DNA of 64,000 bases from Brevibacterium sp. 239c (GTDB taxonomy: Bacteria; Actinomycetota; Actinomycetes; Actinomycetales; Brevibacteriaceae): assembly GCF_900169365.1 (NCBI RefSeq), contig NZ_FXZH01000004.1:1-64000 (forward strand). The letters are read 5' to 3'. Below the pieces are notes generated by a model, which did not search any database, was not told the origin of the DNA, and saw only the letters and a program-made list of their open reading frames with translations. The position numbers were made by a program, and so were the translations under genes. Positions 1-64,000 of this stretch are shown piece by piece (position 1 is the first letter of the stretch; each line of letters opens with the position of its first letter).

Positions 1-135
1 ACCGAACGGAGTCGGCAAACGCTCAAAGAGATCAATACTGACCTCGAAGTCACGCTCAGCCTTAGTCAACAGATCGGCCGCATAGATCCCGGCAGGACCG
101 GCACCCACAATAGCCACACGGAAGGGACGCGTCAT
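1..135 (-). CDS. fprA: Ferredoxin/adrenodoxin-type NADP+ reductase, N-terminal fragment
   Basis: Only the first 45 codons are inside the window; the gene continues past the left edge. The start ATG is at 135-133 with GAGAGG seven bases upstream. The protein begins [20 protein letters not shown], an FAD-binding Rossmann motif (GAGPAG at residues 11-16), and the fragment ends in ERLPTPFG (38-45), a combination typical of FprA-type ferredoxin-NADP+ reductases, which pass electrons between NADPH and ferredoxin. Other two-dinucleotide-domain flavoproteins share the first motif, but the LPTPFG segment favours FprA. It is divergent from the RarD-like gene, with about 140 bases between them. Confidence 0.75.
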
Positions 136-263
136 TCTCACACCTCTCTAGTAAGTCATCACCAATTGTATCGGCAATGAAGGTCCTCCTAACAAACACG
201 TGACGAAACTCGCACTCATATCCCAGCTGACAGACCGGCGGCCGCGCCGTGTCTCGACATCAT

Positions 264-269
264 TAGACT
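264..269 (+). promoter_or_regulatory. Leaderless-type -10 element of rarD
   Basis: TAGACT followed by exactly six bases and then the GTG start at 276. There is no Shine-Dalgarno sequence. This is the spacing repeated at many genes in the window. No convincing -35 element is visible. Confidence 0.4.
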
Positions 270-275
270 CTGTAT

Positions 276-1190
276 GTGAACCCAGATCCAACCCCCGACA
301 TGAACGCCATTCGCAAAACCGGATTGGCCAATGGACTCTCCGCCTACCTGCTGTGGGGCCTCATCCCCCTGCTCTTCGCAGCCGCGGCACCCACCGGAGC
401 CCTTGAACTCGTTTCACATCGCGTCATCTGGTCACTGCTCTTCTGCGCCATTCTCCTGCTCTTCACCGGCGGAGTCGCACGCACGTGGCAGGTCATCAAG
501 TCCGGTCGCACATTCTGGCTGCTGACTTTGGCCGCTGTCCTCATCGCCATAAACTGGACGGCGTTCGTCTACGGAGTCGAAACCGGCCACCTCGTCGAGG
601 TGTCTCTGGGCTACTATCTCAACCCGCTCATCTCCATCGGCCTCGGCGTCATCTTCCTCGGCGAAAAGCTGCGGCCTCTGCAGTGGACCGCTGCAGGATT
701 CGGCCTGATCGCCGTCATCATCGTCGGTGTCGGCCTCGGTCGGATGCCGTATCTCTCGTTCACTGTGGCGCTGTCGTTCGGACTCTACGGACTCGTCAAG
801 AACAAGGTGGGCAATCGAGTCGGTGCACTCGAGGGGATGACGATCGAGTCCGCTGTGCTGGCCGTGCCCAGCGCCTTCTATCTCCTCATCCTCGGAGCCC
901 AGGGCCTGTCCACGTTCACAGGTTTCGGTGCCAGCCATGTCATCATCATCCTCGTCACCGGACCGGCAACCGCGATTCCGCTGATCCTCTTCAGCGCCGC
1001 AGCCAGGCGCATCCCCCTGTCCTGGGTGGGCATGCTGCAGTACATCACGCCGACGATGCAGTTCATCACCGGCGTCTTCATCCTCGGAGAAGTGATGTCG
1101 ACGACGCGCTGGGTCGGCTTCTTCGTCATCTGGATCGCCGTGCTCTTGCTCTGCACAGACCTGATCCGCCAGAGCCGCCGCAAACTCTAG
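276..1190 (+). CDS. rarD: RarD-like EamA-family permease
   Basis: 304-residue integral membrane protein of the drug/metabolite (EamA) superfamily, RarD subgroup. It opens with NGLSAYLLWGLIPLLF and contains SHRVIWSLLF and LVEVSLGYYLNPLIS, segments characteristic of RarD; about ten membrane segments run to the C-terminus. RarD proteins are named after a chloramphenicol-sensitivity phenotype, but the substrate is unknown. The start is taken as GTG at 276 because a -10-like TAGACT lies six bases upstream. An in-frame ATG at 300 is the alternative and would remove eight residues. The gene is monocistronic and converges on the amino-acid ABC transporter genes, with the two stop codons embedded in a tandem repeat. 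Confidence 0.85.
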   Translation: MNPDPTPDMNAIRKTGLANGLSAYLLWGLIPLLFAAAAPTGALELVSHRVIWSLLFCAILLLFTGGVARTWQVIKSGRTFWLLTLAAVLIAINWTAFVYGVETGHLVEVSLGYYLNPLISIGLGVIFLGEKLRPLQWTAAGFGLIAVIIVGVGLGRMPYLSFTVALSFGLYGLVKNKVGNRVGALEGMTIESAVLAVPSAFYLLILGAQGLSTFTGFGASHVIIILVTGPATAIPLILFSAAARRIPLSWVGMLQYITPTMQFITGVFILGEVMSTTRWVGFFVIWIAVLLLCTDLIRQSRRKL

Positions 1191-1232
1191 CCTGCCGTGC
1201 TCAGAGCACGAGCCTGCCGTACTCAGAGCACC
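1189..1232. repeat. 22-bp tandem duplication spanning two convergent stop codons
   Basis: Two adjacent 22-bp copies (1189-1210 and 1211-1232) differ at two positions. Each contains the near-palindrome GTGCTCAGAGCAC or its one-base variant. The first copy begins inside the TAG of rarD and the second contains the TGA of the convergent ABC ATPase gene, so both genes terminate within the repeat. The hairpin potential suggests a shared transcription end point. Confidence 0.7.
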
Positions 1233-1948
1233 TTGTTGAGGAATTCCTCAGTCCGCGCCGACTGCGGATTTTTGAAGATGCGATCGGGAGTGCCCTCCTC
1301 TACGATGATGCCATCGTCCATGAACAGCACACGATCCCCGACTTCGCTCGCGAAGCCCATCTCATGCGTGACGACGACCATCGTCATTCCTTCAAGAGCC
1401 AGCTGCTTCATCACAGCCAGGACCTCTCCGACCAGCTCTGGGTCGAGGGCGCTTGTGGGCTCGTCGAAGAGCAGCATCTTCGGCTCCATGGCCAGGGCAC
1501 GGGCAATCGCCACCCGCTGCTGCTGGCCACCGGAGAGCTGATTCGGATAGGAATCAGCCTTCTCCCTCAGTCCCACTTTGTCCAAGAGTTTCAGGGCCCT
1601 ATCGCGCACAGCCGCGTCGCTGAGTCCGCGGACCTTCCGTGGAGCCAGTGAGATGTTATCGATGACGCTCATATGAGGGAAGAGGTTGAACTGCTGGAAG
1701 ACCATGCCGATCTCTGTGCGGACAGCGTTGATGTCGGTCTCGCGGGCCGTCAGGCTCTGCCCGTCAATGACGACGTCTCCGCTGGTGATGTCCTCGAGCA
1801 TATTCAGGCAACGCAGAAAGGTGCTTTTGCCCGAACCGCTGGGTCCGATCACGCACACGACTTCCTTGGCCTCTACGTCACAGTCGATGCCCTTGAGCAC
1901 TTCATTGTCACCGAACGATTTATGCAGGTCTGATACGTGGATGATCAT
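1223..1948 (-). CDS. Polar amino-acid ABC transporter ATP-binding protein (GlnQ/HisP family)
   Basis: 241 residues, the normal length for a GlnQ-type ATPase. Walker [10 protein letters not shown] lies at residues 35-43, the Q-loop in [10 protein letters not shown] (about 83-92), the ABC signature LSGGQQQR at 138-145 and Walker B MLLFDEP at 158-164. The protein couples ATP hydrolysis to import by the upstream permease and is the last gene of a three-gene operon. Its ATG shares one base with the permease stop (TGATG), implying translational coupling. The family fixes polar amino acids as the substrate class; the exact amino acid cannot be read from the sequence. Confidence 0.93.
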
Positions 1949-2613
1949 CAGTGAGTCAACCTCTTCTCCACAACGCTAAGGACTTTGGACAGAGTGAGGG
2001 TGACTACCAGATAGAACACCGCCACGGTTGTGTAGATCTCTACCGCGTTGAAATGATTCGATGCGACCAGCCGGCCCTGGAAGATCAGCTCGGGGACCAA
2101 GATCACCGACAGCAGAGAGGTGTCCTTGATGCTGATGATGAACTGGTTGCCCAGCGGTGGGATCATCCTCTTGAAAGCCTGCGGCCAGATCACATAGCGC
2201 ATCGTCAGATGCTGTGAGAGGCCGAGGGAGCGCCCCGCCTCAGACTGTCCCTTCTCCACTGATTGAACGGCACCGCGGACGATCTCAGCAATGTAGGCAC
2301 CGGAGTTCAGCCCGATCACCAGGATGCCTGCGACCAGGGACGGAATGTTGAATCCGACGATCAGCGGCAGCGCGAAGTACACCCAGATGGCCTGGACCAG
2401 GACCGGGGTTCCTCTCAGCAGCTCGACATAGGCGGTCGAGAGCCCATAGATGATCTTCTTATGTGAGAGCCGACCGAGGCCGAATACGGCACCGAGGACG
2501 AAGCCGATGATCAGACCTATCACCGACACCAGCAGCGTGTAGTACAGGCCCAGTGCAAGGGCAGGCAGGTAGTCGACGACGCCGAGCCAGTTGAATTGGG
2601 TTAACCGGGACAT
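1948..2613 (-). CDS. Polar amino-acid ABC transporter permease (HisM/GlnP family)
   Basis: 221 residues with about five membrane helices and the family loop [20 protein letters not shown], the contact site for the ATPase. The start at ATG 2613 (MSRLTQFNW) is chosen because GGAAGG lies seven to eight bases upstream; a start nine codons earlier has no such signal. The gene sits between the binding-protein gene and the ATPase gene. A perfect 11-bp stem-loop in the spacer before it probably sets expression relative to the binding protein. A single permease gene suggests a homodimeric channel. Confidence 0.92.
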
Positions 2614-2632
2614 ATGTTCCTTCCACAGAACA

Positions 2633-2660
2633 GCGGGCACGGGAGATGCCCCGTGCCCGC
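2633..2660 (-). promoter_or_regulatory. Intra-operon stem-loop between binding protein and permease genes
   Basis: Perfect 11-bp inverted repeat: arms GCGGGCACGGG (2633-2643) and CCCGTGCCCGC (2650-2660) with a six-base loop. No U-tract follows on the minus strand. Similar intercistronic hairpins in other binding-protein operons stabilise upstream mRNA, giving more binding protein than permease; that role here is inferred. Confidence 0.75.
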
Positions 2661-2682
2661 ATGAGAGTCTGAGTTGCTGCGG

Positions 2683-3480
2683 TCAGTCTTCGCTGGGAGG
2701 CTCTTCCCCGAACCATTCCTTGTACAGCTTGTCGTAGGTGCCGTTCTCCTTGATCGTCGCGAGTCCCTCATCCACCGCGGTGACGAGGTTCTCGTTGTCT
2801 TTGGAGATCGCGATGCCGTAGTCCTGAGCTTCCAGGAGGTCACCGACAGTCTTCAGTTTGCTCTCGCCCTCGGTGCGGATGTAGTAGGCGACGTTCGGCT
2901 GGTCGTAGAGCACCGCGTCGGCGCTGCCGGACTCGACTGCGAGATAGGCCTGATCCAACTGCTCGTAGGTCTTGGCTTTCGCACCCTTGATGTTCTCATC
3001 GATGTAGGCCGCACTGGTCGAACCCAGGCGAGTGGCAACCTTCTTGCCATCCAGGTCGTCCACGCTCTTGATATCGTCGTTGTCCTCTGGAACGCCCACG
3101 ATCAGGCCCGATTTGTAATAGGGAGCCGAGAAGTCAATCGTCTGCTTGCGCTCGTCGGTGATGCTGATACCGGCAACGGCGAGATCGAAGGAGCCGGTCT
3201 GCAGACCTGGAATGATGCCGTCGAAATTGGTGACTTCCTGCTTCAACTCGAATCCGGCCTCATCGGCGACCGCGTTGATGATATCGATGTCGAACCCGAC
3301 GTACTTTCCATCTTTCTTGAATTCGAAGGGGACGAAGGAGGTGTCCGTGGCGTAGGTATATGAGTCCTCGAGAGGCGCGTCGGCGTCGTCCTCACCGCTG
3401 GAACACGCGGAAAGTCCTGCCACCATGGCCAAGGACCCGATCATAGCCAGACCAGCGAACAATGGTTTTCTGTAGCTCAC
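2683..3480 (-). CDS. Polar amino-acid ABC transporter substrate-binding lipoprotein
   Basis: 265 residues. A lipoprotein signal peptide covers about residues 1-25, with lipobox LSAC followed by an acidic serine-rich linker. The mature part is a family-3 solute-binding protein: YTYATDTSFVPFEFKKDG, then FDIDIINAVADEAGF, and GIIPGLQTGSFDLAVAGISI, the amino-acid-binding signature. It is tethered outside the membrane and hands its ligand to the permease. The start is a GTG with GAGGGG six bases upstream. A sigma-70-type promoter lies about 50-75 bases upstream, so this is the first gene of the operon. Confidence 0.92.
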   Translation of the reverse strand: MSYRKPLFAGLAMIGSLAMVAGLSACSSGEDDADAPLEDSYTYATDTSFVPFEFKKDGKYVGFDIDIINAVADEAGFELKQEVTNFDGIIPGLQTGSFDLAVAGISITDERKQTIDFSAPYYKSGLIVGVPEDNDDIKSVDDLDGKKVATRLGSTSAAYIDENIKGAKAKTYEQLDQAYLAVESGSADAVLYDQPNVAYYIRTEGESKLKTVGDLLEAQDYGIAISKDNENLVTAVDEGLATIKENGTYDKLYKEWFGEEPPSED

Positions 3481-3526
3481 GCGAACCCCTCAAATAAAGC
3501 TCATCTGTAGTTATCTAAGAGCTTCC

Positions 3527-3555
3527 AGGCTATGGTTCACCTCACACATTGTCAA
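3527..3555 (-). promoter_or_regulatory. Promoter of the amino-acid ABC transporter operon
   Basis: On the minus strand, TTGACA (3555-3550), a 17-base spacer and TAGCCT (3532-3527). The expected RNA start leaves a leader of about 40 bases before the GTG at 3480. The consensus -35 and ideal spacing make this one of the best promoters in the window. Confidence 0.7.
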
Positions 3556-3595
3556 AAGTATGATAGTGAGCTGAAAATCTGCAGGGACAGCTGGC

Positions 3596-4702
3596 TCAGC
3601 TCACGAGCATGAGAACGACACCGGAGAGCACCCCGCCGAGAGCGACGGCGCCACCCATCGCAGTCGTGGTGCGCCAGCCAAGGGACTTTCCGACCATCAC
3701 CATCGACGGGATACTCAGTGCAGGAAGGACGATCAGCAGTGCTCCGGTGACACCCGCGCCCACTCCGGCCGCGAGCAGCGCGATGATGATGGGAATCTCG
3801 CCCCCGGTGGGAATCACCAGGAGCGTACCGACAACAGCAGCGATGAGCACCGCGATGGCACCCACCTGAGCTTCGAGCCCATAGACTCCCGACAGCCAGG
3901 GACTGATCAGTCCGATGACGAAGACCAGGGCAAGATGCTCGGGGACGAGGATGAGCGTGAATTTCGACAGCGACCGCAGGTAGCGTACGGGAAGCGACGA
4001 CAGTCTCGGCGATTCGAGGCTCTGCTCGGGAACCACCTCGGCGCGCCCCTTGACCCACCGGCCGATGAACGCGCTGGCGCCGACTGCGATGAGGATTCCG
4101 AACACGAGTCGGGTGACAACGTACTGCCAGGGCAGGACGAGGGCGAGAAAGATCAGCACAGCGGGGTTCAGCAGCGGATTGCCCACCCAGTAGGCCAAGG
4201 CAGCGCTACGCATGACGCCCGAACTCCGCAGGCCCGCAGTCACCGGGGCCGCGCAGCACGTGCACATCATCGACGGCAGCGACAACGCCGCACCGACGAG
4301 TGACTGGCTCGTGTGGGTCCGGCGATTCATCACACGCAGCAGCCAATCACGGGGCACCAGCGCATCGATGGCCGCAGCCACCACCAGCGCCACGAGCAGA
4401 GCCTTCCACACAGCGGTGAAGTACACGAGGGTGAAGTCCCAGGCTCCAGCCAGAGAGAACGTCTCCCCCGCAGCCTCGAAGAGCGGACTGCCGTCCCAGA
4501 CGGAGGTCTGGCTCAGTGTCCATGCTTTGCCCCAATAGGGCAGCCACTTCGACCAGCTCAGACCCACGACGAGGAACAGCAGGAGCACGCCCAATCCGAT
4601 CCGATCGACCGGGGTCAGCCGTCGCCGAACGCTCGACCGATGTTCGGTCTGAGCCTCAACCGGCTGAGCCTCAACCGGCTGAGCCTGTGCTGCACCTGAC
4701 AT
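3596..4702 (-). CDS. DUF318/ArsP-like membrane permease (COG0701)
   Basis: 368-residue membrane protein with two groups of about four helices separated by a hydrophilic loop. It carries the family motif MMCTCCAAPVTAGLRSSGV, with three clustered cysteines, and GNPLLNPAVLIF in the first half; GGEIPIIIALL and GKSLGWRTTTAMGG occur in the second. These place it in the COG0701 permease family, which includes ArsP-like metalloid and organoarsenical exporters, but no substrate can be assigned. The start at 4702 is chosen for GAGGTG seven bases upstream; a GTG three codons earlier is possible. The N-terminus has a doubled PVEAQ. There is no adjacent ArsR-type regulator, so arsenic specificity is not supported by context. 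Confidence 0.8.
   Translation of the reverse strand: MSGAAQAQPVEAQPVEAQTEHRSSVRRRLTPVDRIGLGVLLLFLVVGLSWSKWLPYWGKAWTLSQTSVWDGSPLFEAAGETFSLAGAWDFTLVYFTAVWKALLVALVVAAAIDALVPRDWLLRVMNRRTHTSQSLVGAALSLPSMMCTCCAAPVTAGLRSSGVMRSAALAYWVGNPLLNPAVLIFLALVLPWQYVVTRLVFGILIAVGASAFIGRWVKGRAEVVPEQSLESPRLSSLPVRYLRSLSKFTLILVPEHLALVFVIGLISPWLSGVYGLEAQVGAIAVLIAAVVGTLLVIPTGGEIPIIIALLAAGVGAGVTGALLIVLPALSIPSMVMVGKSLGWRTTTAMGGAVALGGVLSGVVLMLVS
4651..4680. repeat. 15-bp perfect tandem duplication inside the permease gene
   Basis: Two identical 15-bp units (4651-4665, 4666-4680) in the 5' part of the DUF318 permease gene. They encode a doubled PVEAQ in the cytoplasmic N-terminus. The period is a multiple of three, so the frame is kept. 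Confidence 0.85.
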
Positions 4703-4735
4703 GATTCCCACCTCGCAATCGTGCCTGCAGGGTGG

Positions 4736-5761
4736 TCAGGCGCTGCGCGAGACCACGGAATCAGCGAATGAGAACAGCGACTCCTTAACGAGCCCGTCGG
4801 GCAAGGGCGCAAGCGCCGACTTCGCGTCATCGGCCCAGCGAACCGCCTCGGCGCGAGCCTTCTCGGTCACCGAATGAGCCGCGAGTGCGACCCGAGCCGA
4901 CTCCAGGGCTTCATCCGAACTCAGGTCCGCGTCGAGCAGCTCGACCACTTCAGCGGCGGCTTCGTCGCCGGCGGCTGCGGCAGCTCGAACGTAGAGCACC
5001 GGAAGGGTCGGAACCCGTTCACGCAGGTCGGTACCGGGGGTCTTGCCCGACACCGATGAGGTGGTCGTCAGGTCGATGATGTCATCGGCGAGCTGGAAGG
5101 CGATTCCGACGCGTTCACCGAACACCCGCACGGGCTCGGCAAGTGCCTGGTCCGCCTGCGAGAACATGACACCGAACTGCGCCGAGGTGGCGATGAGGGA
5201 TCCGGTCTTGTCCGCGAGCACCTGAATGTAGTGCTCAATCGCATCCGCATCCTCCGGCGGGCCCGCGAATTCGTTGAGCTGGCCCAGGACGAGGCGTTCG
5301 AAGGTCTCAGCCTGGATGGCGACGGCCTCGGGGCCGAGCTTCGCCGTCACACCAGAGGCCTTCGAGAACAGGAGGTCGCCGGTGAGGATGGCCACGGAGT
5401 TGCCCCACACCTCATGTGCGGCCGGAGCACCTCGGCGCACGGGAGCATCGTCCATCACATCATCGTGATAGAGGGAGGCCAGGTGGATGAGCTCCACTGC
5501 GACGGCCGCGTCGATGATCGCCTCACAATCGGCCTCGCCGAGGCGGGCCGTGAGCAGCAGAAGGTTGGGACGGGCCCGCTTTCCGCCGGCAGCGAGGAGA
5601 TGTTTGGACGTGGTGTCCGGCAGCTTACGCGTCTGCTCGGTCACTTCGTAGAGCCTGCGCTCGACGGCTTCCAACTGTGTGGAGATATCCGCCGCAAGCT
5701 GGGCATCGGCACCGATAAAAGTCGCCGGAGAGGCTAGGTGGCTCATGTCCTCGTCATTCAT
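4736..5761 (-). CDS. Long-chain polyprenyl diphosphate synthase
   Basis: 341 residues, trans-isoprenyl diphosphate synthase family. The first aspartate-rich motif is in LYHDDVMDDAPVRRG (about residues 97-111) and the second in FQLADDIIDLTT (about 229-240); GGKRARP near residue 60 binds the isopentenyl diphosphate. The enzyme extends prenyl diphosphates to the side chain of menaquinone. It follows menJ by 29 bases and menG before that, which points to the menaquinone tail rather than another isoprenoid. Chain length cannot be read reliably from sequence. The start is uncertain: ATG 5761 has no clear ribosome-binding site, and an ATG five codons later (5746) is an alternative. Confidence 0.9.
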   Translation of the reverse strand: MNDEDMSHLASPATFIGADAQLAADISTQLEAVERRLYEVTEQTRKLPDTTSKHLLAAGGKRARPNLLLLTARLGEADCEAIIDAAVAVELIHLASLYHDDVMDDAPVRRGAPAAHEVWGNSVAILTGDLLFSKASGVTAKLGPEAVAIQAETFERLVLGQLNEFAGPPEDADAIEHYIQVLADKTGSLIATSAQFGVMFSQADQALAEPVRVFGERVGIAFQLADDIIDLTTTSSVSGKTPGTDLRERVPTLPVLYVRAAAAAGDEAAAEVVELLDADLSSDEALESARVALAAHSVTEKARAEAVRWADDAKSALAPLPDGLVKESLFSFADSVVSRSA

Positions 5762-5790
5762 CGTAGTCAGTGTTGTAGTCGCTGGTGAGC

Positions 5791-7092
5791 TCAGACATTG
5801 CTGGTAGCCGGCACGATTCGGGTGAGAGCTGAAATCACCCGGTCGATAAGATCGGCCTCAGAAACCTTCGGGTCGCGGTAGAGGTTCGCCAACAATTTCA
5901 CGACGAACTCCATCACAACGTCAACACCCATACCGTACTTGATTCCGAACTGCATGAGTGCAGGGTGGCCGATAATGGCGGAAAAAACGCGCCCCAGGGT
6001 GAAATAGCCGCCCAAGGAATCGCCCACCAGCGCCGGGTATTCCTGCAGTTTCTCCCGCATCACATGCTGCGGGTAGCGGGAATAGGTGGAGATCACCTCG
6101 GCGGCCAATCGAGCGGATTCGAGGGCATAGTCGATGCCCTCGCCATTGAAGGGGTTGACCATCCCGCCCGAATCGCCGACGAGGAGGAGCCCCTTGTGGA
6201 AATGCGGGGTGCGGTTGAAGGCCATCGGCAGTGCCGCGGACTTGATCGGGCCCAACGAGGTGGACTCATCGATGCCCCATTCGAGTCCCATGTCCGCGAT
6301 CCACTGTTCCATCATGGTGCGGAAGTCCACGGAACCGAACTGGGGTGAGGAGTCCAGCAGACCAGCCCCGATGTTGATCGTGCCGTCGCCGAGCGGAAAG
6401 AGCCAGCCGTACCCGGGCAGAACCTCGGACTCGCCCGCCGAATTGCGCGAACGCATCTCGACCCAGCTCTCGATGTAGTCATCGGCATGCCTCGGCGAGG
6501 TGTGATAGGCCCGCACGGCCACACCCATCGGGCGGTCATCACGCTTCTCCAACCCCATGGACACGGCCAAGCGCGATGACACACCGTCTGCGGCGATGAC
6601 GATCGGGGCGCTGAAATGAGCTTCAGGTCCGACCCGACGACCACGGTGGTCGGTACCGGAGGCGTGGATGCCCTTGATCCAGCCGTCCTCGCCGATGTCC
6701 GGGGACATGGCTTTGACCTGCTCGAACATTCTTGCACCGCTGCGCTGGGCGTGGCGGGCGAAGGCCTCGTCCATGCCCATCCGAGGCTTCGTCAGCCCAT
6801 AGTTCGGGGTGCCCTCGATATCCGGCCAGTCGAGTTCCAGACGGTGACCGCCGCCGATGAGACGCAGTCCCCTGTTCTTGTGCCAACCCTCGGATTCGGG
6901 GGTGTCCATCCCCAAGAAGCCGACCTCTTTGACCGCGCGTGGGGTCAGGGCATCGCCGCAGATCTTGTCACGTGGAAACCCGGATTTCTCCAGGATGATG
7001 ACCTCATGGCCGGCCTGCGCGAGGTAGGTGCCGATGGCCGAACCGGCAGGGCCTGCCCCGACGACGATGACCTCGGCGGAGAAGTTATTCAC
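5791..7092 (-). CDS. menJ: Geranylgeranyl-reductase-family FAD enzyme, probable menaquinone reductase
   Basis: 433 residues. The N-terminal FAD site is [19 protein letters not shown] (about 11-29), followed by the acidic ribose-binding segment [13 protein letters not shown]. The C-terminal half contains [20 protein letters not shown], the second flavin contact of this family. In mycobacteria the homologue MenJ saturates one double bond of the menaquinone prenyl tail. Position between menG and a polyprenyl synthase supports the same role here. The start is a GTG that overlaps the menG stop by four bases (GTGA), so the two are translationally coupled. Archaeal-type lipid reduction is an alternative for the family but does not fit the context. 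Confidence 0.85.
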
Positions 7093-7781
7093 GGTTTGAG
7101 TGCGTGGTGGACGGCGACGATCCCGCCGGTGAGGTTGCGGTGCTTGACCTGGTCGAAGCCGGCGTCGAGGATCTGCTGAGCGAATTCGTCCTGGTCAGGC
7201 CAGGCGCGGATCGATTCGGCAAGGTAGACGTAGGCCTCGGGGTTCGAGGACACAGCCTTCGCCACGGCGGGCAGTGCCCGCATCAGGTATTCCTTGTAGA
7301 CGAGGCTGAACGGATCGAATGTCGGGGTCGAGAATTCGCAGATGATGAGACGACCGCCGGGCCGTAGCACGCGCAGCATCTCCGACAGCGCAGCATCCAC
7401 ATCGTTGACGTTGCGGATGCCGAAGGAGATCGTGACGACGTCGAAGCTGGCATCGGAGAACGGGAGATCCATCGCGTCAGCGTAGATGAAGTCGATCTTC
7501 GGGTGCCTGCGACGCCCCTCGGCGAGCATGCCCTGCGAGATGTCGCCGGCGACCACCTCGGCGCCATGATGGGTGAACGTCATCGACGACGTTCCGGTTC
7601 CGGCCGCGAGATCGAGGACGCGCTCACCAGGTCCGGCAGCCACCGAGTGTGCCACCGTCCGACGCCAGGTGCGCGCCAGGCCGAAGGTGAGCACATCGTT
7701 GGTGAGGTCGTAACGGGACGCGACGTCATCGAACATCGATGCGACGTCGTCGGGCTGCTTGTCCAGCTGAGCACGGTTCAT
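7089..7781 (-). CDS. menG: Demethylmenaquinone C-methyltransferase
   Basis: 230 residues, UbiE/MenG family. It has the SAM-binding motif [13 protein letters not shown] (about 57-69), the family signature [18 protein letters not shown] near the N-terminus, and [31 protein letters not shown] and [19 protein letters not shown] toward the C-terminus. It methylates demethylmenaquinone, the last step of menaquinone synthesis. It is the first gene of a menG-menJ-polyprenyl synthase operon and is divergent from menF across about 170 bases. Upstream of the ATG is GAGAAT with six bases to the start, so it may be leaderless. Confidence 0.93.
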
Positions 7782-7915
7782 GCCACCATTCTCTCAACAC
7801 CTGAACCCAGGGGGCGAATTCGCGGACCTGTTTCCACGCTCTTTGCAGTGTGGAACTGGCCACAGACATTGTTCGCTTCCGTATTGGCTCGCGCTCGATA
7901 GTGGATTCGCGCGCG

Positions 7916-7943
7916 TTGGGAAGCCGAATTTCTCGACTAGAGT
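7916..7943 (+). promoter_or_regulatory. menF promoter, near-leaderless
   Basis: TTGGGA (7916-7921), a 16-base spacer and TAGAGT (7938-7943), nine bases before the ATG at 7953. The expected RNA start is within two or three bases of the start codon, and no Shine-Dalgarno sequence is present. Confidence 0.5.
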
Positions 7944-7952
7944 GGGCCTGAA

Positions 7953-9323
7953 ATGACTACGACCTTCAGTACCTCTGACATCTGCACGGCACCCCCGCGC
8001 CTGCACGTGCGCTCACGTTTTGTCGACGACGTCGAACCGGGGCCCGGTTTCCCCTTCGAATCCGGACTGCCCACGACCGTCGAAGAGACGCTGGAGCTGC
8101 TGCCCACCTCGGCGTTCTCCTGCTGGGTCCGCGACACTTCTGGCCTCATCGGGTTCGGCCGAACTCTGCGCATCCGCGCCCGCGGCCCCAATCGCTTCAC
8201 CGAGCTCTCCGACGCGTGGAAGGCCATCACGTGTGCTGCGACCATCGAGGACGAGGTCGACCTGCTCGGCTCGGGCCTCATGTGCTTCGCCACCGTCGCC
8301 TACTCGGGCGAATCCGAGGTCGACTCCCTCATCCACGTCCCCGAATTCGTTCTCGGACGCCGAGGTGGTCGCGTCTGGATGACATCGATCATCGCCGAAG
8401 GCGCCACCCCCACCCCACCCCTGCTGAAGTCCGAACCGCTGCGCCAGGTCACCTCGGCGAAGTCCTCGCCCGGTGACCTCGACAGCACGTCCTGGGCAGA
8501 TCTGGTCGCGAAGGTCTCGCACATGCTCACGCCCGTCGGAGATTCCGCCGAGGTGGACGCCTTCGCCGACGATGCCACCCTGCGAAAGATCGTGCTGGCC
8601 CGTGATGAGCTGGTCACCACCGACGATGACATCGACGTCCGGTCCGTGCTGGGTGCGCTCAACCGCAGCTACCCCAGCTGCTGGACCTTCGATGTCGCCG
8701 GCCTGATCGGTTCCACCCCAGAGCTGCTCATCGGTGTCGAGAACAACCGCGTGACCTCGCGCGTGCTCGCGGGCACCTATCGGGTGGAGGACAACCCGAC
8801 CGCCGAGATGCCCGCCGCCAGGAAACTGCTGAGCGCGCACAAGGACAGCACCGAACATGCCTTCGCGATCGCTTCCCTGCAGCGCAGTCTCGGAACCGTC
8901 GCTGATGATGTGAGCGTCGATGAGCGACCGCACCTGCTGCCTTTGGCCAATGTCATCCACTCTGCCTCGGATGCTTCGGCCCATCTGCCGATGGACTCGG
9001 GTCTCAACGCCCTCGACATCGCGGCCGCCGTGCATCCCACCGCGGCTGTCGGCGGGTATCCGCAGGCCAGTGCTGTCGCCCACGTGGACGAGCTGGAGCC
9101 GCTGGATCGCGGCCGGTATTCGGGCCCTGTTGGTTGGATGGACGATCGCGGCAACGGTCAGTTCGGCATCGCCCTGCGCTGTGGTCAGCTCGAGGACCGC
9201 AATCGGATCCGTCTGTTCGCTGGGGCGGGCATCATGCCCGATTCGGATCCCCTCGCCGAGGTGGCCGAGACCGAAGCCAAATTCGCTCCGATGCGCCGTG
9301 CGCTGGGTTTGGAATTGGAATAG
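7953..9323 (+). CDS. menF: Isochorismate synthase
   Basis: 456 residues, chorismate-binding family. The C-terminal catalytic half shows the diagnostic blocks AVHPTAAVGGYP, GRYSGPVGWMD, FGIALRCG and LFAGAGIMPDSDPLAEVAET, which hold the Mg2+ and base residues. The enzyme converts chorismate to isochorismate, the substrate of MenD. It is separated from menD (10977-12785) only by the HNH endonuclease gene. EntC of siderophore synthesis has the same chemistry, but no siderophore genes are nearby and all other men genes are. The start at ATG 7953 agrees with a promoter ending just upstream. Confidence 0.9.
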   Translation: MTTTFSTSDICTAPPRLHVRSRFVDDVEPGPGFPFESGLPTTVEETLELLPTSAFSCWVRDTSGLIGFGRTLRIRARGPNRFTELSDAWKAITCAATIEDEVDLLGSGLMCFATVAYSGESEVDSLIHVPEFVLGRRGGRVWMTSIIAEGATPTPPLLKSEPLRQVTSAKSSPGDLDSTSWADLVAKVSHMLTPVGDSAEVDAFADDATLRKIVLARDELVTTDDDIDVRSVLGALNRSYPSCWTFDVAGLIGSTPELLIGVENNRVTSRVLAGTYRVEDNPTAEMPAARKLLSAHKDSTEHAFAIASLQRSLGTVADDVSVDERPHLLPLANVIHSASDASAHLPMDSGLNALDIAAAVHPTAAVGGYPQASAVAHVDELEPLDRGRYSGPVGWMDDRGNGQFGIALRCGQLEDRNRIRLFAGAGIMPDSDPLAEVAETEAKFAPMRRALGLELE

Positions 9324-9402
9324 GGCGTTTGCTGGGTCAGAACCTTGACACCGTGACAAGGTTTTGGCGCCTCGTGTCAGGGTCTGTGTCAGTGCCTCCA
9401 CA

Positions 9403-9408
9403 TAGTCT
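9403..9408 (+). promoter_or_regulatory. Leaderless-type -10 element of the HNH gene
   Basis: TAGTCT, then six bases, then the ATG at 9415, with no Shine-Dalgarno sequence. No clear -35 element. Confidence 0.4.
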
Positions 9409-9414
9409 GTTGGC

Positions 9415-10863
9415 ATGTTCACGCATCCTGCGGATGACCCGGACCATCCCGCTTATAGGGGACCTGGTTCGTGGGCCCGACTTCCGGGCATCACCACCGA
9501 CATCGATCGGTGGTGCCAGACTCTGCGTGACCTCGAACCAGCACCTGATGCCTGGGAGGCCCAGACACGCATCCTGGCTCTCGAGGAGCTCATCTCCGCC
9601 GCCTCGGCTGCTCAAGCACGTGAGGCTGTAGCCTTCCACTCACACCGCCAGCGAGAAGACGCCGCCAATGACGTGCCCACTCGCGAACAGGGCAAGTACG
9701 CCGGCAATGAGATTGCGTTGGCCAAACGGGTCTCCCCCTCGGCCGGCCGCAAGTTCCTCTCCACCTCCAAGACTGTGGTCAACGACCTGCCCCGCACCTT
9801 CGCGGCTCTGGCCGAAGGTTCCATCTCCGAGGCAAAGGCTCGCATCATCGCCGATGAGACGGCATGGCTGACTTCCGACGAACGGCTCTTCGTCGACGAA
9901 GAACTCAAAGGTCGGGCCGCGAAGGCCGGCAGCCGCCGCTTACGCACCGAGGTTCGTTCGCTGGCGGCCAATGTGTCCTCGGACAATGCGCATGAGAGGA
10001 CCGAGGCAGCGAGCGCGGATCGACATGTGTCCTTGAGCGTACTCGGCAATGGGATGGCGAAGCTCAGTGCCACTCTGCCCCTGCAGCAGGCCGTCGCTGC
10101 GCATGAGAGTCTGGACGCCGCCGCTACCGATTGCAAGGTCGCCGGCCTGGACTTCGACCGCACCCGCAACCAATTGATGGCCGACATATTCGTCGAACGG
10201 CTCACGGGGCAAGAGGCTGCCAGCGATGTGCCCACCGAGGTGCATATCGTGATGGAGGCCGAGAGCCTGTTCTCGGACGGGCAGGTTCCTGCATGGATTC
10301 CGAGCTATGGTCCGTTGCCCACGAAGACGGCACGGAACTTCCTGGCGGCGAATCAGGCCCGCTCATTCATCCGCCGCATGTTCACGTCTCCGGATACCGG
10401 ACAACTGGTCGGCATGGACTCGCGCAGGCGAACGTTCGGCGGTCTGCTGCGACGCATGGTGGTCTTCCGCGATGACGTGTGCCGGACCCCGTGGTGTGAT
10501 GCTCCGATCAGGCACGCCGATCACGCGACTCCTGTTGCCGAGGGAGGCGAGACTCAGTGGTCCAACGCCTCCGGACTGTGCGCGGGCTGCAACTACGCCA
10601 AGGAGCACCCCGGTTGGAAACACGAAGCGACTGCCGACGACCTCACCGTCTCCACCCCCACCGGGGAAGAATACGAAACCGCCACTCCACCATTCGTCAC
10701 GAAGTTCAGTCACCCACCGCCGAAGAAGAACCCGACTCCTAGCCAGCCGAATGGTTCCGGCAGTTCGCCCACGGCGGATACGCAAGACGAGATCGTCGAC
10801 TTCTCCACACTGAGCTCAGCAGAGAAACTCTTCGAGGAGCTGATCCTGAGGGACACCGGCTGA
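9415..10863 (+). CDS. HNH endonuclease with DUF222 domain (13E12 repeat family)
   Basis: 482 residues. The N-terminal two-thirds is a helical DUF222 domain. The HNH nuclease domain is at about 350-405 and includes CRTPWCDAPIRHADHATPVA and GLCAGCNYAKEHPGWKHE, with paired CxxC zinc ligands and the catalytic histidine in ADHATP. A proline- and serine-rich tail follows. These proteins are abundant and often multicopy in actinobacteria, and most have no known role. Because of their copy number they are thought to be mobile or domesticated elements, but no inverted repeats, target duplications or partner genes flank this copy. It sits alone between menF and menD, which are normally close together, so it may be an insertion. 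Confidence 0.88.
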   Translation: MFTHPADDPDHPAYRGPGSWARLPGITTDIDRWCQTLRDLEPAPDAWEAQTRILALEELISAASAAQAREAVAFHSHRQREDAANDVPTREQGKYAGNEIALAKRVSPSAGRKFLSTSKTVVNDLPRTFAALAEGSISEAKARIIADETAWLTSDERLFVDEELKGRAAKAGSRRLRTEVRSLAANVSSDNAHERTEAASADRHVSLSVLGNGMAKLSATLPLQQAVAAHESLDAAATDCKVAGLDFDRTRNQLMADIFVERLTGQEAASDVPTEVHIVMEAESLFSDGQVPAWIPSYGPLPTKTARNFLAANQARSFIRRMFTSPDTGQLVGMDSRRRTFGGLLRRMVVFRDDVCRTPWCDAPIRHADHATPVAEGGETQWSNASGLCAGCNYAKEHPGWKHEATADDLTVSTPTGEEYETATPPFVTKFSHPPPKKNPTPSQPNGSGSSPTADTQDEIVDFSTLSSAEKLFEELILRDTG

Positions 10864-10872
10864 TTCGCAGTC

Positions 10873-10971
10873 GCGGCGACAGTGCCGCCAGCTCTCGCCG
10901 TTGCTTTGCCCGGACTCGCCTAGTCTTTACCCTCTGTCTCTCGATCCTCTGCGGCACAGGCTGTACAGCCT
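10873..10971. terminator. Convergent 3' region of the HNH gene and menD: two weak hairpins
   Basis: The gap between the convergent HNH gene and menD holds GCGGC (10873-10877) pairing with GCCGC (10884-10888) across a six-base loop, and the perfect palindrome AGGCTGTACAGCCT (10958-10971) near the menD stop. Neither is followed by a U-tract, so terminator function is tentative. Confidence 0.3.
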
Positions 10972-10976
10972 TCTGA

Positions 10977-12785
10977 TCAGGTGAGGTTCACTTCGATGAT
11001 CCGACGGCCGAGCGTCGCCTGTTCCGAGTTTCGTTCTTCTGTGACGCTGTCGACAATGTCCACAGACTTCTCAAATTCTGCGATGAAGTCGTCGAGCTGG
11101 CTGGACTCCGCGGTTATTTGCTGGGACTCGTCGTGTGGTCCCACTCTCGAGTACTCCCACCCATAGGCTGTCGCGAGATCTCTGAAGTCCCGGCCGTGTG
11201 GAACGGTGAAGTATCTCTCGAGATACGGCGCTACATGGTTCTGCGAGTGTTCGAGTCCGGAGAAGATCGCACCGCCATCATCGTTGAAGACGACGATGAG
11301 CACGTTGCCGGCCTCTTCGGCGCTCGGCACGAGCAGGCCGCCCACATCATGCAGCATTGCAACGTCACCGATGACCAGCACAACCTGCTCGTCGAGGGCG
11401 AGAGAGAGCCCCGTGGCCGTCGAGATCAGACCGTCGATGCCGGCCAGCCCGCGTGACGCGTGGATTCGTGCGCGAACATCGGTGGTTTCACTGAGATAGC
11501 GGATCGTATTTGAGCTCGCTGCGAAGAGATTGATCGCGAGGCCAGCCAGATGTTCCGTGATCGCACGTGCGGTTAACGGCGTCGACTCGGCTTCACGCTC
11601 CCGCCGAGATGCGGCGACAATCGTCTCGCCGGCACTACGCCACTCGTCGCGCCAAGCTGTGTCGATGCTTGCACCTGCGTCCTCTGGCGTTTCAGGCGAC
11701 TTTGACGCTGCCAACGACTCAGGGGTCGAAAGCGAATCGAGCCGCAAGAACGATACCGAGAGCGTCACCGCATCGACATCATCGGGCAACCGCTGAACCA
11801 GCACATCTGGGTTGGCAAGCAGTGCGGCAACAGGCCTAGTCAGAGTCGGCTTCCCATGTACGATCACCGTACGGATCGCCGTGCGCAGATCCTCACGTTC
11901 ACTGAGTACGCGCGCATGAGCTGGAACGGCAGCGCGCGAGTCTCGCAGCGTGGAAGTGAGGGGACTTGAGGGCTCAGCCAGGACTGGGAGTGCATAGGTC
12001 TCGACCAGCGACTCCAGCGCCCGAGCCGAGTGACCGCCTGCATCTCCGGCGACGACGACCGTGCCCGGAAGGATGCGGACTGAGACGCTTCGCGCCGACT
12101 CTGGTGCATTCGACGATAACGGATCCGAGTGGGCAGGATTCGACGTCCCCCGGGACCCACTCGTTCCGAGTGTCTGCGCTGCTGCCTTCCACTCGCTGAG
12201 TTCCGTCACCGTCGGCACCAGCGGCACATCGAATTGCACATTGAACTGGACGGGGCCGGAATCACCACTGGTCTCGCCGAGCGAGTGCGCGACCGCCTCG
12301 GCGAGCAAAGGGCCAGCATCGGCGCTGCCAGCAGGCACATCGACCCGGGCACGCACATCGCTGAGTACCTGCGACTGATCATCGATCGTCTGATTTGCAC
12401 CGGTTGCCCTCAGCCGAGCGGGTCGATCTGCCGTGATCGCAACCAGCGGAAGATGTCCATAGGAAGCTTCGAGCACCGCGGGATGCAGGTTGGCCACAGC
12501 CGAACCTGAGGTCGTCACCAAGGCAACGGCACCAGATCCAGCATCATCCTGCCTACTGCGCAGACCCCGTGCCAGACCCAAGGCCAGGAATCCGGCATCA
12601 CGCTCATCGATGCGTACATGCGTACGGATCACCCCCGCCTCGGCGAGGGGGGCGAGCGCATAGATCAACGGTGCGGATCGGGATCCGGGCGCGATGACGA
12701 CCTCGGTGACTCCGGACGAAGCCAACTCACGGGCAATCTGCTGCGCCACTGCGCTCGAATTCAACATCACCTGATATTCAACCAC
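10977..12785 (-). CDS. menD: SEPHCHC synthase (MenD)
   Basis: 602 residues, thiamine-diphosphate enzyme. The N-terminal domain has TEVVIAPGSRSAPLIYALAP and HVRIDERDAGFLALGLARG, whose glutamate activates ThDP; TTSGSAVANLHPAVLEA follows. The C-terminal ThDP and Mg2+ site is VIGDVAMLHDVGGLLVP through NDDGGAIF. MenD adds succinic semialdehyde from 2-oxoglutarate to isochorismate. The start is set at GTG 12785, where AGGTGGG lies a few bases upstream; ATG 12767 (MLNSS) is a plausible leaderless alternative with GAATAT six bases before it. It is divergent from the esterase gene with only about 40 bases between starts, so their promoters must overlap. Confidence 0.93.
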   Translation of the reverse strand: MVEYQVMLNSSAVAQQIARELASSGVTEVVIAPGSRSAPLIYALAPLAEAGVIRTHVRIDERDAGFLALGLARGLRSRQDDAGSGAVALVTTSGSAVANLHPAVLEASYGHLPLVAITADRPARLRATGANQTIDDQSQVLSDVRARVDVPAGSADAGPLLAEAVAHSLGETSGDSGPVQFNVQFDVPLVPTVTELSEWKAAAQTLGTSGSRGTSNPAHSDPLSSNAPESARSVSVRILPGTVVVAGDAGGHSARALESLVETYALPVLAEPSSPLTSTLRDSRAAVPAHARVLSEREDLRTAIRTVIVHGKPTLTRPVAALLANPDVLVQRLPDDVDAVTLSVSFLRLDSLSTPESLAASKSPETPEDAGASIDTAWRDEWRSAGETIVAASRREREAESTPLTARAITEHLAGLAINLFAASSNTIRYLSETTDVRARIHASRGLAGIDGLISTATGLSLALDEQVVLVIGDVAMLHDVGGLLVPSAEEAGNVLIVVFNDDGGAIFSGLEHSQNHVAPYLERYFTVPHGRDFRDLATAYGWEYSRVGPHDESQQITAESSQLDDFIAEFEKSVDIVDSVTEERNSEQATLGRRIIEVNLT

Positions 12786-12814
12786 TAACCCACCTGCGGT
12801 TCACATTGGCTCCC

Positions 12815-12820
12815 TACGGT
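12815..12820 (+). promoter_or_regulatory. Leaderless-type -10 element of the esterase gene
   Basis: TACGGT followed by six bases and the ATG at 12827. It lies inside the 41-bp spacer shared with menD. Confidence 0.4.
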
Positions 12821-12826
12821 TGACCC

Positions 12827-14437
12827 ATGCGTCGATCGATTCTCTTCGCGGTTGGGGCGCGCGCAATCCGTTCGCTGACCGCCGCCCGCTCCCACAGAGG
12901 ACGCTTCCCAACCCACGACCAGAACAGCTCGTTCCTCGGCCCCGAACCACGCGGCAAGGATGCCAAGAAGTGGCACATCCGAGACAAACGCAAACTCTCG
13001 AACCGACTGCGCGAATTCTTCATCTACTCCCCCGCGCTCGGCCGCACCGTCGGTGTACGGGTACTGCTGCCGGGCATTCCGCAGGAGGTCAGCCCGGTCA
13101 TCCACCTCTATCACGGTGGCGGTGACGACTTCCGATCTTGGACAGACTTCGGGTCCGCCGAGGAACTCACACTCGACTCCCCCTACCTGATCGTCATGCC
13201 GGATGCCGGAGCCGGCACCTACTCGCGGGTGGCAGTCGGCAGCGAGGTCCACGACTGGCCGACCTTCCACACCAAGGAGATCCCGGAATTCCTGCGCAAG
13301 AACTTCTCTGTGGATTTCGCGCCGGAGAACCAACTCCTCGCCGGACTGTCTATGGGTGGGTACGGGGCGATGAAGTACGCCGCCTGGCACCCGGACCGCT
13401 ACAGCTGGGCAGCCGCGTTCTCGTCCCCACTCGACCCTTTGTCTGCGATCCCTGCCTTCGACATCATCGCCATGCGAGAAGGTGCAAAGTCGATGACGCT
13501 GTTCGGCGATCCCGTCACCGACCGCAGCGAATGGATCGCGAACTCCCCCTACGGGCTGGCGGAGAACCTGCACGGCCTGAACGTGTGGCTCAGCGCCGGC
13601 TCCGGCAGTCTCGAAGAGTCAAAGGACCGCGACCTCCTCGAGTCGATGGTCAACCAGCAGGGCGAGCGCTTCTCCGCACGATTGAATGTGCTGGGCATCC
13701 GTCACTCCTGGTTTCCCCGCACCACCGGCCTGCACAATTGGACCAGCTGGGAACGGGAGCTGGGCGCGTGGCTGAAGACTCTGCACCGTCAACGCGACTA
13801 CGCCAGTTCCGATCACTGCAGCCTCGAGCGCCGGGGTGAGCATCGAGGTGGTTCCCGTGTTGCGGACGGTGGCGAGTTCTCGTATCTGACAGGCCACGCC
13901 CTTTTCGATATCTACGGATGGAGGGTCGAAATCTCACGGCGAAGGCCTCAGATCGTATGCTTCGGCTGCGTCAGTGCGACCGGCTTCTCCCTTACCGGAA
14001 TCGGAAGCTTCCGAGTGCGCACACCGGACCTGTATGAACCCGGTCGCCGATACGACATTTCCGTCGTCGGGCCAACAGGAGCGAATGACTATCCGCAGCG
14101 CGCCGACAACAAGGGGCGTCTGACGTTCACAGGACGGCTGGCTGCGGCCATGCACGATCCGATCATCCCGGGCAAGCGCACCCAGCACTTCACTGCTGTG
14201 GGACAGTCCGAGGTCACGACCGTGCACATCGCCTCGGCCTCGGGTGGCTCTTCCGCACCCCTACAGGCCGAGCGTGCAGCAGATCCAGTTGCCCCGCCTG
14301 GCGAAGCGACAGACTCCCCGCCTGGCGAAGCGACAGATGTTTCGGATTCGGCACATGTCGATGGTGAATCTCAGACGGCGAGTGTTTATGGTTATAACGG
14401 TCGCAGCAATGCGACCGGCTTTCGCCCACCTGATTGA
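12827..14437 (+). CDS. Esterase-D/antigen-85-type alpha/beta hydrolase
   Basis: 536 residues. The hydrolase core spans about residues 60-320: HLYHGGGDDFRSW (oxyanion region), nucleophile elbow GLSMGGYGAMK with serine at 175, and a candidate histidine in GLHNWTSWERELGAWL near 305. A second, beta-rich segment (about 350-470, from FSYLTGHALFDIYGW) matches the accessory domain seen after such esterases in other actinobacteria. The tail has an 8-residue duplication around PPGEATD. Substrate unknown; acyl ester hydrolysis or acyl transfer is expected. There is no classical signal peptide at the chosen start. Codon third positions drop sharply around residues 330-350, where another frame looks more coding-like. 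It should not be taken as MenH despite sitting beside menD. Confidence 0.75.
   Translation: MRRSILFAVGARAIRSLTAARSHRGRFPTHDQNSSFLGPEPRGKDAKKWHIRDKRKLSNRLREFFIYSPALGRTVGVRVLLPGIPQEVSPVIHLYHGGGDDFRSWTDFGSAEELTLDSPYLIVMPDAGAGTYSRVAVGSEVHDWPTFHTKEIPEFLRKNFSVDFAPENQLLAGLSMGGYGAMKYAAWHPDRYSWAAAFSSPLDPLSAIPAFDIIAMREGAKSMTLFGDPVTDRSEWIANSPYGLAENLHGLNVWLSAGSGSLEESKDRDLLESMVNQQGERFSARLNVLGIRHSWFPRTTGLHNWTSWERELGAWLKTLHRQRDYASSDHCSLERRGEHRGGSRVADGGEFSYLTGHALFDIYGWRVEISRRRPQIVCFGCVSATGFSLTGIGSFRVRTPDLYEPGRRYDISVVGPTGANDYPQRADNKGRLTFTGRLAAAMHDPIIPGKRTQHFTAVGQSEVTTVHIASASGGSSAPLQAERAADPVAPPGEATDSPPGEATDVSDSAHVDGESQTASVYGYNGRSNATGFRPPD
14292..14337. repeat. 24-bp tandem duplication in the esterase 3' end
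   Basis: Two units with a 24-bp period (14292-14315 and 14316-14337) share a 22-bp identical core and duplicate the eight-residue PPGEATD segment close to the C-terminus. The frame is kept. Confidence 0.8.
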
Positions 14438-14460
14438 ACGTTGACTTCGAGAGGTCACCC

Positions 14461-15183
14461 ATGAAACGCGTACTCCCAGCCATCGCTCTCATCGCCGGAT
14501 TGGCCCTGACCGGCTGTTCGGGAACGGACTCCAAAGACTCCAAAAACGATCAGGCAGAGGACTCAGGCAGTGCTGCCCAGCCCGCGACAGAAGAGACACC
14601 AGAGGCAGTGCAGCTTGACGAGGATCAGCTCAAACAGATCATCGAATCCACAGATGTCGATGGCCAGTCATACAAACCCGTCGACCTCGGCGCAGCCTCC
14701 GGCAGCGAAGCAATCAAGGCCCTCGAAAAAGCGGAATACGAACCTGCTGAATGCAAGGACCTCGCGCTGTCGGCTCTCAACGCCAGCGAGGCAGGCAACG
14801 GCACCACGCTCGCGGGAACCTCTGCGGACAACACCATGAGCGTCTCACTGATGAGCCTGGCCGATGAGAAGGCTGCCGGCTCACAACTGCAGAACTCGAC
14901 CAGGGTCGCCGAGAAGTGCAGCGACGTGACTGTCAAGACCCAAGGCATCGATATGAAAATGAACTACGAGACCTTCGATGCCGTTGTCGATGGTGCCGAC
15001 GAGACCGTCGGAGTCCGTGCCAAGATCTCTTCCGGCGGTCAGACGGTCCTCGACACCGACACCGTCACCAGCCGCGTCGGCAACAACCTCGTCACCGCCG
15101 CCAATATCGCCGATGCAGGGGATGCAGACTCGGTCACCAAGACCGCAAAGACATTCGTCGAAGCCGTCAAGAACGCGGGCTGA
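14461..15183 (+). CDS. Putative secreted lipoprotein of unknown function
   Basis: 240 residues. The signal peptide MKRVLPAIALIAGLALTGCS carries lipobox LTGC, and an acidic Ser/Asp/Lys linker follows. The mature domain (about 60-240) is an unremarkable alpha/beta protein with pairs of cysteines (AECKDLALSAL and EKCSDVTVK) that could form a disulfide, resembling actinobacterial lipoproteins with a sensor-like PknH/LppH fold; that resemblance is weak. The start is ATG 14461 with GAGAGG seven bases upstream. It lies 23 bases after the esterase stop, so the two are probably co-transcribed and both act at the cell surface. The stop codon is the first base triplet of a tandem repeat. Confidence 0.7.
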   Translation: MKRVLPAIALIAGLALTGCSGTDSKDSKNDQAEDSGSAAQPATEETPEAVQLDEDQLKQIIESTDVDGQSYKPVDLGAASGSEAIKALEKAEYEPAECKDLALSALNASEAGNGTTLAGTSADNTMSVSLMSLADEKAAGSQLQNSTRVAEKCSDVTVKTQGIDMKMNYETFDAVVDGADETVGVRAKISSGGQTVLDTDTVTSRVGNNLVTAANIADAGDADSVTKTAKTFVEAVKNAG

Positions 15184-15242
15184 CCAACCTCACGACAATG
15201 AGCTGACCAACCTCACGACAATGAGCTGACCAACCTCACGAC
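15181..15242. repeat. 23-bp tandem repeat spanning convergent stop codons
   Basis: Three copies of a 23-bp unit (15181-15203, 15204-15226, and 16 bases from 15227). The unit starts TGACCAACCTCACGAC. The first copy begins with the TGA of the lipoprotein gene, and the third supplies the complementary TCA that is the stop of the convergent menC. Copies are identical where they overlap, suggesting recent duplication. Confidence 0.88.
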
Positions 15243-16345
15243 CCCGAACTGAGCAGCGACGCTCGCAGAGCGCTCCAGGTCTCCTGCAGTCGCGTCGACC
15301 ACCAGTCGAATCGTCCCGGATCCACCGCCAGCCTCTCCAAACGCTGTGGGTCCGGGACGATTCGCGTCACTGGGATCTGACCGTCGACCGGGTTCAGGCT
15401 CAGCTCAGGGCCTACAACGTCCTGAGCAAGCAGCCGCCCTGTGCCCAGACCGCAGGCAGGGTGTTCGCCCAGGAGCTCACGGCTCCGGGGTGTGCGCGGC
15501 AACGTTGCCGCCAGCTGAGCACCGGCAGCCAACCCGACGGATGATTCCAATGCCGATGACACCACAGCGGGCAGGCCACAGGCTTCGAGGACGGCGCGCG
15601 CGGCAGCGATCCCACCCAAGGGCTGGACTTTGACGATGACAACCTCGGCGGCTCCCAGCTCTGCCACGCGCAACGGATCATCGGCCTTGCGGATCGACTC
15701 ATCCGCGGCCAGGACCACGGGAAGTCCCTGGTCAGCGAGTTGTTCGCGCAACTTCGCCATCTCCTCGACAGCCGTGACGGGCTGTTCGAAGTACTGCAGG
15801 TCGAAGGCCGCGAACTCGGCACAGGCGACGAGCGCCTCGGTCAGCGTATAGCCGGCATTGGCATCGAGGCGCAGAGTCGTCGTGGGGAACAGCCGCCGGA
15901 ATTCGCGCAGTCGCTCGAGGTCAGCGGGCAGGGAGTCGATTCCGTATTCGGCCACCTTCGCCTTGACCGTGCCGACGGGTCCGTAGTGCGCCATGATCGG
16001 CTCAACCTCGGAGGTCGCGCACGCAGGCAGGGTCGCATTGACGGCAACGGATTGGGCAGCTCCGGACTGGGCAGCAGATCCCGAGGGCCCAGCCTTGGTC
16101 GCTCCTGGCCGTGCGACTCCGGGCAGCAGTCCCGCGAACTCGAGTGCGGCCCCCAGCCAACGAGAGGATTCGACTGCCTCGTATTCGGTGAACGGGGAGA
16201 ACTCCGCCCACCCATCAGGTCCTTCGAAGAGCATGACCTCGCGCTCGGTGATACCGCGAAATCGGGTCACCATGGGGAGGGAGAGAACGTGGAAATTCGG
16301 CACGATCTCAGTGATCGACTCGGGAACCTGCTGCATATCAGCCAT
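15236..16345 (-). CDS. menC: o-Succinylbenzoate synthase
   Basis: 369 residues, enolase superfamily. The catalytic set is visible in order: the lysine of VGTVKAKVAEYG, metal-binding aspartate in LRLDANAGYTL, glutamate in LQYFEQPV, aspartate in LAADESIR and lysine in VIVKVQPLGGI. It dehydrates SHCHC to o-succinylbenzoate. An alanine/glycine/serine-rich insert at about residues 78-105 is unusual. It is divergent from menB across 44 bases that contain mirrored -10 elements. The ATG at 16345 is six bases from its own TAGGGT and has no Shine-Dalgarno sequence. Confidence 0.9.
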   Translation of the reverse strand: MADMQQVPESITEIVPNFHVLSLPMVTRFRGITEREVMLFEGPDGWAEFSPFTEYEAVESSRWLGAALEFAGLLPGVARPGATKAGPSGSAAQSGAAQSVAVNATLPACATSEVEPIMAHYGPVGTVKAKVAEYGIDSLPADLERLREFRRLFPTTTLRLDANAGYTLTEALVACAEFAAFDLQYFEQPVTAVEEMAKLREQLADQGLPVVLAADESIRKADDPLRVAELGAAEVVIVKVQPLGGIAAARAVLEACGLPAVVSSALESSVGLAAGAQLAATLPRTPRSRELLGEHPACGLGTGRLLAQDVVGPELSLNPVDGQIPVTRIVPDPQRLERLAVDPGRFDWWSTRLQETWSALRASLLSSGS

Positions 16346-16350
16346 GGAGC

Positions 16351-16383
16351 AACCCTATCTGTCAGGCGACAGACGATAGGGTT
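16351..16383. promoter_or_regulatory. Interlocked divergent leaderless promoters of menC and menB
   Basis: A perfect 9-bp inverted repeat, AACCCTATC (16351-16359) and GATAGGGTT (16375-16383), holds a TAGGGT -10 element for each direction. The minus-strand copy is six bases from the menC ATG and the plus-strand copy (16377-16382) seven bases from the menB ATG. The -10 elements are 19 bases apart, so each occupies the other's -35 region. The centre, CTGTCAGGCGACAG, is itself an inverted repeat. Confidence 0.6.
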
Positions 16384-16389
16384 AGGGTC

Positions 16390-17307
16390 ATGACGGTTTC
16401 TGAAATCTTTGACCCCTCTCAGTGGCGTGAAGTCTCCGGATTCGACTTCACCGACATCACCTACCACCGCGCGGTCAAACCCGACGGCACCGACCTGGGT
16501 TGTGTGCGCATTGCCTTCGACCGTCCCGATATCCGCAACGCCTTCCGCCCCCACACCGTCGACGAGCTCTTCCGGGCCCTCGACCACGCCCGCCAGACCT
16601 CGGACGTCGGCGCGGTCCTGCTCACGGGCAATGGCCCCAGCTCACGCGACGGCGGTTGGGCATTCTGCTCCGGCGGCGACCAGCGCATCCGCGGCCGTTC
16701 GGGCTACCAGTACGCCTCCGGGGAGACCCGCGAGTCCGTGGACCCAGCCCGCGCCGGTCGCCTCCACATCCTCGAGGTCCAACGGCTCATCCGCACCATG
16801 CCCAAGATCGTCATCGCCGTCGTCCCTGGCTGGGCTGCCGGCGGCGGTCACAGCCTCCACGTCGTCTGCGACATGACCATCGCATCCCGCCAGCATGCGA
16901 AGTTCAAACAGACCGACGCCGATGTCGGCTCCTATGATGCCGGCTACGGGTCTGCCTACCTGGCGAAGATGGTCGGACAGAAGAAGGCCCGCGAGATCTT
17001 CTTCCTCGGTCGCACCTACTCGGCCCAGGACATGGCAGACATGGGCGCCGTCAACGAGGTCGTAGACCACGAGGACCTGGAGACCGCGGCGCTGACCATG
17101 GCCAAGGAGATCCTCGGCAAGTCCCCCAACGCCCAGAGGATGCTGAAGTTCGCGTTCAACCTCCTCGATGACGGCCTCATGGGTCAGCAGGTCTTCGCAG
17201 GTGAGGCCACCCGTCTGGGGTATATGACCGACGAAGCCGTCGAAGGCCGTGACTCCTTCCTGGAGAAGCGCGATCCCGACTGGTCCCCCTACCCCTGGTA
17301 CTACTGA
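16390..17307 (+). CDS. menB: 1,4-Dihydroxy-2-naphthoyl-CoA synthase
   Basis: 305 residues, crotonase fold. Diagnostic MenB segments are GWAFCSGGDQRIRGRSGYQY (about 91-110), VVPGWAAGGGHSLHVVCDM (oxyanion hole), KQTDADVGSYDAGYGSAYLA, and the C-terminal DSFLEKRDPDWSPYPWYY, where the final tyrosine-rich end closes the active site. The enzyme cyclises o-succinylbenzoyl-CoA. menE follows after 12 bases, so menB-menE form an operon. The length is typical of actinobacterial MenB. Confidence 0.95.
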   Translation: MTVSEIFDPSQWREVSGFDFTDITYHRAVKPDGTDLGCVRIAFDRPDIRNAFRPHTVDELFRALDHARQTSDVGAVLLTGNGPSSRDGGWAFCSGGDQRIRGRSGYQYASGETRESVDPARAGRLHILEVQRLIRTMPKIVIAVVPGWAAGGGHSLHVVCDMTIASRQHAKFKQTDADVGSYDAGYGSAYLAKMVGQKKAREIFFLGRTYSAQDMADMGAVNEVVDHEDLETAALTMAKEILGKSPNAQRMLKFAFNLLDDGLMGQQVFAGEATRLGYMTDEAVEGRDSFLEKRDPDWSPYPWYY

Positions 17308-17319
17308 GCACTCCCCTTG

Positions 17320-18561
17320 ATGAACGCACAGTCCGTTGAGGATCTGCCCAGTGCAATCGATCGTGCCTTGGACGGCCGGTCGATCCTCGTCCTGCCCCGC
17401 ACCCGTGATGCCGCCATCACCGAGGTGGCTCCCAGTCAGTGGAGAGGTGCAGGCCGGGCGCCGGCGCTGGTGCTCTTCACCTCGGGTTCGACGGGCACGG
17501 CCAAGGCCGTCGCCCTGTCCGCCGAGGCCCTGACCACCTCGGCGAGGGCCACAGAACGGTCCCTTGCCGGGCCCGGCGATTGGCATCTGAGCCTGCCCAT
17601 CAACCACATTGCGGGGTTCCAAGTGGAGCTGCGCGCCCGGCTCGCGGGACGGGAACCGATCAGGACCACTTCAGCGACCTTCACCGCCGGCTCCTTCGCC
17701 GACGAGGCGCAGCGTCTGTTTGCCCGTGCCGGCCAACGTCCGACCTACACGTCGCTGGTGCCCACCCAATTGCACCGGATACTTGCAGACGAACGAGCCA
17801 CACTTGCGGCAGCGAAATTCGACGCCATCCTCCTCGGCGGTTCCGCAATCTCACCGGCGCTGCTCGAGCGCGCCGATGCGCGAGGCCTGCACATCATGCG
17901 CACCTACGGGATGAGCGAAACCGCAGGTGGGTGCGTGTACAACGGGGTTCCCTTCGACGGTGTCGAAATCACGATCACCGAGTCCTCGACGATCAACCTG
18001 AGTGGAGGCGTCGTCGCCGATTCCTACGTCGAGATCACAGCCGAGGGGAACATCGTCCCCGTCGACAGCCCCTGCCTGACCACCGGCGCCAACGGTGATC
18101 GGACCATGCACACGAGCGATCTGGGTCGACTGGACGGTGGGGTACTCACGGTGCTCGGCCGTGCCGATGACATCATCGTCTCCGGCGGCACGAACGTCTC
18201 ACCACATGCCCTCGAGACCGGGCTCCTGCCCACCTGGCAGCACCATGGAATCGCCGAGGTGCTCGTGACCTGGGTGCCCGATGAGGAGTGGGGGAAACTG
18301 CTTGTCGCCCTCGTCCGCATCGATGGTCAGACGCCCGCTGACCTGACCGAGACGATGGGTTCACCACGTGAGTTCGCGCGAAGGCTGGCCAGACTCGACC
18401 ACGGAATGCAGGGCCAACTTCTGCCGCGGCTGGTCTTCTGCGTCCCAGAGATCCCCAGTCGCTCGATCGGTAAGCCCGACCGGCAGGCTGCCGCCCGGCT
18501 TGCGGCCGAGCTGGCTGAGTCGGCTGAGCTGGCTGAGTCGGCTGAGACAGATAACAGCTGA
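17320..18561 (+). CDS. menE: o-Succinylbenzoate--CoA ligase
   Basis: 413 residues, a short ANL adenylating enzyme. P-loop-like motif LFTSGSTGTAKAVALS is near residue 55, LPINHIAGFQ and LLGGSAISPALLERA follow, MRTYGMSETAGGCVYNG is the A5 region, and GRADDIIVSGGTNVSPHALE the hinge. A conserved C-terminal lysine in PSRSIGKPDRQA completes the reaction centre. It makes o-succinylbenzoyl-CoA for MenB. The start is ATG 17320; a TTG directly before it is possible. The C-terminus ends in a duplicated ELAESA segment from an 18-bp tandem repeat. Length is normal for actinobacterial MenE, which lacks part of the longer E. coli N-terminus. Confidence 0.9.
   Translation: MNAQSVEDLPSAIDRALDGRSILVLPRTRDAAITEVAPSQWRGAGRAPALVLFTSGSTGTAKAVALSAEALTTSARATERSLAGPGDWHLSLPINHIAGFQVELRARLAGREPIRTTSATFTAGSFADEAQRLFARAGQRPTYTSLVPTQLHRILADERATLAAAKFDAILLGGSAISPALLERADARGLHIMRTYGMSETAGGCVYNGVPFDGVEITITESSTINLSGGVVADSYVEITAEGNIVPVDSPCLTTGANGDRTMHTSDLGRLDGGVLTVLGRADDIIVSGGTNVSPHALETGLLPTWQHHGIAEVLVTWVPDEEWGKLLVALVRIDGQTPADLTETMGSPREFARRLARLDHGMQGQLLPRLVFCVPEIPSRSIGKPDRQAAARLAAELAESAELAESAETDNS
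18508..18543. repeat. 18-bp perfect tandem duplication at the 3' end of menE
   Basis: Two identical 18-bp units (18508-18525 and 18526-18543), in frame, encode ELAESA twice just before the menE stop. Confidence 0.85.
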
Positions 18562-18644
18562 GGCCCAGCACCCGAATACCCTATTAAGTGAACTGTCGGT
18601 AATATGAGACGGTTCCAATTCTCATGAGGAAGGCATCCAGCCCA

Positions 18645-19577
18645 ATGGCAACTGCAGCGCAGTGGATCTCCGGAGCCCGATTACGAACATTGCCGCTGGC
18701 TGTGGCCCCTGTTCTCATCGGCACCGGTGCCGCAATCGGCTCTGTCGGCGGCTTCACCTCATTCATCATCGGTGACTACACGCGCAACGGCCACGACTAT
18801 TCGCTGCCGCAGATCTTCCTCCGTGCCGTACTGGCCCTCATCGTCTCGCTCTGCCTGCAGATCGGGTCGAACTTCGCCAACGACTACTCCGACGGCGTCC
18901 GCGGCACAGATGATGTCCGCGTCGGCCCAGTCCGCCTCACAGCGACCGGACTCGCCGAACCCAGCGCGGTCAAAAGGGCGGCGTTCTTATTCTTCGGCAT
19001 CGCCGGGGTCACCGGAATCGCTCTCGTGCTCATCGCACAGGCATGGTGGTTCCTCATCGTCGGCGCCGCCGCTGTGGCCGCCGCCTGGTTCTATACGGGC
19101 GGCAAGAAGCCCTACGGGTACATGGGGCTGGGTGAAGTCTTCGTCTTCGTCTTCTTCGGCCTTGTGGCCACGCTGGGCACGATGTGGATGCAGGTCGGCG
19201 GACTCAGCCTCAGCGGCTGGGCAGGTGCGATTGCCATCGGTTCACTCGCCTCGGCGGTGCTCATGGTCAACAACCTGCGCGACATCCCGACCGACATCGA
19301 GGCCGATAAGATCACTCTGGCCGTGCGCTTCGGCGACAACCGGGCTCGGATCACATATGCCAGCCTCGTACTCGTACCCTTCGCGCTGCTGGTCCTGGCC
19401 ATCCTCGATGGGCATCCAGCCGTCGCACTGGCCATCCTCGCACTGGTGCTCGCGCTCAGCCCGCTGAAGACGGTGCTGCGTGGGACCACAGGCCCCGGTC
19501 TCATCCCGCCGATCAAATCTACGGGCCTCACGGCTCTGGCCTTCGCCGCTCTGATGGGACTGGGACTGGCTCTGTAA
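18645..19577 (+). CDS. menA: 1,4-Dihydroxy-2-naphthoate polyprenyltransferase
   Basis: 310 residues, UbiA-family membrane prenyltransferase with about eight or nine helices. The first aspartate-rich motif is in IGSNFANDYSDGVRGTD and the second in NNLRDIPTDIEADKITLAV, which hold the Mg2+-diphosphate of the polyprenyl donor. It joins the prenyl tail to the naphthoate ring. The start at 18645 (MATAAQWISGARLRTLPLA) matches the usual MenA N-terminus and has GAGGAAGG eleven bases upstream; ATG 18624 would add seven residues. A TAATAT at 18600-18605 is a possible -10. It converges on the DUF4229 gene with six bases between stops. Confidence 0.92.
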   Translation: MATAAQWISGARLRTLPLAVAPVLIGTGAAIGSVGGFTSFIIGDYTRNGHDYSLPQIFLRAVLALIVSLCLQIGSNFANDYSDGVRGTDDVRVGPVRLTATGLAEPSAVKRAAFLFFGIAGVTGIALVLIAQAWWFLIVGAAAVAAAWFYTGGKKPYGYMGLGEVFVFVFFGLVATLGTMWMQVGGLSLSGWAGAIAIGSLASAVLMVNNLRDIPTDIEADKITLAVRFGDNRARITYASLVLVPFALLVLAILDGHPAVALAILALVLALSPLKTVLRGTTGPGLIPPIKSTGLTALAFAALMGLGLAL

Positions 19578-19583
19578 CCCGGC

Positions 19584-19865
19584 TCAGTTCTCTTCGTCGA
19601 CGTTCTCTGCGTCGACGATGCGGTCTTCTGTGTCCTCGTCAGCGCTCTTCCGCTTGGGGCTCGTGGCTCGCTTCGCCACACGCTTCTCGATGTCGTCTGC
19701 CACCTTGGCCCGCATGCTGCCCAGGAAGAGGTAGCTGAGGATGGCTCCGATGACGATTGCCGCCATCGCCATCACGAGGTTGAACCCGAGGAATGGCTGC
19801 AGAATCAGTCCTACGGCGACGATGATGCCCAGACGGGCCAATGTATAGATCCAGAAGTTGCGCAT
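19584..19865 (-). CDS. DUF4229 membrane protein
   Basis: 93 residues. Two membrane helices (about 7-27 and 31-49: LARLGIIVAVGLILQPFLGF and MAMAAIVIGAILSYLFL) are followed by a charged Lys/Arg then Asp/Glu cytoplasmic tail. This matches the DUF4229 family of small actinobacterial membrane proteins, often found next to menA. No function is known. The start ATG is seven bases from a TAAAAT -10 element, so the mRNA is probably leaderless. Confidence 0.8.
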   Translation of the reverse strand: MRNFWIYTLARLGIIVAVGLILQPFLGFNLVMAMAAIVIGAILSYLFLGSMRAKVADDIEKRVAKRATSPKRKSADEDTEDRIVDAENVDEEN

Positions 19866-19872
19866 TGCACCT

Positions 19873-19878
19873 ATTTTA
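19873..19878 (-). promoter_or_regulatory. Leaderless-type -10 element of the DUF4229 gene
   Basis: TAAAAT on the minus strand, seven bases before the ATG at 19865. No Shine-Dalgarno sequence. Confidence 0.45.
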
Positions 19879-19937
19879 GTCCGTCCACATCAGTGATTCA
19901 TCACCGCCGGTGTGGGCCGGTGTTCAGGTTAGTGGAC

Positions 19938-19943
19938 TATCCT
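19938..19943 (+). promoter_or_regulatory. Leaderless-type -10 element of the PLDc_N gene
   Basis: TATCCT followed by six bases and the ATG at 19950. Confidence 0.4.
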
Positions 19944-19949
19944 GGGTGC

Positions 19950-20381
19950 ATGGCTCGAATACTCATTGCCGCGATCGTCCTTGCGGCGGCGGTCACACTG
20001 TACGGACTCTTCGATTGCCTTCTGCGCGATCGTGGTCTGATCCGAGTCTTGTCCAAACCCGTCTGGGCAATCATCATTCTGTGCATCCCGGTGATCGGCT
20101 TCATCCTCTGGTACGCCTTCGGACGCGGATCCGAGGACAAGCCCACAGCTGCACCTCGCCGTCGCGGCCCCAGCGCCCCAGACGATGACGAGGACTATCT
20201 GCGGAAGATCGATCGCGACGTCAAGCTCGGAAAGCACGCTCCTGAGGCGCAGAACCCCGCGGACAAGACTCCCGACGCTGATGACAAGCCTTCCTCCACC
20301 GATTCCGACACTCACTCTGCCGACACCGACGATCATGGTTCAGGCGGCTCCACCGGCGAAGGTCGCGGCCGCTCGAACTGA
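19950..20381 (+). CDS. PLDc_N-domain small membrane protein
   Basis: 143 residues. Two helices form the PLDc_N (phospholipase D N-terminal-like) domain: MARILIAAIVLAAAVTLYG and SKPVWAIIILCIPVIGFILW, followed by YAFGRGSED. The rest is a long hydrophilic, Asp/Ser/Pro-rich tail (about 65-143) that is probably disordered and cytoplasmic. The domain occurs widely in small actinobacterial membrane proteins, and no enzymatic part is present. The start at 19950 is favoured over an upstream frame extension because it begins the first membrane helix and is six bases from a -10 element. Confidence 0.75.
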   Translation: MARILIAAIVLAAAVTLYGLFDCLLRDRGLIRVLSKPVWAIIILCIPVIGFILWYAFGRGSEDKPTAAPRRRGPSAPDDDEDYLRKIDRDVKLGKHAPEAQNPADKTPDADDKPSSTDSDTHSADTDDHGSGGSTGEGRGRSN

Positions 20382-20818
20382 GTTCGCGGGCTGAAGCTCT
20401 GCTGATGCTGCTTGGCGGGCTTGATCCCTTTGCATCCTAAGCTCCGCTGGTCTGAGGCTCTTGTTGCCCACTGAGCCGGTTGCCACTGAGCACCGCTGTC
20501 CATCGCCCGTCTAAGACGAACGCTTGTTGACTGCAGACGAGGCTTGCGCGGGAGCCAGATATCTCCCCCTACAGGATGTCAGCACAGAGAACAGAACTAC
20601 GGCGCACGAACGTGTTCAGACTCGATCCAGCGCTCGTCACCCGATGCTGGAGGCGCCACGCGACGCAGACATCCGCCTGATTGGACTCTTCATAGATAGC
20701 CCTGCAAGGCGGAAGGCGGCTATCCAGTGGCCGAGGACCCATCATCACGTTACGGCTGAGATATTCCTCCGGCGCCGGCCCAACAGTCAAGCGTCGTCGC
20801 TCAACATTGGAAACAGTT

Positions 20819-20864
20819 CAGCGCTGAGCGTCAATCGCTCAGCGCTGGCAGCGGATCACCGCTG
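20819..20864. terminator. Double hairpin near the end of the ccs cluster
   Basis: A perfect 12-bp stem (CAGCGCTGAGCG at 20819-20830 with CGCTCAGCGCTG at 20836-20847, loop TCAAT) is followed at once by a 6-bp stem (CAGCGG 20849-20854, CCGCTG 20859-20864, loop ATCA). It lies about 40 bases beyond the ccsB stop on the minus strand. Neither arm is followed by a U-rich run, so termination may need a factor or the hairpin may protect RNA 3' ends. Confidence 0.5.
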
Positions 20865-20896
20865 ACTACTGATCGGCCGTGACTACTGTTCGGCCG
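20863..20896. repeat. 17-bp tandem duplication beside the ccsB stop
   Basis: Copies at 20863-20879 and 20880-20896 differ by one base. The unit begins TGACTACTG and ends CGGCCG. It lies between the double hairpin and the ccsB stop. Confidence 0.75.
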
Positions 20897-20906
20897 CGGC
20901 TGCTGA

Positions 20907-21914
20907 TCAGCTGAGGCCTGAGTAGGAGTGCAGGCCGTTGAAGTACATGTTGACGACGGTGAAGTTGAAGATCACGGTGGCGATGCCGATGAGGTTGAGT
21001 ACGGCCACCTTCGTCGGTCCCCAGCCGCGAGTGGCGCGGGCATGCAGGTAGGCAGCGTAGACGACCCAGACGACGAACGTCCAGATCTCCTTCGAGTCCC
21101 AGCCCCAGTAGCGGCTCCAGGCTACCTCGGCCCAGATGGCACCGGCGATGAGGGTGAACGTCCAGGTGATGAAGCCGACCGCTGCGATCGTGTAGGAGAA
21201 GCGTTCCAGATCGATGCTCGCAGGCATGCGGCGCATGAACTGCAGCCACTTCGGGTTCTTGGTCTCGTACCTGTCCTTGAGGATCTGGAACAGGGCCAGG
21301 ATCGCGGAGATGTAGAGCAGCGACGTCGACAGGATCGCAATAGGCACATGGATGGCGATCCAGTATGAGTCGAGCGCTGGGATGAGCTTCGCGGCCGGCG
21401 TGTAGAACACAGTGATGGCCAGCCCCAGGCACAGGAGCACTCCCCCTGCGACGATGGTTCCCAGGTAGCGGATGTCCTTCTTCACGTTGACGATGAGGAA
21501 GACGATGACGGTGATCGCGGTGGCGGTGAGGACGTACTCCATCATGTTGCCCCACGGCACACGCATCACGGACAGCGCACGGGTGAGCACAGCTGCCACA
21601 TGTAGGAGCCCGGCAAGGACGAGGAGCGATGTGCCGATCCGGGCACCGCGCCGAGGCCTCTGTTTGCGCGAACCGGTCGTGATCTCGGCCGAAACGCCCG
21701 TCTCCGGCGGATCGAGGAGGGCCGTCGTGGTCTTCCTGTTCGTGCGTCGCACGTTCGAAGGTTTGGCTGCACTCTTCGCGCTGACTTCGCTCTGTTTGAG
21801 TTCGCGCCCGCCGAACAGGTCGAAGGCATAGAAGATCATGGCGACGGCGTAGACGATCATCGCCGAGATGATGAGCTGGTTCGACCACATTGCGAGGTCA
21901 GTGTTGACGTCCAT
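20907..21914 (-). CDS. ccsB: Cytochrome c biogenesis protein CcsB/ResC (heme handling)
   Basis: 335 residues, about eight helices. The tryptophan-rich heme-binding WWD motif is AEVAWSRYWGWDSKEIWTF, flanked by histidines in YISAILALFQ and VVYAAYLHARATRGW regions. CcsB with ResB (22037-23653) exports heme and attaches it to apocytochrome c (System II). A hydrophilic loop after the first helix (about 35-85) is rich in lysine and arginine. The start ATG 21914 (MDVNTDLAMWSN) is chosen because GGAGG lies five bases upstream. It is the last gene of the hemL-to-ccsB cluster, 122 bases after resB. Confidence 0.92.
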   Translation of the reverse strand: MDVNTDLAMWSNQLIISAMIVYAVAMIFYAFDLFGGRELKQSEVSAKSAAKPSNVRRTNRKTTTALLDPPETGVSAEITTGSRKQRPRRGARIGTSLLVLAGLLHVAAVLTRALSVMRVPWGNMMEYVLTATAITVIVFLIVNVKKDIRYLGTIVAGGVLLCLGLAITVFYTPAAKLIPALDSYWIAIHVPIAILSTSLLYISAILALFQILKDRYETKNPKWLQFMRRMPASIDLERFSYTIAAVGFITWTFTLIAGAIWAEVAWSRYWGWDSKEIWTFVVWVVYAAYLHARATRGWGPTKVAVLNLIGIATVIFNFTVVNMYFNGLHSYSGLS

Positions 21915-22036
21915 ACATCCTCCGCACCAGCGGTGCTCTTCCATTTGTGTTGGGTTGCTGTGCTGTTGCTGTGTTCGAGCCGCCCGCATCGGGGTCGACC
22001 CGCGACAATTCTACTCCGCGTAGTACCTAAAGCTAA

Positions 22037-23653
22037 TCATTCGTCGTCACTGGCAATCCGGCTCCCCGGATGGGACTCGGGATCAGCATCTGGTTTGTCG
22101 GCAAGGTCCTTCGCCAGATCCTGCGCCGCCCGTTCGACCATCTGGTCTTCACCGCGGGCAAGAGCCGCAATTTCGACCTGACCGTCCTTGATGCGCACCC
22201 ACATGCGTCGGCGTGGGATGAACAGGGACAGGCCGAGTCCCAGCAGCACTGCGATCGCGCTGGCCAGCATCAGACCCTGCGTCGGGTCCTGGGAGATGTC
22301 GACGGCGATATAGCGTTTGACCCCGTCGAAGGTCACCGAGCCGCCGTCGGGCAGTTTCTGGGTCTCACCCTCGGCGAGTTGGATGAGCAGAGGGTTGCCC
22401 GCGGAGTCGGTCATCTCCGTCATGTTCTCGGCATCGATCGTGTACACCGACTGCGGGGTTCCGTTGTCGAGGCCCAGGTCACCGGTGTATCCGCTCATCA
22501 CGAGGTAGGGGTTGCGCAGTTCGGCGAAGCTGGAGACCAGTTCGCCGTTCTCGTCCTGAGTCGCTGTCGGCAGGAAGACACCGACGAAGCCCATCTGGGT
22601 TCCGGCGGAGTCAGGGACCTTGATGACGCCTTCGGAGGTATATCCCGGGTCGCCGCCATCGGGGATGAATACCTGCGGCCCCGAATGCACGACCTTTCCC
22701 TTCGCGTCCTTGACCGTGACCTCCGGCGCGTAGCCGTTTCCGGTCAGGTAGACGCCCGTGCCGCCTACGCGCACGGGCTCGTTGACGCGCAGCGTGTGCT
22801 TCTCGCTCTTCCCGCCCGCGGTGGCCGTCACTTTTGCGTCGAAGGTGCGGGGCTGACCGAATTGGCTGCCAGGGGCCTCATCGTCGAAGGTGGATTCGAA
22901 GCTGTCGAGTTTGAGCCGGAAGTCCGGCAAGTAGTCCGCGTTGTAATAGGAGCCGGGCTCGAATGAGTCGTAGGCGACCAGTGAGTTCGTGAAAGTCTCC
23001 CCCTCGACGAGGATGCGCTGGCCCTGGTAGCCGAACAGGGATCCGATCGCCATCGTCAGGGTGGCAACGAGGAGTGCGATATGGAAGACCAGGTTGCCGG
23101 TCTCGCGCAGGTAGCCGCGTTCGGCAGACACATGGTCATCGTGGCGCACTGTGCGGTAGCCGAGCCTTTTGAGCCGAGCCTGAGCGGTGGTGAGGAAGTC
23201 CTGATCCGCGGCTTCGCGGGATTCGGCAGATCCGGTCGCCGAGGTGAAGGTTTCGTATCCGGGCATCCGACCCAACCGCCTCGGCGCCTTTGGAGGGGCC
23301 GAACGCATGGCCTTCCAATGCTGGGCCGAGCGTGGAATCACGCAGCCGATGAGCGAGATCATCAGCAGCAGGTAGATCGCGGAGAACCAGATCGAGGAGT
23401 ACACGTCGAACATCTGGATCGTGTCGAGGAACTGACCCCAGGCGCCATTGGATTCGAGGAACGTGGTGACCCGGCCCGGGTCCTGGATGCGCTGAGGCAA
23501 CAGGGAACCTGGGATTGCGGCCATGGCGAGAACGAGGAGGAGGATCAGAGCCACCCGCATCGTCGTCAGCTGACGCCAAGCCCACCGGCACATGCCGATG
23601 AATCCCAGCTGCGGCTGCGTCACAGCCTGTTTGTCGGCGGTCTTCTTCGCCAC
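22037..23653 (-). CDS. resB: Cytochrome c biogenesis protein ResB/Ccs1
   Basis: 538 residues. Three N-terminal helices (LTTMRVALILLLVLAMAAIP; FSAIYLLLMISLIGCVIPRS; a third near 190), a large extracytoplasmic domain (about 215-450) and a final helix near 465 (MLASAIAVLLGLGLSLFIPR) give the classic ResB topology. ResB partners CcsB in System II heme ligation. The start is a GTG that shares a base with the ccdA stop (TAGTG). A cytoplasmic C-terminal tail is rich in Asp and Glu. Together with ccdA and the TlpA-like protein it makes a complete System II set. Confidence 0.92.
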   Translation of the reverse strand: MAKKTADKQAVTQPQLGFIGMCRWAWRQLTTMRVALILLLVLAMAAIPGSLLPQRIQDPGRVTTFLESNGAWGQFLDTIQMFDVYSSIWFSAIYLLLMISLIGCVIPRSAQHWKAMRSAPPKAPRRLGRMPGYETFTSATGSAESREAADQDFLTTAQARLKRLGYRTVRHDDHVSAERGYLRETGNLVFHIALLVATLTMAIGSLFGYQGQRILVEGETFTNSLVAYDSFEPGSYYNADYLPDFRLKLDSFESTFDDEAPGSQFGQPRTFDAKVTATAGGKSEKHTLRVNEPVRVGGTGVYLTGNGYAPEVTVKDAKGKVVHSGPQVFIPDGGDPGYTSEGVIKVPDSAGTQMGFVGVFLPTATQDENGELVSSFAELRNPYLVMSGYTGDLGLDNGTPQSVYTIDAENMTEMTDSAGNPLLIQLAEGETQKLPDGGSVTFDGVKRYIAVDISQDPTQGLMLASAIAVLLGLGLSLFIPRRRMWVRIKDGQVEIAALARGEDQMVERAAQDLAKDLADKPDADPESHPGSRIASDDE

Positions 23654-24417
23654 TAGATCACCACTTCGAAATCATAGATCAGACCCTGCAGAGAGGTCAT
23701 CCACGCGTTCCACAGCCCGGAGGCCATGAGAACGCCCAACACGATGAGCATGATGCCGCCGGCACGGACGATTGCCGCCTGGTGTCTGCGCACCCAGGTC
23801 AGCCGTCCGGCGCCCTTGTGGATCGCCACTGCCAGGAGGATGAACGGGATGCCCAGCCCCAGGCAGTACACGAATGCCAGAATCGCGCCGCGCCAGATGG
23901 TTCCGTCGCCGCCGAAGCTCACCGACATCGACAGAACAGCTGAGAGGGTCGGTCCGACACATGGTGCCCAGCCGAGTGCGAAGGTCGCGCCGAGCACGGG
24001 TGCACCCCACAGTCCCGCCTTGGGCCGGGCCCGGATCCGGTGTTCCCTCTGGAGCAGTCCGAAACCGCCCATGAAGACGAAACCGGCGATGATGACGATG
24101 ACGCCGAGGATCCTGATGAGCACGCCCTGCCACTGTGAGAACAGTGCGCCGAGGGCCGAGAACCCGGTTCCCAGCAGAACGAAGACGACGGTGAATCCGA
24201 GGACGAACAACGCGATCCCGACGACCACCCGCCAAGATTCCTTGTCCTTGAGCGAGGATCCGCTCAGTCCCGTGACATAGCCGACGTAGCCGGGGACCAA
24301 CGGGAGTACGCAGGGTGAGACGAAGGAGACGAGCCCGGCCAGTGCGGCCGCGCCGGCGGCCAGAAGCAGCGGCCCGTCGAGAACCGTTTGGGCGAAGTCC
24401 GCCCCGATTCCACTCAC
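23653..24417 (-). CDS. ccdA: Cytochrome c biogenesis protein CcdA (thiol reductant carrier)
   Basis: 254 residues, six or seven helices. FVSPCVLPLVPGYVGYVTG contains the first redox cysteine and proline pair, and LGWAPCVGPTLSAVL the second. CcdA carries electrons from cytoplasmic thioredoxin across the membrane to the extracytoplasmic TlpA-like protein, keeping the CxxCH of apocytochromes reduced. Four-base overlap with the upstream thioredoxin gene and one-base overlap with resB show a tightly coupled operon. Confidence 0.95.
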   Translation of the reverse strand: MSGIGADFAQTVLDGPLLLAAGAAALAGLVSFVSPCVLPLVPGYVGYVTGLSGSSLKDKESWRVVVGIALFVLGFTVVFVLLGTGFSALGALFSQWQGVLIRILGVIVIIAGFVFMGGFGLLQREHRIRARPKAGLWGAPVLGATFALGWAPCVGPTLSAVLSMSVSFGGDGTIWRGAILAFVYCLGLGIPFILLAVAIHKGAGRLTWVRRHQAAIVRAGGIMLIVLGVLMASGLWNAWMTSLQGLIYDFEVVI

Positions 24418-25007
24418 TCCGCCTGCACGTCCTCGATGAGGCCCTTGAGCGTCGACTCATCGACCTCTCCGACGACTCGGGCCGCGGCACGGCCCTTCGC
24501 ATCGAGAACGACGGTCGAAGGTGTGGCCTGCGGCGGGAGGACACCCGAGAGCAGAGCCACCATGTCTCCGTTGGTGTCGAGCATGTTGGCGTAGGGCACC
24601 TGGTAGTTCGAGACGAAGGCGTTGGCAGCGGCCTCCTGGTCGCGGACGTTGACGCCGAGGAACTGAACCTCGTCGCCGAATTCCTCGGACAGGGATTTCA
24701 GGGCCGGGGCTTCCTTCCGGCACGGCGGGCAGGCCGCGTACCAGAGGTTGATGACGACCGGCGTGGGTCGAAGGTCGGCCAGCGACATCGACTTTCCGTC
24801 AAGTGTCTCGAAGCTGAGCTCGAGTGGGTCGCCCCTCTTGTCCTTGGCCACCTGTGACACGACACCGGACCCGGACACATATCCTTGATCGGACCCGGCC
24901 TGATCGGCCAGTTCGTCATTTTCGCTGCAGGCGCTGAGCACCACAGCGGTGCCGGCGATCAGGCCGGTCAGGAGGGTGCGGCGGTTCAGCGGATTGCGGG
25001 CATTCAT
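24414..25007 (-). CDS. TlpA/ResA-like thiol-disulfide oxidoreductase (lipoprotein)
   Basis: 197 residues. The N-terminus MNARNPLNRRTLLTGLIAGT has twin arginines followed by a hydrophobic stretch and lipobox LSAC, so it is probably a membrane-anchored, possibly Tat-exported lipoprotein. The thioredoxin fold holds VVINLWYAACPPCRKEAP with the CPPC active site near residue 101. It reduces heme-binding cysteines of apocytochrome c using electrons from CcdA. It overlaps the upstream phosphatase gene by four bases and ccdA by four. Confidence 0.9.
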   Translation of the reverse strand: MNARNPLNRRTLLTGLIAGTAVVLSACSENDELADQAGSDQGYVSGSGVVSQVAKDKRGDPLELSFETLDGKSMSLADLRPTPVVINLWYAACPPCRKEAPALKSLSEEFGDEVQFLGVNVRDQEAAANAFVSNYQVPYANMLDTNGDMVALLSGVLPPQATPSTVVLDAKGRAAARVVGEVDESTLKGLIEDVQAE

Positions 25008-25645
25008 GCTCCGGCCACCGATTGCTTTGGCTGCAGATCTGCACAGATGCTCTCGTAACTCACGGATACAAGTGTGGACGATTCGAATGTGAAACTGGTG
25101 ATAGAAGCCAGGTCACATTCCCGTCTCCGCGGGTCATGGACGAGCGAACGGTGTTCCCCCGCCAGGCGTGTCATCCAGATCGGAAGCTGGTGGGAGACGA
25201 TGACTCCCTCGGCCTCGAGCCCGTGCTTGTCGAGCTTGGCACGCAGGCTGGCCATGGCTGCCTGCATCCGCAGCACGATCTGTTTGTAGGGCTCACCCCA
25301 GGACGGGGTCAGCGGGTTGTACAGACGCACCAGGTTGCGCGGCTCGGCCATGCGTCGGGCGTTGACCTTCTGCCCTTCGAAGGAGTTCGCGGCCTCGATC
25401 ACACGGTCATCGGTGAAGACCGGCATGTCCAGTCGCTCACGCAGCGGGGTGATCGTCTGCTGTGCCCGCAGCAGCGGGGAGCACACGAGTTCGTCCGGGG
25501 TCACCGAGGCGGCGGCGAAGTGCTCGCCGACGCGACGGGCCATCTCATGACCACGGTCGGTCAGACCGAAGTTCGGCAACCGACCATAGAGGATTCCCTC
25601 GGGGTTGTCGACCTCCCCATGCCTGACCAGGTGGATCTTCGTCAT
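25004..25645 (-). CDS. Histidine phosphatase family protein
   Basis: 213 residues. The phosphoglycerate-mutase-like motif LVRHGEVDNPEG at residues 6-17 provides the phosphorylated histidine. CSPLLRAQQT near 57 and VIVSHQLPIWM near 146, with the second active-site histidine, complete the superfamily pattern. Substrate unknown. Its place between hemL and the thioredoxin gene, with one- and four-base overlaps, is common in actinobacteria and suggests a link to heme or cytochrome maturation, but no specific reaction can be named. Confidence 0.85.
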   Translation of the reverse strand: MTKIHLVRHGEVDNPEGILYGRLPNFGLTDRGHEMARRVGEHFAAASVTPDELVCSPLLRAQQTITPLRERLDMPVFTDDRVIEAANSFEGQKVNARRMAEPRNLVRLYNPLTPSWGEPYKQIVLRMQAAMASLRAKLDKHGLEAEGVIVSHQLPIWMTRLAGEHRSLVHDPRRRECDLASITSFTFESSTLVSVSYESICADLQPKQSVAGA

Positions 25646-26982
25646 CAGTTCCCCTGCGCGTTGGGCACACCGGCTGCGGCCTTGGCTGCGGCGGGCAGTG
25701 CCGAGACGATCCGATCGAGGATCTCATCGGTGTGTGCGTAGGACAGGAACCAGGATTCGAAGGCGCTCGGCGGCATGTGGATGCCCGACTCGAGCATGGA
25801 ATTGAAGAACGCGGAGTAACGGTCGACGTTCTGCGTCCTGGCATCGTCGTAGTTGGTGACCTCACGGTCGGTGAAGAAGACGGAGAACATCGAGTTCGCA
25901 GACTGGATGGTGTGCTCGACCCCTTCGGCCTCGAGGCTGGCAGCGACTGCGGGCCGCAGAATGTCCGCGGCGCGTGAGATGTGTGAGTACACATCGAGTT
26001 CTGTTGTCAGTTGGAGTGTAGTCAGTCCGGCGGCGGTGGCCACGGGGTTTCCGGACAGGGTTCCCGCCTGGTACACCGGGCCCGTCGGTGCCAGATGCTC
26101 CATCACGTCGGCTCGTCCGCCGAAGGCCGCGGCCGGGAAGCCGCCGCCCATGACCTTGCCGAATGTGAACAGGTCGGCAGGTCCATCCGGGTAACCGAGT
26201 GTTTCAGCTTCATGGCCGTACCAGCCCGCGACCGAGACGCGGAAGCCGGTCATCACCTCATCGCTGATCATCAGTGCTTCGTGGGCCTTGGTCAGGCGGC
26301 GGATGGTGTTGGTGAAGCCGTCTCGGGGAGGCACGACGCCCATGTTTCCGGGGCTGGCTTCTGTGATGACGCAGGCGATCTCATCACCGTGTTCGTTAAA
26401 GACCGCCTCCAGGCCGGCCGCGTCGTTGTAGTCGACGACGATCGTGTCCGAAGCCTGGGCACCGGTCACGCCCGGGGTATCGGGAAGGGAGAAGGTGGCC
26501 AGACCGGATCCGGCTTGGGCCAGAAGCGCGTCGACGTGCCCGTGGTAGCAGCCGGCGAACTTCACGATCTTCGCCCGTCCTGTGTATCCACGGGCCAGCC
26601 GGATGGCGCTCATGGTCGCCTCGGTGCCCGAAGACACGAGCCGCACCTGTTCGACGGGTTCGACGCGGGCGACGATCTCCTCGGCGAGTTCGACCTCACC
26701 GGTCGACGGGGTGCCGAATGAGAAGCCCTTGACGGCGGCTTCCTGCACAGCGGCAACCACCTCGGGTCGGGAGTGGCCCATGATCATGGGCCCCCACGAA
26801 CCGATGAGGTCGATATAGTCGTTGCCATCGGCATCGCGCAGCCAGGCTCCGGTCGCCGAGGTGATGAAGCGCGGGGTGCCTCCGACGGCTTTGAAGGCCC
26901 GCACCGGGGAGTTCACTCCACCGGGGATGACATGTTCGGCGCGCTCGAACAGCGCGGCCGACTTCGCAGTCTCGTGTTTCAT
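25645..26982 (-). CDS. hemL: Glutamate-1-semialdehyde 2,1-aminomutase
   Basis: 445 residues. PLP-binding lysine is in [19 protein letters not shown] (about 265-285). [15 protein letters not shown] near 20 and [18 protein letters not shown] near 120 are characteristic of HemL. It converts glutamate-1-semialdehyde to 5-aminolevulinate, the step after glutamyl-tRNA reductase. The start ATG 26982 has AGGAG six bases upstream. It is set apart from the hemB-marR unit by 100 bases with a possible TAATAT promoter, so the hemL-ccs genes can be transcribed separately from the rest of the heme operon. Confidence 0.95.
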
Positions 26983-27023
26983 GGGTTCTCCTGAAGAAGT
27001 CGCCGGATCGATGGTCGGTTCAG

Positions 27024-27029
27024 ATATTA
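27024..27029 (-). promoter_or_regulatory. Candidate -10 element for hemL-ccs transcription
   Basis: TAATAT on the minus strand about 42 bases before the hemL ATG, in an AT-rich pocket of otherwise GC-rich DNA. No good -35 is present. Confidence 0.35.
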
Positions 27030-27082
27030 GTAGAGTCGGTTCGCTCGGCCGCGCAGGTCGTGCTCAGGTGGAAGGGGTCCGG

Positions 27083-27598
27083 TCAGCTGCCAGGGGTCGA
27101 GGGTTCGGAATCGATCGGTGGTGTATCCACTGGTCCCTTCCCGATCTCACGCATATGAGCCGTGACCTTGCCGAAGACACGTCCCAGCGTCGCCATCTCC
27201 TCCGGGTCGAGCAGATCGACGAGGTGATCGCGGACGCTTTCCACATGCGTGGGTGCCATGGTGACGAGGAGATTCCAGCCAGCCTCGGTCATCTGGCAGT
27301 TGACTCCGCGTCCGTCTTCGGCGATCGAGAAGCGCTCGAGGAGCCCCTTCTTCTCCATCCGGGCCACGCTGTGGGTCAGACGGGAGCGTGACATGGTCGT
27401 GTCCATCGCGAGCAGAGCCATCCGCATCGTCCGGTCTTCATGTTCGCTCAGCCGGACCATGATCTCGTATTCGGGCAGGCCGATTCCGTGACTGTCCCGC
27501 AGCTCCTTGTCCAGCTGCACCGTCAGCAGCTGTGAACCGGTGAGATAGCTTCTCCAGGCCTTCTGATCAGGTTCGCTCAGCCAACGTGGCTCGCTCAT
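27083..27598 (-). CDS. MarR-family transcriptional regulator
   Basis: 171 residues, winged-helix MarR fold. LPEYEIMVRLSEHEDRTMRM starts the DNA-binding region, MSRSRLTHSVARMEKKGLLE (about 88-107) is the recognition helix, and the wing contains ERFSIAEDGRGVN. A proline-rich C-terminal tail follows. The ATG shares its first base with the hemB stop (TGATG), so it is translated with the heme operon and is probably its last gene. Ligand and targets are unknown; autoregulation of the heme genes is possible but not shown. Confidence 0.88.
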   Translation of the reverse strand: MSEPRWLSEPDQKAWRSYLTGSQLLTVQLDKELRDSHGIGLPEYEIMVRLSEHEDRTMRMALLAMDTTMSRSRLTHSVARMEKKGLLERFSIAEDGRGVNCQMTEAGWNLLVTMAPTHVESVRDHLVDLLDPEEMATLGRVFGKVTAHMREIGKGPVDTPPIDSEPSTPGS

Positions 27599-28602
27599 CA
27601 GTGTGCCCCGCCTGGTGTGTCTGAGTTGAGTCGCTGCGCAACTTCTGTGGCCCAGTAGGTGAGGATAGCGTCGGCACCGGCCCGCTTGAAGGCGATGAGA
27701 GATTCGTCGATCGCGCGTTCGCGTTCGATGGCTCCGGCCGCGGCCGCGAACTCGATCATCGCGTACTCCCCCGACACCTGGTATGCCCACACGGGCACCG
27801 GTGACTCACAGGCTACCTCGGCGAGGACATCGAGATAGGGCAGCCCGGGCTTGACCATGACGATGTCGGCACCTTCGGCCAGGTCGAGGTCGAGTTCACG
27901 CATGGCCTCACGACCGTTCGCGGGATCCTGCTGGTAGGTCTTCCGGTCGCCCTGGAGCTCCGAATCCACGGCTTCGCGGAAGGGTCCGAAGAACGCGGAG
28001 GCGTATTTTGCGGAGTAGGCCATCACGACGACGTCGGTGAAGCCCTCGAGGTCCAAAGCCTCCCGGCAGGCGCCAACCTGTCCGTCCATCATTCCGGAAA
28101 GTCCCACCACGTGGGCTCCGGCCTTAGCCTGCGCCACAGCCATAGCGGCGTAGCGCTCCAACGTTGCGTCGTTATCGACGCCGCCCTCGGAATCTAGGAC
28201 TCCGCAGTGTCCGTGGGAGGTGAACTCGTCGAGGCACAGATCGGCCATGATGACCGTCGTATCGCCGAGGTTGTCCCGCAGCAGCGTCAATGCGCGGTTG
28301 AGGATGCCCTCGGGATCATTGGCCTGAGAACCCTCATTGTCCTTGTGTTCCGGAATTCCGAAGAGCATCAGCCCGCCGACTCCGGAGTCCACAGCCTCAT
28401 TGGCCGCCTCGAGCAGTGAGTCCAGGGTGTGCTGGACGACTCCGGGCATGGAGTTCAGGGGCGCCGGTTCGCTCAGGGTCTCCTTGACGAACATGGGCAG
28501 GATGAGATCGGCCGGGTCCAGGCGCGTCTCCGAGACAAGCCGACGCAGGGCCGGAGTCGTCCGCAGACGACGGGGCCGAACAGTTCCAGGGACCAATGTC
28601 AT
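27598..28602 (-). CDS. hemB: 5-Aminolevulinate dehydratase (porphobilinogen synthase)
   Basis: 334 residues. The zinc site [15 protein letters not shown] has the three-cysteine type of metal-dependent enzymes. The Schiff-base lysines are in [20 protein letters not shown] and [13 protein letters not shown]. It condenses two 5-aminolevulinate molecules to porphobilinogen, the substrate of the HemC half of the fusion protein upstream in the operon. The start at ATG 28602 ([14 protein letters not shown]) gives the usual length, and a start 49 codons upstream would only add arginine-rich out-of-family sequence. One base separates it from the stop of the HemD fusion gene. Confidence 0.95.
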
Positions 28603-28603
28603 G

Positions 28604-30196
28604 TCAGGCCTTCTTTCTGCGACGCTTCTGGCTGGGGCGCGTCGGGGTGGTTCCCGCCGCCAAGTCGTCCTCGCGTGAGGACATCGCGAATTCGACCAAT
28701 CCGTCGATGAGTGAGGTGAGGTTGGCTTCCTCAGCAAGGACGTCGACACGCAGTCCGTGCTCGGCCGCGGTGTTCGCCGTGGCCGGTCCGATGCAGCAGA
28801 TCACCGAGGTGGCTGCAGGCTTTCCGGCGATCCCGACGAGGTTGCGCACCGTGGATGAAGAGGTGAAGAGGAATGCGTCGAAGTCTCCAGCCTTGATGGC
28901 TTCCCTGATGGGAGCGGGAGGCGGTGAAGCCCGCACAGTCCGGTAGGCCGTGACGTCGTCCGGGTCCCAGCCCTTCTCCAGCAGTCCGGCGACGAGCACC
29001 TCGGTGGCGATGTCGGCGCGCGGCAGCAGGACTGTGTTCATGGGGTCGATGTCGTCGACGTAGTCCGGCCAGGCTGCGGCCAGGCCGCGTGCCGAGTGTT
29101 CGCCGTCGGGAACGAGGTCGGGGGTGATGCCCCAGTCGATGAGTGCGGCAGCGGTGCGGCCGCCGACGGCGGCAACCTTGACGCCGGAGAGCGAACGGGA
29201 ATCGAGGCCGAAGTCCTCGAACCACATGCGCACTGCGCGGACAGCGTTGACGGAGGTGAAGCCGACCCATTCGTAGGATCCGTCGACGAGGCCACGGATC
29301 GCCTTCTCCATCTGAGTCGGAGTGCGCGGGGGTTGGACGGCGATGGTGGGGACAACTGTGCCCACAGCACCCAGCTCACCCAGCGCCTCGGCGGTGGAAG
29401 TGCCCTGTTCCTTCGTCCGCGGGATGAGGACCTGCCAGCCGAAGAGCGGTTTGGTCTCGAACCAGCTGAGTTCGCCTCGTGATTCCACACCCTGTCCCAT
29501 GATGACCACCATACGATCTCCGCCGGTCTGTGCCATTGTCAGGGCCTGCCCCAACGTGGTCTCCACGCTCGTCTGATCGGTCGTGGAGATGCCCCATCCC
29601 AGGAGCACCTTCGTGCCCTCGTCCCAACCGTCGTCGAGCAGGGAGCGGATCGCCTGTTCGTGGTCGGACGTGGTGCCTGTGAGCACATGGGTGGTGTTGC
29701 GGTGCCGGGACACGTCGACATGTGTCTGCGGGCCGGCCTCGATGAACCGGACAGAGCGCACACGGTTCGTCGTCAGCGCGGTGCCTGTGAACGCCGAGGT
29801 GGCTGCAGAGAGTCCGACGCCGGGGACGATCTCAACCTCGACGTCGGCCTTGCGGCACACGGCGGCTTCGGCCGTGGTCGGGGTGAAGATGATTCCGTCA
29901 TCGGAGCTCAACCGCACGACGGTCTTGTCTGGGCGAGCCAGTTCGGCGAGCTTGCGCCCCCGTGTGGAGGCGGTCGCACCGAGCTGAGCGGCTTCGACGA
30001 TCTCCGTGGCCTGAGGCACGTAGGCGGTGACGATCTCCGAATGGACGTGGGTGTCGTAGACGACGATCTCGGCGTTCGCGAGGATGTCGGCGCCGCGGAT
30101 CGTCATCAGACCCGACTCACCGGGACCGCTGCCGATGAAGACGACGCGAGGTGAGGCGGGCAGAAGACGTCGGGGCTGGACCTGGCCTGTTGTCAT
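28604..30196 (-). CDS. hemD: SUMT-like/uroporphyrinogen-III synthase fusion
   Basis: 530 residues. Residues 1-245 resemble uroporphyrinogen-III C-methyltransferase ([35 protein letters not shown]; a [10 protein letters not shown] junction). Residues 250-500 are uroporphyrinogen-III synthase ([50 protein letters not shown]). HemD closes hydroxymethylbilane to uroporphyrinogen III. In the methyltransferase part the usual RLxxGDPxxF loop reads [10 protein letters not shown], losing the glycine and proline that shape the SAM site, so methylation may be lost; that is inference. The C-terminus is basic ([11 protein letters not shown]). It overlaps the HemA-HemC gene by four bases. Confidence 0.88.
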
Positions 30197-32670
30197 ACCT
30201 GCTCCTGGACTTTGACAGGGGTGAGGTGATCCGCGGACTGCGCGGGATCGATGCCGAGCTGCCCCAGCAGGTTCTCTGCCGCTGCGGTGCCGAGTTCGTC
30301 GGCCAGCCGAGCCAGCTCCTTGCCGGTGATCGACAGTTGGTTGGCACTGCTCGAGCCCAGATCCACATCTGGAGTCACGGGCAGTGGGGCGCTCTGCCTG
30401 GTGCGGGCGAGGTTCCCGTCATCATCGGCCATGACGGCTTCGACGACGAATTCCGAGCCCGCGATCGTGGCCAGCGCACCGATGGGGGCCGAACAGCCTG
30501 CCTCTGCGCGGGACAGGATCGCCCTCTCGCAGGTCACGGCCAGGTCGGTGGTCTCATCGTGGAGCTGCTTGAGCTGATCGCGGACCTCGGCGTCGGCAGC
30601 CATGACCTCGTTGTCGAGGGCATAAGGGCTGTCGGCACCCCTTGTCTCAATAGCCAAGGCTCCCTGCCCCGGGGCGGGGAGCATCGTGGTGAAGTCGAGG
30701 GAATCGGTGGCCTCGGCCAAGCGGCCGATGCGACGGACTCCGGCTGCGGCCAGAACGACGGCGTCGAGTCGTCCGTCGCGAACATGTGCGATGCGGGTGT
30801 CGACGTTTCCGCGCACTCCGCGGACCTCGATATCGGGTCTTGCTGCACGCAGCTGCACGGCACGACGTGGCGATCCGGTGCCCACGACGCTGCCGGCCGG
30901 CAGCTGCGCGAAGCTCAGACCGTCACGGCCGATGAGGACATCGGCAGGATCGACCCGCGGTGGGATGGCGGCCATTTGGATGCCCGCCTCCGGAGTGGTG
31001 GGCAGGTCCTTGAGCGAGTGCACGGCAATATCGATCTTGCCCTGGTGCAGGGCCTGACGGACGGCGGAGACGAAGACGCCTGTGCCGCCGAAGCCGGTCA
31101 GCGGCGACATGTTGACATCGCCTTCGGTCACGACCTCGACGATCTCAATGCGCCAGCCGGTCAATGCCGCGAGCTGGTGGGCGATCGCTGTGGACTGGGA
31201 ACGTGCCAACTTCGAGCGGCGCGTGCCCAGGCGGATCGTGCGACCGGAGTAGTGCTCGGGTTCGACGATGTCGAGGGTATGGTCGGCCACCGGCCGCACA
31301 CCGTCGGCTTCGACGTGATTCGCGCTGGAGGCCGTGGCCACCTTGGTCTCCGGCTTCGTGATCGAGTGGGCGACCTTGTTCGTCGGCAAGTCGAAGAGCT
31401 GCATGAGCGCCTGCGCGTAGTCGATGTCCGAGTTGGTGACGGCCAGTTCCTTGACCTTGACCGTCGGCGTGTGGATGAGCTTCTCTGCCACTCGGTGCAG
31501 GGACTTGCGGATCTCGGCGAAGGCCTTGTCGTCAACCTCGGCGCCGATCTTCTTCTCCAGACGCTTCGTCTCAGCGGCGAGCACGTCCTTGGCGTGGGTG
31601 CGCAGTGCCGTGACGGTGGGGGCGACCGATCGTTCCTTGGCACCGGACTCGAGTTTGGTCAGCTCCTCCGCGATGATCGCGCGCACCGCTTCGACAGTTT
31701 CGACGACCGCGGTGTCCCGCTGGTTCGCGGAACTGGTGAGCATGGTCTGGATCTCGCCGAGACCGAACAGTGCCACGTGCTCGAACTCGCGCACCGACGG
31801 ATCGATATCGTGCGGCAGAGCGAGGTCGACGAATGCCTTGTTCGCCGCACCCTTGGGGTTCTGCGACAGACCGGCCTGGATGTCTTCGCGGGTGACGACG
31901 ACTTCGCGGGCACCGGTGCAGGAGACGATGAGATCGGCGTCGGCGATCTCCTCGGCCAGGATCCGGGAGGTCAGTTCGCGGGCGCGTCCGCCCACCTCGG
32001 CGACGAGGCGCTCTGCCTTGTCCACCGTCCTGTTGAGCACCGTGGTCTGAGCTACGCCCTCCTTGTGCAGGCCCGACACGACCAGTCCGGACATGGCACC
32101 GGCACCGATGACCAACGCGTTCGCTGCGCGCAGGGATCCGATGTGCGCCTGGGCGCCTTCGAGTGCGGCGCTGAAGAGAGAGCGTGCAACTTCGTCGAGG
32201 CCGGTCTCGGAGTGGGCCCGTTTGCCCACCCGCAGGGCCTGTTGCAGGGCATGGGAGAGGTCGGAGGTCAGCGCCCCGGCCGAAAGTGACTCGGTGAATG
32301 TCGAGCGCAGCTGACCCAGGATCTGGGCTTCGCCGATCGCCATTGAGTCGAGACCGCAGGAGACCTTGAGCAGATGCTCCATGGCCTGGGTGTCGTAGTG
32401 GGCGTAGAAGTGCCCAGCGATATCCTGCCATTCCTTGTCGATAGAGGACACGAGGGCATTGCCCAAGTCGGCGAGGCCTCCGTGGAAGGCGGTGACGTCG
32501 GCGATGAGCTCAAGGCGGTTGCACGTCGAGAGAACCGCGAGTCCCTCCACATTGTCTCCGGCCAATGCGTCGGTGCGTAATGCTCCGACCTCACCGGCAC
32601 CGAATGCGAGAGCGTCCAACATGTCGATAGGTGCCGACTGATGGGAAATGCCGAGAACCAAGAGAGTCAA
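30193..32670 (-). CDS. hemA-hemC: HemA-HemC fusion: glutamyl-tRNA reductase / hydroxymethylbilane synthase
   Basis: A single uninterrupted 825-residue frame. Residues 1-430 are glutamyl-tRNA reductase: LVLGISHQSAPIDML, catalytic cysteine 50 in LSTCNRLEL, GEAQILGQLR, NADPH motif VIGAGAMSGLV and ALPHDIDPSV. Residues about 430-477 form an alanine/valine/acidic linker. Residues 478-825 are hydroxymethylbilane synthase: RLGTRRSKLARSQ, VHSLKDLPT, GTGSPRRAVQLRAARPD and the dipyrromethane-cofactor cysteine near 727 in AGCSAPIGAL. Both active sites look intact. The protein would catalyse the first and fourth steps of heme synthesis. Four-base overlaps with rex upstream and hemD downstream place it in the middle of the operon. 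The two domains are normally separate adjacent genes. Confidence 0.93.
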   Translation of the reverse strand: MTLLVLGISHQSAPIDMLDALAFGAGEVGALRTDALAGDNVEGLAVLSTCNRLELIADVTAFHGGLADLGNALVSSIDKEWQDIAGHFYAHYDTQAMEHLLKVSCGLDSMAIGEAQILGQLRSTFTESLSAGALTSDLSHALQQALRVGKRAHSETGLDEVARSLFSAALEGAQAHIGSLRAANALVIGAGAMSGLVVSGLHKEGVAQTTVLNRTVDKAERLVAEVGGRARELTSRILAEEIADADLIVSCTGAREVVVTREDIQAGLSQNPKGAANKAFVDLALPHDIDPSVREFEHVALFGLGEIQTMLTSSANQRDTAVVETVEAVRAIIAEELTKLESGAKERSVAPTVTALRTHAKDVLAAETKRLEKKIGAEVDDKAFAEIRKSLHRVAEKLIHTPTVKVKELAVTNSDIDYAQALMQLFDLPTNKVAHSITKPETKVATASSANHVEADGVRPVADHTLDIVEPEHYSGRTIRLGTRRSKLARSQSTAIAHQLAALTGWRIEIVEVVTEGDVNMSPLTGFGGTGVFVSAVRQALHQGKIDIAVHSLKDLPTTPEAGIQMAAIPPRVDPADVLIGRDGLSFAQLPAGSVVGTGSPRRAVQLRAARPDIEVRGVRGNVDTRIAHVRDGRLDAVVLAAAGVRRIGRLAEATDSLDFTTMLPAPGQGALAIETRGADSPYALDNEVMAADAEVRDQLKQLHDETTDLAVTCERAILSRAEAGCSAPIGALATIAGSEFVVEAVMADDDGNLARTRQSAPLPVTPDVDLGSSSANQLSITGKELARLADELGTAAAENLLGQLGIDPAQSADHLTPVKVQEQV

Positions 32671-33362
32671 TTCCTATGCTCCTCAAAACCTGGGTTGAGC
32701 GGTGCCGAATCAAGCGCCGAATAGTATGCGAGTACTTGCAGCTCACTGGCCAGATCGACTTGATGCACACGAATAGAATCCGGGGCGTCGAGCACGGTGG
32801 GTGCGAAGTTCAGGATGCCGCGCACGCCTGCCTCAGCGGCGATGCGTGCCGCAGCTGGTGCCGCGGATGCTGGTACTGCCATGACCACGAGGTCGATGCC
32901 CTCGGGCCAGGTGGCAAGTTCGGTGAGGTCGGAGACCGGAAGAGTGCCGATCACGGTTCCGATCTTGGCCTCATCGGTGTCGAAGATTGCGGTGAGTGAG
33001 AGTCCGCGGCGTTTGAATCCTGCGTAATCGGCCAGAGCTGAGCCCAGCCGACCGGCGCCGATGATGGCAACGGTGCGCGCCCGGTCGAGACCGAGGAAGG
33101 TACGCAGAGTCGAGGCGAGGTCCTCGCAGGAGTATCCGACTCCGCGCCGACCAGAGCGTCCCAGCTGCGACAGGTCCTTGCGCAGAATCGATGACGACAC
33201 ACCACTGCGGGCCGCCAACGCCTCCGAAGAGATCGTTGACTGGCCCGTTGCGGCGATCGTCTCAACCGTCTGCAGATAGATCGGGAGTCGGGAGATGACG
33301 CGTTCGGGGACGTCCTTGCGGACGACACCCTCAATGCTGTTGGCGGACAGAATCTCGCCCAC
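32667..33362 (-). CDS. rex: Redox-sensing transcriptional repressor Rex
   Basis: 231 residues. An N-terminal winged helix (VISRLPIYLQTVETIA; SGVSSSILRKDLSQLGRSG) is followed by a Rossmann NAD(H)-binding domain (VAIIGAGRLGSALADY; IFDTDEAKIGT) and a C-terminal domain-swap helix. Rex releases its operators when NADH rises, derepressing respiratory genes. Its position directly upstream of hemA-hemC with a four-base overlap means it is made together with heme enzymes. The GTG start has a GGAG about twelve bases upstream, a long spacing, so a nearby alternative start is possible. No Rex operator was identified by eye. Confidence 0.92.
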   Translation of the reverse strand: MGEILSANSIEGVVRKDVPERVISRLPIYLQTVETIAATGQSTISSEALAARSGVSSSILRKDLSQLGRSGRRGVGYSCEDLASTLRTFLGLDRARTVAIIGAGRLGSALADYAGFKRRGLSLTAIFDTDEAKIGTVIGTLPVSDLTELATWPEGIDLVVMAVPASAAPAAARIAAEAGVRGILNFAPTVLDAPDSIRVHQVDLASELQVLAYYSALDSAPLNPGFEEHRN

Positions 33363-33389
33363 GAAAACGCGTCACTCCTTCAATCGATC

Positions 33390-33635
33390 TCATGCGCCCA
33401 AAGCCTCAAGGGCCTTGGACAGCCGGTCCGAATCGACCCGATGGAAACTGTGCTGCCGACCGTTGAGCAACACGACCGGGACATCCCAGCCGTACTGTCC
33501 GGCAAGATCGTCATCGGTGTCGATGTCGATTTCACTCACGCTTACGTCCCTGCCGGCCACAGCCTCGGCGATGGCATCCCTGGCGGTTTCGCACAGGTGG
33601 CAGTCGGCGCGTGTCAGGAAGGTCAATGTGACCAC
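33390..33635 (-). CDS. Glutaredoxin-like protein (DUF836 type)
   Basis: 81 residues, thioredoxin fold: MVTLTFLTRADCHLCETARD with a CxxC (DCHLC) at the start of helix 1, then VSEIDIDTDDDLAGQYGWDV and the cis-proline in DVPVVLLNG. Such small proteins lie next to rex or hemA in many actinobacteria; their partners are unknown. The start is GTG 33635 because GAGGAG lies six bases upstream; a TTG nine codons earlier overlaps the terminator of the preceding gene and is less likely. It is the first gene of the rex-heme operon. Confidence 0.85.
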   Translation of the reverse strand: MVTLTFLTRADCHLCETARDAIAEAVAGRDVSVSEIDIDTDDDLAGQYGWDVPVVLLNGRQHSFHRVDSDRLSKALEALGA

Positions 33636-33663
33636 TGCACACTCCTCATCGGGCGACAACAAA

Positions 33664-33690
33664 CCCCGCCGAATTCGAATTCGAGCGGGG
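33664..33690 (-). terminator. Rho-independent terminator of the bS22 gene
   Basis: On the minus strand CCCCGC and GCGGGG pair around an inner palindrome CGAATTCGAATTCG, followed by TTTGTT. The hairpin starts about 20 bases after the bS22 stop and lies just upstream of the glutaredoxin start, so it separates the two units or allows partial read-through. Confidence 0.75.
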
Positions 33691-33710
33691 GCGTAGGACC
33701 GCTGCCGGTC

Positions 33711-33809
33711 TTACTTCTTGTTGCGACGCTGGTGGCGTGTCTTACGAAGCTGCTTACGGTGCTTCTTCTTTGACATACGCTTGCGGCGCTTCTTGATGAC
33801 TGAGCCCAC
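33711..33809 (-). CDS. Small ribosomal subunit protein bS22
   Basis: 32 residues, starting MGSVIKKRRKRMSKKKHRKQ and ending in RHQRRNKK. More than half the residues are lysine, arginine or histidine. This is the actinobacterial ribosomal protein bS22 (AURKAIP1/COX24 domain), found in mycobacterial small subunits near the decoding centre. The start is GTG 33809 with AAGGGG seven bases upstream; the ATG at residue 12 would cut off conserved sequence. It has its own promoter (33877-33906) and a Rho-independent terminator (33664-33690). Confidence 0.93.
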   Translation of the reverse strand: MGSVIKKRRKRMSKKKHRKQLRKTRHQRRNKK

Positions 33810-33876
33810 GCGGGTACCCCTTGTAATCGTCGGTGGAGGTGAACATCTGGTGCCCACCCTTTGAACTAACCGTGCA

Positions 33877-33906
33877 ATTCTATCGCTTGGGCCTCTGCTT
33901 TCCCAA
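33877..33906 (-). promoter_or_regulatory. Promoter of the bS22 gene
   Basis: On the minus strand, TTGGGA (33906-33901), an 18-base spacer and TAGAAT (33882-33877). The leader to the GTG is about 60 bases. Confidence 0.6.
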
Positions 33907-33958
33907 AACTGTGTCCAGATCCACAGCGTCGCTTCCATGATCCCCGAGGACGCGGGCT

Positions 33959-35155
33959 TCAGTCGAAGTAGGCGTCGAGCCCGAAGAATGGGAACAGGCT
34001 CTTTCGAGTGCCCATCACGGCACGGTCGAGTTCGGATTCGGGGTCGAAACCGTTCGTCCAGCGGGTGAATGAGCCGTCGAAGCCATCGGTCATCGACAGT
34101 GGCGCTTCCCGCCCGGTCTTCGTCTGCGCATAGTGGGCCCAACGGCCGGGACTGCGGGCGCCGGGATCGATGTCGAGTCCTGCGGAGATCGCAAGCACGT
34201 TGGTCCAGACGCGAGGCACCACGTCGATGATCGCGTAGCCCCCTCCCCCGGTCGCCAGCCATTTTCCGTCCGTGTGTTCGGCGGCGAGGTCCCGCACCCA
34301 TTCGGTGGCCACCCTCATCGCGTCGACACTCAGACGCATGTGCGTCAGCGGGTCGCTGCGGTGTCCGTCGCAGCCGTGCTGGGAGACGATGATCTGCGGT
34401 TCGAATCCGCCGATGATCGCGGGGATCACGGCGTCGAAGGCACGCAGCCAGTCCGCGTCGAGTGTGCGCGGCGGCAGCGCGATGTTCGCCGCCGAGGCGG
34501 CCGCGCGCAGTCCGCCGATGTCGGCGGGATAGCCGGAGCCGGGAAACAGGAACTTCCCCGATTCGTGCATCGAGATCGTGAGCACGCGCGGATCGTCCCA
34601 GAAGAATTTCTCCACACCGTCGCCGTGGTGGGCGTCGAGGTCGATGTAAGCGATGCGTTCGTATCCTGCATTGAGGAATTCTGTGATGGCTCCGGCGATG
34701 TCGTTGTACACGCAGAATCCGCTCGCGTGATCGGGCATCGCATGGTGCATCCCGCCGGTGAAGTTCACGGCGTGGCGGTAATCGCCGGAGATGATCGCCC
34801 GCGCCGAGTCGACCGAACCCTGGAACAGCATCGCCGAGGCGGCATGCATGTTTTCGAATCCGGGAACGTCTTCGGTGCCGATGCCGAACTTCTCGGCTTC
34901 CTCGTCGCTCAGACCGGTTCCGTCGCCGATCTTCTTCACCGCCGCGATGAAGTCCGCGTCGTGGAGGTTCGCCAACGTGTCCTCTTCGACCTCGCCCACG
35001 CCGTGGACGTGGACGTTCTCGGCGTCGAAGAGGCCGAAGTCCATGGCCAGTTTCGCAGTCAGATCAAGTCTGAGGGGGTGCATGGGATGGCTGGGACCGA
35101 AGTTGTATCCGGTCACCGCATCGTCCCAGACGACATACACATCGCTATCGGCCAT
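33959..35155 (-). CDS. acuC: AcuC-like protein deacetylase
   Basis: 398 residues, class I histone-deacetylase fold. The catalytic histidine pair and zinc ligands are seen in NFTGGMHHAMPDHASGFCVY, YIDLDAHHGDGVEKFFWDD and ISMHESGKFLFPG. AcuC-type enzymes remove acetyl groups from acetyl-CoA synthetase in acetate-using bacteria. The start is set at ATG 35155 (MADSDVYVVWDD); ATG 35164 is equally possible and a further in-frame start lies at 35176. No ribosome-binding site is obvious for any. It is divergent from trkH, and the promoters of the two genes must overlap. Confidence 0.85.
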   Translation of the reverse strand: MADSDVYVVWDDAVTGYNFGPSHPMHPLRLDLTAKLAMDFGLFDAENVHVHGVGEVEEDTLANLHDADFIAAVKKIGDGTGLSDEEAEKFGIGTEDVPGFENMHAASAMLFQGSVDSARAIISGDYRHAVNFTGGMHHAMPDHASGFCVYNDIAGAITEFLNAGYERIAYIDLDAHHGDGVEKFFWDDPRVLTISMHESGKFLFPGSGYPADIGGLRAAASAANIALPPRTLDADWLRAFDAVIPAIIGGFEPQIIVSQHGCDGHRSDPLTHMRLSVDAMRVATEWVRDLAAEHTDGKWLATGGGGYAIIDVVPRVWTNVLAISAGLDIDPGARSPGRWAHYAQTKTGREAPLSMTDGFDGSFTRWTNGFDPESELDRAVMGTRKSLFPFFGLDAYFD

Positions 35156-35214
35156 GAAGACCATGCTATATGGCACGGCTCACCTACGGAGATTCGCATG
35201 CTGCGGGATCTACC

Positions 35215-36633
35215 ATGGATCTTGTGTCCAAGAACTCCACGCAGCGTCTCGACCTGCTCCTGCGCCCGGGTCGATGGGTCCGCGACTTCGTCGACGACCT
35301 CGCCGTCGCCTCGCCTGCACGACTGGCGATCGGCTCATTCATTGCTGTGGTGGCATTCTTCGCGATCATCCTGATGCTGCCGGCGAGCATGCGCGACCCC
35401 GGTTCGGTGTCGCAGGCCCAGCACATTGCCAATGCCGTGTTCGTAGCTGTCTCCTCTGTCTGCGTGACCGGACTGACTCCGGTGGTGACGGAGAACTACT
35501 GGTCTGACTTCGGGATTTCGGTCATCACTGCCGGCATCCAGGTCGGCGGCCTGGGTATCCTCACTCTCGCCTCGGTGCTGGGCATGGCGGTCTCGCGGAG
35601 GCTGGGAGTCAGGCAGCGCCTCATCGCCCAGCAGGCCACCTCGGCGCTCAATCTGGGTCAGGTCGGCACACTGCTGAAGACCGTCGTCATCACCATCTTC
35701 ACCGCCGAGTCGATTCTTGCTGTGCTGATGTTCCCCCGGTTCCTCATTCGTGGGGAGAGCATCGGCGATGCGGCGTGGTACTCGGTGTTCTACTCGATCT
35801 CGTCGTTCAACAACGCGGGCTTCACCATCCACCCCGGCGGCGGTGCCTATTTCGCGTCCGACCCGTGGATCCTCTCGCTGCTCATGCTCGGAGTCTTCGT
35901 CGGCGCCCTGGGCTTCCCCGTCGTCCTCATGATCGCGATCCAGTGGAACCACCCGAAGAAGTGGGATCTGCACACGAAGCTGACGTTGACTACGACAACC
36001 GCGGTCTTGGCTATCGGCCTCCTGTTCCTCCTCATCTTCGAATCAGCCAACCCGGACACTCTGGGTGACAAGAACGCGGGCCACACGTTCGTCGAGATCC
36101 TGTTCATGGCGGTGATGCCGCGTTCGGGCGGGTTCTCGACCATTGACATCGCGGACATGAATCAGTCCTCGCACCTGCTCATGGACCTGATGATGTTCAT
36201 CGGAGGCGGCTCGTCGTCGACGGCCGGCGGCATCAAGGTCACGACCGTGGCTGTGCTGGTGCTTGCCGCGTTCGCCGAGGCCCGCGGCCTGCAGGACGTG
36301 CACGTCTTCGGACGACGGCTGACCTCATCGACGATCAAGCTTTCGATCTCGGTTCTGCTCACCGGCGCGATCATCGTCTTCATCGGTTCTCTGACGATGC
36401 TCCAGATCAGCGCCCAGCCCTTGGACAAGGTGCTGTTCGAGGTGATCTCGGCCTTCGGCACGGTCGGATTGAGCTCCGGGGTGTCAGCGACTGTCAATGA
36501 TGCGGGTCTGTACTGTCTGTCCGTGATCATGCTCATCGGTCGTCTCGGTACGATTACACTGGCGGCAGCCCTGTCCATGCAGGACTCGGTGCGCCTGTAC
36601 CGCTATCCCGAAGAAAGGCCCGTCGTTGGGTAA
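35215..36633 (+). CDS. trkH: Potassium uptake channel subunit (TrkH/KtrB family)
   Basis: 472 residues, four repeated M1-P-M2 units. All four selectivity-filter segments are present: VSSVCVTGLTP, SSFNNAGFTIHP, MPRSGGFSTIDI and SAFGTVGLSSG, each with its conserved glycine. The protein admits K+ (or Na+-coupled K+) under control of the TrkA ring encoded next. The length and the single-letter filter sequences fit the KtrB-like subgroup. The start at 35215 (MDLVSKN) is preferred; ATG 35170 would add 15 residues and has a weak -10-like hexamer six bases upstream. Confidence 0.92.
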   Translation: MDLVSKNSTQRLDLLLRPGRWVRDFVDDLAVASPARLAIGSFIAVVAFFAIILMLPASMRDPGSVSQAQHIANAVFVAVSSVCVTGLTPVVTENYWSDFGISVITAGIQVGGLGILTLASVLGMAVSRRLGVRQRLIAQQATSALNLGQVGTLLKTVVITIFTAESILAVLMFPRFLIRGESIGDAAWYSVFYSISSFNNAGFTIHPGGGAYFASDPWILSLLMLGVFVGALGFPVVLMIAIQWNHPKKWDLHTKLTLTTTTAVLAIGLLFLLIFESANPDTLGDKNAGHTFVEILFMAVMPRSGGFSTIDIADMNQSSHLLMDLMMFIGGGSSSTAGGIKVTTVAVLVLAAFAEARGLQDVHVFGRRLTSSTIKLSISVLLTGAIIVFIGSLTMLQISAQPLDKVLFEVISAFGTVGLSSGVSATVNDAGLYCLSVIMLIGRLGTITLAAALSMQDSVRLYRYPEERPVVG

Positions 36634-37288
36634 CGAACACACCTCAATCCTGGTCATCGGACTCGGACGCTTCGGGTCGTCGACCGCTGCCACCCTGGCG
36701 AAGCTGGGTCGTGAGGTCATGGCGATCGAGCACAGTGCCGAGCTGGTCAAGGACTGGAGCGGAAAGCTCACCCACGTCGTCGAGGCCGATGCTACGAACA
36801 TCGATGCTCTGCGGCAGGTGGGCGCAGGTGACTTCTCCACGGCCGTGGTCGGCATCGGCACCTCGATCGAAGACAGCGTGCTGACGACGGCCAACCTCGT
36901 CGATCTGGGCGTGGGGCAGGTGTGGGCGAAGGCCATCTCCCCTTCGCACGGCAAGATCCTCCACCGCATCGGCGCCCACCATGTGCTCTACCCCGAGTCG
37001 GATGCCGGCCGACGCGTGGCGCACCTGGTGAGCTCGCGGATGATGGAGTACATCGAATTCGACGAAGGCCACTTTGCGGTCGTGAAGATGCGGCCACCGC
37101 GTGAGATTCAGGGCTTCACCCTCAGCGAGTCGGGTGTTCGTGACAAGTACGGGGTCACCATCGTGGGCATCAAGAGCCCCGGCCGCGACTTCACCTACGC
37201 CGAACCTACAACGCGCGTGGGGAAGCAGGACCTCCTCATCGTCGCCGGCCATGTAGAGCTGCTGGGCCGCTTCGCCGGGCGGCCGTAG
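36626..37288 (+). CDS. trkA: TrkA-like potassium channel regulator (RCK)
   Basis: 220 residues. The RCK_N Rossmann domain starts ILVIGLGRFGSSTAATLAK (about 7-25), with the acidic ribose-binding end in MAIEHSAELV; the RCK_C domain covers about 140-220. It binds nucleotides and gates TrkH at the cytoplasmic face. The start is TTG 36626, overlapping the trkH stop by eight bases, with AAAGG about eight bases upstream. The C-terminal codons and TAG stop are part of a 15-bp tandem repeat that continues past the gene. Confidence 0.92.
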   Translation: MGNEHTSILVIGLGRFGSSTAATLAKLGREVMAIEHSAELVKDWSGKLTHVVEADATNIDALRQVGAGDFSTAVVGIGTSIEDSVLTTANLVDLGVGQVWAKAISPSHGKILHRIGAHHVLYPESDAGRRVAHLVSSRMMEYIEFDEGHFAVVKMRPPREIQGFTLSESGVRDKYGVTIVGIKSPGRDFTYAEPTTRVGKQDLLIVAGHVELLGRFAGRP

Positions 37289-37318
37289 GGCGGGCGGCCG
37301 TAGGGCGGGCGGCCGTAG
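37274..37318. repeat. 15-bp repeat, three copies, carrying the trkA stop codon
   Basis: Copies at 37274-37288, 37289-37303 and 37304-37318, the last two identical and the first with one mismatch. The unit ends GGCGGCCGTAG. The first copy provides the trkA TAG; the period of 15 puts further TAGs in the same frame downstream. The sequence is very GC-rich and can fold on itself (GCGGCCG). Confidence 0.85.
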
Positions 37319-37338
37319 CGCGGGCTTATGCCGGACTT

Positions 37339-37710
37339 TCAAAGGCGCTCGTGCGTTGAGGAGAGCTCGAGTTCGACTTCTGTTGAGCTGTCGTCCTGTC
37401 TCTGCAGCTGGGTGCGGACCTCGCTCATCAAGGCGTGGAATCTGGTCTCAAGTCCGGCCAGGAACCCCTCGGTCTCCCGACGTCTGCTGACCAATTCCAC
37501 CGATCGTCCGCCGACTTCGATTCCTTGATAGTTGCCGCGCTCATCGGGACCGATACGTGTGGCAATCGAATCGGCTGACGCGTCTGCGTCGTGAGTCGAC
37601 CGCTGGCTGTCAGTCACTGGCAATCCCGACGAGAACTGTGTGAGGGTCTCACCGACCTGGTTCCATTGGTCGACAGCATTGGTCAGTCGGTCCACGAACG
37701 ACCGGGTCAC
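37339..37710 (-). CDS. Hypothetical protein; possible 3' part of a split gene
   Basis: 123 residues from GTG 37710, with GGAG three bases before it. The protein is hydrophilic and largely helical (TNAVDQWNQVGETLTQF; RRETEGFLAGLETRFHALMS), with an acidic, serine-rich middle. No family is recognised. The frame is open upstream for another 28 codons until a TAG at 37797-37795, which is the stop of the gene at 37795-38064 in the same frame, and those 28 codons look coding. So this is either a separate protein with a short leader or the C-terminal portion of one protein interrupted by a nonsense codon. Confidence 0.5.
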   Translation of the reverse strand: MTRSFVDRLTNAVDQWNQVGETLTQFSSGLPVTDSQRSTHDADASADSIATRIGPDERGNYQGIEVGGRSVELVSRRRETEGFLAGLETRFHALMSEVRTQLQRQDDSSTEVELELSSTHERL

Positions 37711-37794
37711 AGTCTCCAGAGTGTCAGAGCACCGCTCGGGCAGGTCGGCCCAGCCGCTGGGACCGATGATCGAATCGAGCCGTGAGAACTCGAG

Positions 37795-38064
37795 CTAGGC
37801 CAGCGTGAGAAACTCAGGAACCATCTGCCATTGCACTGCGGTTCGTTCGTGCTGGAGTTCGGCGGCACGTGCTCGAAGCTCGCTCGCCTCTTCTTCAAGG
37901 GCGGTGCGGTCCTCGGCTTCTATCGGCAGGCTCATTTCCAGCCGAGTCACCGCCACACCGACGGCACGCCTGCGCTCGATCGATTCAAGCTGCGAGTCGA
38001 GGCCGGTAAGTTCTGAATGCATTCGCGCAACGCGAAAGAACTGCTCATCGTCATTGACCATCAT
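37795..38064 (-). CDS. Hypothetical coiled-coil protein; possible 5' part of a split gene
   Basis: 89 residues beginning MMVNDDEQFFRVARMHSELT. Heptad-like leucines and many Glu/Arg residues (LDSQLESIERRRAVGVAV; EEEASELRARAAELQHERTA) suggest a coiled coil. The ATG at 38064 lies seven bases from TACGCT (38077-38072), the leaderless geometry seen elsewhere. No family is recognised. It ends at a TAG followed in the same frame by 28 open codons and then the GTG of the next gene. It lies between tRNA-Gly and the 37339-37710 gene on the same strand. Confidence 0.5.
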   Translation of the reverse strand: MMVNDDEQFFRVARMHSELTGLDSQLESIERRRAVGVAVTRLEMSLPIEAEDRTALEEEASELRARAAELQHERTAVQWQMVPEFLTLA

Positions 38065-38071
38065 GGGAGAC

Positions 38072-38077
38072 AGCGTA
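38072..38077 (-). promoter_or_regulatory. Leaderless-type -10 element of the coiled-coil gene
   Basis: TACGCT on the minus strand, seven bases before the ATG at 38064. Confidence 0.35.
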
Positions 38078-38191
38078 CTTTCGGGCACTGACACGAGCGC
38101 CGGATGTCGCGGACGGACCAGCCGGGCCGCGCAGTTTCCATAAGAGAGCAGGCAACGCATTGCCGGGCCGATGCCGCGACACATCACAGAG

Positions 38192-38262
38192 AGCGGGCGA
38201 CGGGAATCGAACCCGCGTCATCGGCTTGGGAAGCCGAGGCTCTACCATTAAGCTACGCCCGC
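38192..38262 (-). tRNA. tRNA-Gly (anticodon CCC)
   Basis: Folds as a full cloverleaf on the minus strand: seven-pair acceptor stem GCGGGCG/CGCCCGC, D-arm with AATGGTA loop, anticodon stem TCGGC/GCCGA around loop TTCCCAA (anticodon CCC at 38230-38228), short variable region and T-arm with loop TTCGATT. The discriminator base is T, usual for glycine. The CCA end is not encoded. It reads GGG glycine codons. Confidence 0.95.
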
Positions 38263-38409
38263 ATATCGTCACCGAAACTCGCTCTCACCAGCGCAGATGA
38301 TCCGCCGGAAGCCAGTTTCTGCCGGCGACTCCCCCAGTGTATATCGTCTCGCATGTGGTTCTTACACGGTGGTGCCACACAGCATGTGCAGGGGCGCCAG
38401 CACCAACGA

Positions 38410-38439
38410 CTGAGGGGGCGGCCGAAGCCACCCCCTCAG
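38410..38439. terminator. Very stable hairpin after the acetate symporter gene
   Basis: CTGAGGGGG-T-GGC pairs with GCC-G-CCCCCTCAG over a TTCG tetraloop on the minus strand: a 13-pair stem with one G-T pair. It lies about 40 bases after the symporter stop. There is no U-tract, so it may act as a factor-dependent terminator or an mRNA 3' shield. Confidence 0.6.
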
Positions 38440-38477
38440 AAGAATATCTCTCATACGGCGTGCTTACGCCGCCATAC

Positions 38478-40124
38478 TCAGTGTTCGACAGCCTCCTCTG
38501 CTCCGAAGCCGGTGTGGGCCCGGACTGACATCTCTGCTGCCAGCTCGGGGTTCTCAACGGTCTTGTCGGTGATCGACGCGATCCAGCCGAGGATGAAACC
38601 GAGTGGAATCGAGATGATTCCAGGGTTGGACAGTGGAAAGAGCACGAAGTCGGCTCCCGGGATCATTGCGGTCTCGGAACCGGATACGACTGGCGAGAAC
38701 GCGATCAGCACCAGCGCCGATCCCAGACCGCCGTAGATCGACCACACCGCTCCGCGAGTGGTGAAGCGCTTCCAGAACAGCGAGTAGATGATCGTCGGGA
38801 GGTTCGCACTGGCAGCGACGGCGAAGGCGAGCGCCACGAGGAATGCGATGTTCTGCCCTTGCACTCCGATGCCGCCGATGATGGCGACGGCACCGATGAC
38901 GACGACCGTGCGACGCGCGATTTTGACCTCGGCTTCGGTGTCTTCGACCTTGCCCTTCTTGATGACGCTCGCATAGATGTCGTGAGCGAAGGACGCGGCC
39001 GCAGTGATTGCGAGACCGGCGACCACCGCGAGGATCGTGGCGAAGGCCACTGCCGAGATGAAGCCCATGAGGATGGGCCCGCCGAGGTGGAGCGCCAGCA
39101 GCGGTGCCGCGGAATTCACTCCGCCCGGTGCATTCTCAATCGCGTCGGAACCGACGAGTGCTGCCGCACCGTATCCGAGGATGAGGGTGAACAGGTAGAA
39201 GGCGCCGATGAGCCAGATCGCCCAGACTACCGAACGACGAGCTTCCTTCGCCGAGGGCACCGTGTAGAAGCGCATCAGGACGTGTGGCAGGCCAGCGGTG
39301 CCGAGCACCAGGGCCAGGGCCAGGGAAATGAAGTCCAGCGGGTTCTCACCGTACTGCTGACCGGGACTGAGGATCTCCTCTCCCACGCTTGAGCTCTCAA
39401 CAGCTGAAGCAAGCAGCGTCGAGAGGTTGAACCCGTTGAGCGCGAGCACCCAGATGGTCATGGCGAAGGCTCCGAGGATCAACAGGATCGCCTTGACGAT
39501 CTGGACCCAGGTGGTTCCCTTCATGCCTCCGACCAGCACGTAGATGATCATGAGAGCACCGACGACGGCGATGACGAGAGATTGGCCGACCTTGCCGTCG
39601 ATGCCCATCAGCAACGACACGAGGCCACCTGCTCCGGCCATCTGTGCCAGGAGGTAGAAGAAGCACACTGCCAGGGTTGAGAGCGCAGCGGCCATGCGCA
39701 CGGGGCGCTGTTTGAGGCGGAACGAGAGGACGTCAGCCATCGTGAACTTACCGGTGTTGCGCATCAGCTCTGCCACGATGAGCAGGGCGACGAGCCAGGC
39801 GACGAGGAAGCCGATGGAGTACAGGAAGCCGTCGTAGCCGTTGACCGCGATGGCTCCGCAGATGCCGAGGAACGAAGCAGCGGACAGATAGTCGCCCGAG
39901 ATCGCGAATCCGTTCTGTGGCCCGGTGAAGGATCGACCGCCCGCATAGTAGTCGGAGGCGGATTTGTTGTTCTTGCTGGCCCGCAGAACGATGAACATCG
40001 TCACCGCGACGAAGGCTGCGAAGATCGTGATGTTGAGGATCGGGTTGTTCTCGACCTCGGTTACGCCTTGGGACACTTTATCGAGGCCGGAGGCGAACAG
40101 GTCTCCGATGGCGATGGCGCTCAT
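38478..40124 (-). CDS. actP: Cation/acetate (monocarboxylate) symporter
   Basis: 548 residues, sodium/solute symporter family with about 13 helices. YYAGGRSFTGPQNGFAISGD near residue 60 and GICGAIAVNGYDG fit the ActP/MctC subgroup; FARM-like positions for Na+ lie in helices 1 and 8. It imports acetate and related monocarboxylates. The gene overlaps the DUF485 gene by four bases, an arrangement conserved in ActP (YjcH-ActP) and in the mctC locus of corynebacteria. The divergent LuxR-type gene is a likely regulator. A stable hairpin lies beyond its stop. Confidence 0.9.
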   Translation of the reverse strand: MSAIAIGDLFASGLDKVSQGVTEVENNPILNITIFAAFVAVTMFIVLRASKNNKSASDYYAGGRSFTGPQNGFAISGDYLSAASFLGICGAIAVNGYDGFLYSIGFLVAWLVALLIVAELMRNTGKFTMADVLSFRLKQRPVRMAAALSTLAVCFFYLLAQMAGAGGLVSLLMGIDGKVGQSLVIAVVGALMIIYVLVGGMKGTTWVQIVKAILLILGAFAMTIWVLALNGFNLSTLLASAVESSSVGEEILSPGQQYGENPLDFISLALALVLGTAGLPHVLMRFYTVPSAKEARRSVVWAIWLIGAFYLFTLILGYGAAALVGSDAIENAPGGVNSAAPLLALHLGGPILMGFISAVAFATILAVVAGLAITAAASFAHDIYASVIKKGKVEDTEAEVKIARRTVVVIGAVAIIGGIGVQGQNIAFLVALAFAVAASANLPTIIYSLFWKRFTTRGAVWSIYGGLGSALVLIAFSPVVSGSETAMIPGADFVLFPLSNPGIISIPLGFILGWIASITDKTVENPELAAEMSVRAHTGFGAEEAVEH

Positions 40125-40462
40125 GGGGTGGTTCCTTCCGACTGCTGCTGGAGTCGTTCACGGATCGCCGATGCTGGCGGATCGAGCTTCTTGTTTGCGA
40201 ACGAGACGTAGAACATCGTGATCGCAAAGGTCGTCACGAACTGCAGGAGTCCGAGGATCAGCCCGAGGTTGATCTCACCTATGACCTTTGTGGACATGAA
40301 ATCGTGCGCGTAGGTGCTGAGGATGACGTAGAAGAAGTACCACGCCATGAATCCGATCGACAGCGGTATCACCACTGAGAACCTTTTACGCTTAAGTGCT
40401 TTGAAATCGGGATTCTCCTCTTCGGCGAGGAAATCGACCCGAGTACTCACGGGATCGGTCAT
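40121..40462 (-). CDS. DUF485 membrane protein, symporter partner
   Basis: 113 residues with two helices (VIPLSIGFMAWYFFYVIL; LGLILGLLQFVTTFAITMFY) and the family pattern between them. DUF485 proteins (YjcH in E. coli) are small companions of acetate symporters and may assist assembly. The ATG has GGAG about six bases upstream. It starts the two-gene operon with actP and is divergent from the LuxR-type regulator over 111 bases. Confidence 0.9.
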   Translation of the reverse strand: MTDPVSTRVDFLAEEENPDFKALKRKRFSVVIPLSIGFMAWYFFYVILSTYAHDFMSTKVIGEINLGLILGLLQFVTTFAITMFYVSFANKKLDPPASAIRERLQQQSEGTTP

Positions 40463-40561
40463 TGCTTCTCCATTCGAAACGTGCGTCGAGCATCAGTGGT
40501 CTGAATCACACACCCTCAAACTAACTCTCAGCTGGCGCTGGGGAATACCACCGAAAGTTGG

Positions 40562-40567
40562 TAGCTT
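40562..40567 (+). promoter_or_regulatory. Leaderless-type -10 element of the LuxR-family regulator
   Basis: TAGCTT, six bases, then the ATG at 40574. The spacer to the DUF485 start contains CTGGGGAATACCACC, an asymmetric GC-rich block that could hold regulator sites. Confidence 0.4.
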
Positions 40568-40573
40568 GTTCAC

Positions 40574-41455
40574 ATGGATGTCAAAGCCAAGGAATCTCGG
40601 GCTCTCAAGGCCGAATCTCGTCGACTCTATGTCGAGGCCATCGACTCCCTACATCGGAGCGGGACCGGTGACGTCGTCTTCGGCGGCATGGTCGAAGAGG
40701 GTGAGGTCTGCGTGCAAGCGGTGGCCGGAGGCGCCAAAGATCGTCTGTCCTCGCTCATCGTCAGCACCGGACGTGGACTCGGTGGACGGGCGCTGACCGA
40801 AGGCACCCCGCAGCTGACCAAAGACTACGGACTCGATCCCTTTATCACCCACCACTATGACGAACAGGTCCTCGGCGAGGGGATCCAGGTACTCATCGCT
40901 GTGCCGACCCTGCGCGGCGGTGACGTCACGGGGATGATCTACTGCGGTCACCGCAAGAACTACGATGCGGCGGCCCCGCAGACGAGTGACCTGGTCAAAC
41001 GCGTCAGGCAGTTGTCGGTGGATCTGGGTCGGCTCGGTCAGCCCCGTCCGCCCGAGGAACCCGTGGAGCCGGAACGTCTGTATTCCGACCTCGAGTCCTC
41101 GAGCAGGGAGGCTCTGCGCCGCACCTATGCGGAACTGCGCTCGATCCGCTCAGGGGTCGATGAGGATGAGATGCGGCAGCGACTGACCGTTGTGGAGAAT
41201 CGCCTGGCCGATATCCTCTCCGGCCACAATTCGGATCTGTTCCCGAACCCGTCGCCCTCCGTCAGCCTCTCCCCCAGGGAGACCGACATCCTTTCGCATG
41301 TGGCGCTGGGATGGTCGAATGCCCGGATCGCCGAAGCGCTGGGTCTGCGGGAGTCGACCGTAAAGTCCTACCTGAACACGGCCATGGTCAAACTCTCGGC
41401 CGGAACCCGGCACGAGGCGGTGTCCGTCGCGAGGTCGGCAGGGGCCCTGCCGTGA
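40574..41455 (+). CDS. RamA-like LuxR-family transcriptional regulator
   Basis: 293 residues. The N-terminal region (about 15-150) is GAF-like. A helical connector follows and the C-terminal HTH_LuxR domain (about 235-288) reads LSPRETDILSHVALGWSNAR then IAEALGLRESTVKSYLNTAM. This GAF-plus-LuxR layout is that of RamA, the activator of acetate metabolism in Corynebacterium glutamicum, which controls the mctC transporter there. The divergent acetate symporter operon makes the same role likely here; the exact orthology is unproven. The effector is unknown. Confidence 0.82.
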   Translation: MDVKAKESRALKAESRRLYVEAIDSLHRSGTGDVVFGGMVEEGEVCVQAVAGGAKDRLSSLIVSTGRGLGGRALTEGTPQLTKDYGLDPFITHHYDEQVLGEGIQVLIAVPTLRGGDVTGMIYCGHRKNYDAAAPQTSDLVKRVRQLSVDLGRLGQPRPPEEPVEPERLYSDLESSSREALRRTYAELRSIRSGVDEDEMRQRLTVVENRLADILSGHNSDLFPNPSPSVSLSPRETDILSHVALGWSNARIAEALGLRESTVKSYLNTAMVKLSAGTRHEAVSVARSAGALP

Positions 41456-41461
41456 TGCTCC

Positions 41462-42298
41462 TCAGCCGTTGATGACTTCGGAGTTCTCCTTCTCCATTTC
41501 AAGCGAGCGGTTGCCTGCAGCCTGCACAGCCGCCTCGGCGGTGTCGAAGAGTCCTGCGTCGAGGAAGGCCTGCAGTCCGGCCAGTGTGGTTCCGCCCTTG
41601 CTGCTCACTGCCTGACGCTGTGCGCTCGGGTCCGGGTTATCAGTCAGGAGCCGACCGGCTCCGTCCGCGGTGGCAACGACCATCTGCTTAGCGGTCTCCT
41701 CGTTCAGCCCCATCTTCACGCCGGCGGCGATCATCGTCTCGGCGAGGAGGAAGAAGTAGGCCACTCCCGAGCCGGAGATTCCGGTCATGGCGGGGATCTC
41801 GGATTCGTCCAGGGCCACGACGAGACCGGCACCCGAGAGCAGGGTCCGCAGTGTGTCCACTGTGGTCTCGTCCACCTCGGCAGAGGGTGCCAGTGCGATG
41901 ACGCCGTGCCCGATGGAGCTGGGGGTGTTGGGCATGATCCGCACGATCGGGTTCTGCGGAGCCAGCGAGGCCAAGTCGGTCATCGCGACGCCGGCCGCCA
42001 TCGAGACGATCACAGTGGTCGAGTTCAGGCTCGGGGCCAGGTCCCGCAGTGTCTCGGCCATCATCCACGGTTTGACGCCGAGGAAGACGAAGTCCGCACC
42101 ATCGGCGGCCTTGCTGTTGGCCTCGGCATCGTCTTCCAGCGAGGTGACGGTGACGTTCGGGAGGTCCTCAGCGAGTCGCTTCGCCGAGGCGGCCGAATTG
42201 GTCGTCGCGCGAACCTCGAGCTTCTCGTCGGCGCTAAGGATCCCCTTGATCAGTGCCGTGCCCATGTTTCCTGTGCCGATGGAGGCGATGGAGGCCAA
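41462..42298 (-). CDS. proC: Pyrroline-5-carboxylate reductase
   Basis: 278 residues. The NAD(P)H-binding N-terminus is IASIGTGNMGTALIKGIL, and ITGISGSGVAYFFLLAETMI near 165-185 plus KGGTTLAGLQAF, close to the C-terminus, are the ProC signature. It makes proline from pyrroline-5-carboxylate. The start is a TTG at 42298 with AGGTC six bases upstream. It lies 55 bases after the isomerase gene on the same strand and converges on the LuxR-type gene with six bases between stops. Confidence 0.92.
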   Translation of the reverse strand: MASIASIGTGNMGTALIKGILSADEKLEVRATTNSAASAKRLAEDLPNVTVTSLEDDAEANSKAADGADFVFLGVKPWMMAETLRDLAPSLNSTTVIVSMAAGVAMTDLASLAPQNPIVRIMPNTPSSIGHGVIALAPSAEVDETTVDTLRTLLSGAGLVVALDESEIPAMTGISGSGVAYFFLLAETMIAAGVKMGLNEETAKQMVVATADGAGRLLTDNPDPSAQRQAVSSKGGTTLAGLQAFLDAGLFDTAEAAVQAAGNRSLEMEKENSEVING

Positions 42299-42353
42299 AT
42301 CAGACCTGCCTTTCTATGTTCGGTTGGTGCTCGTGCAGGTGTTCGTTGTGCGT

Positions 42354-43367
42354 TCAGGAATTCGAGTTGTCATCGCTCGTAGGTGCATCGCTGACGCGTA
42401 TCTCACTCGTGTGCACGTGGCTCAAAGAGTCGCGACGGCCATCCTCGGCTTCCAGCCCCAGGTGGGTGCGGGCGAAGGCGAGGGAGTCGGCGAGCATCTG
42501 CTCGCGGATGGATTTCTTCGTCACGAAGCGTGTGTTGACTTCGACGACGACGTCGCCGGCCCAATCATGCTTGGCCAGATGTTGCAGGGTCTCGGCCACG
42601 GGCATGGTGCCCGCACCGGGGATGAGGTGTTCGTCCTTGAGCGATCCGGAACCGTCGGTGAGGTGGACGTGGCGGAGTCTGTCGAAGATCTCCGAAACGG
42701 TCTCAAGGGCGTTCATTCCCGCTGTCGAGGCGTGGGAGAAATCGAAGGTGAGGGCGTCGTAGTCCTCATCGAGGGGGTTCCAGTCGGGATAGTAGACGAG
42801 GATCTCGCGCACGCCTGCCCGCCAGGGGTACATGTTCTCCACCGCGAGGACGACCCCAGTCTCCTCCGATACCTGCCGCACCCCGTCGACGAAGCCCAGC
42901 GCGTACTCTCCCTGCCACCTGAACGGCGGGTGCAGGACCACGGTCTTCGCACCGACGGCCTTGGCGAGGTTGGCGGTGATGCGCAGCTTCTCCCAGTGGT
43001 CTTTGTGCAGGACACGGGGCAGGAACAGCAGGGTCGGTGCGTGCAGCGACATGACCTCGAGTCCCGTCTCCGCGGCGAGGCCGTTGATGAGGTCGACATC
43101 GCGTGTTTCGGCATTGTGGGTGACCATGATCTCGACACCGTCGTAGCCGTGCTTGGCTGCCTGAGCGAAAGTCTCGGCCACGGTCATCGGCGACACCGAG
43201 GAGCTGGAGAGTCCGACCCGGATCCGGTGTTCCGAACTGTGCTGGGTCTCGTGATCATAGACTTCGTGGCTGTCGAAGTACTCCCGGTGGCGTCGGGAAT
43301 TGGACCGCGCGGAATTCCTCGCGGTGTACACCTTGCGTGCTGACTTCGACCGTTTCGCCCTGCTCAT
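42354..43367 (-). CDS. Sugar phosphate isomerase/epimerase-like TIM-barrel protein
   Basis: 337 residues, AP-endonuclease-2/xylose-isomerase-like barrel (about 55-320). Metal-ligand regions are visible in HNAETRDVDL, LHAPTLLFLP, VVLHPPFRW, AVENMYPW, TFDFSHAS and HLTDGSGS. The substrate is unknown. The basic N-terminal 45 residues (MSRAKRSKSARKV then many Arg/Ser) are outside the domain. The start ATG 43367 is supported by TAAACT (43380-43375) seven bases upstream; an earlier ATG at 43397 would lie upstream of this promoter. It is divergent from the GNAT gene. Confidence 0.82.
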   Translation of the reverse strand: MSRAKRSKSARKVYTARNSARSNSRRHREYFDSHEVYDHETQHSSEHRIRVGLSSSSVSPMTVAETFAQAAKHGYDGVEIMVTHNAETRDVDLINGLAAETGLEVMSLHAPTLLFLPRVLHKDHWEKLRITANLAKAVGAKTVVLHPPFRWQGEYALGFVDGVRQVSEETGVVLAVENMYPWRAGVREILVYYPDWNPLDEDYDALTFDFSHASTAGMNALETVSEIFDRLRHVHLTDGSGSLKDEHLIPGAGTMPVAETLQHLAKHDWAGDVVVEVNTRFVTKKSIREQMLADSLAFARTHLGLEAEDGRRDSLSHVHTSEIRVSDAPTSDDNSNS

Positions 43368-43374
43368 CTCACCC

Positions 43375-43435
43375 AGTTTAGTCCTCGAAGATTCCATATT
43401 CCCTCAGAAAGCATAAGCCCCGAGGGCGCTAAGCT
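43375..43435. promoter_or_regulatory. Divergent leaderless promoters of the TIM-barrel and GNAT genes
   Basis: Minus strand: TAAACT (43380-43375), seven bases to the ATG at 43367. Plus strand: TAAGCT (43430-43435), six bases to the ATG at 43442. Neither gene has a Shine-Dalgarno sequence. The 49 bases between the elements could hold -35 regions, but none is close to consensus. Confidence 0.5.
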
Positions 43436-43441
43436 GGATCA

Positions 43442-44005
43442 ATGGCCGATTTCGAAGCTCGCCGGGCCCGCGTCGATGATGCCGCCCAGATTGCCGCAGT
43501 CCACATCGCAGCCTGGCAGGCGACCTACCGCGGCATCATGTCCGATGAGGTTCTTGACTCCCTCGACCTTGACCGACAGACCGACAGATGGTCGAAGAAC
43601 CTCAGCGCCGAAGCGAATCAGATGTCGTCATTGGTCGTGTTACCTGAGGCCCACGATCCGTCCCTCGAGGAACGAGTTCTAGGTTTCGGTGGGGTCTGCC
43701 CGCCCCGGGACACCGCCGAGGTGCTCGGCGGGCTCCCCGACAGTTCTGGGCTGGGGCAGCTGGCAGCGATCAACCTCCATCCAGACGCGTTCGGCACCGG
43801 TGCCGGCGCCGTTCTCCTCCACGCCTTGGAGGACGAGCTGCGGAATCTGGGCTTCACCCGCGCCTATCTCATGGTCGCCGAAGGCAACGACCGAGCGATG
43901 CGGTTCTATGCCAAACACGGCTGGCACCGCACGGAGATCACCCACGTCTTCGACGGAGTGTCCCCGGCGGTGCCAGAGCGCATGTTCACGATCGACCTCG
44001 GCTGA
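43442..44005 (+). CDS. GNAT-family N-acetyltransferase
   Basis: 187 residues. The acetyl-CoA site is in the region LHPDAFGTGAGAVLLHALED (about 117-136), with its GTGAG variant of the QxxGxG motif, and beta-5/alpha-4 in RAYLMVAEGNDRAMRFYAKH followed by GWHRTE. The N-terminus has AAVHIAAWQATYRGIMSDEV, typical of the subgroup. Substrate unknown. A leaderless promoter precedes it, and its stop lies inside a 16-bp imperfect tandem duplication. Confidence 0.88.
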   Translation: MADFEARRARVDDAAQIAAVHIAAWQATYRGIMSDEVLDSLDLDRQTDRWSKNLSAEANQMSSLVVLPEAHDPSLEERVLGFGGVCPPRDTAEVLGGLPDSSGLGQLAAINLHPDAFGTGAGAVLLHALEDELRNLGFTRAYLMVAEGNDRAMRFYAKHGWHRTEITHVFDGVSPAVPERMFTIDLG

Positions 44006-44022
44006 GGCCGACCTCGGCGAGG
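43993..44022. repeat. 16-bp imperfect tandem duplication over the GNAT stop codon
   Basis: CGACCTCGGCTGAGGC (43993-44008) is followed by a copy with a one-base deletion and a shorter end (44009-44022). The TGA at 44003-44005 is inside the first copy. Both have hairpin potential (CCTCGGCGAGG). Confidence 0.65.
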
Positions 44023-44040
44023 TTCGAACTCGACTGAAGG

Positions 44041-45573
44041 TCAGCCGTAGAGTTCTTCGACGTCCTCGTCTACCCAAGTCTTCGACTTCTCGACGGCCTT
44101 GTTCCACAGCCGGTAGACGCGATCGACTTTGTCACCGTCCATCGACGGCTGCCAGCGTTTGCCCTCACGCCAGTTGGCCTTCACATCTTCCTCGCCGTTC
44201 CAGAACTTCACCGCGATGCCCGCTGCATAGGCCGCACCGAGAGCCGTGGTCTCGACGACCTCGGGACGGATGACGGGCACGCCGAGGATGTCGGCCTGGA
44301 ACTGCATGAGCGTTTCGTTGGCGACCATGCCGCCGTCGACCTTGAGCTCGGTGAGTGCGACACCCGAGTCGAGGTCCATCGCGTCGAGGACCTCGCGGGA
44401 CTGGAACGCCACCGATTCGAGAGCCGCGCGAGCTATGTGGTTCTTGTTGACGTAGCGGGTCAGACCCACCATCACGCCACGGGCGTCGGACTCCCAGTGC
44501 GGGGCGAAGAGCCCGGAGAAGGCCGGCACGATGTAGCAGCCGCCGTTGTCTTCGACCTGCTTCGCCAGAGTTTCCACTTCGGGGGCATCGGAGATGATTC
44601 CGAGGTTGTCGCGCAGCCACTGCACGAGGGAACCTGTAACGGCGATGGAGCCTTCGAGTGCGTAGACCGCATCGTCGTCGCCGATCTTGTAGGCCACCGT
44701 CGTCAGCAGACCGTTCTTGCTGGCCACAGGCTCGGTGCCCGTGTTGATCAGCATGAAGTTGCCGGTGCCGTAGGTGTTCTTGGCCTGGCCCGTCTCGAAG
44801 CAAGCCTGGCCGAAGGTCGCCGCCTGCTGGTCACCGAGGATGCCGCAGACCGGAGTGTCGATGATGAGGCCGTTCTTGGCTCCGTAGCCGTACACCTCCG
44901 AGCAGGATTTGATCTCCGGCAGCATCGAGACGGGAATACCCATCTCGCCGGCGATCTCCTCGTTCCAGTCAAGGCTCTTGACGTTCATAAGCATCGTGCG
45001 CGAGGCGTTCGTGACGTCGGTGACGTGGACTCCGCCGTTGACGCCGCCGGTGAGGTTCCAGAGAACCCAGGTGTCCATGGTGCCGAAGAGCAGTTCACCG
45101 GCTTCGGCGGATTCTTTGACTCCGTCGACGTTGTCGAAGATCCATTTGGCCTTCGGTCCAGCGAAGTAGGTGGCCAGGGGCAGGCCGACGCGGTCCTTGT
45201 ACTTGTCGGGGCCTTCGTCGCCGGCGAGTTCGTCGCAGATCTTCTGAGTTCTGGTGTCCTGCCAGACGATCGCGTTGTAGACGGGCTTACCGGTGTTCTT
45301 GTTCCAGATGACCGTGGTCTCACGCTGGTTCGTGATGCCGACGCCTTCGAGCTGGTGGCGGTTGATGTCGGCACGGGTCAGGGCCTGGCCGATGGCTTCG
45401 TTCGTGTTGCGGATGATCTCCATCGGGTCGTGTTCGACCCAGCCGGCACGGGGGAAGATCTGTTCGTGCTCGAGCTGGCCCGAGGACACGATCTGCCCAT
45501 CATGGTTGAAGATGATGGCCCGCGAGGAGGTGGTGCCCTGATCGACGGCGAGGATGAACTTTTCCTGACTCAT
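44041..45573 (-). CDS. glpK: Glycerol kinase
   Basis: 510 residues, FGGY kinase. N-terminal phosphate loop [20 protein letters not shown] (6-25); [20 protein letters not shown]; and the second ATP contact [20 protein letters not shown] in the C-terminal domain. It phosphorylates glycerol delivered by GlpF. The ATG has GGAG six bases upstream. It is the last gene of glpD-glpF-glpK, 83 bases after glpF. The length is that of standard GlpK. Confidence 0.95.
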
Positions 45574-45656
45574 TCTGACTCCTATGTCGAGGTTGTGCTG
45601 GTTGACAGGTGATTCTGTTCTGGCGAAGTTCTACTGGCCTTATGCGGCCGCTGACC

Positions 45657-46379
45657 TTAGGTGAAGGCGCGGGACAGCAGGCCGGCAAGGATCGCTCCCG
45701 TCAGCGGTCCGGCGATCGGCACCCACGAGTACGCCCAGTCAGAACCGCCCTTGTTCGGGATCGGCAGCAGGGCGTGGACGATACGAGGTCCGAGGTCACG
45801 GGCCGGGTTGATCGCATATCCGGTGGGTCCGCCCAGTGAAGCGCCGATGGCGACGACGATGAGGGCAACAGCCAATGGTCCCAGTTTGTCCGGGGTGCCG
45901 CCGAAGAGCAGGATCACGAAGACGAGGACGAAGGTGGCGATGACCTCGGTGACGAAGTTCCAGCCGTAGCTGCGGATCTCCGGACCGGTGGAGAAGGTGC
46001 CGAGGATGTTGCCGGCTTCCTTCTCCTCGTCGTAGTGCTTCTTGTACACGGCCCAGGCGAGGAAGGCACCGATCATGGCACCGATCATCTCAGCGGCCAA
46101 GTAGGCGACGGTGTTTCCGAAGGTCACTGGGATGCCGTCGGCGTATTCTCCAGCTCCGCTGGACCAGATGCCGAGGGTCACTGCCGGGTTGAGATGCGCA
46201 CCGGTCTTGTAGGCGACGAAGACACCGGCGAAGACCGCGAGGCCCCAGCCGAACGAGATGAGGAGCCAGCCTCCCCCGTTGCCCTTCGTCTTGCCCAACA
46301 CCACGTTGGCGACAACTCCGACGCCGAGCAGCATGAGCATGGCGGTGCCGCCGATCTCATAGAGGAAAATAGTACCCAT
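45657..46379 (-). CDS. glpF: Glycerol facilitator (aquaporin family)
   Basis: 240 residues, six helices and two half-helices. The first NPA box is in GAHLNPAVTLG and the second in GYAINPARDLGPR; the aspartate after the second NPA (NPARD) is typical of aquaglyceroporins, which pass glycerol. The start ATG 46379 has AGGAG at a longer-than-usual distance of 10-12 bases. It lies between glpD and glpK. Confidence 0.92.
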   Translation of the reverse strand: MGTIFLYEIGGTAMLMLLGVGVVANVVLGKTKGNGGGWLLISFGWGLAVFAGVFVAYKTGAHLNPAVTLGIWSSGAGEYADGIPVTFGNTVAYLAAEMIGAMIGAFLAWAVYKKHYDEEKEAGNILGTFSTGPEIRSYGWNFVTEVIATFVLVFVILLFGGTPDKLGPLAVALIVVAIGASLGGPTGYAINPARDLGPRIVHALLPIPNKGGSDWAYSWVPIAGPLTGAILAGLLSRAFT

Positions 46380-46417
46380 ATCTCACAAACTCCTATTGTT
46401 TGTCTTGCTTGCGGGTA

Positions 46418-48139
46418 TTAAGGTTTCAGGGATTCTTCGACGAGTGCCGCAGCCGCAGCATCGTCGTGGGTGGACTCCGCAGCGATCTGTGCTTCGACGT
46501 GTCTGTTGAAGTCCGCGATTTCGTTCGCTTCTCGCTCCGCGTCCCATCCGAGGATCGGGGCGACGATAGCGGCGACCGCCTCGGCGGCTGCCTTGCCCCG
46601 ATCCTTGATCTCGTAGTTGAGCCGCATCCGGCGCTCGAGAATGTCGCCGAGGTGAACGGCACCTTCCGAGGACGCCGCGTAGTGTGCTTCGACGCGCAGG
46701 TAGCGGTCGGCTCCAGGCAGCGGACGACCCAAGTCGGGATCCTCGTCGACGAGGTCGAGGATCGCCTCGAGCAGAGTGCCGTAGCGGCGGATGAGCCTCT
46801 TGACCCGCTCCTCGTCCCAGCCGTACTTCTCAGCGATGCCGGCCTGACCGCGTCGCACAGCACCGACGCCCTGAGCGCCGAGCAGCGGAACCGATTCGGT
46901 CAGTGAACGCCGGTCTTTCGCATCGTCTCCGAGGACGAAGTCGACGGCGTCCTCGGCCATCACACGGTAGGTCGTGAATTTGCCGCCGGCGATCGCGGCC
47001 AGCGCGGGCTCGACCTCCATCACCGTGTGCTCCCGGGAGACCTTCGTCGAGGCCTGGCCCTCCTTGACCACGGGTTGGAGCAGCGGCCGGAGTCCGGAGT
47101 AGACGCCGATGACGTCGTTGCGAGTCAGCTTCTCCGTGAGGATCGCGTTCGCGTGCTTGAGCAAGTAGTCGATGTCGTCGGAGTTGGCCACCGGCGAGTC
47201 GACGTCTTGGTCCCAGGGGGTGTCGGTGGTGCCGATGACCCAGTATCCTTCCCATGGGATCACGAAGAGCACGGACTTCTCCGTCTTCGAGATGATGCCG
47301 GTGCCGGGATCGGCCATGATCTTGTCCTGATCGACCGTGATGTGCACGCCCTTGGAAGCCAGCACTTTGAGGCCGGCATCGGCCTTGGCCAGGTCCTGCT
47401 GCTCCTCGGTCCAGACACCCCCGGCGAGGATCGTGCGGCGGGAATGGATGTCGAACTCGCGACCGGTCATCTCATCGCGTGCGCGGACGCCGGAGACTCG
47501 GTCCCCGTCGTGAAGGTAGCCGATGACGGACACGTGGTTGGCTGCGGCAGCGCCGTAGCCCACAGCGGAGCGGACGAGGGTCATGACGAATCGGGCGTCA
47601 TCGACCTTCGCATCGTAATATTCGAGGGCACCGACCGCAGCCTCATCGGCCAGGCCGGGGAAGTGAGCGCTCAGGGCCTTCTTGCCCAGATGTCGGTGCA
47701 TCGGCAGCGCGCGTTTGCGGCCTGGCCTGGTCGCCATCGTGTCGTAGAGCAGGACGCCGGAGCCGATGAAGGCCCGGTCGATGAGACGGTGTTCGAAGGG
47801 GAAGACGAAAGCGACGGGTTCGACCAGGTGCGGGGCCGTGTGCTGGAGGAGGAGGTCTCGTTCCTTCAATGCTTCGGCCACGAGTTTGAAGTCGAGCATC
47901 TCGAGGTAGCGCAGACCACCGTGCATAAGTTTCGAGGACCGTGAGGATGTGCCCGAGGCCCAGTCCTTCGCATCGACGACGCCGACCTTCAGTCCGCGGG
48001 TAGCCGCATCGAATGCGGAGCCCGCTCCGGTGACGCCTCCACCCACGACGAAGACGTCGAGCGGATTGTCGGCAGTGGTGTTCTCAAGTGTGTGCAGGGC
48101 TTCATCGCGGAACGATGGGGACAGCTCGCCAGTTCGCAT
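46418..48139 (-). CDS. glpD: Glycerol-3-phosphate dehydrogenase (FAD-dependent)
   Basis: 573 residues. FAD motif FVVGGGVTGAGSAFDAATRG (about 30-49) and TSSRSSKLMHGGLRYLEML near 75 are diagnostic of GlpD; VIPWEGYWVIGTTDTPWDQD and KFTTYRVMAEDAVDFVLGDD follow. It oxidises glycerol-3-phosphate at the membrane and passes electrons to menaquinone, linking it to the men genes in the window. The ATG has GAAGGAAA twelve bases upstream. It is the first gene of the glp operon and has a candidate promoter and palindrome upstream. Confidence 0.93.
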   Translation of the reverse strand: MRTGELSPSFRDEALHTLENTTADNPLDVFVVGGGVTGAGSAFDAATRGLKVGVVDAKDWASGTSSRSSKLMHGGLRYLEMLDFKLVAEALKERDLLLQHTAPHLVEPVAFVFPFEHRLIDRAFIGSGVLLYDTMATRPGRKRALPMHRHLGKKALSAHFPGLADEAAVGALEYYDAKVDDARFVMTLVRSAVGYGAAAANHVSVIGYLHDGDRVSGVRARDEMTGREFDIHSRRTILAGGVWTEEQQDLAKADAGLKVLASKGVHITVDQDKIMADPGTGIISKTEKSVLFVIPWEGYWVIGTTDTPWDQDVDSPVANSDDIDYLLKHANAILTEKLTRNDVIGVYSGLRPLLQPVVKEGQASTKVSREHTVMEVEPALAAIAGGKFTTYRVMAEDAVDFVLGDDAKDRRSLTESVPLLGAQGVGAVRRGQAGIAEKYGWDEERVKRLIRRYGTLLEAILDLVDEDPDLGRPLPGADRYLRVEAHYAASSEGAVHLGDILERRMRLNYEIKDRGKAAAEAVAAIVAPILGWDAEREANEIADFNRHVEAQIAAESTHDDAAAAALVEESLKP

Positions 48140-48179
48140 TGACAGTTCGTTTCCTTCTCAGAGCGTGTGCGTTCCCACC

Positions 48180-48237
48180 ATTATCATGCCCGGGATTCGG
48201 CATGTGGCCTGTGCACGGCAGTTAGGAAAAATCTAAC
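48180..48237 (-). promoter_or_regulatory. glpD promoter and candidate operator
   Basis: GATAAT (48185-48180, minus strand) is a strong -10 about 41 bases before the glpD ATG; no good -35 precedes it, which suggests an activator. Upstream lies the inverted repeat GTTAG-N7-CTAAC (48221-48237) with an A/T-rich centre, about 55 bases before the expected RNA start, the distance expected of an activator site. Confidence 0.45.
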
Positions 48238-48282
48238 AGGCAATGCGCAGAAGGGAAACACAACGGACAGAAGCGAAAGTGC

Positions 48283-49248
48283 TCAGACCAGTTCCACTCG
48301 CATCGCCGAGGAGGTCTCCGCGGAATCGAGCAGGTCGAGTTTGCGCATGATGATCCCTTCCCGCAGTGCCCATGGGGAGATACTCATGACGTTGACGTCG
48401 AAGATGGCGAAGGCCGCGTCGGCGACGATGGCGCCCGCGAGGATCTGTCCGGCCCGAGCCTGGGAGACTCCGGGCAGCGTCGCGCGCTCTTCGGGGATCC
48501 TTGAGGACAGGGTCTCGATGATTCCGGCGAGGTCACGGCGGAAGAGTTTGCGTGGGGCGTAGATGCCGTCGCCGCTGGGTGCCGCGCCGGCGATCCGAGC
48601 CAGCGAACGGAAGGTCTTCGATGACCCCACGACCTGATCGGCGGTGCCGACTCTGTTGATCTTGCCGGCGATGCGACCGATCTGGGAGCGCGCATACTTC
48701 TGCAGGCTGTGGATGTCATCGGCACTGGGCAGAGGATCGGGGAGGAAATCGGAATAGGTGCGACCAGCGCCCAAGGGCACGGACACGGCTGCTTCCGGGT
48801 ATTCGTCCTGACCGGCCGCGATCTCAAGGGAGCCGCCACCGATGTCGAGCAGCAGAATCTTCCCCGCCGACCAGCCGAACCAGCGCCTGACTGCGAGAAA
48901 AGTCACCCGCGCTTCGTCCTTGCCGGACATCACGTTCAGCGTCACACCGAGTTGAGCATTGATGGCATCGATGAGCTCGGCACCGTTCGGGGCATCCCTG
49001 ACCGCCGAGGTGGCGAACGCCAGGATCTGTTCCGATCCTTGGTCTTCGGCGATCTCCACCGCCTCGGCGATGAAGTTGTGCAGTCGTTCCTGACCTGCGG
49101 CATCGATCATCCCGTCGTCGCCGAGGTACTCGGCGAGGCGCAGGACCTCTTTATGGGAGGTGGCCGGCAAGGGCGGGGCTCCGACATGAGCGTCGACCAC
49201 GAGGAGGTGGACGCTGTTGGACCCGATATCGAGGACTGCTAGGCGCAT
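48283..49248 (-). CDS. Ppx/GppA exopolyphosphatase family protein
   Basis: 321 residues, ASKHA fold. LAVLDIGSNSVHLLVVDAHV (3-22) is the first phosphate motif, and LLLDIGGGSLEIAAGQDEYP (about 134-153) the second. It hydrolyses polyphosphate or the 5' phosphate of pppGpp; the short single-lobe length matches the actinobacterial Ppx1/Ppx2-like group, whose members differ in substrate. The ATG is six bases from TAAACT (49260-49255), so it is probably transcribed on its own, although it lies only 22 bases after the enoyl-CoA hydratase gene. Confidence 0.88.
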   Translation of the reverse strand: MRLAVLDIGSNSVHLLVVDAHVGAPPLPATSHKEVLRLAEYLGDDGMIDAAGQERLHNFIAEAVEIAEDQGSEQILAFATSAVRDAPNGAELIDAINAQLGVTLNVMSGKDEARVTFLAVRRWFGWSAGKILLLDIGGGSLEIAAGQDEYPEAAVSVPLGAGRTYSDFLPDPLPSADDIHSLQKYARSQIGRIAGKINRVGTADQVVGSSKTFRSLARIAGAAPSGDGIYAPRKLFRRDLAGIIETLSSRIPEERATLPGVSQARAGQILAGAIVADAAFAIFDVNVMSISPWALREGIIMRKLDLLDSAETSSAMRVELV

Positions 49249-49254
49249 TCGTTC

Positions 49255-49260
49255 AGTTTA
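49255..49260 (-). promoter_or_regulatory. Leaderless-type -10 element of the Ppx/GppA gene
   Basis: TAAACT on the minus strand, six bases before the ATG at 49248. Confidence 0.45.
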
Positions 49261-49270
49261 GCGCCAGATA

Positions 49271-50062
49271 TCACTCGGCTGACCAATCCGTTGCAGCGAA
49301 GCCGAACTCGGGCGCGCGTTTGGCGAAGAACGCCTTCTGTCCCGCGGCGATCTCCTCCCGGTACGCCTCGTCGAGCCACTGCGGTGGGTTGACGGTCTCT
49401 CCGAGTTCGCCGGCCAGGACCGCCTTCGACCCGATCTGGGACAGTCGGGAGAGTCCGACGATCTTCTCGCCCATCGTCTGTGCTGCGGCCAGCGGAGTCT
49501 CGGTGACCTCATGGAAGAATCCGAGCTCGCGCATCGTCTCGAACGTGATGATCGAGGCGGTGACCAGCAGGTACCTGGCCCAGGAGTCTCCGAGCACGGT
49601 GGCCAGGCGACGTGTCGGTCCCGGTGGGTAGACGAGGCCGAGCTTCGCGGCTGTGACACCGAAGATCGAACCGGGGGCGGCGATGCGGATGTCGCAGGCT
49701 GCCGCGATCTCGGTGCCGCCTCCCACGCAGTTGCCGGTGATGGCAGCGATCGTCGTCGTCCGGGAATTGGCAACGGCCGCCTCGGCGGTCGAATTGAGTT
49801 CCCAGAAGTCGGCGAGGGCGACGTTCAGGTCTGCGATGTCGGACCCGGCGGAGAAATGCCCGGCCGCACCTGTGATCACCAGCGCCCCGATGGAGTCGTC
49901 GGCATCGATGCCGGCGATGATGTCAGGCAGCGCCCGCCACATCGGACGGGAGATAGCGTTGCGTTTTTCGGGCCGATCAATGACGAGGGTTCCGACTCCA
50001 CCTGCGACGGTGAAGTCGAAACCCTCGAGATCGACCGGACGGTATGTGCCGTCAACGGTCAT
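49271..50062 (-). CDS. Enoyl-CoA hydratase/isomerase family protein
   Basis: 263 residues, crotonase fold. The oxyanion hole is formed by HFSAGSDIADL and GNCVGGGTEIAAACDIRIA. The usual catalytic glutamates of true enoyl-CoA hydratases are not clearly both in place (GSIFGVTAAKLGLVYPPGPT aligns with the second), so it may be an isomerase or a different acyl-CoA enzyme. It starts 26 bases after the prpC stop and is likely the last gene of the prp operon, which suggests a short acyl-CoA substrate such as one linked to propionate; this is inference. Confidence 0.8.
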   Translation of the reverse strand: MTVDGTYRPVDLEGFDFTVAGGVGTLVIDRPEKRNAISRPMWRALPDIIAGIDADDSIGALVITGAAGHFSAGSDIADLNVALADFWELNSTAEAAVANSRTTTIAAITGNCVGGGTEIAAACDIRIAAPGSIFGVTAAKLGLVYPPGPTRRLATVLGDSWARYLLVTASIITFETMRELGFFHEVTETPLAAAQTMGEKIVGLSRLSQIGSKAVLAGELGETVNPPQWLDEAYREEIAAGQKAFFAKRAPEFGFAATDWSAE

Positions 50063-50088
50063 GTGCGTAGCCTTTCAGCTGTAGCGAT

Positions 50089-51210
50089 TCAGCCCCGGTT
50101 TTCGGGAACCTCGCGCTGATCGTGACCGTCGTAGGCGCTCAGCGGACGGATCAGAGCGTTGTTGGCCTGCTGCTCCATGATGTGAGCGGTCCAGCCGGTG
50201 ATGCGGGCCATGACGAACATGGGTGTGAACTGATCGGTGTCGAAGCCCATCAGGTGGTACGCCGGACCTGAGGGGTAGTCGAGGTTCGGGTAGATGCCCT
50301 TGCGTCCGACGAAGTCCTCTTCGAATGCGTTGTAGAGGTCGAGGAGATCGGTTGCGCCCTTGGCCGCGACCATGTTCTCGAAGGCCTTGCGCATGGTCGG
50401 CACGCGCGAGTCGCCGTTCTTGTAGACACGGTGACCGAAGCCCATGATCTTGGCCTTGTTGGCCAGAGCATTGTCGATCCATTCCGCAGCTTTATCGGCG
50501 GTGCCGACCTCTTCGAGCATCGCCATGACTGCCTCATTGGCGCCACCGTGCAGGGGGCCCTTGAGGGCGCCGACGCCACCGGCGACTGCCGAATACAGGT
50601 CGGCCGTAGTCGAGGTGATGACGCGGGTGGTGAACGTCGAGGCGTTGAACGAGTGCTCTGCGTAGAGGATCATCGAGATGTCGAAGCAGCGCAAGACCGC
50701 TTCGTCGGGAACCTCGTCGAAGACCATCTTGAAGAAGTTCGCGGCGTAGTCGAGGTCCTCGGTCGGAGCGACCGGGTCCAGGCCGTGACGGCGACGGTGG
50801 TCGACGGCCACAATCGTGGGCAGCTGCGCGTAGAGACGCTCGGCCTTGGCCAAGTTGGCCTCTTCACCTTCGACGTCTGCTTCAGGGTCGACGGCACCGA
50901 GGTAGGACACTGCCGTCTGCACCACGTGCATCGGGTGGCAGTCCTTGGGCAGATCGAGGATGAGCTGGATCAGCTTGTCGTCGATCTTGCGCTGTGAACG
51001 CTCGCGGGCCTTGAACTCGTCGAGCTGAGCCTGGTTCGGAAGTTCACCGTTCCAGATCAGGTAGGCGACGTCTTCGAAGTTGCGCTGTGCAGCGAGTTCC
51101 TGCACGGGGTACCCGCGGTAGGTGAGCGAGTTCGTTTCCTGGACTACCTTCGAAACGGCCGTGGTGTCGACGACGACGCCGGCGAGGCCCTTCTTGATTT
51201 CTTCGGTCAC
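50089..51210 (-). CDS. prpC: 2-Methylcitrate synthase
   Basis: 373 residues, citrate synthase fold. Catalytic histidine regions are in LHGGANEAVMAMLEEV and GFGHRVYKNGDSRVP, with the acidic residue in AFEEDFVGRKGIYPNLDYPS. FNASTFTTRVITSTTADLYS is family-typical. The small single-domain length and the prpD-prpB neighbourhood mark it as methylcitrate synthase, which joins propionyl-CoA to oxaloacetate; some such enzymes also act on acetyl-CoA. Four-base overlap with prpB. Confidence 0.92.
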   Translation of the reverse strand: MTEEIKKGLAGVVVDTTAVSKVVQETNSLTYRGYPVQELAAQRNFEDVAYLIWNGELPNQAQLDEFKARERSQRKIDDKLIQLILDLPKDCHPMHVVQTAVSYLGAVDPEADVEGEEANLAKAERLYAQLPTIVAVDHRRRHGLDPVAPTEDLDYAANFFKMVFDEVPDEAVLRCFDISMILYAEHSFNASTFTTRVITSTTADLYSAVAGGVGALKGPLHGGANEAVMAMLEEVGTADKAAEWIDNALANKAKIMGFGHRVYKNGDSRVPTMRKAFENMVAAKGATDLLDLYNAFEEDFVGRKGIYPNLDYPSGPAYHLMGFDTDQFTPMFVMARITGWTAHIMEQQANNALIRPLSAYDGHDQREVPENRG

Positions 51211-52112
51211 TTGTGACCCTCCTGTGAAAAGTTGAATACGGCTGCATCAAAATCGTTGTACGCAGCGTAGTCGATCGTGTCGTACAGGTCCGCACGAGTC
51301 TGCATTCCCTCGAGCAGGTCCACCTGGGTGCCCTGGTCGCGAATGGTCTGCAGGCCCGATTTGATCGCACCCATGGCGAGACGCAGAGTTGTGACCGGGT
51401 AGATCACGATTTTCACTCCGACGTTCGCCAACTGCTCGGTCGTGAACAGTTCGCTCTTTCCGAATTCTGTCATGTTCGCCAAAATCGGAACATCCACGCT
51501 GCTTGCGAATTTCTCGAATTCGCCGAGATCGCGCATGGCTTCGGGGAAGATCAGGTCCGCACCCGCGTCGACATAGGCCTTCGCGCGATCGATCGCCGCG
51601 TCGAGACCTTCGCCTGCGCGGGAGTCGGTGCGGGCGCTGATGACGAAGTTCTCGTCCCGGCGCCCCTTGACCGCAGCGGCGATGCGTTTGGACATCTCGG
51701 CAGCGGTGACAACCTCTTTGCCGTCGAGGTGGCCGCAGCGCTTCGGGTTCACCTGATCCTCGAGGTGCATCCCCGAGATTCCGGCGTCTTCGAATTCCTG
51801 GATGGTGCGCGCCACGTTCATGGCCTCGCCCCAGCCGGTGTCGGCGTCGATGAAGGTCGGCAGGTTCGTCACCCGGGCGATGTTGCGTCCGTGATCGGCC
51901 ACCTCGGTGAGCGTGGTGAGTCCGATATCGGGCAGGCCCATGGCTGCGGAGAAGGCACCGCCGGAGATGTAGACACCCTCGAACCCGGTCTGCTCGATGA
52001 TCTGAGCGTTGATCGGGTTGATGGCTCCGGGGAACTGGACGATCTGGTCACCGGCGAGGAGCTCACGGAACTTCTTCCGACGCTCGGCCGGGGTTGCGGT
52101 TGCCCCCAACAT
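51207..52112 (-). CDS. prpB: 2-Methylisocitrate lyase
   Basis: 301 residues, isocitrate-lyase superfamily barrel. The catalytic cysteine is in NPKRCGHLDGKEVV (about 125-138), the KRCGH form of PrpB. GVYISGGAFSAAMGLPDIGL and DADTGWGEAMNVARTI bind Mg2+ and substrate. It splits methylisocitrate into succinate and pyruvate. The ATG shares one base with the prpD stop, and its own stop overlaps prpC. Confidence 0.95.
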   Translation of the reverse strand: MLGATATPAERRKKFRELLAGDQIVQFPGAINPINAQIIEQTGFEGVYISGGAFSAAMGLPDIGLTTLTEVADHGRNIARVTNLPTFIDADTGWGEAMNVARTIQEFEDAGISGMHLEDQVNPKRCGHLDGKEVVTAAEMSKRIAAAVKGRRDENFVISARTDSRAGEGLDAAIDRAKAYVDAGADLIFPEAMRDLGEFEKFASSVDVPILANMTEFGKSELFTTEQLANVGVKIVIYPVTTLRLAMGAIKSGLQTIRDQGTQVDLLEGMQTRADLYDTIDYAAYNDFDAAVFNFSQEGHK

Positions 52113-53608
52113 CAGAAGATGCCCTTCGAACCGGTGTGCTCGAGTCCGTCAACGGTGAAGCTGAGCTCAGCCACGCCCTTGGCGTCGAGGTTCTCGAGGT
52201 TCTCGGCCAGGTCGAGGAAGCGAGTCTGTTCGGCACCGGTGAGGACGCCTTCGGACAGGGTCTTGAACTTCTCGACGTAGTTCGCGCGGGCGAAGGGACG
52301 AGCACCGAAGGGGTGCGCGTCGGCCACTGCGATCTCGTCGACGAGAGTCGAACCGTCTTCGAATTCGATCTCCACGCGGCCGCCGAAGGCCTTCTCATTG
52401 GGATCGATCGAGTGGTAGCGGCGAGTCCATTCCTTGTCTTCGGTGGTCTCGATCTTGTGCCACAGCTGGACCGTTTCGGGACGTCCGGCACGCTCGGGAG
52501 CGTAGGAGTGCTCGTGGTGCCAGCCCTGGTCTTCCATAGCCACAGCGAAGATGTACATGATCGAGTGGTCAAGGGTCTCGCGGCTGGCCTTGGGATCCAT
52601 CTTCTGCGGATCGTTCGCGCCGGTGCCGATGACGTTGTGCGTGTGGTGCGAGGTGTGGATGACGATGCGCTTGATCTTGCTCAGATCCTCGATCTCGCCA
52701 CCGAGCTTGCGGGCGAGGTCGATGAGCGCCTGCGCCTGGTACTCGGCCGAGTGCTCCTTGGTGTAGGTGTCGAGGATCGCGCGCTTGGCTTCGCCTGCAC
52801 CTGGCAGAGGGATGGTGTATCGAGCCTCGGGTCCGGAGAGGATCCAGGCGATGAAGCCGTCTTCACCTTCGTAGATCGGGTTGGGTGCGCCCTCACCGCG
52901 CATGGCACGGTCGACTGATTCGACAGCCATCTTGCCGGCGAATGCGGGGGCGTGTGCCTTCCACGACGAGATCTCGCCCTTGCGGGACTGACGGGTCGCG
53001 GTGGTCACGTGCAGCGCCTGCTGGATCGCCTGGAAGGTGACCTCGGTGTCGAGGCCGAGCATGGCGCCGATACCGGCAGCCGCAGATGGGCCGAGGTGGG
53101 CGACGTGGTCGATCTTGTGCTCGTGCAGGCACATTCCCTTGACCAGGTCGACCTGGATCTCGTATCCGGTCGCGATGCCGTTGATGAGGTCCTTGCCGCT
53201 GATGCCCTTGTGCTGGGCGACTGCGAGAACCGGTGGAATGTTGTCGCCGGGGTGTGAGTACTCGGCGGCGAGGAAGGTGTCATGGAAGTCGAGTTCACGA
53301 ACGGCGACTCCATTGGCCCAGGCTGCCCATTCCGGGGAGAAGTGCTCACCCAGGGGCAGACCGAAGACGGTGGCACCAGGTGAGTACGGGTGGGTCTGCG
53401 CCTGTTCGCGTGCGTGCAGCGGAGCCGAGCGGCGCACCGAGGCTGCGGCCACCGAGGCGTTGTCGATGACGCGGTTGATCACCATTTCGGTGACCTCTGA
53501 ATCCACTGGAGTCGGGTCTGATGCGACCTCGGCGATCTTCCAGGCGAGTTGGTCTTCGCGAGCCAGGTTCTCTGAGCTCTTGTGCGTACGGACTTCATGA
53601 TTGATCAT
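52112..53608 (-). CDS. prpD: 2-Methylcitrate dehydratase
   Basis: 498 residues, MmgE/PrpD family, cofactor-free. Early conserved segments are [20 protein letters not shown] and [40 protein letters not shown] lies in the middle and [20 protein letters not shown] nearer the end. It dehydrates methylcitrate to methylaconitate. The start ATG 53608 ([12 protein letters not shown]) has AAGGGG seven bases upstream; a frame extension of 18 codons has no such signal. First gene of prpD-prpB-prpC and the enoyl-CoA hydratase gene. Confidence 0.95.
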
Positions 53609-53644
53609 GGTTAACCCCTTCAAACATCCTTGACCGTTCAGGTC

Positions 53645-53689
53645 TGTCAGTGGCTGACACAACTGTAGGCTACGTCACTTCACTGTCAC
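53645..53689 (-). promoter_or_regulatory. prp operon promoter with overlapping palindrome
   Basis: Minus strand: GTGACA (53689-53684), a 16-base spacer and TACAGT (53667-53662). Just downstream, across the expected RNA start, lies the perfect inverted repeat TGTCAG-N3-CTGACA (53659-53645). The position suits a repressor that blocks RNA polymerase. Confidence 0.55.
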
Positions 53690-53798
53690 GGTCTGGCCAG
53701 AATTTTATCTCGACATCAAGATACTTTACCCGACTCCAACGAAGAACCACCACCCGGTCCCACCCATCGGAACTCTCGAGCGCGCCGGTGAACTGTGA

Positions 53799-53804
53799 CA
53801 CAAT
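53799..53804 (+). promoter_or_regulatory. Leaderless-type -10 element of the DUF4916 gene
   Basis: CACAAT, six bases, then the ATG at 53811. Confidence 0.35.
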
Positions 53805-53810
53805 TGAGCC

Positions 53811-54350
53811 ATGACGCGCACTGCTCTGGACTTCGACGAGAACTGGTTCGATGATGCCGAGTTCGCTCAGCTGCGACGGCGACTGCCCATCCCCTATGTC
53901 AACGCGATCCCTGTCCGGGTGGGCGAGTCCGGAGACGTCGAACGGATCGGGCTGCTGCTGCGCAGCCTGGACGACGGAACCCTGGGCCGAGAGGTCGTCG
54001 GCGGACGCATTCGCTTTCATGAGAGCATCCGTGCGGCGCTGATGCGCCACGCGGAGAACGACCTCGGCCCGATGGCGCTGCCGGTGATTCCGCCCGCGAT
54101 CGCACCCTTCCACATCGCCGAGTACTTCCCCACCGAGGGATCCTCGCTCCTCCACGACCCTCGCCAACATGCGATCTCGATGTGCTTCATCCTCGAAGTC
54201 CGCGGTGAGTGCACTCCCCGCGCCGATGCACTGAGCCTCGACTGGCTGACCCCGGAAGAGACTCTGCGCTCCGATATCGTCGGCGAGATGTGCCACGGAC
54301 AGGAGCACATCCTCCGCTACGCGCTTGCCCATATGGGCTTCGCGATCTGA
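53811..54350 (+). CDS. DUF4916 NUDIX-related protein
   Basis: 179 residues. It matches the DUF4916 family, a NUDIX-like group in actinobacteria: N-terminal WFDDAEFAQLRRRLPIPYVN, LGREVVGGRIRFHESIRAAL as the altered NUDIX box, and LSLDWLTPEE late. The canonical REUxEE metal motif is not evident, so hydrolase activity is doubtful. Function unknown. The gene stands alone, divergent from the prp operon over about 200 bases. Confidence 0.75.
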   Translation: MTRTALDFDENWFDDAEFAQLRRRLPIPYVNAIPVRVGESGDVERIGLLLRSLDDGTLGREVVGGRIRFHESIRAALMRHAENDLGPMALPVIPPAIAPFHIAEYFPTEGSSLLHDPRQHAISMCFILEVRGECTPRADALSLDWLTPEETLRSDIVGEMCHGQEHILRYALAHMGFAI

Positions 54351-54358
54351 GGCTTTCC

Positions 54359-54389
54359 TCTACATTCCGTAGAAGAATCTTGGTAGAAT
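54359..54389 (+). promoter_or_regulatory. Universal stress protein promoter with palindrome
   Basis: TAGAAT (54384-54389) is a good -10 at 80 bases before the ATG. The expected -35 zone overlaps the inverted repeat TCTAC-N5-GTAGA (54359-54373), a possible regulator site. Confidence 0.4.
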
Positions 54390-54468
54390 AGTCCTGACCA
54401 GAACGGTTCTGATGATCGGGGCCATCGTCCTCGTCAGGGTAGCGTCGGCCCCCTTTGGGAGGTCTGCT

Positions 54469-55377
54469 ATGACTGCCGAGAAGCTCTCACCTGAACAGAC
54501 ATCGACGAAACTCGGAATCCTCGTCGGATACGACGGCTCAGAACTCGCCGTACGCGCACTCGAATACGGAGCAGCCGAAGCCGCCCGCCGCCGCATCGCG
54601 CTCACCGTGGTCTCCGCCTACACCGTGCCCACGATGATCTATCCGAACATTGCGTCCATGCCAGAGCACAATGAGCTCGAAGCTGCGCACCGAGGAGTCG
54701 AGAAGACCCTCACCGAGGCGGCCGAGCAGCTGAGCGCCCACCCGGGCCCTGTCTCCTACCGCGCCCAAGAAGGCGATGCCGCCGGCGTCCTGCGAGACCT
54801 GAGCGCTCACGCCCGGACGGTTGTCGTGGGGTCACGCGGTCGCGGCGGGTTCATGGGACGGATCCTCGGTTCGGTGTCCACGGCTCTGCCCGCGCACTCG
54901 CACTGCCCGACGATAGTCATTCCCGGCCACCACTCAGATTCGAATTCAGGTGCGGTCGTCGTCGCCGTCGATGGCTCCGAGTTCGGCCGGATGGCCATGT
55001 TCAGCGCAGCCGAGGTGGCTGCTTCACGAGGAGCAGCCCTCGAGATCGTCTCCGTCCTGCCCTCTGGAGATGAATGGCTCTACTGGTATCCCGAGCTCGA
55101 GCTGAGCTCCGAGGTCACCGGCCGAAGAAGATTGGAGCTCGAGACCGCGCTTGAGACCGAGGTCGCGACGGTGACACAGCAGTTCACCGATCTGCGAGTG
55201 AGTGCAACGGTGCCGACCGGAGATCCTGCAGAGGTGCTCGGCGAAGCCTCGCGGACCGCGCAGCTGACCGTCCTGGGCACTCGCGGCCGCGGAGCAATCC
55301 GAAGCGCCATTCTGGGTTCCACCTCACGCAGAGTCCTCCACCATGCCGAGGGTCCGGTCATGGTCGTCCCGGGCTGA
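54469..55377 (+). CDS. Universal stress protein, two tandem USP domains
   Basis: 302 residues, two USP domains (about 12-155 and 160-302). Each has the ATP-binding motif: GSRGRGGFMGRILGSVSTAL in the first and GTRGRGAIRSAILGSTSRRV in the second. Such tandem proteins are typical of actinobacteria and are induced by hypoxia, stationary phase or nitric oxide in mycobacteria; the signal here is unknown. The start ATG 54469 has GGGAGG six bases upstream. The thi-box riboswitch begins about 33 bases after its stop. Confidence 0.9.
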   Translation: MTAEKLSPEQTSTKLGILVGYDGSELAVRALEYGAAEAARRRIALTVVSAYTVPTMIYPNIASMPEHNELEAAHRGVEKTLTEAAEQLSAHPGPVSYRAQEGDAAGVLRDLSAHARTVVVGSRGRGGFMGRILGSVSTALPAHSHCPTIVIPGHHSDSNSGAVVVAVDGSEFGRMAMFSAAEVAASRGAALEIVSVLPSGDEWLYWYPELELSSEVTGRRRLELETALETEVATVTQQFTDLRVSATVPTGDPAEVLGEASRTAQLTVLGTRGRGAIRSAILGSTSRRVLHHAEGPVMVVPG

Positions 55378-55410
55378 GTCCCGTCCTACCTGCTGTACAG
55401 TGGTTGCCAC

Positions 55411-55500
55411 GACAGGGGAGCGCCGAAATGGGTGCTGAGAGTGCAGATGAAGCTGCAGACCCTCGAACCTGATGCGGCTAGCACCGCCGAAGGAAGTCGA
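55411..55500 (+). ncRNA. TPP (THI-element) riboswitch
   Basis: The conserved thi-box blocks are present in order: CAGGGGAGCGCC, GCTGAGAGTGCAG, GACCCTCGAACCTGATGCGG and CTAGCACCGCCGAAGGAAGT. GCTGAGA and the GAACCTGAT segment form the pyrimidine-sensing part of the aptamer. It lies between the stress protein and ykoE and controls the thiamine-type ECF transporter, so ligand should be thiamine pyrophosphate. Confidence 0.95.
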
Positions 55501-55512
55501 GACTCTTCTACC

Positions 55513-55531
55513 CCTCCTTGATATGAGGAGG
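55513..55531 (+). promoter_or_regulatory. Ribosome-binding-site sequestering hairpin of ykoE
   Basis: CCTCC (55513-55517) can pair with GGAGG (55527-55531), the Shine-Dalgarno sequence located four bases before the ykoE ATG. No terminator follows the aptamer, so the riboswitch probably works by hiding the ribosome site when TPP is bound. Confidence 0.65.
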
Positions 55532-55535
55532 CACA

Positions 55536-56165
55536 ATGCCAGAAACAACCGCGCCGCAATCCACTGCGAAGACCGCACGAGCCTATTCCCAAGCACCGGC
55601 GTCGAAGCAGTGGAGGGTCGTCGACTACGTCGTCACCGCTGTGCTCGGAATCGGCGTCGGACTCATCTTCTGGGTCTTGGCCCTGAGTTGGAAGGTCCTC
55701 GAACTCGGGTTCCAGGCCTTTCCACCCTCGATCGGCCTCATCGCCGGCCTGTGGGTTCTCGCCGGTCCGCTGGCCGGGGCCATCATCCGCAAACCAGGTG
55801 CCGCCCTTCTGTGCGAGCTGATCGCCGCCATCGTCGAAGCGGTCCTCGGTTCCCACTTCGGAGCCACCGTCCTGCTCTCCGGGCTCGTCCAGGGCCTCGG
55901 CGCCGAGCTCATCTTCGCCGCCTTCGGCTATCGGAAGTTCAATCTGTGGGTCACGAGCCTGGCCGGATTGCTGGCGGCCGCGTTCATGTCCGTGAGCGAG
56001 AACATCATGTACAACGCCGAATGGCAGTTCGGCTTCCAGGCGGCCTACACGGTGTGCGCAATCATCTCCGGCGTCGTCATCTCCGGCATCGGCGCGTGGT
56101 TCGCCTACCGTGCGATCGCGAAGACCGGGGCACTGTCCTCCTTCGCCTCCGGCCGCCTGCGTTGA
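55536..56165 (+). CDS. ykoE: ECF transporter S component, thiamine/hydroxymethylpyrimidine (YkoE)
   Basis: 209 residues, six helices. The N-terminus is hydrophilic, then VVDYVVTAVLGIGVGLIFWV, with further helices LIAGLWVLAGPLAGAIIRKP and LLCELIAAIVEAVLGSHFGA. YkoE is the substrate-binding S component for a thiamine precursor or thiamine. Control by a TPP riboswitch and the adjacent ykoD and ykoC genes support this. The stop TGA overlaps the ykoD ATG. Confidence 0.92.
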   Translation: MPETTAPQSTAKTARAYSQAPASKQWRVVDYVVTAVLGIGVGLIFWVLALSWKVLELGFQAFPPSIGLIAGLWVLAGPLAGAIIRKPGAALLCELIAAIVEAVLGSHFGATVLLSGLVQGLGAELIFAAFGYRKFNLWVTSLAGLLAAAFMSVSENIMYNAEWQFGFQAAYTVCAIISGVVISGIGAWFAYRAIAKTGALSSFASGRLR

Positions 56166-57661
56166 TGGCTCTGCCGATTCGCGCCCAGGGGTTTTCGTGG
56201 CGCCATGCAGATCGTGACGAACCTGCAGTGGGCCCGCTCGATCTGAGCATCGATGCGGGTGAGAAGGTGCTTCTGCTCGGTCCCTCCGGGGCCGGCAAGA
56301 CCACTCTCTTACATGCGATCGCCGGGGTTCTGCCTGCCGAGTCCGGTGAGGCCACCGGCCAGCTGCGCATCGGTGACCGGCCACCCGACCCTCGCCGAGG
56401 TGATGCCGGGCTGGTTCTGCAGGATCCCGATTCGCAGGTGATCTTCTCCCGCGTCGGTGACGATGTCGCCTTCGGCATGGAGAATCTGGGGCTGCCCGCT
56501 GATGTCATCGAAGAACGGATCTCCACTTCGCTGGCGGCCTTGGGCCTCGATCTGCCCCACGACCATCCCACCGCGGCCCTGTCCGGAGGTCAGAAGCAGC
56601 GGCTGGCGCTGGCCGGAATCCATGCCATGGCACCGCAGGTGATCATCCTCGACGAGCCGACTGCGAACATCGATCCGGACTCGGCCGTCTCCGTTCGTGA
56701 TGCTGTCCTCGGCACCCAGGCGGCCACCTCGGCGACGATGATCATCGTCGAACACCGGGTCGATCTGTGGCTCGATCATGTGGACACCGTGATCGTCCTG
56801 GGCCCAGATGGTCTGCTCACACAAGGCCCGCCGAGGCTGGTCTTCGGTGATCCGGAACTCGCAGAGGCGCTGATTGAGTGTGGAATCTGGGTGCCTGGGC
56901 GTGCGGGACCGTTGCGCACCGAATCCAGGCCGGACGGCGACCTCGTCCTCAGGACCGAACGACTCGACGTTGCTCGTCCGCGGGCGAAGGCTGCGGCCGC
57001 GGCTGGCCTCGATCTGTCCATCCGTACAGGTGAAGCAGTGGGCATCATCGGCGCCAATGGTGCCGGAAAATCAACGCTGGCACTGACCCTGGCCGGCCTC
57101 ATTCCCGAGTTCGGTGGCGAGGTCAATGCGTTGGGTTCCCTACGCTCCGGGGCCAAGCATGCCAGGCCCTTCCGCTGGCCCTCAGCACTCCTGGCTCCTC
57201 GCATTGGGATGGTGTTCCAGGAGCCTGAGCATCAGTTCCTGCGCTCCAGCGTCGCCGAGGAGCTGGCGCTGGGTCCGCGTCTGGCCGGATGGTCAGCGGT
57301 CCAGGTTGAGGAGCGTGTCGCCGAACTGCTGCAGGCGCTGGGCCTTGAAAGTCTCGCTGATGCACATCCGCAGGGGCTCTCCGGTGGTGAGAAGCGGCGA
57401 CTGTCGGTGGCGGCGATGATGGCTCCCCGCCCGCAGCTGCTCATCGTCGACGAGCCGACCTTCGGTCAGGACGCCCTGACCTGGGCAGGGCTGGTCGGGC
57501 AGTTCCTCGATGTCCTCGCACGCGGATCAACGGTGGTCGCCATCAGTCACGATCATGCCTTCCTCGAAGCGATCGGGGCCAGACGCGTCGTCCTCGGCGG
57601 TGCTCAGCGCAAGAAGCAGACATCCGGAGCTGGAGACACCCAGGAGGGGCGAGAGAATTGA
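56165..57661 (+). CDS. ykoD: ECF transporter duplicated ATPase (YkoD)
   Basis: 498 residues: two ABC ATPase domains in one chain. First: Walker A LLGPSGAGKTTLLHAIAG, signature AALSGGQKQRLALAGIH and Walker B VIILDEPTANIDPDS. Second: Walker A IIGANGAGKSTLALTLAG, signature PQGLSGGEKRRLSVAAM and Walker B LLIVDEPTFGQD. Both sites look active. It powers YkoE-YkoC. The ATG 56165 overlaps the ykoE stop (TGATG). Confidence 0.95.
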   Translation: MALPIRAQGFSWRHADRDEPAVGPLDLSIDAGEKVLLLGPSGAGKTTLLHAIAGVLPAESGEATGQLRIGDRPPDPRRGDAGLVLQDPDSQVIFSRVGDDVAFGMENLGLPADVIEERISTSLAALGLDLPHDHPTAALSGGQKQRLALAGIHAMAPQVIILDEPTANIDPDSAVSVRDAVLGTQAATSATMIIVEHRVDLWLDHVDTVIVLGPDGLLTQGPPRLVFGDPELAEALIECGIWVPGRAGPLRTESRPDGDLVLRTERLDVARPRAKAAAAAGLDLSIRTGEAVGIIGANGAGKSTLALTLAGLIPEFGGEVNALGSLRSGAKHARPFRWPSALLAPRIGMVFQEPEHQFLRSSVAEELALGPRLAGWSAVQVEERVAELLQALGLESLADAHPQGLSGGEKRRLSVAAMMAPRPQLLIVDEPTFGQDALTWAGLVGQFLDVLARGSTVVAISHDHAFLEAIGARRVVLGGAQRKKQTSGAGDTQEGREN

Positions 57662-58491
57662 GTGCACCAACACCGTCACCAGTCGCAGTTCATGATCCGG
57701 GTCAGCTCATTCCGCTTGTGCGCAGGACGGCGCTGGTCAGGTGCAATCCGCTGACGAAGATCGCTGTGGCGCTCATCCTCATGGTCGGGACTCTGCTGAG
57801 CATCGATGTGGTCTCGGCGGGAGTCGTCCTCGGATTCTGCCTGTTTGCGCTGCCGGCGACGGGGCTCGATCTGCGGGCTGCTCTCAAACGACTGTGGTTC
57901 CTGCCTCTCGGTGCGCTGTTGGCCGCGTGGGGTACGGCGATCTTGGCGGAGAAGACTGGTGAGGTGGTCATCGACGTCGGTCCGATCCTGATGACAACTG
58001 GCTCGTTGGAGGCTGCCACAGCGATCTTCCTGCGCGCCCTGGCTCTGGCGATTCCACTGATCGTGCTCGCCTCGACCATCGATCCCCGTGACTTAGCGGA
58101 TGCGCTAGTCCAGCGGCTGCGTCTGCCCGAGGTGGTTGTCGTCTCGGTGCTGGCAGCCAGCAGACTGCTCGGTCTGCTCGTCAGCGAATGGCAGACCCTG
58201 GCGATGGCCAGACGGGCCAGGGGCATTGCCGGCGGTTCGATCGTCCGGCGCACGCGCAGTCTGTTCGCCGGCATCTTCGTGCTGCTGGTGCAGTCGATTC
58301 GTCGCGGCACCACCTTGGCGATGGCGATGGAGGGCCGTGCGTTCGGCCGTCCTGGGCGGACCTGGCGTCGAGCGTCGACCTTCGGCTCCGATGACCGTCT
58401 GGCGGTGGTGGTGTCTCTGGCAGTCTGTGCTCTTGCCATCGTGGCTGCCCACATGCTCGGAACCTGGAACCCGATCGTCGGCGGGAACTAG
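57658..58491 (+). CDS. ykoC: ECF transporter transmembrane T component (YkoC)
   Basis: 277 residues with about five helices. The coupling motif region is VVVSVLAASRLLGLLVSEWQ with TLAMARRARGIAGG, where the Ala-Arg-x-Ala-Arg-Gly segment contacts the ATPase. The start is TTG 57658, overlapping the ykoD stop by four bases, with a purine-rich GGAGGGGCGAGAG upstream. It converges on the next gene with overlapping stop codons (CTAG). Confidence 0.92.
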   Translation: MSAPTPSPVAVHDPGQLIPLVRRTALVRCNPLTKIAVALILMVGTLLSIDVVSAGVVLGFCLFALPATGLDLRAALKRLWFLPLGALLAAWGTAILAEKTGEVVIDVGPILMTTGSLEAATAIFLRALALAIPLIVLASTIDPRDLADALVQRLRLPEVVVVSVLAASRLLGLLVSEWQTLAMARRARGIAGGSIVRRTRSLFAGIFVLLVQSIRRGTTLAMAMEGRAFGRPGRTWRRASTFGSDDRLAVVVSLAVCALAIVAAHMLGTWNPIVGGN

Positions 58492-59033
58492 ATCTGGGAG
58501 AGAAGACCCTTCAGGTCTGACCGCCATTCCTTGAGCCTCTCGGCGCTGGGGAGTTTGGAGACGGTGAGGACGAGGAGTGTTCTGTTCTCGTCTTTCCGTT
58601 CGGCCGCTGCCTCGAACTTGGTCCCGTCCTCGAGGCCCGCCCGCCAGAAGGAGCGCTTCGGCGTCTTCGAAGTCCGGGCCTCACCGTCGAGGGCCAGGCC
58701 TGCCAATGTTCCCTCATCGATGAGGAAGGCGAATCGGGTGATGACGTCATCACGCTGACCGGTCACGGTGCGAGAGACCGCGACGTCGAAGGTGCCGTCG
58801 GCCCGCTGGCCGGGCACTCGCCTGCCGATCTCCTGTTCAAAGGCGACGACCGCGCCCTGAACCCACCAGCCGTGTTTCTCTACGACTCCATCGAACTGCG
58901 GGTAGAGGGCGTCGGCGAGTTCCTTGTGACTCGCCGACGCCCCTCCGGCCGCTTCGAGCCGGGCTCTGGTCTCCGCCCAGGGCTCACCGAGGGCCTGCTC
59001 GATTGCCGCCACATTCATCGCTTTGGTCGCCAT
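58488..59033 (-). CDS. DUF4287/SRPBCC-type hypothetical protein
   Basis: 181 residues. The N-terminal part has a conserved actinobacterial pattern: helix with AGGASASHKELADALYPQF, then GWWVQGAVVAFEQEIGRRVP and GQRADGTFDVAVSRTV. The second half (about 95-181) resembles a START/AHSA1-like beta fold (RSFWRAGLEDGTKFEAAAER; LLVLTVSKLPSAERLKEWRS). The family is commonly annotated as DUF4287 or SRPBCC; function unknown. TAGACT six bases before the ATG indicates a leaderless transcript. Confidence 0.65.
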   Translation of the reverse strand: MATKAMNVAAIEQALGEPWAETRARLEAAGGASASHKELADALYPQFDGVVEKHGWWVQGAVVAFEQEIGRRVPGQRADGTFDVAVSRTVTGQRDDVITRFAFLIDEGTLAGLALDGEARTSKTPKRSFWRAGLEDGTKFEAAAERKDENRTLLVLTVSKLPSAERLKEWRSDLKGLLSQI

Positions 59034-59039
59034 GAGTGA

Positions 59040-59045
59040 AGTCTA
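59040..59045 (-). promoter_or_regulatory. Leaderless-type -10 element of the DUF4287-like gene
   Basis: TAGACT on the minus strand, six bases before the ATG at 59033. Confidence 0.45.
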
Positions 59046-59111
59046 AGCAACCGCGCCATGAAGCAACAGGGTCGACGCGTTTGCAGGCTGGCTGGCTGCG
59101 GGTGGGCCAGG

Positions 59112-59432
59112 TCAGTCGATCTGCAGTTCACCCATCTCATCCCAGCCTTCGCCGTCGATCTTGCGGGAGATGATCTTCGGCGTCGACGCCAGATGCGGGC
59201 GCATGGCCTCGAGGCCGGCGGCGAAATGATCGCTCTTGACGTGAGGCTCTGCCCCTTCGTCGGTGAATGCTTCGATGAGCACGAACTCGTTGTCCTTCTC
59301 CAGGCTCTTCGACCATTCGAACCACAGGTTGCCGGGCTCCTGTCGCACTGCCTCGGTGAAGGCACGCACGGCCTCGGGGAACTTCTCGACGCTTTCGGGC
59401 TTCACGTCGTACTTCACAACGATGAAAATCAT
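59112..59432 (-). CDS. Antibiotic biosynthesis monooxygenase (ABM) domain protein
   Basis: 106 residues, ferredoxin-like alpha/beta barrel. MIFIVVKYDVKPESVEKFPE starts the domain, and NLWFEWSKSLEKDNEFVLIE and HVKSDHFAAGLEAMRPHLAS, with the conserved HxxSxHF-like end, complete it. ABM proteins include quinol monooxygenases (YgiN type) and heme oxygenases (IsdG type); this one lacks clear heme ligands, and its substrate is unknown. The ATG 59432 has AGGAG eight bases upstream. It is a single gene. Confidence 0.82.
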   Translation of the reverse strand: MIFIVVKYDVKPESVEKFPEAVRAFTEAVRQEPGNLWFEWSKSLEKDNEFVLIEAFTDEGAEPHVKSDHFAAGLEAMRPHLASTPKIISRKIDGEGWDEMGELQID

Positions 59433-59558
59433 GCTGACCGCTCCTGTATTTGTGCGAACTCCGTCGGACCGTGTCGAACCGACGCCACCAGCCAATCATG
59501 TTTCGGCCCACGCTCCAAGAGTCACCGTGGAGCACCCCCAGAGCCGCACGGGAAGTTC

Positions 59559-60329
59559 TCAGGTGTGCAGATCGTCGGCGTTCACAGCTTCAATGATCAT
59601 CAGCGGCTCATCGGCGGACCCGGTGAACGGTGTGCGATCCCAGTTCTGCCAGCTGTCGCGCACTCTCATACCAGCCGCGCTCAGGTCGTCACGAAGAGTC
59701 TCGAAGGTTCGAAACTGCAGTCGCTGGCTGACGCTGATCACCTGGTCGGCATCGCGGAATTCGTTGACACTGTCCATGGTGATGATGCCCTCGTCGTCCG
59801 GCTCCGAGGTGGTCGTTTTCTCTCGCAGCGACCCGGCTGCGGTCTCCCGAATCTGGGCTGGCCTGTTCCAATTTCTCCACGCCTGAGCCAGCGGGTTGCG
59901 AGCTTCGAAGGCCAGGACACCACCTCTGCGCAGTCCTCGACTGATATCGCGCAGGGTGGCAGTCCAGGCATCGCCGAGGATGTGCATCGCGACATTTCCG
60001 CTCATCACGATGAGGTCGCTGGAATCGGGCTCAATCAGTGCAGACGTTCCAAGACGCCATTCCACCGCGTCGCCTCCGGGGCGCGCCGCGGCACGTTCAA
60101 GCATTGCCGCGGCAGGGTCAATTCCGACGACGGTGCGCCCCGGCTCGGTCACTGTCGCGGTCAGGATTCCTGTGCCGCACCCCAGATCTGTGATGCGAGT
60201 CGCCGACAGCTCCAGTGCGAGTTCGCGGAAGTAGTCGTGGTCGGGTCCATCCGGATTGTCGTCGTCGTAGATGGCGGCGAGCAGCTCTTCTTCATAGGCG
60301 CGATTGCTCATTTGAGAGCCCGAGTTCAC
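59559..60329 (-). CDS. Class I SAM-dependent methyltransferase
   Basis: 256 residues. SAM motif I ITDLGCGTGILTATVTEPG is at about residue 49, motif II VVGIDPAAAMLERA follows, and DSSDLIVMSGNVAMHILGDA is motif IV. Substrate unknown. The GTG 60329 overlaps the stop of the preceding methyltransferase by four bases (GTGA), so translation is coupled; ATG 60311 is an alternative. It is the third gene of a LysR-methyltransferase-methyltransferase operon. Confidence 0.85.
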   Translation of the reverse strand: MNSGSQMSNRAYEEELLAAIYDDDNPDGPDHDYFRELALELSATRITDLGCGTGILTATVTEPGRTVVGIDPAAAMLERAAARPGGDAVEWRLGTSALIEPDSSDLIVMSGNVAMHILGDAWTATLRDISRGLRRGGVLAFEARNPLAQAWRNWNRPAQIRETAAGSLREKTTTSEPDDEGIITMDSVNEFRDADQVISVSQRLQFRTFETLRDDLSAAGMRVRDSWQNWDRTPFTGSADEPLMIIEAVNADDLHT

Positions 60330-60928
60330 ACGCGTTCGGCGATGAGGACGAGGAAATCGCTGTCGGGTTCATAGGGGTGGAGTTCCCAGGTGGACAGCTT
60401 GAGGTTGACGAGCATCCCGGTCGACTTCACATCGTCGATGAAGTCTGCGAAGTCGTAGCCGCGGCCGGCCCCGAATCCTGCGACGAAGCGTCCACCGGGC
60501 TTCAGCGTCGATCTGATGTTCGACAGGGTCTGGCGACGTGAGGCGGGATCGAGGAAGGACAGGACGTTGCCGGCGCAGAACGCCACGTCGATATCGTTGA
60601 TGCCCGCATCTGCGAAGTCGAATTCGGCTAAGTCGCCGGTGTGCCATTCACCGCTCGGGAAGTCCTCTTCGGCGACTGCGATGAGGAACTCGTCGAGGTC
60701 GACTCCGTAGACGCTGTGCCCTTCGCCTAAGAGCAGGCCCCCTGCACGACCGGTTCCGCAGCCGGCGTCGAGGATGCGCGCACCACGCGGTGCCATCGCA
60801 TTGACGAACCTCGACTCTCCCCCGATGTCGTGACCGGCAGCGGCGAGAGTGCGCCACCGCTGCGCATAGTTCGCGGAGTGATCGGGATTGGTCTCACGGA
60901 TACGGTTCCACTGATGATCGAAGCTCAT
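60326..60928 (-). CDS. Class I SAM-dependent methyltransferase
   Basis: 200 residues. SAM motif I ARILDAGCGTGRAGGLLLGE is at about residue 49, motif II VYGVDLDEFLIAVAEED follows, and DIDVAFCAGNVLSFLD and KPGGRFVAGFGAGRGYDF are later motifs. The family is close to small-molecule methyltransferases; substrate unknown. The ATG overlaps the LysR stop by four bases (ATGA). Similar in fold but not a tandem duplicate of its neighbour, since the motifs differ outside the Rossmann core. Confidence 0.85.
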   Translation of the reverse strand: MSFDHQWNRIRETNPDHSANYAQRWRTLAAAGHDIGGESRFVNAMAPRGARILDAGCGTGRAGGLLLGEGHSVYGVDLDEFLIAVAEEDFPSGEWHTGDLAEFDFADAGINDIDVAFCAGNVLSFLDPASRRQTLSNIRSTLKPGGRFVAGFGAGRGYDFADFIDDVKSTGMLVNLKLSTWELHPYEPDSDFLVLIAERV

Positions 60929-61815
60929 GGCCCCATCCTAGGACGAAAGACCTCGGCCACCACCTCGGCGACTGCGGCAACCGGGTCTGCCGGGGCCGGG
61001 GAGGTCAGGACGATGATCTCCCTGCCGCCCGCCTCGGCGATGGGATGAAGATCCACATCGGACCCGCCCAAGGACATCATGATCGGTGTGGCCAGCGTCA
61101 GCCCGAGACCCGTGCCGGCCAGCGCGAGCGCGACCGCGGTGTCGGTGACGATGTGGGTCTCCTTCGCGGCAATGCCCATCGCCGCGGTGGCCAGTCGCAT
61201 CGCTCGGCCGAAGAGCGCTTCGGCCGGGGGCAGGATCCAATCGGCCTCGGCCAACTCTTCGCCGGCGGGTGGAGTTGAGCCGGCTGGTACGACGATGCCG
61301 AAGTCCTCACTGGCCACGGTCGTCCAGCTCAGGCCGCGCATGGGCGGCAGGGGCACGGCCGGATAGTTGATGCCGATCCCTAGGTCGATGGCCCCGTCGA
61401 TGACCGCTGAGGACATGGTCTCGACGTTGATCTCGCGGGCTCGGACTTCGATGTGCGGGTGGAGCTCGCCGAGTGCTCTGACGATCGACGGCAGTGCTCT
61501 CGTCGATGCCGATCCGAAGACTCCGAGAGTCACGATGGCTTCGCTGCGGAAGTCCCTGCCCAGCATCGCCATCTCGGCCTGCTTCTGGGCAGCGAGGATG
61601 CTTCGGGCGCGCGGGAGCAGCGTTCGACCGGCCTCGGCCAGAACCATTCCCCTGCCTCGGCGGAGGAAGAGTTCGGAACCGACGGCTCGGCGCAGAGCAC
61701 TCATGTGCTGGGAGACCGCACCGATGCTGTAGCCCAACTGCTCTGCTGCCCTGGTCATCGACCCGAGTTCGACCACGGTGACGAAGGTGCGCAGCTGTCC
61801 CAAAGTCCATGCCAT
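60925..61815 (-). CDS. LysR-family transcriptional regulator
   Basis: 296 residues. The N-terminal winged helix is LGQLRTFVTVVELGSMTRAA followed by EQLGYSIGAVSQHMSALRRA, and the periplasmic-binding-like effector domain is about 90-290. It is divergent from the flavin oxidase gene and is probably its regulator, as well as being co-transcribed with two methyltransferases. The start ATG 61815 is six bases from TAGGAT (61827-61822); a GTG two codons earlier is possible. An AT-rich near-palindrome lies just upstream. Confidence 0.88.
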   Translation of the reverse strand: MAWTLGQLRTFVTVVELGSMTRAAEQLGYSIGAVSQHMSALRRAVGSELFLRRGRGMVLAEAGRTLLPRARSILAAQKQAEMAMLGRDFRSEAIVTLGVFGSASTRALPSIVRALGELHPHIEVRAREINVETMSSAVIDGAIDLGIGINYPAVPLPPMRGLSWTTVASEDFGIVVPAGSTPPAGEELAEADWILPPAEALFGRAMRLATAAMGIAAKETHIVTDTAVALALAGTGLGLTLATPIMMSLGGSDVDLHPIAEAGGREIIVLTSPAPADPVAAVAEVVAEVFRPRMGP

Positions 61816-61821
61816 GGCCAC

Positions 61822-61849
61822 ATCCTAGCTCTTTTAAGATTATCTAAAA
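61822..61849. promoter_or_regulatory. LysR leaderless promoter and AT-rich operator-like palindrome
   Basis: TAGGAT (61827-61822, minus strand) is six bases before the LysR ATG. Next to it is TTTTAAGATTATCTAAAA (61832-61849), a near-palindrome (TTTTA/TAAAA outer, GAT-T-ATC inner) with unusually high A/T content for this genome, as expected of a LysR binding site between divergent genes. Confidence 0.5.
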
Positions 61850-61997
61850 ATAGTTTTCATGAACTCGCTCTTGTCCTTAAACGTGGCGGGAACCACAATG
61901 GGCAGTGAGCCGCAATCTGCCGACATCGATGTCGGCATTCCCCACTACTGCGAGGGCCAAGGACGGTCATCGCGGCAGGAGAAGAAAGAGGTGGAAG

Positions 61998-63194
61998 TTG
62001 GAGAGCACATCAGCAGCCCCGGGCAGCGCCGAGGTGGTCATCATCGGCGCCGGAGTCATGGGAGCATCCATCGCCTATCACCTAGCCAAGAATGGCGTCG
62101 ACGACATCGTTCTCGTCGAGCGGGACACTCCCGGTTCGGGTTCGACATCGAAGGCCGCCGGCGGGGTCCGCTGCCAGTTCTCCGATGAGGTCAACATCGC
62201 TTTGGCCACGCGCAGCCTCGAAGTGCTGCGCAACTTCGAAGCCGAGTTCGGCATCGACATCGACCTGGTCAGCAACGGGTACCTGTTCCTCCTCGATTCA
62301 GCCGCGGACGCCGAGACCTTCGCTGCCAACGTCGGCCTGCAGCAGCGCATGGGATTGGATTCCCAGATGCTCAGTGTCGCCGAGGTGACCGAGCTGGCCC
62401 CGTACATCGATACCGACGGGCTGGTCGCCGGTGCCTTCAATCCCGATGATGGTCACTGCACGCCGGAGGCCGTGGTGTCCGGGTACATCAACGCCGCACG
62501 GGATCTGGGCGTGCAGGTGCTGAAGAACTGCGAGGTGACCGGGTTTGAGTCCACCGGTGGTGCTACGAGTGGCGAGCGCAGGGTCACCGCGGTGATCACG
62601 AGCAAGGGCAGAATCGAATGCGCACAGGCAGTCTGTGCCGCCGGCGCCTGGTCCGGGCTCATCGGTGAGGCCGCTGGTGTGGATCTGCCGGTGCGGCCCC
62701 TGCGCCGGGAGATCATGGTCAGCGAACCCGTGGATGAGGCTGCCCTGGGCATCGACCTGGCGCGGATGCCCTTCACAATCGACTTCTCCACAAGCTTCTA
62801 CGTCCATCCGGAAGGCCCTGGCCTGCTCTTCGGATGCCCGGACGAGGCGGATGTGTGGGAGTTCGACGACAAGCGCAGCCCGGACTGGCTGCCCACGCTG
62901 GCCGAGCTCATCGAGACTCGGGCACCGGGCCTCGGCGATGTCGAGGCCAAACGCGGCTGGGCTGGACTCTATGAGATGACCCCCGATCACAATGCCCTCA
63001 TCGGGGAGGCCGAGGAGCTCTCCGGCTTCTTCTACGCCTGCGGGTTCTCCGGACACGGGTTCCTCATGGGCCCGGCGGTCGGAGACGTCGTCGCCGATCT
63101 CATGACGGGGCACCAGCCCTTCGTCGACGTCTCCGGGCTGGACAAACGGCGCTTTGCCACCTCGGGTCTGCGCAAGGAGCTCAATATCGTCTGA
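61998..63194 (+). CDS. FAD-dependent oxidase of the D-amino-acid/sarcosine oxidase family
   Basis: 398 residues. FAD motif EVVIIGAGVMGASIAYHLAK is near the N-terminus, TPGSGSTSKAAGGVRCQFSD follows, and GHGFLMGPAVGDVVADLM, close to the end, is the C-terminal flavin contact. The DAO family oxidises amino or imino acids such as sarcosine, glycine betaine derivatives or L-pipecolate. The next gene is an ALDH7-type dehydrogenase, which favours a cyclic lysine intermediate such as pipecolate. The TTG start at 61998 has AGGTGG a few bases upstream; the frame is open further upstream to 61905. Confidence 0.8.
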   Translation: MESTSAAPGSAEVVIIGAGVMGASIAYHLAKNGVDDIVLVERDTPGSGSTSKAAGGVRCQFSDEVNIALATRSLEVLRNFEAEFGIDIDLVSNGYLFLLDSAADAETFAANVGLQQRMGLDSQMLSVAEVTELAPYIDTDGLVAGAFNPDDGHCTPEAVVSGYINAARDLGVQVLKNCEVTGFESTGGATSGERRVTAVITSKGRIECAQAVCAAGAWSGLIGEAAGVDLPVRPLRREIMVSEPVDEAALGIDLARMPFTIDFSTSFYVHPEGPGLLFGCPDEADVWEFDDKRSPDWLPTLAELIETRAPGLGDVEAKRGWAGLYEMTPDHNALIGEAEELSGFFYACGFSGHGFLMGPAVGDVVADLMTGHQPFVDVSGLDKRRFATSGLRKELNIV

Positions 63195-63278
63195 CGCCCC
63201 TTCCCCCACTCCCATCGCCCCTGACTCATTCCCAACATCAGATTCCCGCTCATCACGAGCACCAGCGAAAGGACAGCA

Positions 63279-64000
63279 ATGACCGCATTGCCCACCGACC
63301 AAACCATCACCGACCTGCTCACATCCGGCCTCAAGGCCTGCGGGGTCGACGCCTCCACGCTCAGCGGCGGCACCAATGCCGCGGCGAGCCTGCCTGCCCG
63401 CTCCCCCATCACCGGACAGAGCCTGGGCACCCTGGCAGCGGACACCAAGGAGTCCGCGTCGGAGAAGATCGCCGCGGCCGCCGAGGCATTCTCCACCTGG
63501 CGTGACGTTCCCGCGCCCGTGCGCGGTCAGCTGGTGCAGCGCTGGGGACAGCTGCTGGGCGAGCATAAGGAGGATCTTGCGAAGATCATCACCGTCGAGG
63601 CGGGCAAGACCCCGTCCGAGGCCGCCGGTGAGGTGCAGGAGATGATCGACATCTGCGAGTTCGCCCTGGGCCAGTCCCGGCAGCTGTGGGGCAAGACGAT
63701 GCCCAGCGAACGTCCCGGTCACAGGCTTATGGAGACCTGGCATCCGCTCGGTGTCGTCGGAGTCATCTCCGCCTTCAACTTCCCCGTCGCCGTGTATTCC
63801 TGGAACACTGCACTGGCTCTGGTCGCCGGTGACGCAGTGGTGTGGAAGCCTTCGGAGAATGCTGTGCTCGCCGCCCTCGGCGCCCAATCCCTGCTGGCCC
63901 GTGCCGCCGCCGAGGTGGGGGCTCCGGAGGGACTTGTCCCTGTCCTGGTCGGTGGTAGGGACATCGGTGATGCCATGGTCCGCGACGAGCGTGTGGCCCT
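63279..64000 (+). CDS. ALDH7-type aldehyde dehydrogenase, 5' part only
   Basis: 240 codons are visible; the gene runs off the right edge. The ATG 63279 has AAAGGA six to seven bases upstream. The visible part contains EVQEMIDICEFALGQSRQLW, RPGHRLMETWHPLGVVGVIS and AFNFPVAVYSWNTALALVAG with DAVVWKPSE, which are characteristic of the ALDH7 group (piperideine-6-carboxylate / alpha-aminoadipic semialdehyde dehydrogenase). The catalytic cysteine lies beyond the window. It would oxidise the product of a pipecolate oxidase and is 84 bases downstream of the flavin oxidase in the same direction. Confidence 0.85.
   Translation, partial: MTALPTDQTITDLLTSGLKACGVDASTLSGGTNAAASLPARSPITGQSLGTLAADTKESASEKIAAAAEAFSTWRDVPAPVRGQLVQRWGQLLGEHKEDLAKIITVEAGKTPSEAAGEVQEMIDICEFALGQSRQLWGKTMPSERPGHRLMETWHPLGVVGVISAFNFPVAVYSWNTALALVAGDAVVWKPSENAVLAALGAQSLLARAAAEVGAPEGLVPVLVGGRDIGDAMVRDERVA

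Follow-up and report, generated by a model that had tools for sequence, protein, structure and literature searches.

Glutamyl-tRNA reductase (HemA) and hydroxymethylbilane synthase (HemC) catalyse steps 1 and 4 of heme biosynthesis, and in Brevibacterium sp. 239c both lie in one open frame. This locus raises the questions of whether the two enzymes truly form a single chain, how such a chain arose and what could maintain it. We analysed the 64,000-nucleotide stretch of contig NZ_FXZH01000004.1 that carries the gene (positions 1 to 64,000, hereafter the window) together with related genomes. Our reading, to which we give a probability of roughly three in four, is that the gene encodes a genuine bifunctional HemA-HemC chain with one origin on the Brevibacterium stem, through a shift of frame in the tail of hemA. 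Its computational basis is the single frame, the intact active-site residues, one origin in trees, constraint on the linker, decay of the old hemC start and the failure to find another copy.

One reading frame holds both enzymes

The initial annotation had placed HemA and HemC in one frame at 30193-32670. That assignment holds, with 825 codons and complete domains, on the minus strand, which had not been stated. The features of the gene are as follows.

30193..32670, minus strand: hemA-hemC fusion gene of 825 aa, reading from a TTG start at 32670 to a stop that ends at 30193
32203..32655, minus strand: GluTR N-terminal catalytic domain (Pfam GlutR_N), residues 6-156
31744..32154, minus strand: GluTR NAD(P)-binding domain (Pfam Shikimate_DH), residues 173-309
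31387..31686, minus strand: GluTR dimerisation domain (Pfam GlutR_dimer), residues 329-428
31291..31386, minus strand: variable linker, residues 429-460, on the side of the former HemA C-terminal tail (alignment, pN/pS, model)
31246..31290, minus strand: ancestral HemC N-terminus (VADHTLDIVEP...), residues 461-475 (sister-genus comparison, model)
30628..31236, minus strand: HemC domains 1-2 (Pfam Porphobil_deam), residues 479-681
30340..30540, minus strand: HemC C-terminal domain (Pfam Porphobil_deamC), residues 711-777
32521-32523, minus strand: codon of Cys50, HemA catalytic (alignment)
32374-32376, minus strand: codon of His99, HemA, conserved near the catalytic Cys (alignment)
31006-31008, minus strand: codon of Asp555, HemC catalytic (alignment)
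30493-30495, minus strand: codon of Cys726, HemC cofactor (dipyrromethane-attaching) cysteine (alignment)
31288-31290, minus strand: codon of Val461, GTG in the window gene, presumed former HemC start codon

The encoded chain has a calculated mass of 86.8 kDa. Its HemA part contains the GlutR_N, NAD-binding and GlutR_dimer domains in the right order and passed the NCBIfam hemA model TIGR01035 (334 bits, cut-off 209.55), while scoring 406 bits with NF000744, under that model's own cut-off of 429. The HemC part contains both Porphobil_deam and Porphobil_deamC and passed the hemC model TIGR00212 (286 bits, cut-off 164). Cys50, already named as catalytic, is invariant across 34 aligned sequences, as are His99, Asp555 and Cys726; the last is the conserved cofactor cysteine first located near 727, one residue off its exact position. 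Cys50 aligned with the Cys of 4n7r, and the deposited 1gpj chain has at the same position a Ser, which we take to be a Cys-to-Ser mutation. His99 aligned with the His of 1gpj, Asp555 with the residue altered in 5ov5 and 5ov6 (D82E/D82N in the structure titles) and Cys726 with the cysteine of the EGGC motif in 1ah5; the residues matching Asp555 and Cys726 are the catalytic Asp and the cofactor Cys of hydroxymethylbilane synthase.

Judged by sequence, the HemA part is a complete glutamyl-tRNA reductase with predicted NADPH-dependent reduction of Glu-tRNA, and the HemC part is a complete hydroxymethylbilane synthase with predicted cofactor assembly and tetrapyrrole synthesis. Conservation of the catalytic residues in the alignments agrees with the earlier view that both active sites appear intact. 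In a structure model the two parts are each folded and match solved GluTR and HMBS, their relative placement not being fixed by the model (pTM 0.44). Besides the fused gene, no second HemA or HemC was found in the host genome, a draft assembly of 68 contigs.

The fusion spans the genus and most likely arose once

HemA runs into HemC in one frame in 56 of 57 Brevibacterium genomes, uninterrupted to the end in 54, and the gene of the 57th is divided by contig ends in a manner consistent with fusion. In one genome, G049, the frame is broken within HemC, and in another, G037, the HemC part contains an in-frame TGA just 5' of 239 consecutive unknown bases. None of the 57 genomes is listed with a second HemA or HemC. 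Identity of the fused HemA to that of the window falls as low as 46% across the genus.

Three sister genera, represented by one genome each, have separate hemA and hemC. In the related separate loci hemC directly follows hemA, so for the Actinomycetota examined the statement that the two genes are separate and adjacent in most bacteria is borne out. In the sister genus represented by G058, the separate hemC starts at a GTG (VSDHTFDIVEP) that forms a GTGA overlap with the hemA stop, and residues 461-475 of the fusion match this start. Fused rows form one group in both the HemA tree (100/97) and the HemC tree (100/98), each of 52 rows including 21 of the 56 fused, with G058 as sister of the fused group in both. 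Because residues 461-475 match the G058 HemC start at the GTG/stop overlap, a single origin is most likely, through a frameshift affecting the tail of hemA: a small net shift would have abolished the GTGA overlap and brought the two genes into one frame. The origin is readable here as a translationally coupled stop/start overlap turned into one chain, in which the old N-terminus is still visible.

Of 31 separate loci, 27 have a 4-nt overlap between the hemA stop and the hemC start, so the two genes were probably translationally coupled before they fused. The suggestion in the initial annotation that the join may fix a ratio is for this reason weaker than it looks; its alternative, that the join may localise heme synthesis, is likewise a conjecture.

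No second fusion appeared among the matches listed for the order, class and phylum samples, which comprised Actinomycetota genomes only. Two candidates (G374, G381) had equal reported HemA and HemC open-frame lengths suggesting independent fusions, but their DNA shows a TAG between the genes, through which the reported open frame had been extended; G334 also has a TAG. In four others (G423, G373, G391, G414) hemA and hemC share a frame with a stop between the genes; G427, judged from its listing, has a TGA inside the listed frame; and for G323 both parts were reported as 560, although by their coordinates they lie in different frames. The reported 1151-codon frame of G434, with a second HemA/HemC-like stretch, is two separate frames in a degraded duplicate, which lies near runs of unknown residues and which we take for an assembly artefact.

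A variable but constrained linker

In the window gene 47 residues (429-475) separate the end of GlutR_dimer from the HemC core. The earlier estimate of about 45 residues fits this span, of which only some 32-34 residues are linker proper, the final 15 being the counterpart of the ancestral HemC N-terminus. Residues 428-462 have a pLDDT under 50, and a strand at 464-469 falls inside the old N-terminus; residues 429-460 are variable and predicted to be mostly disordered. Linker length ranges from 47 to 166 residues across the 56 fused genomes, in frame every time, with 47 aa in 38 genomes, 52-71 aa in 12 and 115-166 aa in the six whose long linkers are rich in Ala, Ser and Thr. Over 37 sequences, pN/pS is 0.27 for the linker, 0.21 for HemA and 0.16 for HemC, and linker variation is biased to third codon positions; by these measures of sequence variation, protein-level constraint acts on the linker. 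By eye, the alignment of the variable part has no stretch common to all three length classes, and conservation within the linker falls on the old N-terminus of HemC.

Operon context and possible role of the fusion

The fused gene lies beside rex and other heme-pathway genes in the window.

32667..33362, minus strand: rex (redox-sensing repressor), sharing 4 nt (TTGA) with the hemAC start
28604..30196, minus strand: cobA/hemD fusion (TP_methylase + HEM4), overlapping the hemAC stop by 4 nt (ATGA)
27598..28602, minus strand: hemB (porphobilinogen synthase), start read as ATG at 28602
25645..26982, minus strand: hemL (class III aminotransferase; glutamate-1-semialdehyde aminomutase by context)

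A URO-D (hemE-type) gene and a ChdC-type gene are present in the host genome. A search of the window for the Rex operator consensus, allowing up to 3 mismatches, gave no match (0.74 expected by chance), so control of the operon by Rex is unsupported by that motif. HemL and HemB act between HemA and HemC, and both are encoded here by separate genes. The partners consequently have no common intermediate and this is not a channelling fusion of consecutive enzymes, as the initial annotation had recognised in arguing against simple channelling of one product.

The two catalytic modules of the chain would instead act independently. HemA would convert Glu-tRNA to glutamate-1-semialdehyde, HemL and HemB would act as separate proteins, and HemC would then polymerise porphobilinogen. 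A flexible, variable tether would connect the far end of GluTR's dimerisation domain with the old N-terminal strand of HemC and, because it joins that domain to HemC, a HemA dimer should carry two HemC. HemC would then share the dosage of the pathway entry enzyme, and whatever regulated turnover that enzyme undergoes, with no direct channelling involved. We propose this dosage and turnover role tentatively, as a possibility somewhat short of an even chance. A stronger version makes the fusion a regulatory device, in which heme-triggered loss of HemA would remove HemC too and the HemA dimer, with HemL, would scaffold two HemC where ALA is produced, perhaps with CobA/HemD synthesised alongside. 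We regard this version as doubtful; if true, steps 1 and 4 would be coupled by shared fate, not by a shared intermediate.

A rival to the proposed role, though not to the single chain, is that the fusion is nearly neutral, and we grade it equal to the beneficial reading. Loss of the GTGA overlap by frameshift would have kept both activities without functional or regulatory gain, and once fixed the fusion would persist, since going back would require a stop, a start and a ribosome-binding site to arise anew. If the genes were already coupled, their dosage may hardly have changed; the linker has been free to vary in length and sequence, and repeated selection is not seen among the matches listed outside the genus. 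Retention in nearly every genus genome, at HemA identities down to 46%, and constraint on the linker count against neutrality, with which both are still compatible.

One product or two

The genuine single chain would yield one protein, whereas a second start in the linker could also, or even mainly, supply HemC from the same read-through frame. The window gene itself invites this idea: codon 461 has remained GTG there, and its ribosome-binding energy is moderate at -6.0 (-6.6 at the hemD start, -8.5 at the hemA start). Across the 56 genomes, however, codon 461 is GTC in 32, GTG in 14, GTT in 6 and GTA in 4, so that 42 lack a start codon there, and the share of GTG at 461 matches that among other Val codons (0.25 vs 0.317, p 0.32). 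The median binding energy is -3.15 at the old HemC start, -2.9 across 982 coding windows taken as controls and -10.2 for the 27 hemC starts that overlap a hemA stop. An energy of -6 or lower is reached by 14 of 56 old starts, by 12% of the controls and by 23 of those 27 separate starts. By these predicted energies, the ribosome-binding site of the old start is decayed, strongly though not totally. At least one in-frame ATG, GTG or TTG occurs between residue 429 and Arg480 in 49 of 56 genomes, but 7 have none; this count takes in codon 479, a GTG in 25 of 56, and stopping at residue 478 gives 14 start-free linkers. An in-frame start in this interval with energy -7 or lower is found in 7 of 56 linkers, compared with 61 of 1032 such codons inside HemA. 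That HemC is also or mainly made from an internal start is improbable across the genus, although in the species of the window some internal initiation may occur.

Cleavage of one chain within the linker, releasing HemA and HemC, we consider quite unlikely. The linker is predicted to be disordered and is long and Ala/Ser/Thr-rich in six genomes, and a MoaD-MoaE fusion proposed to need cleavage is noted in section 12 of a 2024 mSystems survey (PMC11237513); but the variable part offers no stretch shared by the three linker classes, and what is conserved is the old HemC N-terminus. Finally, a sequencing or assembly error joining two genes, a general possibility for a 68-contig draft and the error hiding a stop and start that the initial annotation had named as its refutation, is ruled out genus-wide by the same frame in 56 genomes, single-contig assemblies included, and by 27 named Brevibacterium loci matched along the entire protein or nearly so.

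Relation to known fusions and complexes

Many explained enzyme fusions join neighbouring steps with a common unstable intermediate. The HemA-HemC fusion combines the first and fourth steps of a central pathway and is kept genus-wide, and it offers a clean test case for whether shared dosage or turnover, rather than channelling, can maintain a fusion. It has a bearing, too, on annotation, where a single protein would receive two enzyme activities, and on heme or ALA engineering.

The rex-hemACD(B) operon of Streptomyces (PMC5355995) shares the order rex-hemA-hemC-hemD-hemB with Brevibacterium, but its hemA and hemC are separate and encode two proteins. HemC is covalently fused to HemD in Leptospira interrogans (passages of PMC8698207; such a fusion also stands in Table 3 of PMC4921024), there linking consecutive steps through the unstable hydroxymethylbilane, whereas HemA and HemC share no intermediate. 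HemA is physically associated with another pathway enzyme in the HemA-HemL complex proposed for channelling glutamate-1-semialdehyde (abstract of PMC6399207); that complex is non-covalent and joins consecutive steps, and hemL is a separate gene in Brevibacterium. We found no description of a HemA-HemC fusion in the literature searched, a scope outside which most subscription papers fall, nor in the passages of PMC10991733, PMC3004389, PMC7242693, PMC5355995, PMC4921024, PMC8698207 and PMC11237513 or the abstract of PMC6399207; protein databases may already list the architecture. Section 12 of the archaeal fusion survey (PMC11237513) does not name it, and the survey passages describe HemA-HemB, CobA-HemD and HemC-CobA-HemD fusions. 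HemA-HemB is another non-consecutive pair that includes HemA, but comes from a single Sulfolobus assembly. The CobA-HemD type is also that of the gene next to hemAC in the window.

The fused gene and its catalytic residues

The fused hemA-hemC gene (hemAC) is a single frame of 825 codons on the minus strand (30193-32670), starting with TTG at 32670 and encoding a product with a calculated mass of 86.8 kDa. Pfam annotation placed all three glutamyl-tRNA reductase (GluTR, HemA) domains and then both hydroxymethylbilane synthase (HMBS, HemC) domains in order along the product. Among NCBIfam models, TIGR01035 (hemA) and TIGR00212 (hemC) were both over cut-off, and NF000744 (GluTR) scored 406, below its cut-off of 429. 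By alignment, Cys50 corresponds to the Cys of Arabidopsis GluTR (4n7r), His99 to a His in 1gpj (the deposited chain has Ser where Cys50 aligns), Asp555 to the Asp altered in B. megaterium HMBS structures and Cys726 to the cofactor cysteine of 1ah5. All four residues are invariant in the 34 fused proteins aligned. Apart from this gene, no HemA or HemC turned up in the window's own genome.

The fusion across Brevibacterium

A scan of genome contigs, which detects close relatives only, matched the fusion at 27 named loci, all Brevibacterium. Across the 57 genus genomes searched, including the window's own, HemA continues into HemC in one frame in 56, and the frame is uninterrupted to its end in 54 of these. 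In G049 (locus L065) the reading frame is broken within the HemC part; no other HemA-HemC gene was found in this single-contig genome, and the break reflects a sequencing error or else real damage to the gene. In G037 the HemC part has an in-frame TGA directly followed by 239 unknown bases. In the 57th genome, one contig stops in the HemA tail and another starts in the linker with both frames open, as would be expected if assembly had divided a fused gene. None of the 57 genomes was listed with an additional HemA or HemC, the only extra matches being weak ones to the NAD-binding part in four of them.

The linker (dimerisation domain end to HemC core; residues 429-475 in the window) is 47 residues long in 38 genomes, 52-71 in another 12 and 115-166 in the remaining 6, and every length difference preserves the reading frame. 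Across 37 sequences of the 47-residue class, the linker has a pN/pS of 0.27, against 0.21 in HemA and 0.16 in HemC, and variation is greatest at third codon positions; the linker ratio and this third-position variation indicate that the linker is translated. The 115-166-residue linkers (G054, G055, G015, G013, G001 and G037; loci L078-L081, L084 and L085), always in frame, are rich in Ala, Ser, Thr, Gly and Pro.

Search outside the genus

The search for fusions covered the window's own phylum. hemA and hemC are separate and adjacent in all three other genera of the family (one genome each). The order sample comprised 248 genomes (19 Brevibacterium; 186 with a match); among the matches listed, HemA and HemC open-frame lengths, compared by eye, were unequal in all 48 non-Brevibacterium genomes with both proteins listed. 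No further fusion appeared among the matches listed for the class sample (66 of 74 genomes had a match), nor in the phylum sample (58 of 75 genomes had a match) or two more families (16 and 5 genomes). A second hemA-hemC in G434 (locus L130) was rejected as a degraded copy with stretches of unknown residues close by, which probably arose as an artefact of assembly. Same-frame hemA/hemC pairs whose DNA was read have a stop codon between the genes. Such pairs in seven other-family genomes (G334, G374, G381, G423, G373, G391 and G414, the last listed with two stops; loci L110 and L120-L125) are one step short of fusion.

Origin of the fusion

In the HemA and the HemC tree (52 rows: 21 of the 56 fused proteins and 31 separate loci), the fused proteins form one group each, and the sister in both is G058, a genome of the sister genus nearest to Brevibacterium. 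The simple reading of these trees is a single origin followed by vertical descent. The linker end, VADHTLDIVEP, is largely invariant in aligned fused proteins. The separate hemC of G058 starts with a GTG that overlaps the hemA stop as GTGA and reads VSDHTFDIVEP, which argues that the conserved linker end is the old HemC N-terminus and Val461 the old start. In the other two sister genera hemC starts at an ATGA overlap, without a VADHTLDIVEP-like motif. Junctions at the 31 separate loci, picked non-randomly from good matches, are a 4-nt overlap in 27, an 8-nt overlap in one and short gaps in three. A 4-nt overlap puts hemC in a different frame from hemA; the two frames would be fused by a net shift of +1 (or -2) within the hemA tail.

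Possible internal initiation of HemC

Codons at position 461 in the 56 genomes are GTC (32), GTG (14), GTT (6) and GTA (4), with GTG no more frequent than at other valines. Median ribosome-binding energy is -3.15 at the old start, compared with -2.9 for coding background and -10.2 at 27 separate hemC starts; values of -6 or lower occur at 14/56 old starts versus 12% of controls and 23/27 separate starts. Between residue 429 and Arg480, in-frame ATG, GTG or TTG codons are absent in 7 of the 56 genomes and number at least one in 49, and a start with energy of -7 or lower occurs in 7/56. Taken together, these counts argue that internal initiation at one conserved site is not a genus-wide mechanism. 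Because the window keeps GTG at 461 with an energy (-6.0) close to that of the hemD start (-6.6), some internal initiation of HemC may occur in its own gene.

Predicted structure and proposed function

The AlphaFold monomer (34 sequences; mean pLDDT 76.4) has folded HemA and HemC parts; pLDDT falls below 50 at 428-462, and the old HemC N-terminus forms a strand at 464-469. With a pTM of 0.44, the model leaves the mutual placement of the two parts undefined. In Foldseek the target-normalised TM score reached 0.92 for solved HMBS and 0.59 for solved GluTR, and the lower GluTR value is taken to reflect its movable domains.

GluTR is described as a V-shaped homodimer (PMC7242693) able to complex with HemL (PMC6399207). 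With HemC joined after the dimerisation domain, a HemA dimer should bear two flexibly tethered HemC. hemL and hemB are separate genes in the window; because HemL and HemB act between the HemA and HemC reactions, and the HemA product is not the HemC substrate, direct channelling is not the reason for the fusion. Tethering HemC to HemA would give both a common level and a common fate. GtrR (HemA) is described as heme-responsive in abundance via HemX in other Gram-positive bacteria, heme-responsive in transcription in Corynebacterium and responsive in level to pupylation in mycobacteria (PMC10991733). Because HemA amount is regulated in these bacteria, our preferred reading, at a probability of about 0.4, is that HemC takes HemA's level and fate; near-neutral fixation of an already coupled hemA/hemC pair is equally probable.

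Other fusions of early tetrapyrrole enzymes have been described: HemA-HemB, CobA-HemD and HemC-CobA-HemD in PMC11237513, and HemC-HemD in PMC8698207 and PMC4921024. No description of the HemA-HemC pairing was found in the literature searched, which lacks most subscription papers.

Gene neighbourhood and heme pathway

hemAC lies in an operon-like run of rex, hemAC, a cobA/hemD fusion, hemB, a MarR-type regulator and hemL, overlapping rex as TTGA and cobA-hemD as ATGA. Neighbouring features are:

20907-25007, same strand, cytochrome c biogenesis genes (Cytochrom_C_asm, ResB, DsbD_TM, thioredoxin-like), downstream of the heme genes
27083-27790, MarR-family regulator, between hemB and hemL
32667-33362, rex, upstream end of the heme gene run
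33959-35176, same strand, histone-deacetylase-family protein gene, upstream of rex

Although rex heads the heme run, the Rex operator consensus TTGTGAANNNNTTCACAA had no match with up to 3 mismatches anywhere in the window. URO-D family (hemE-type) and chlorite-dismutase family (ChdC-type) genes lie close together on another contig, and their presence makes a coproporphyrin-type heme pathway plausible in this genome.
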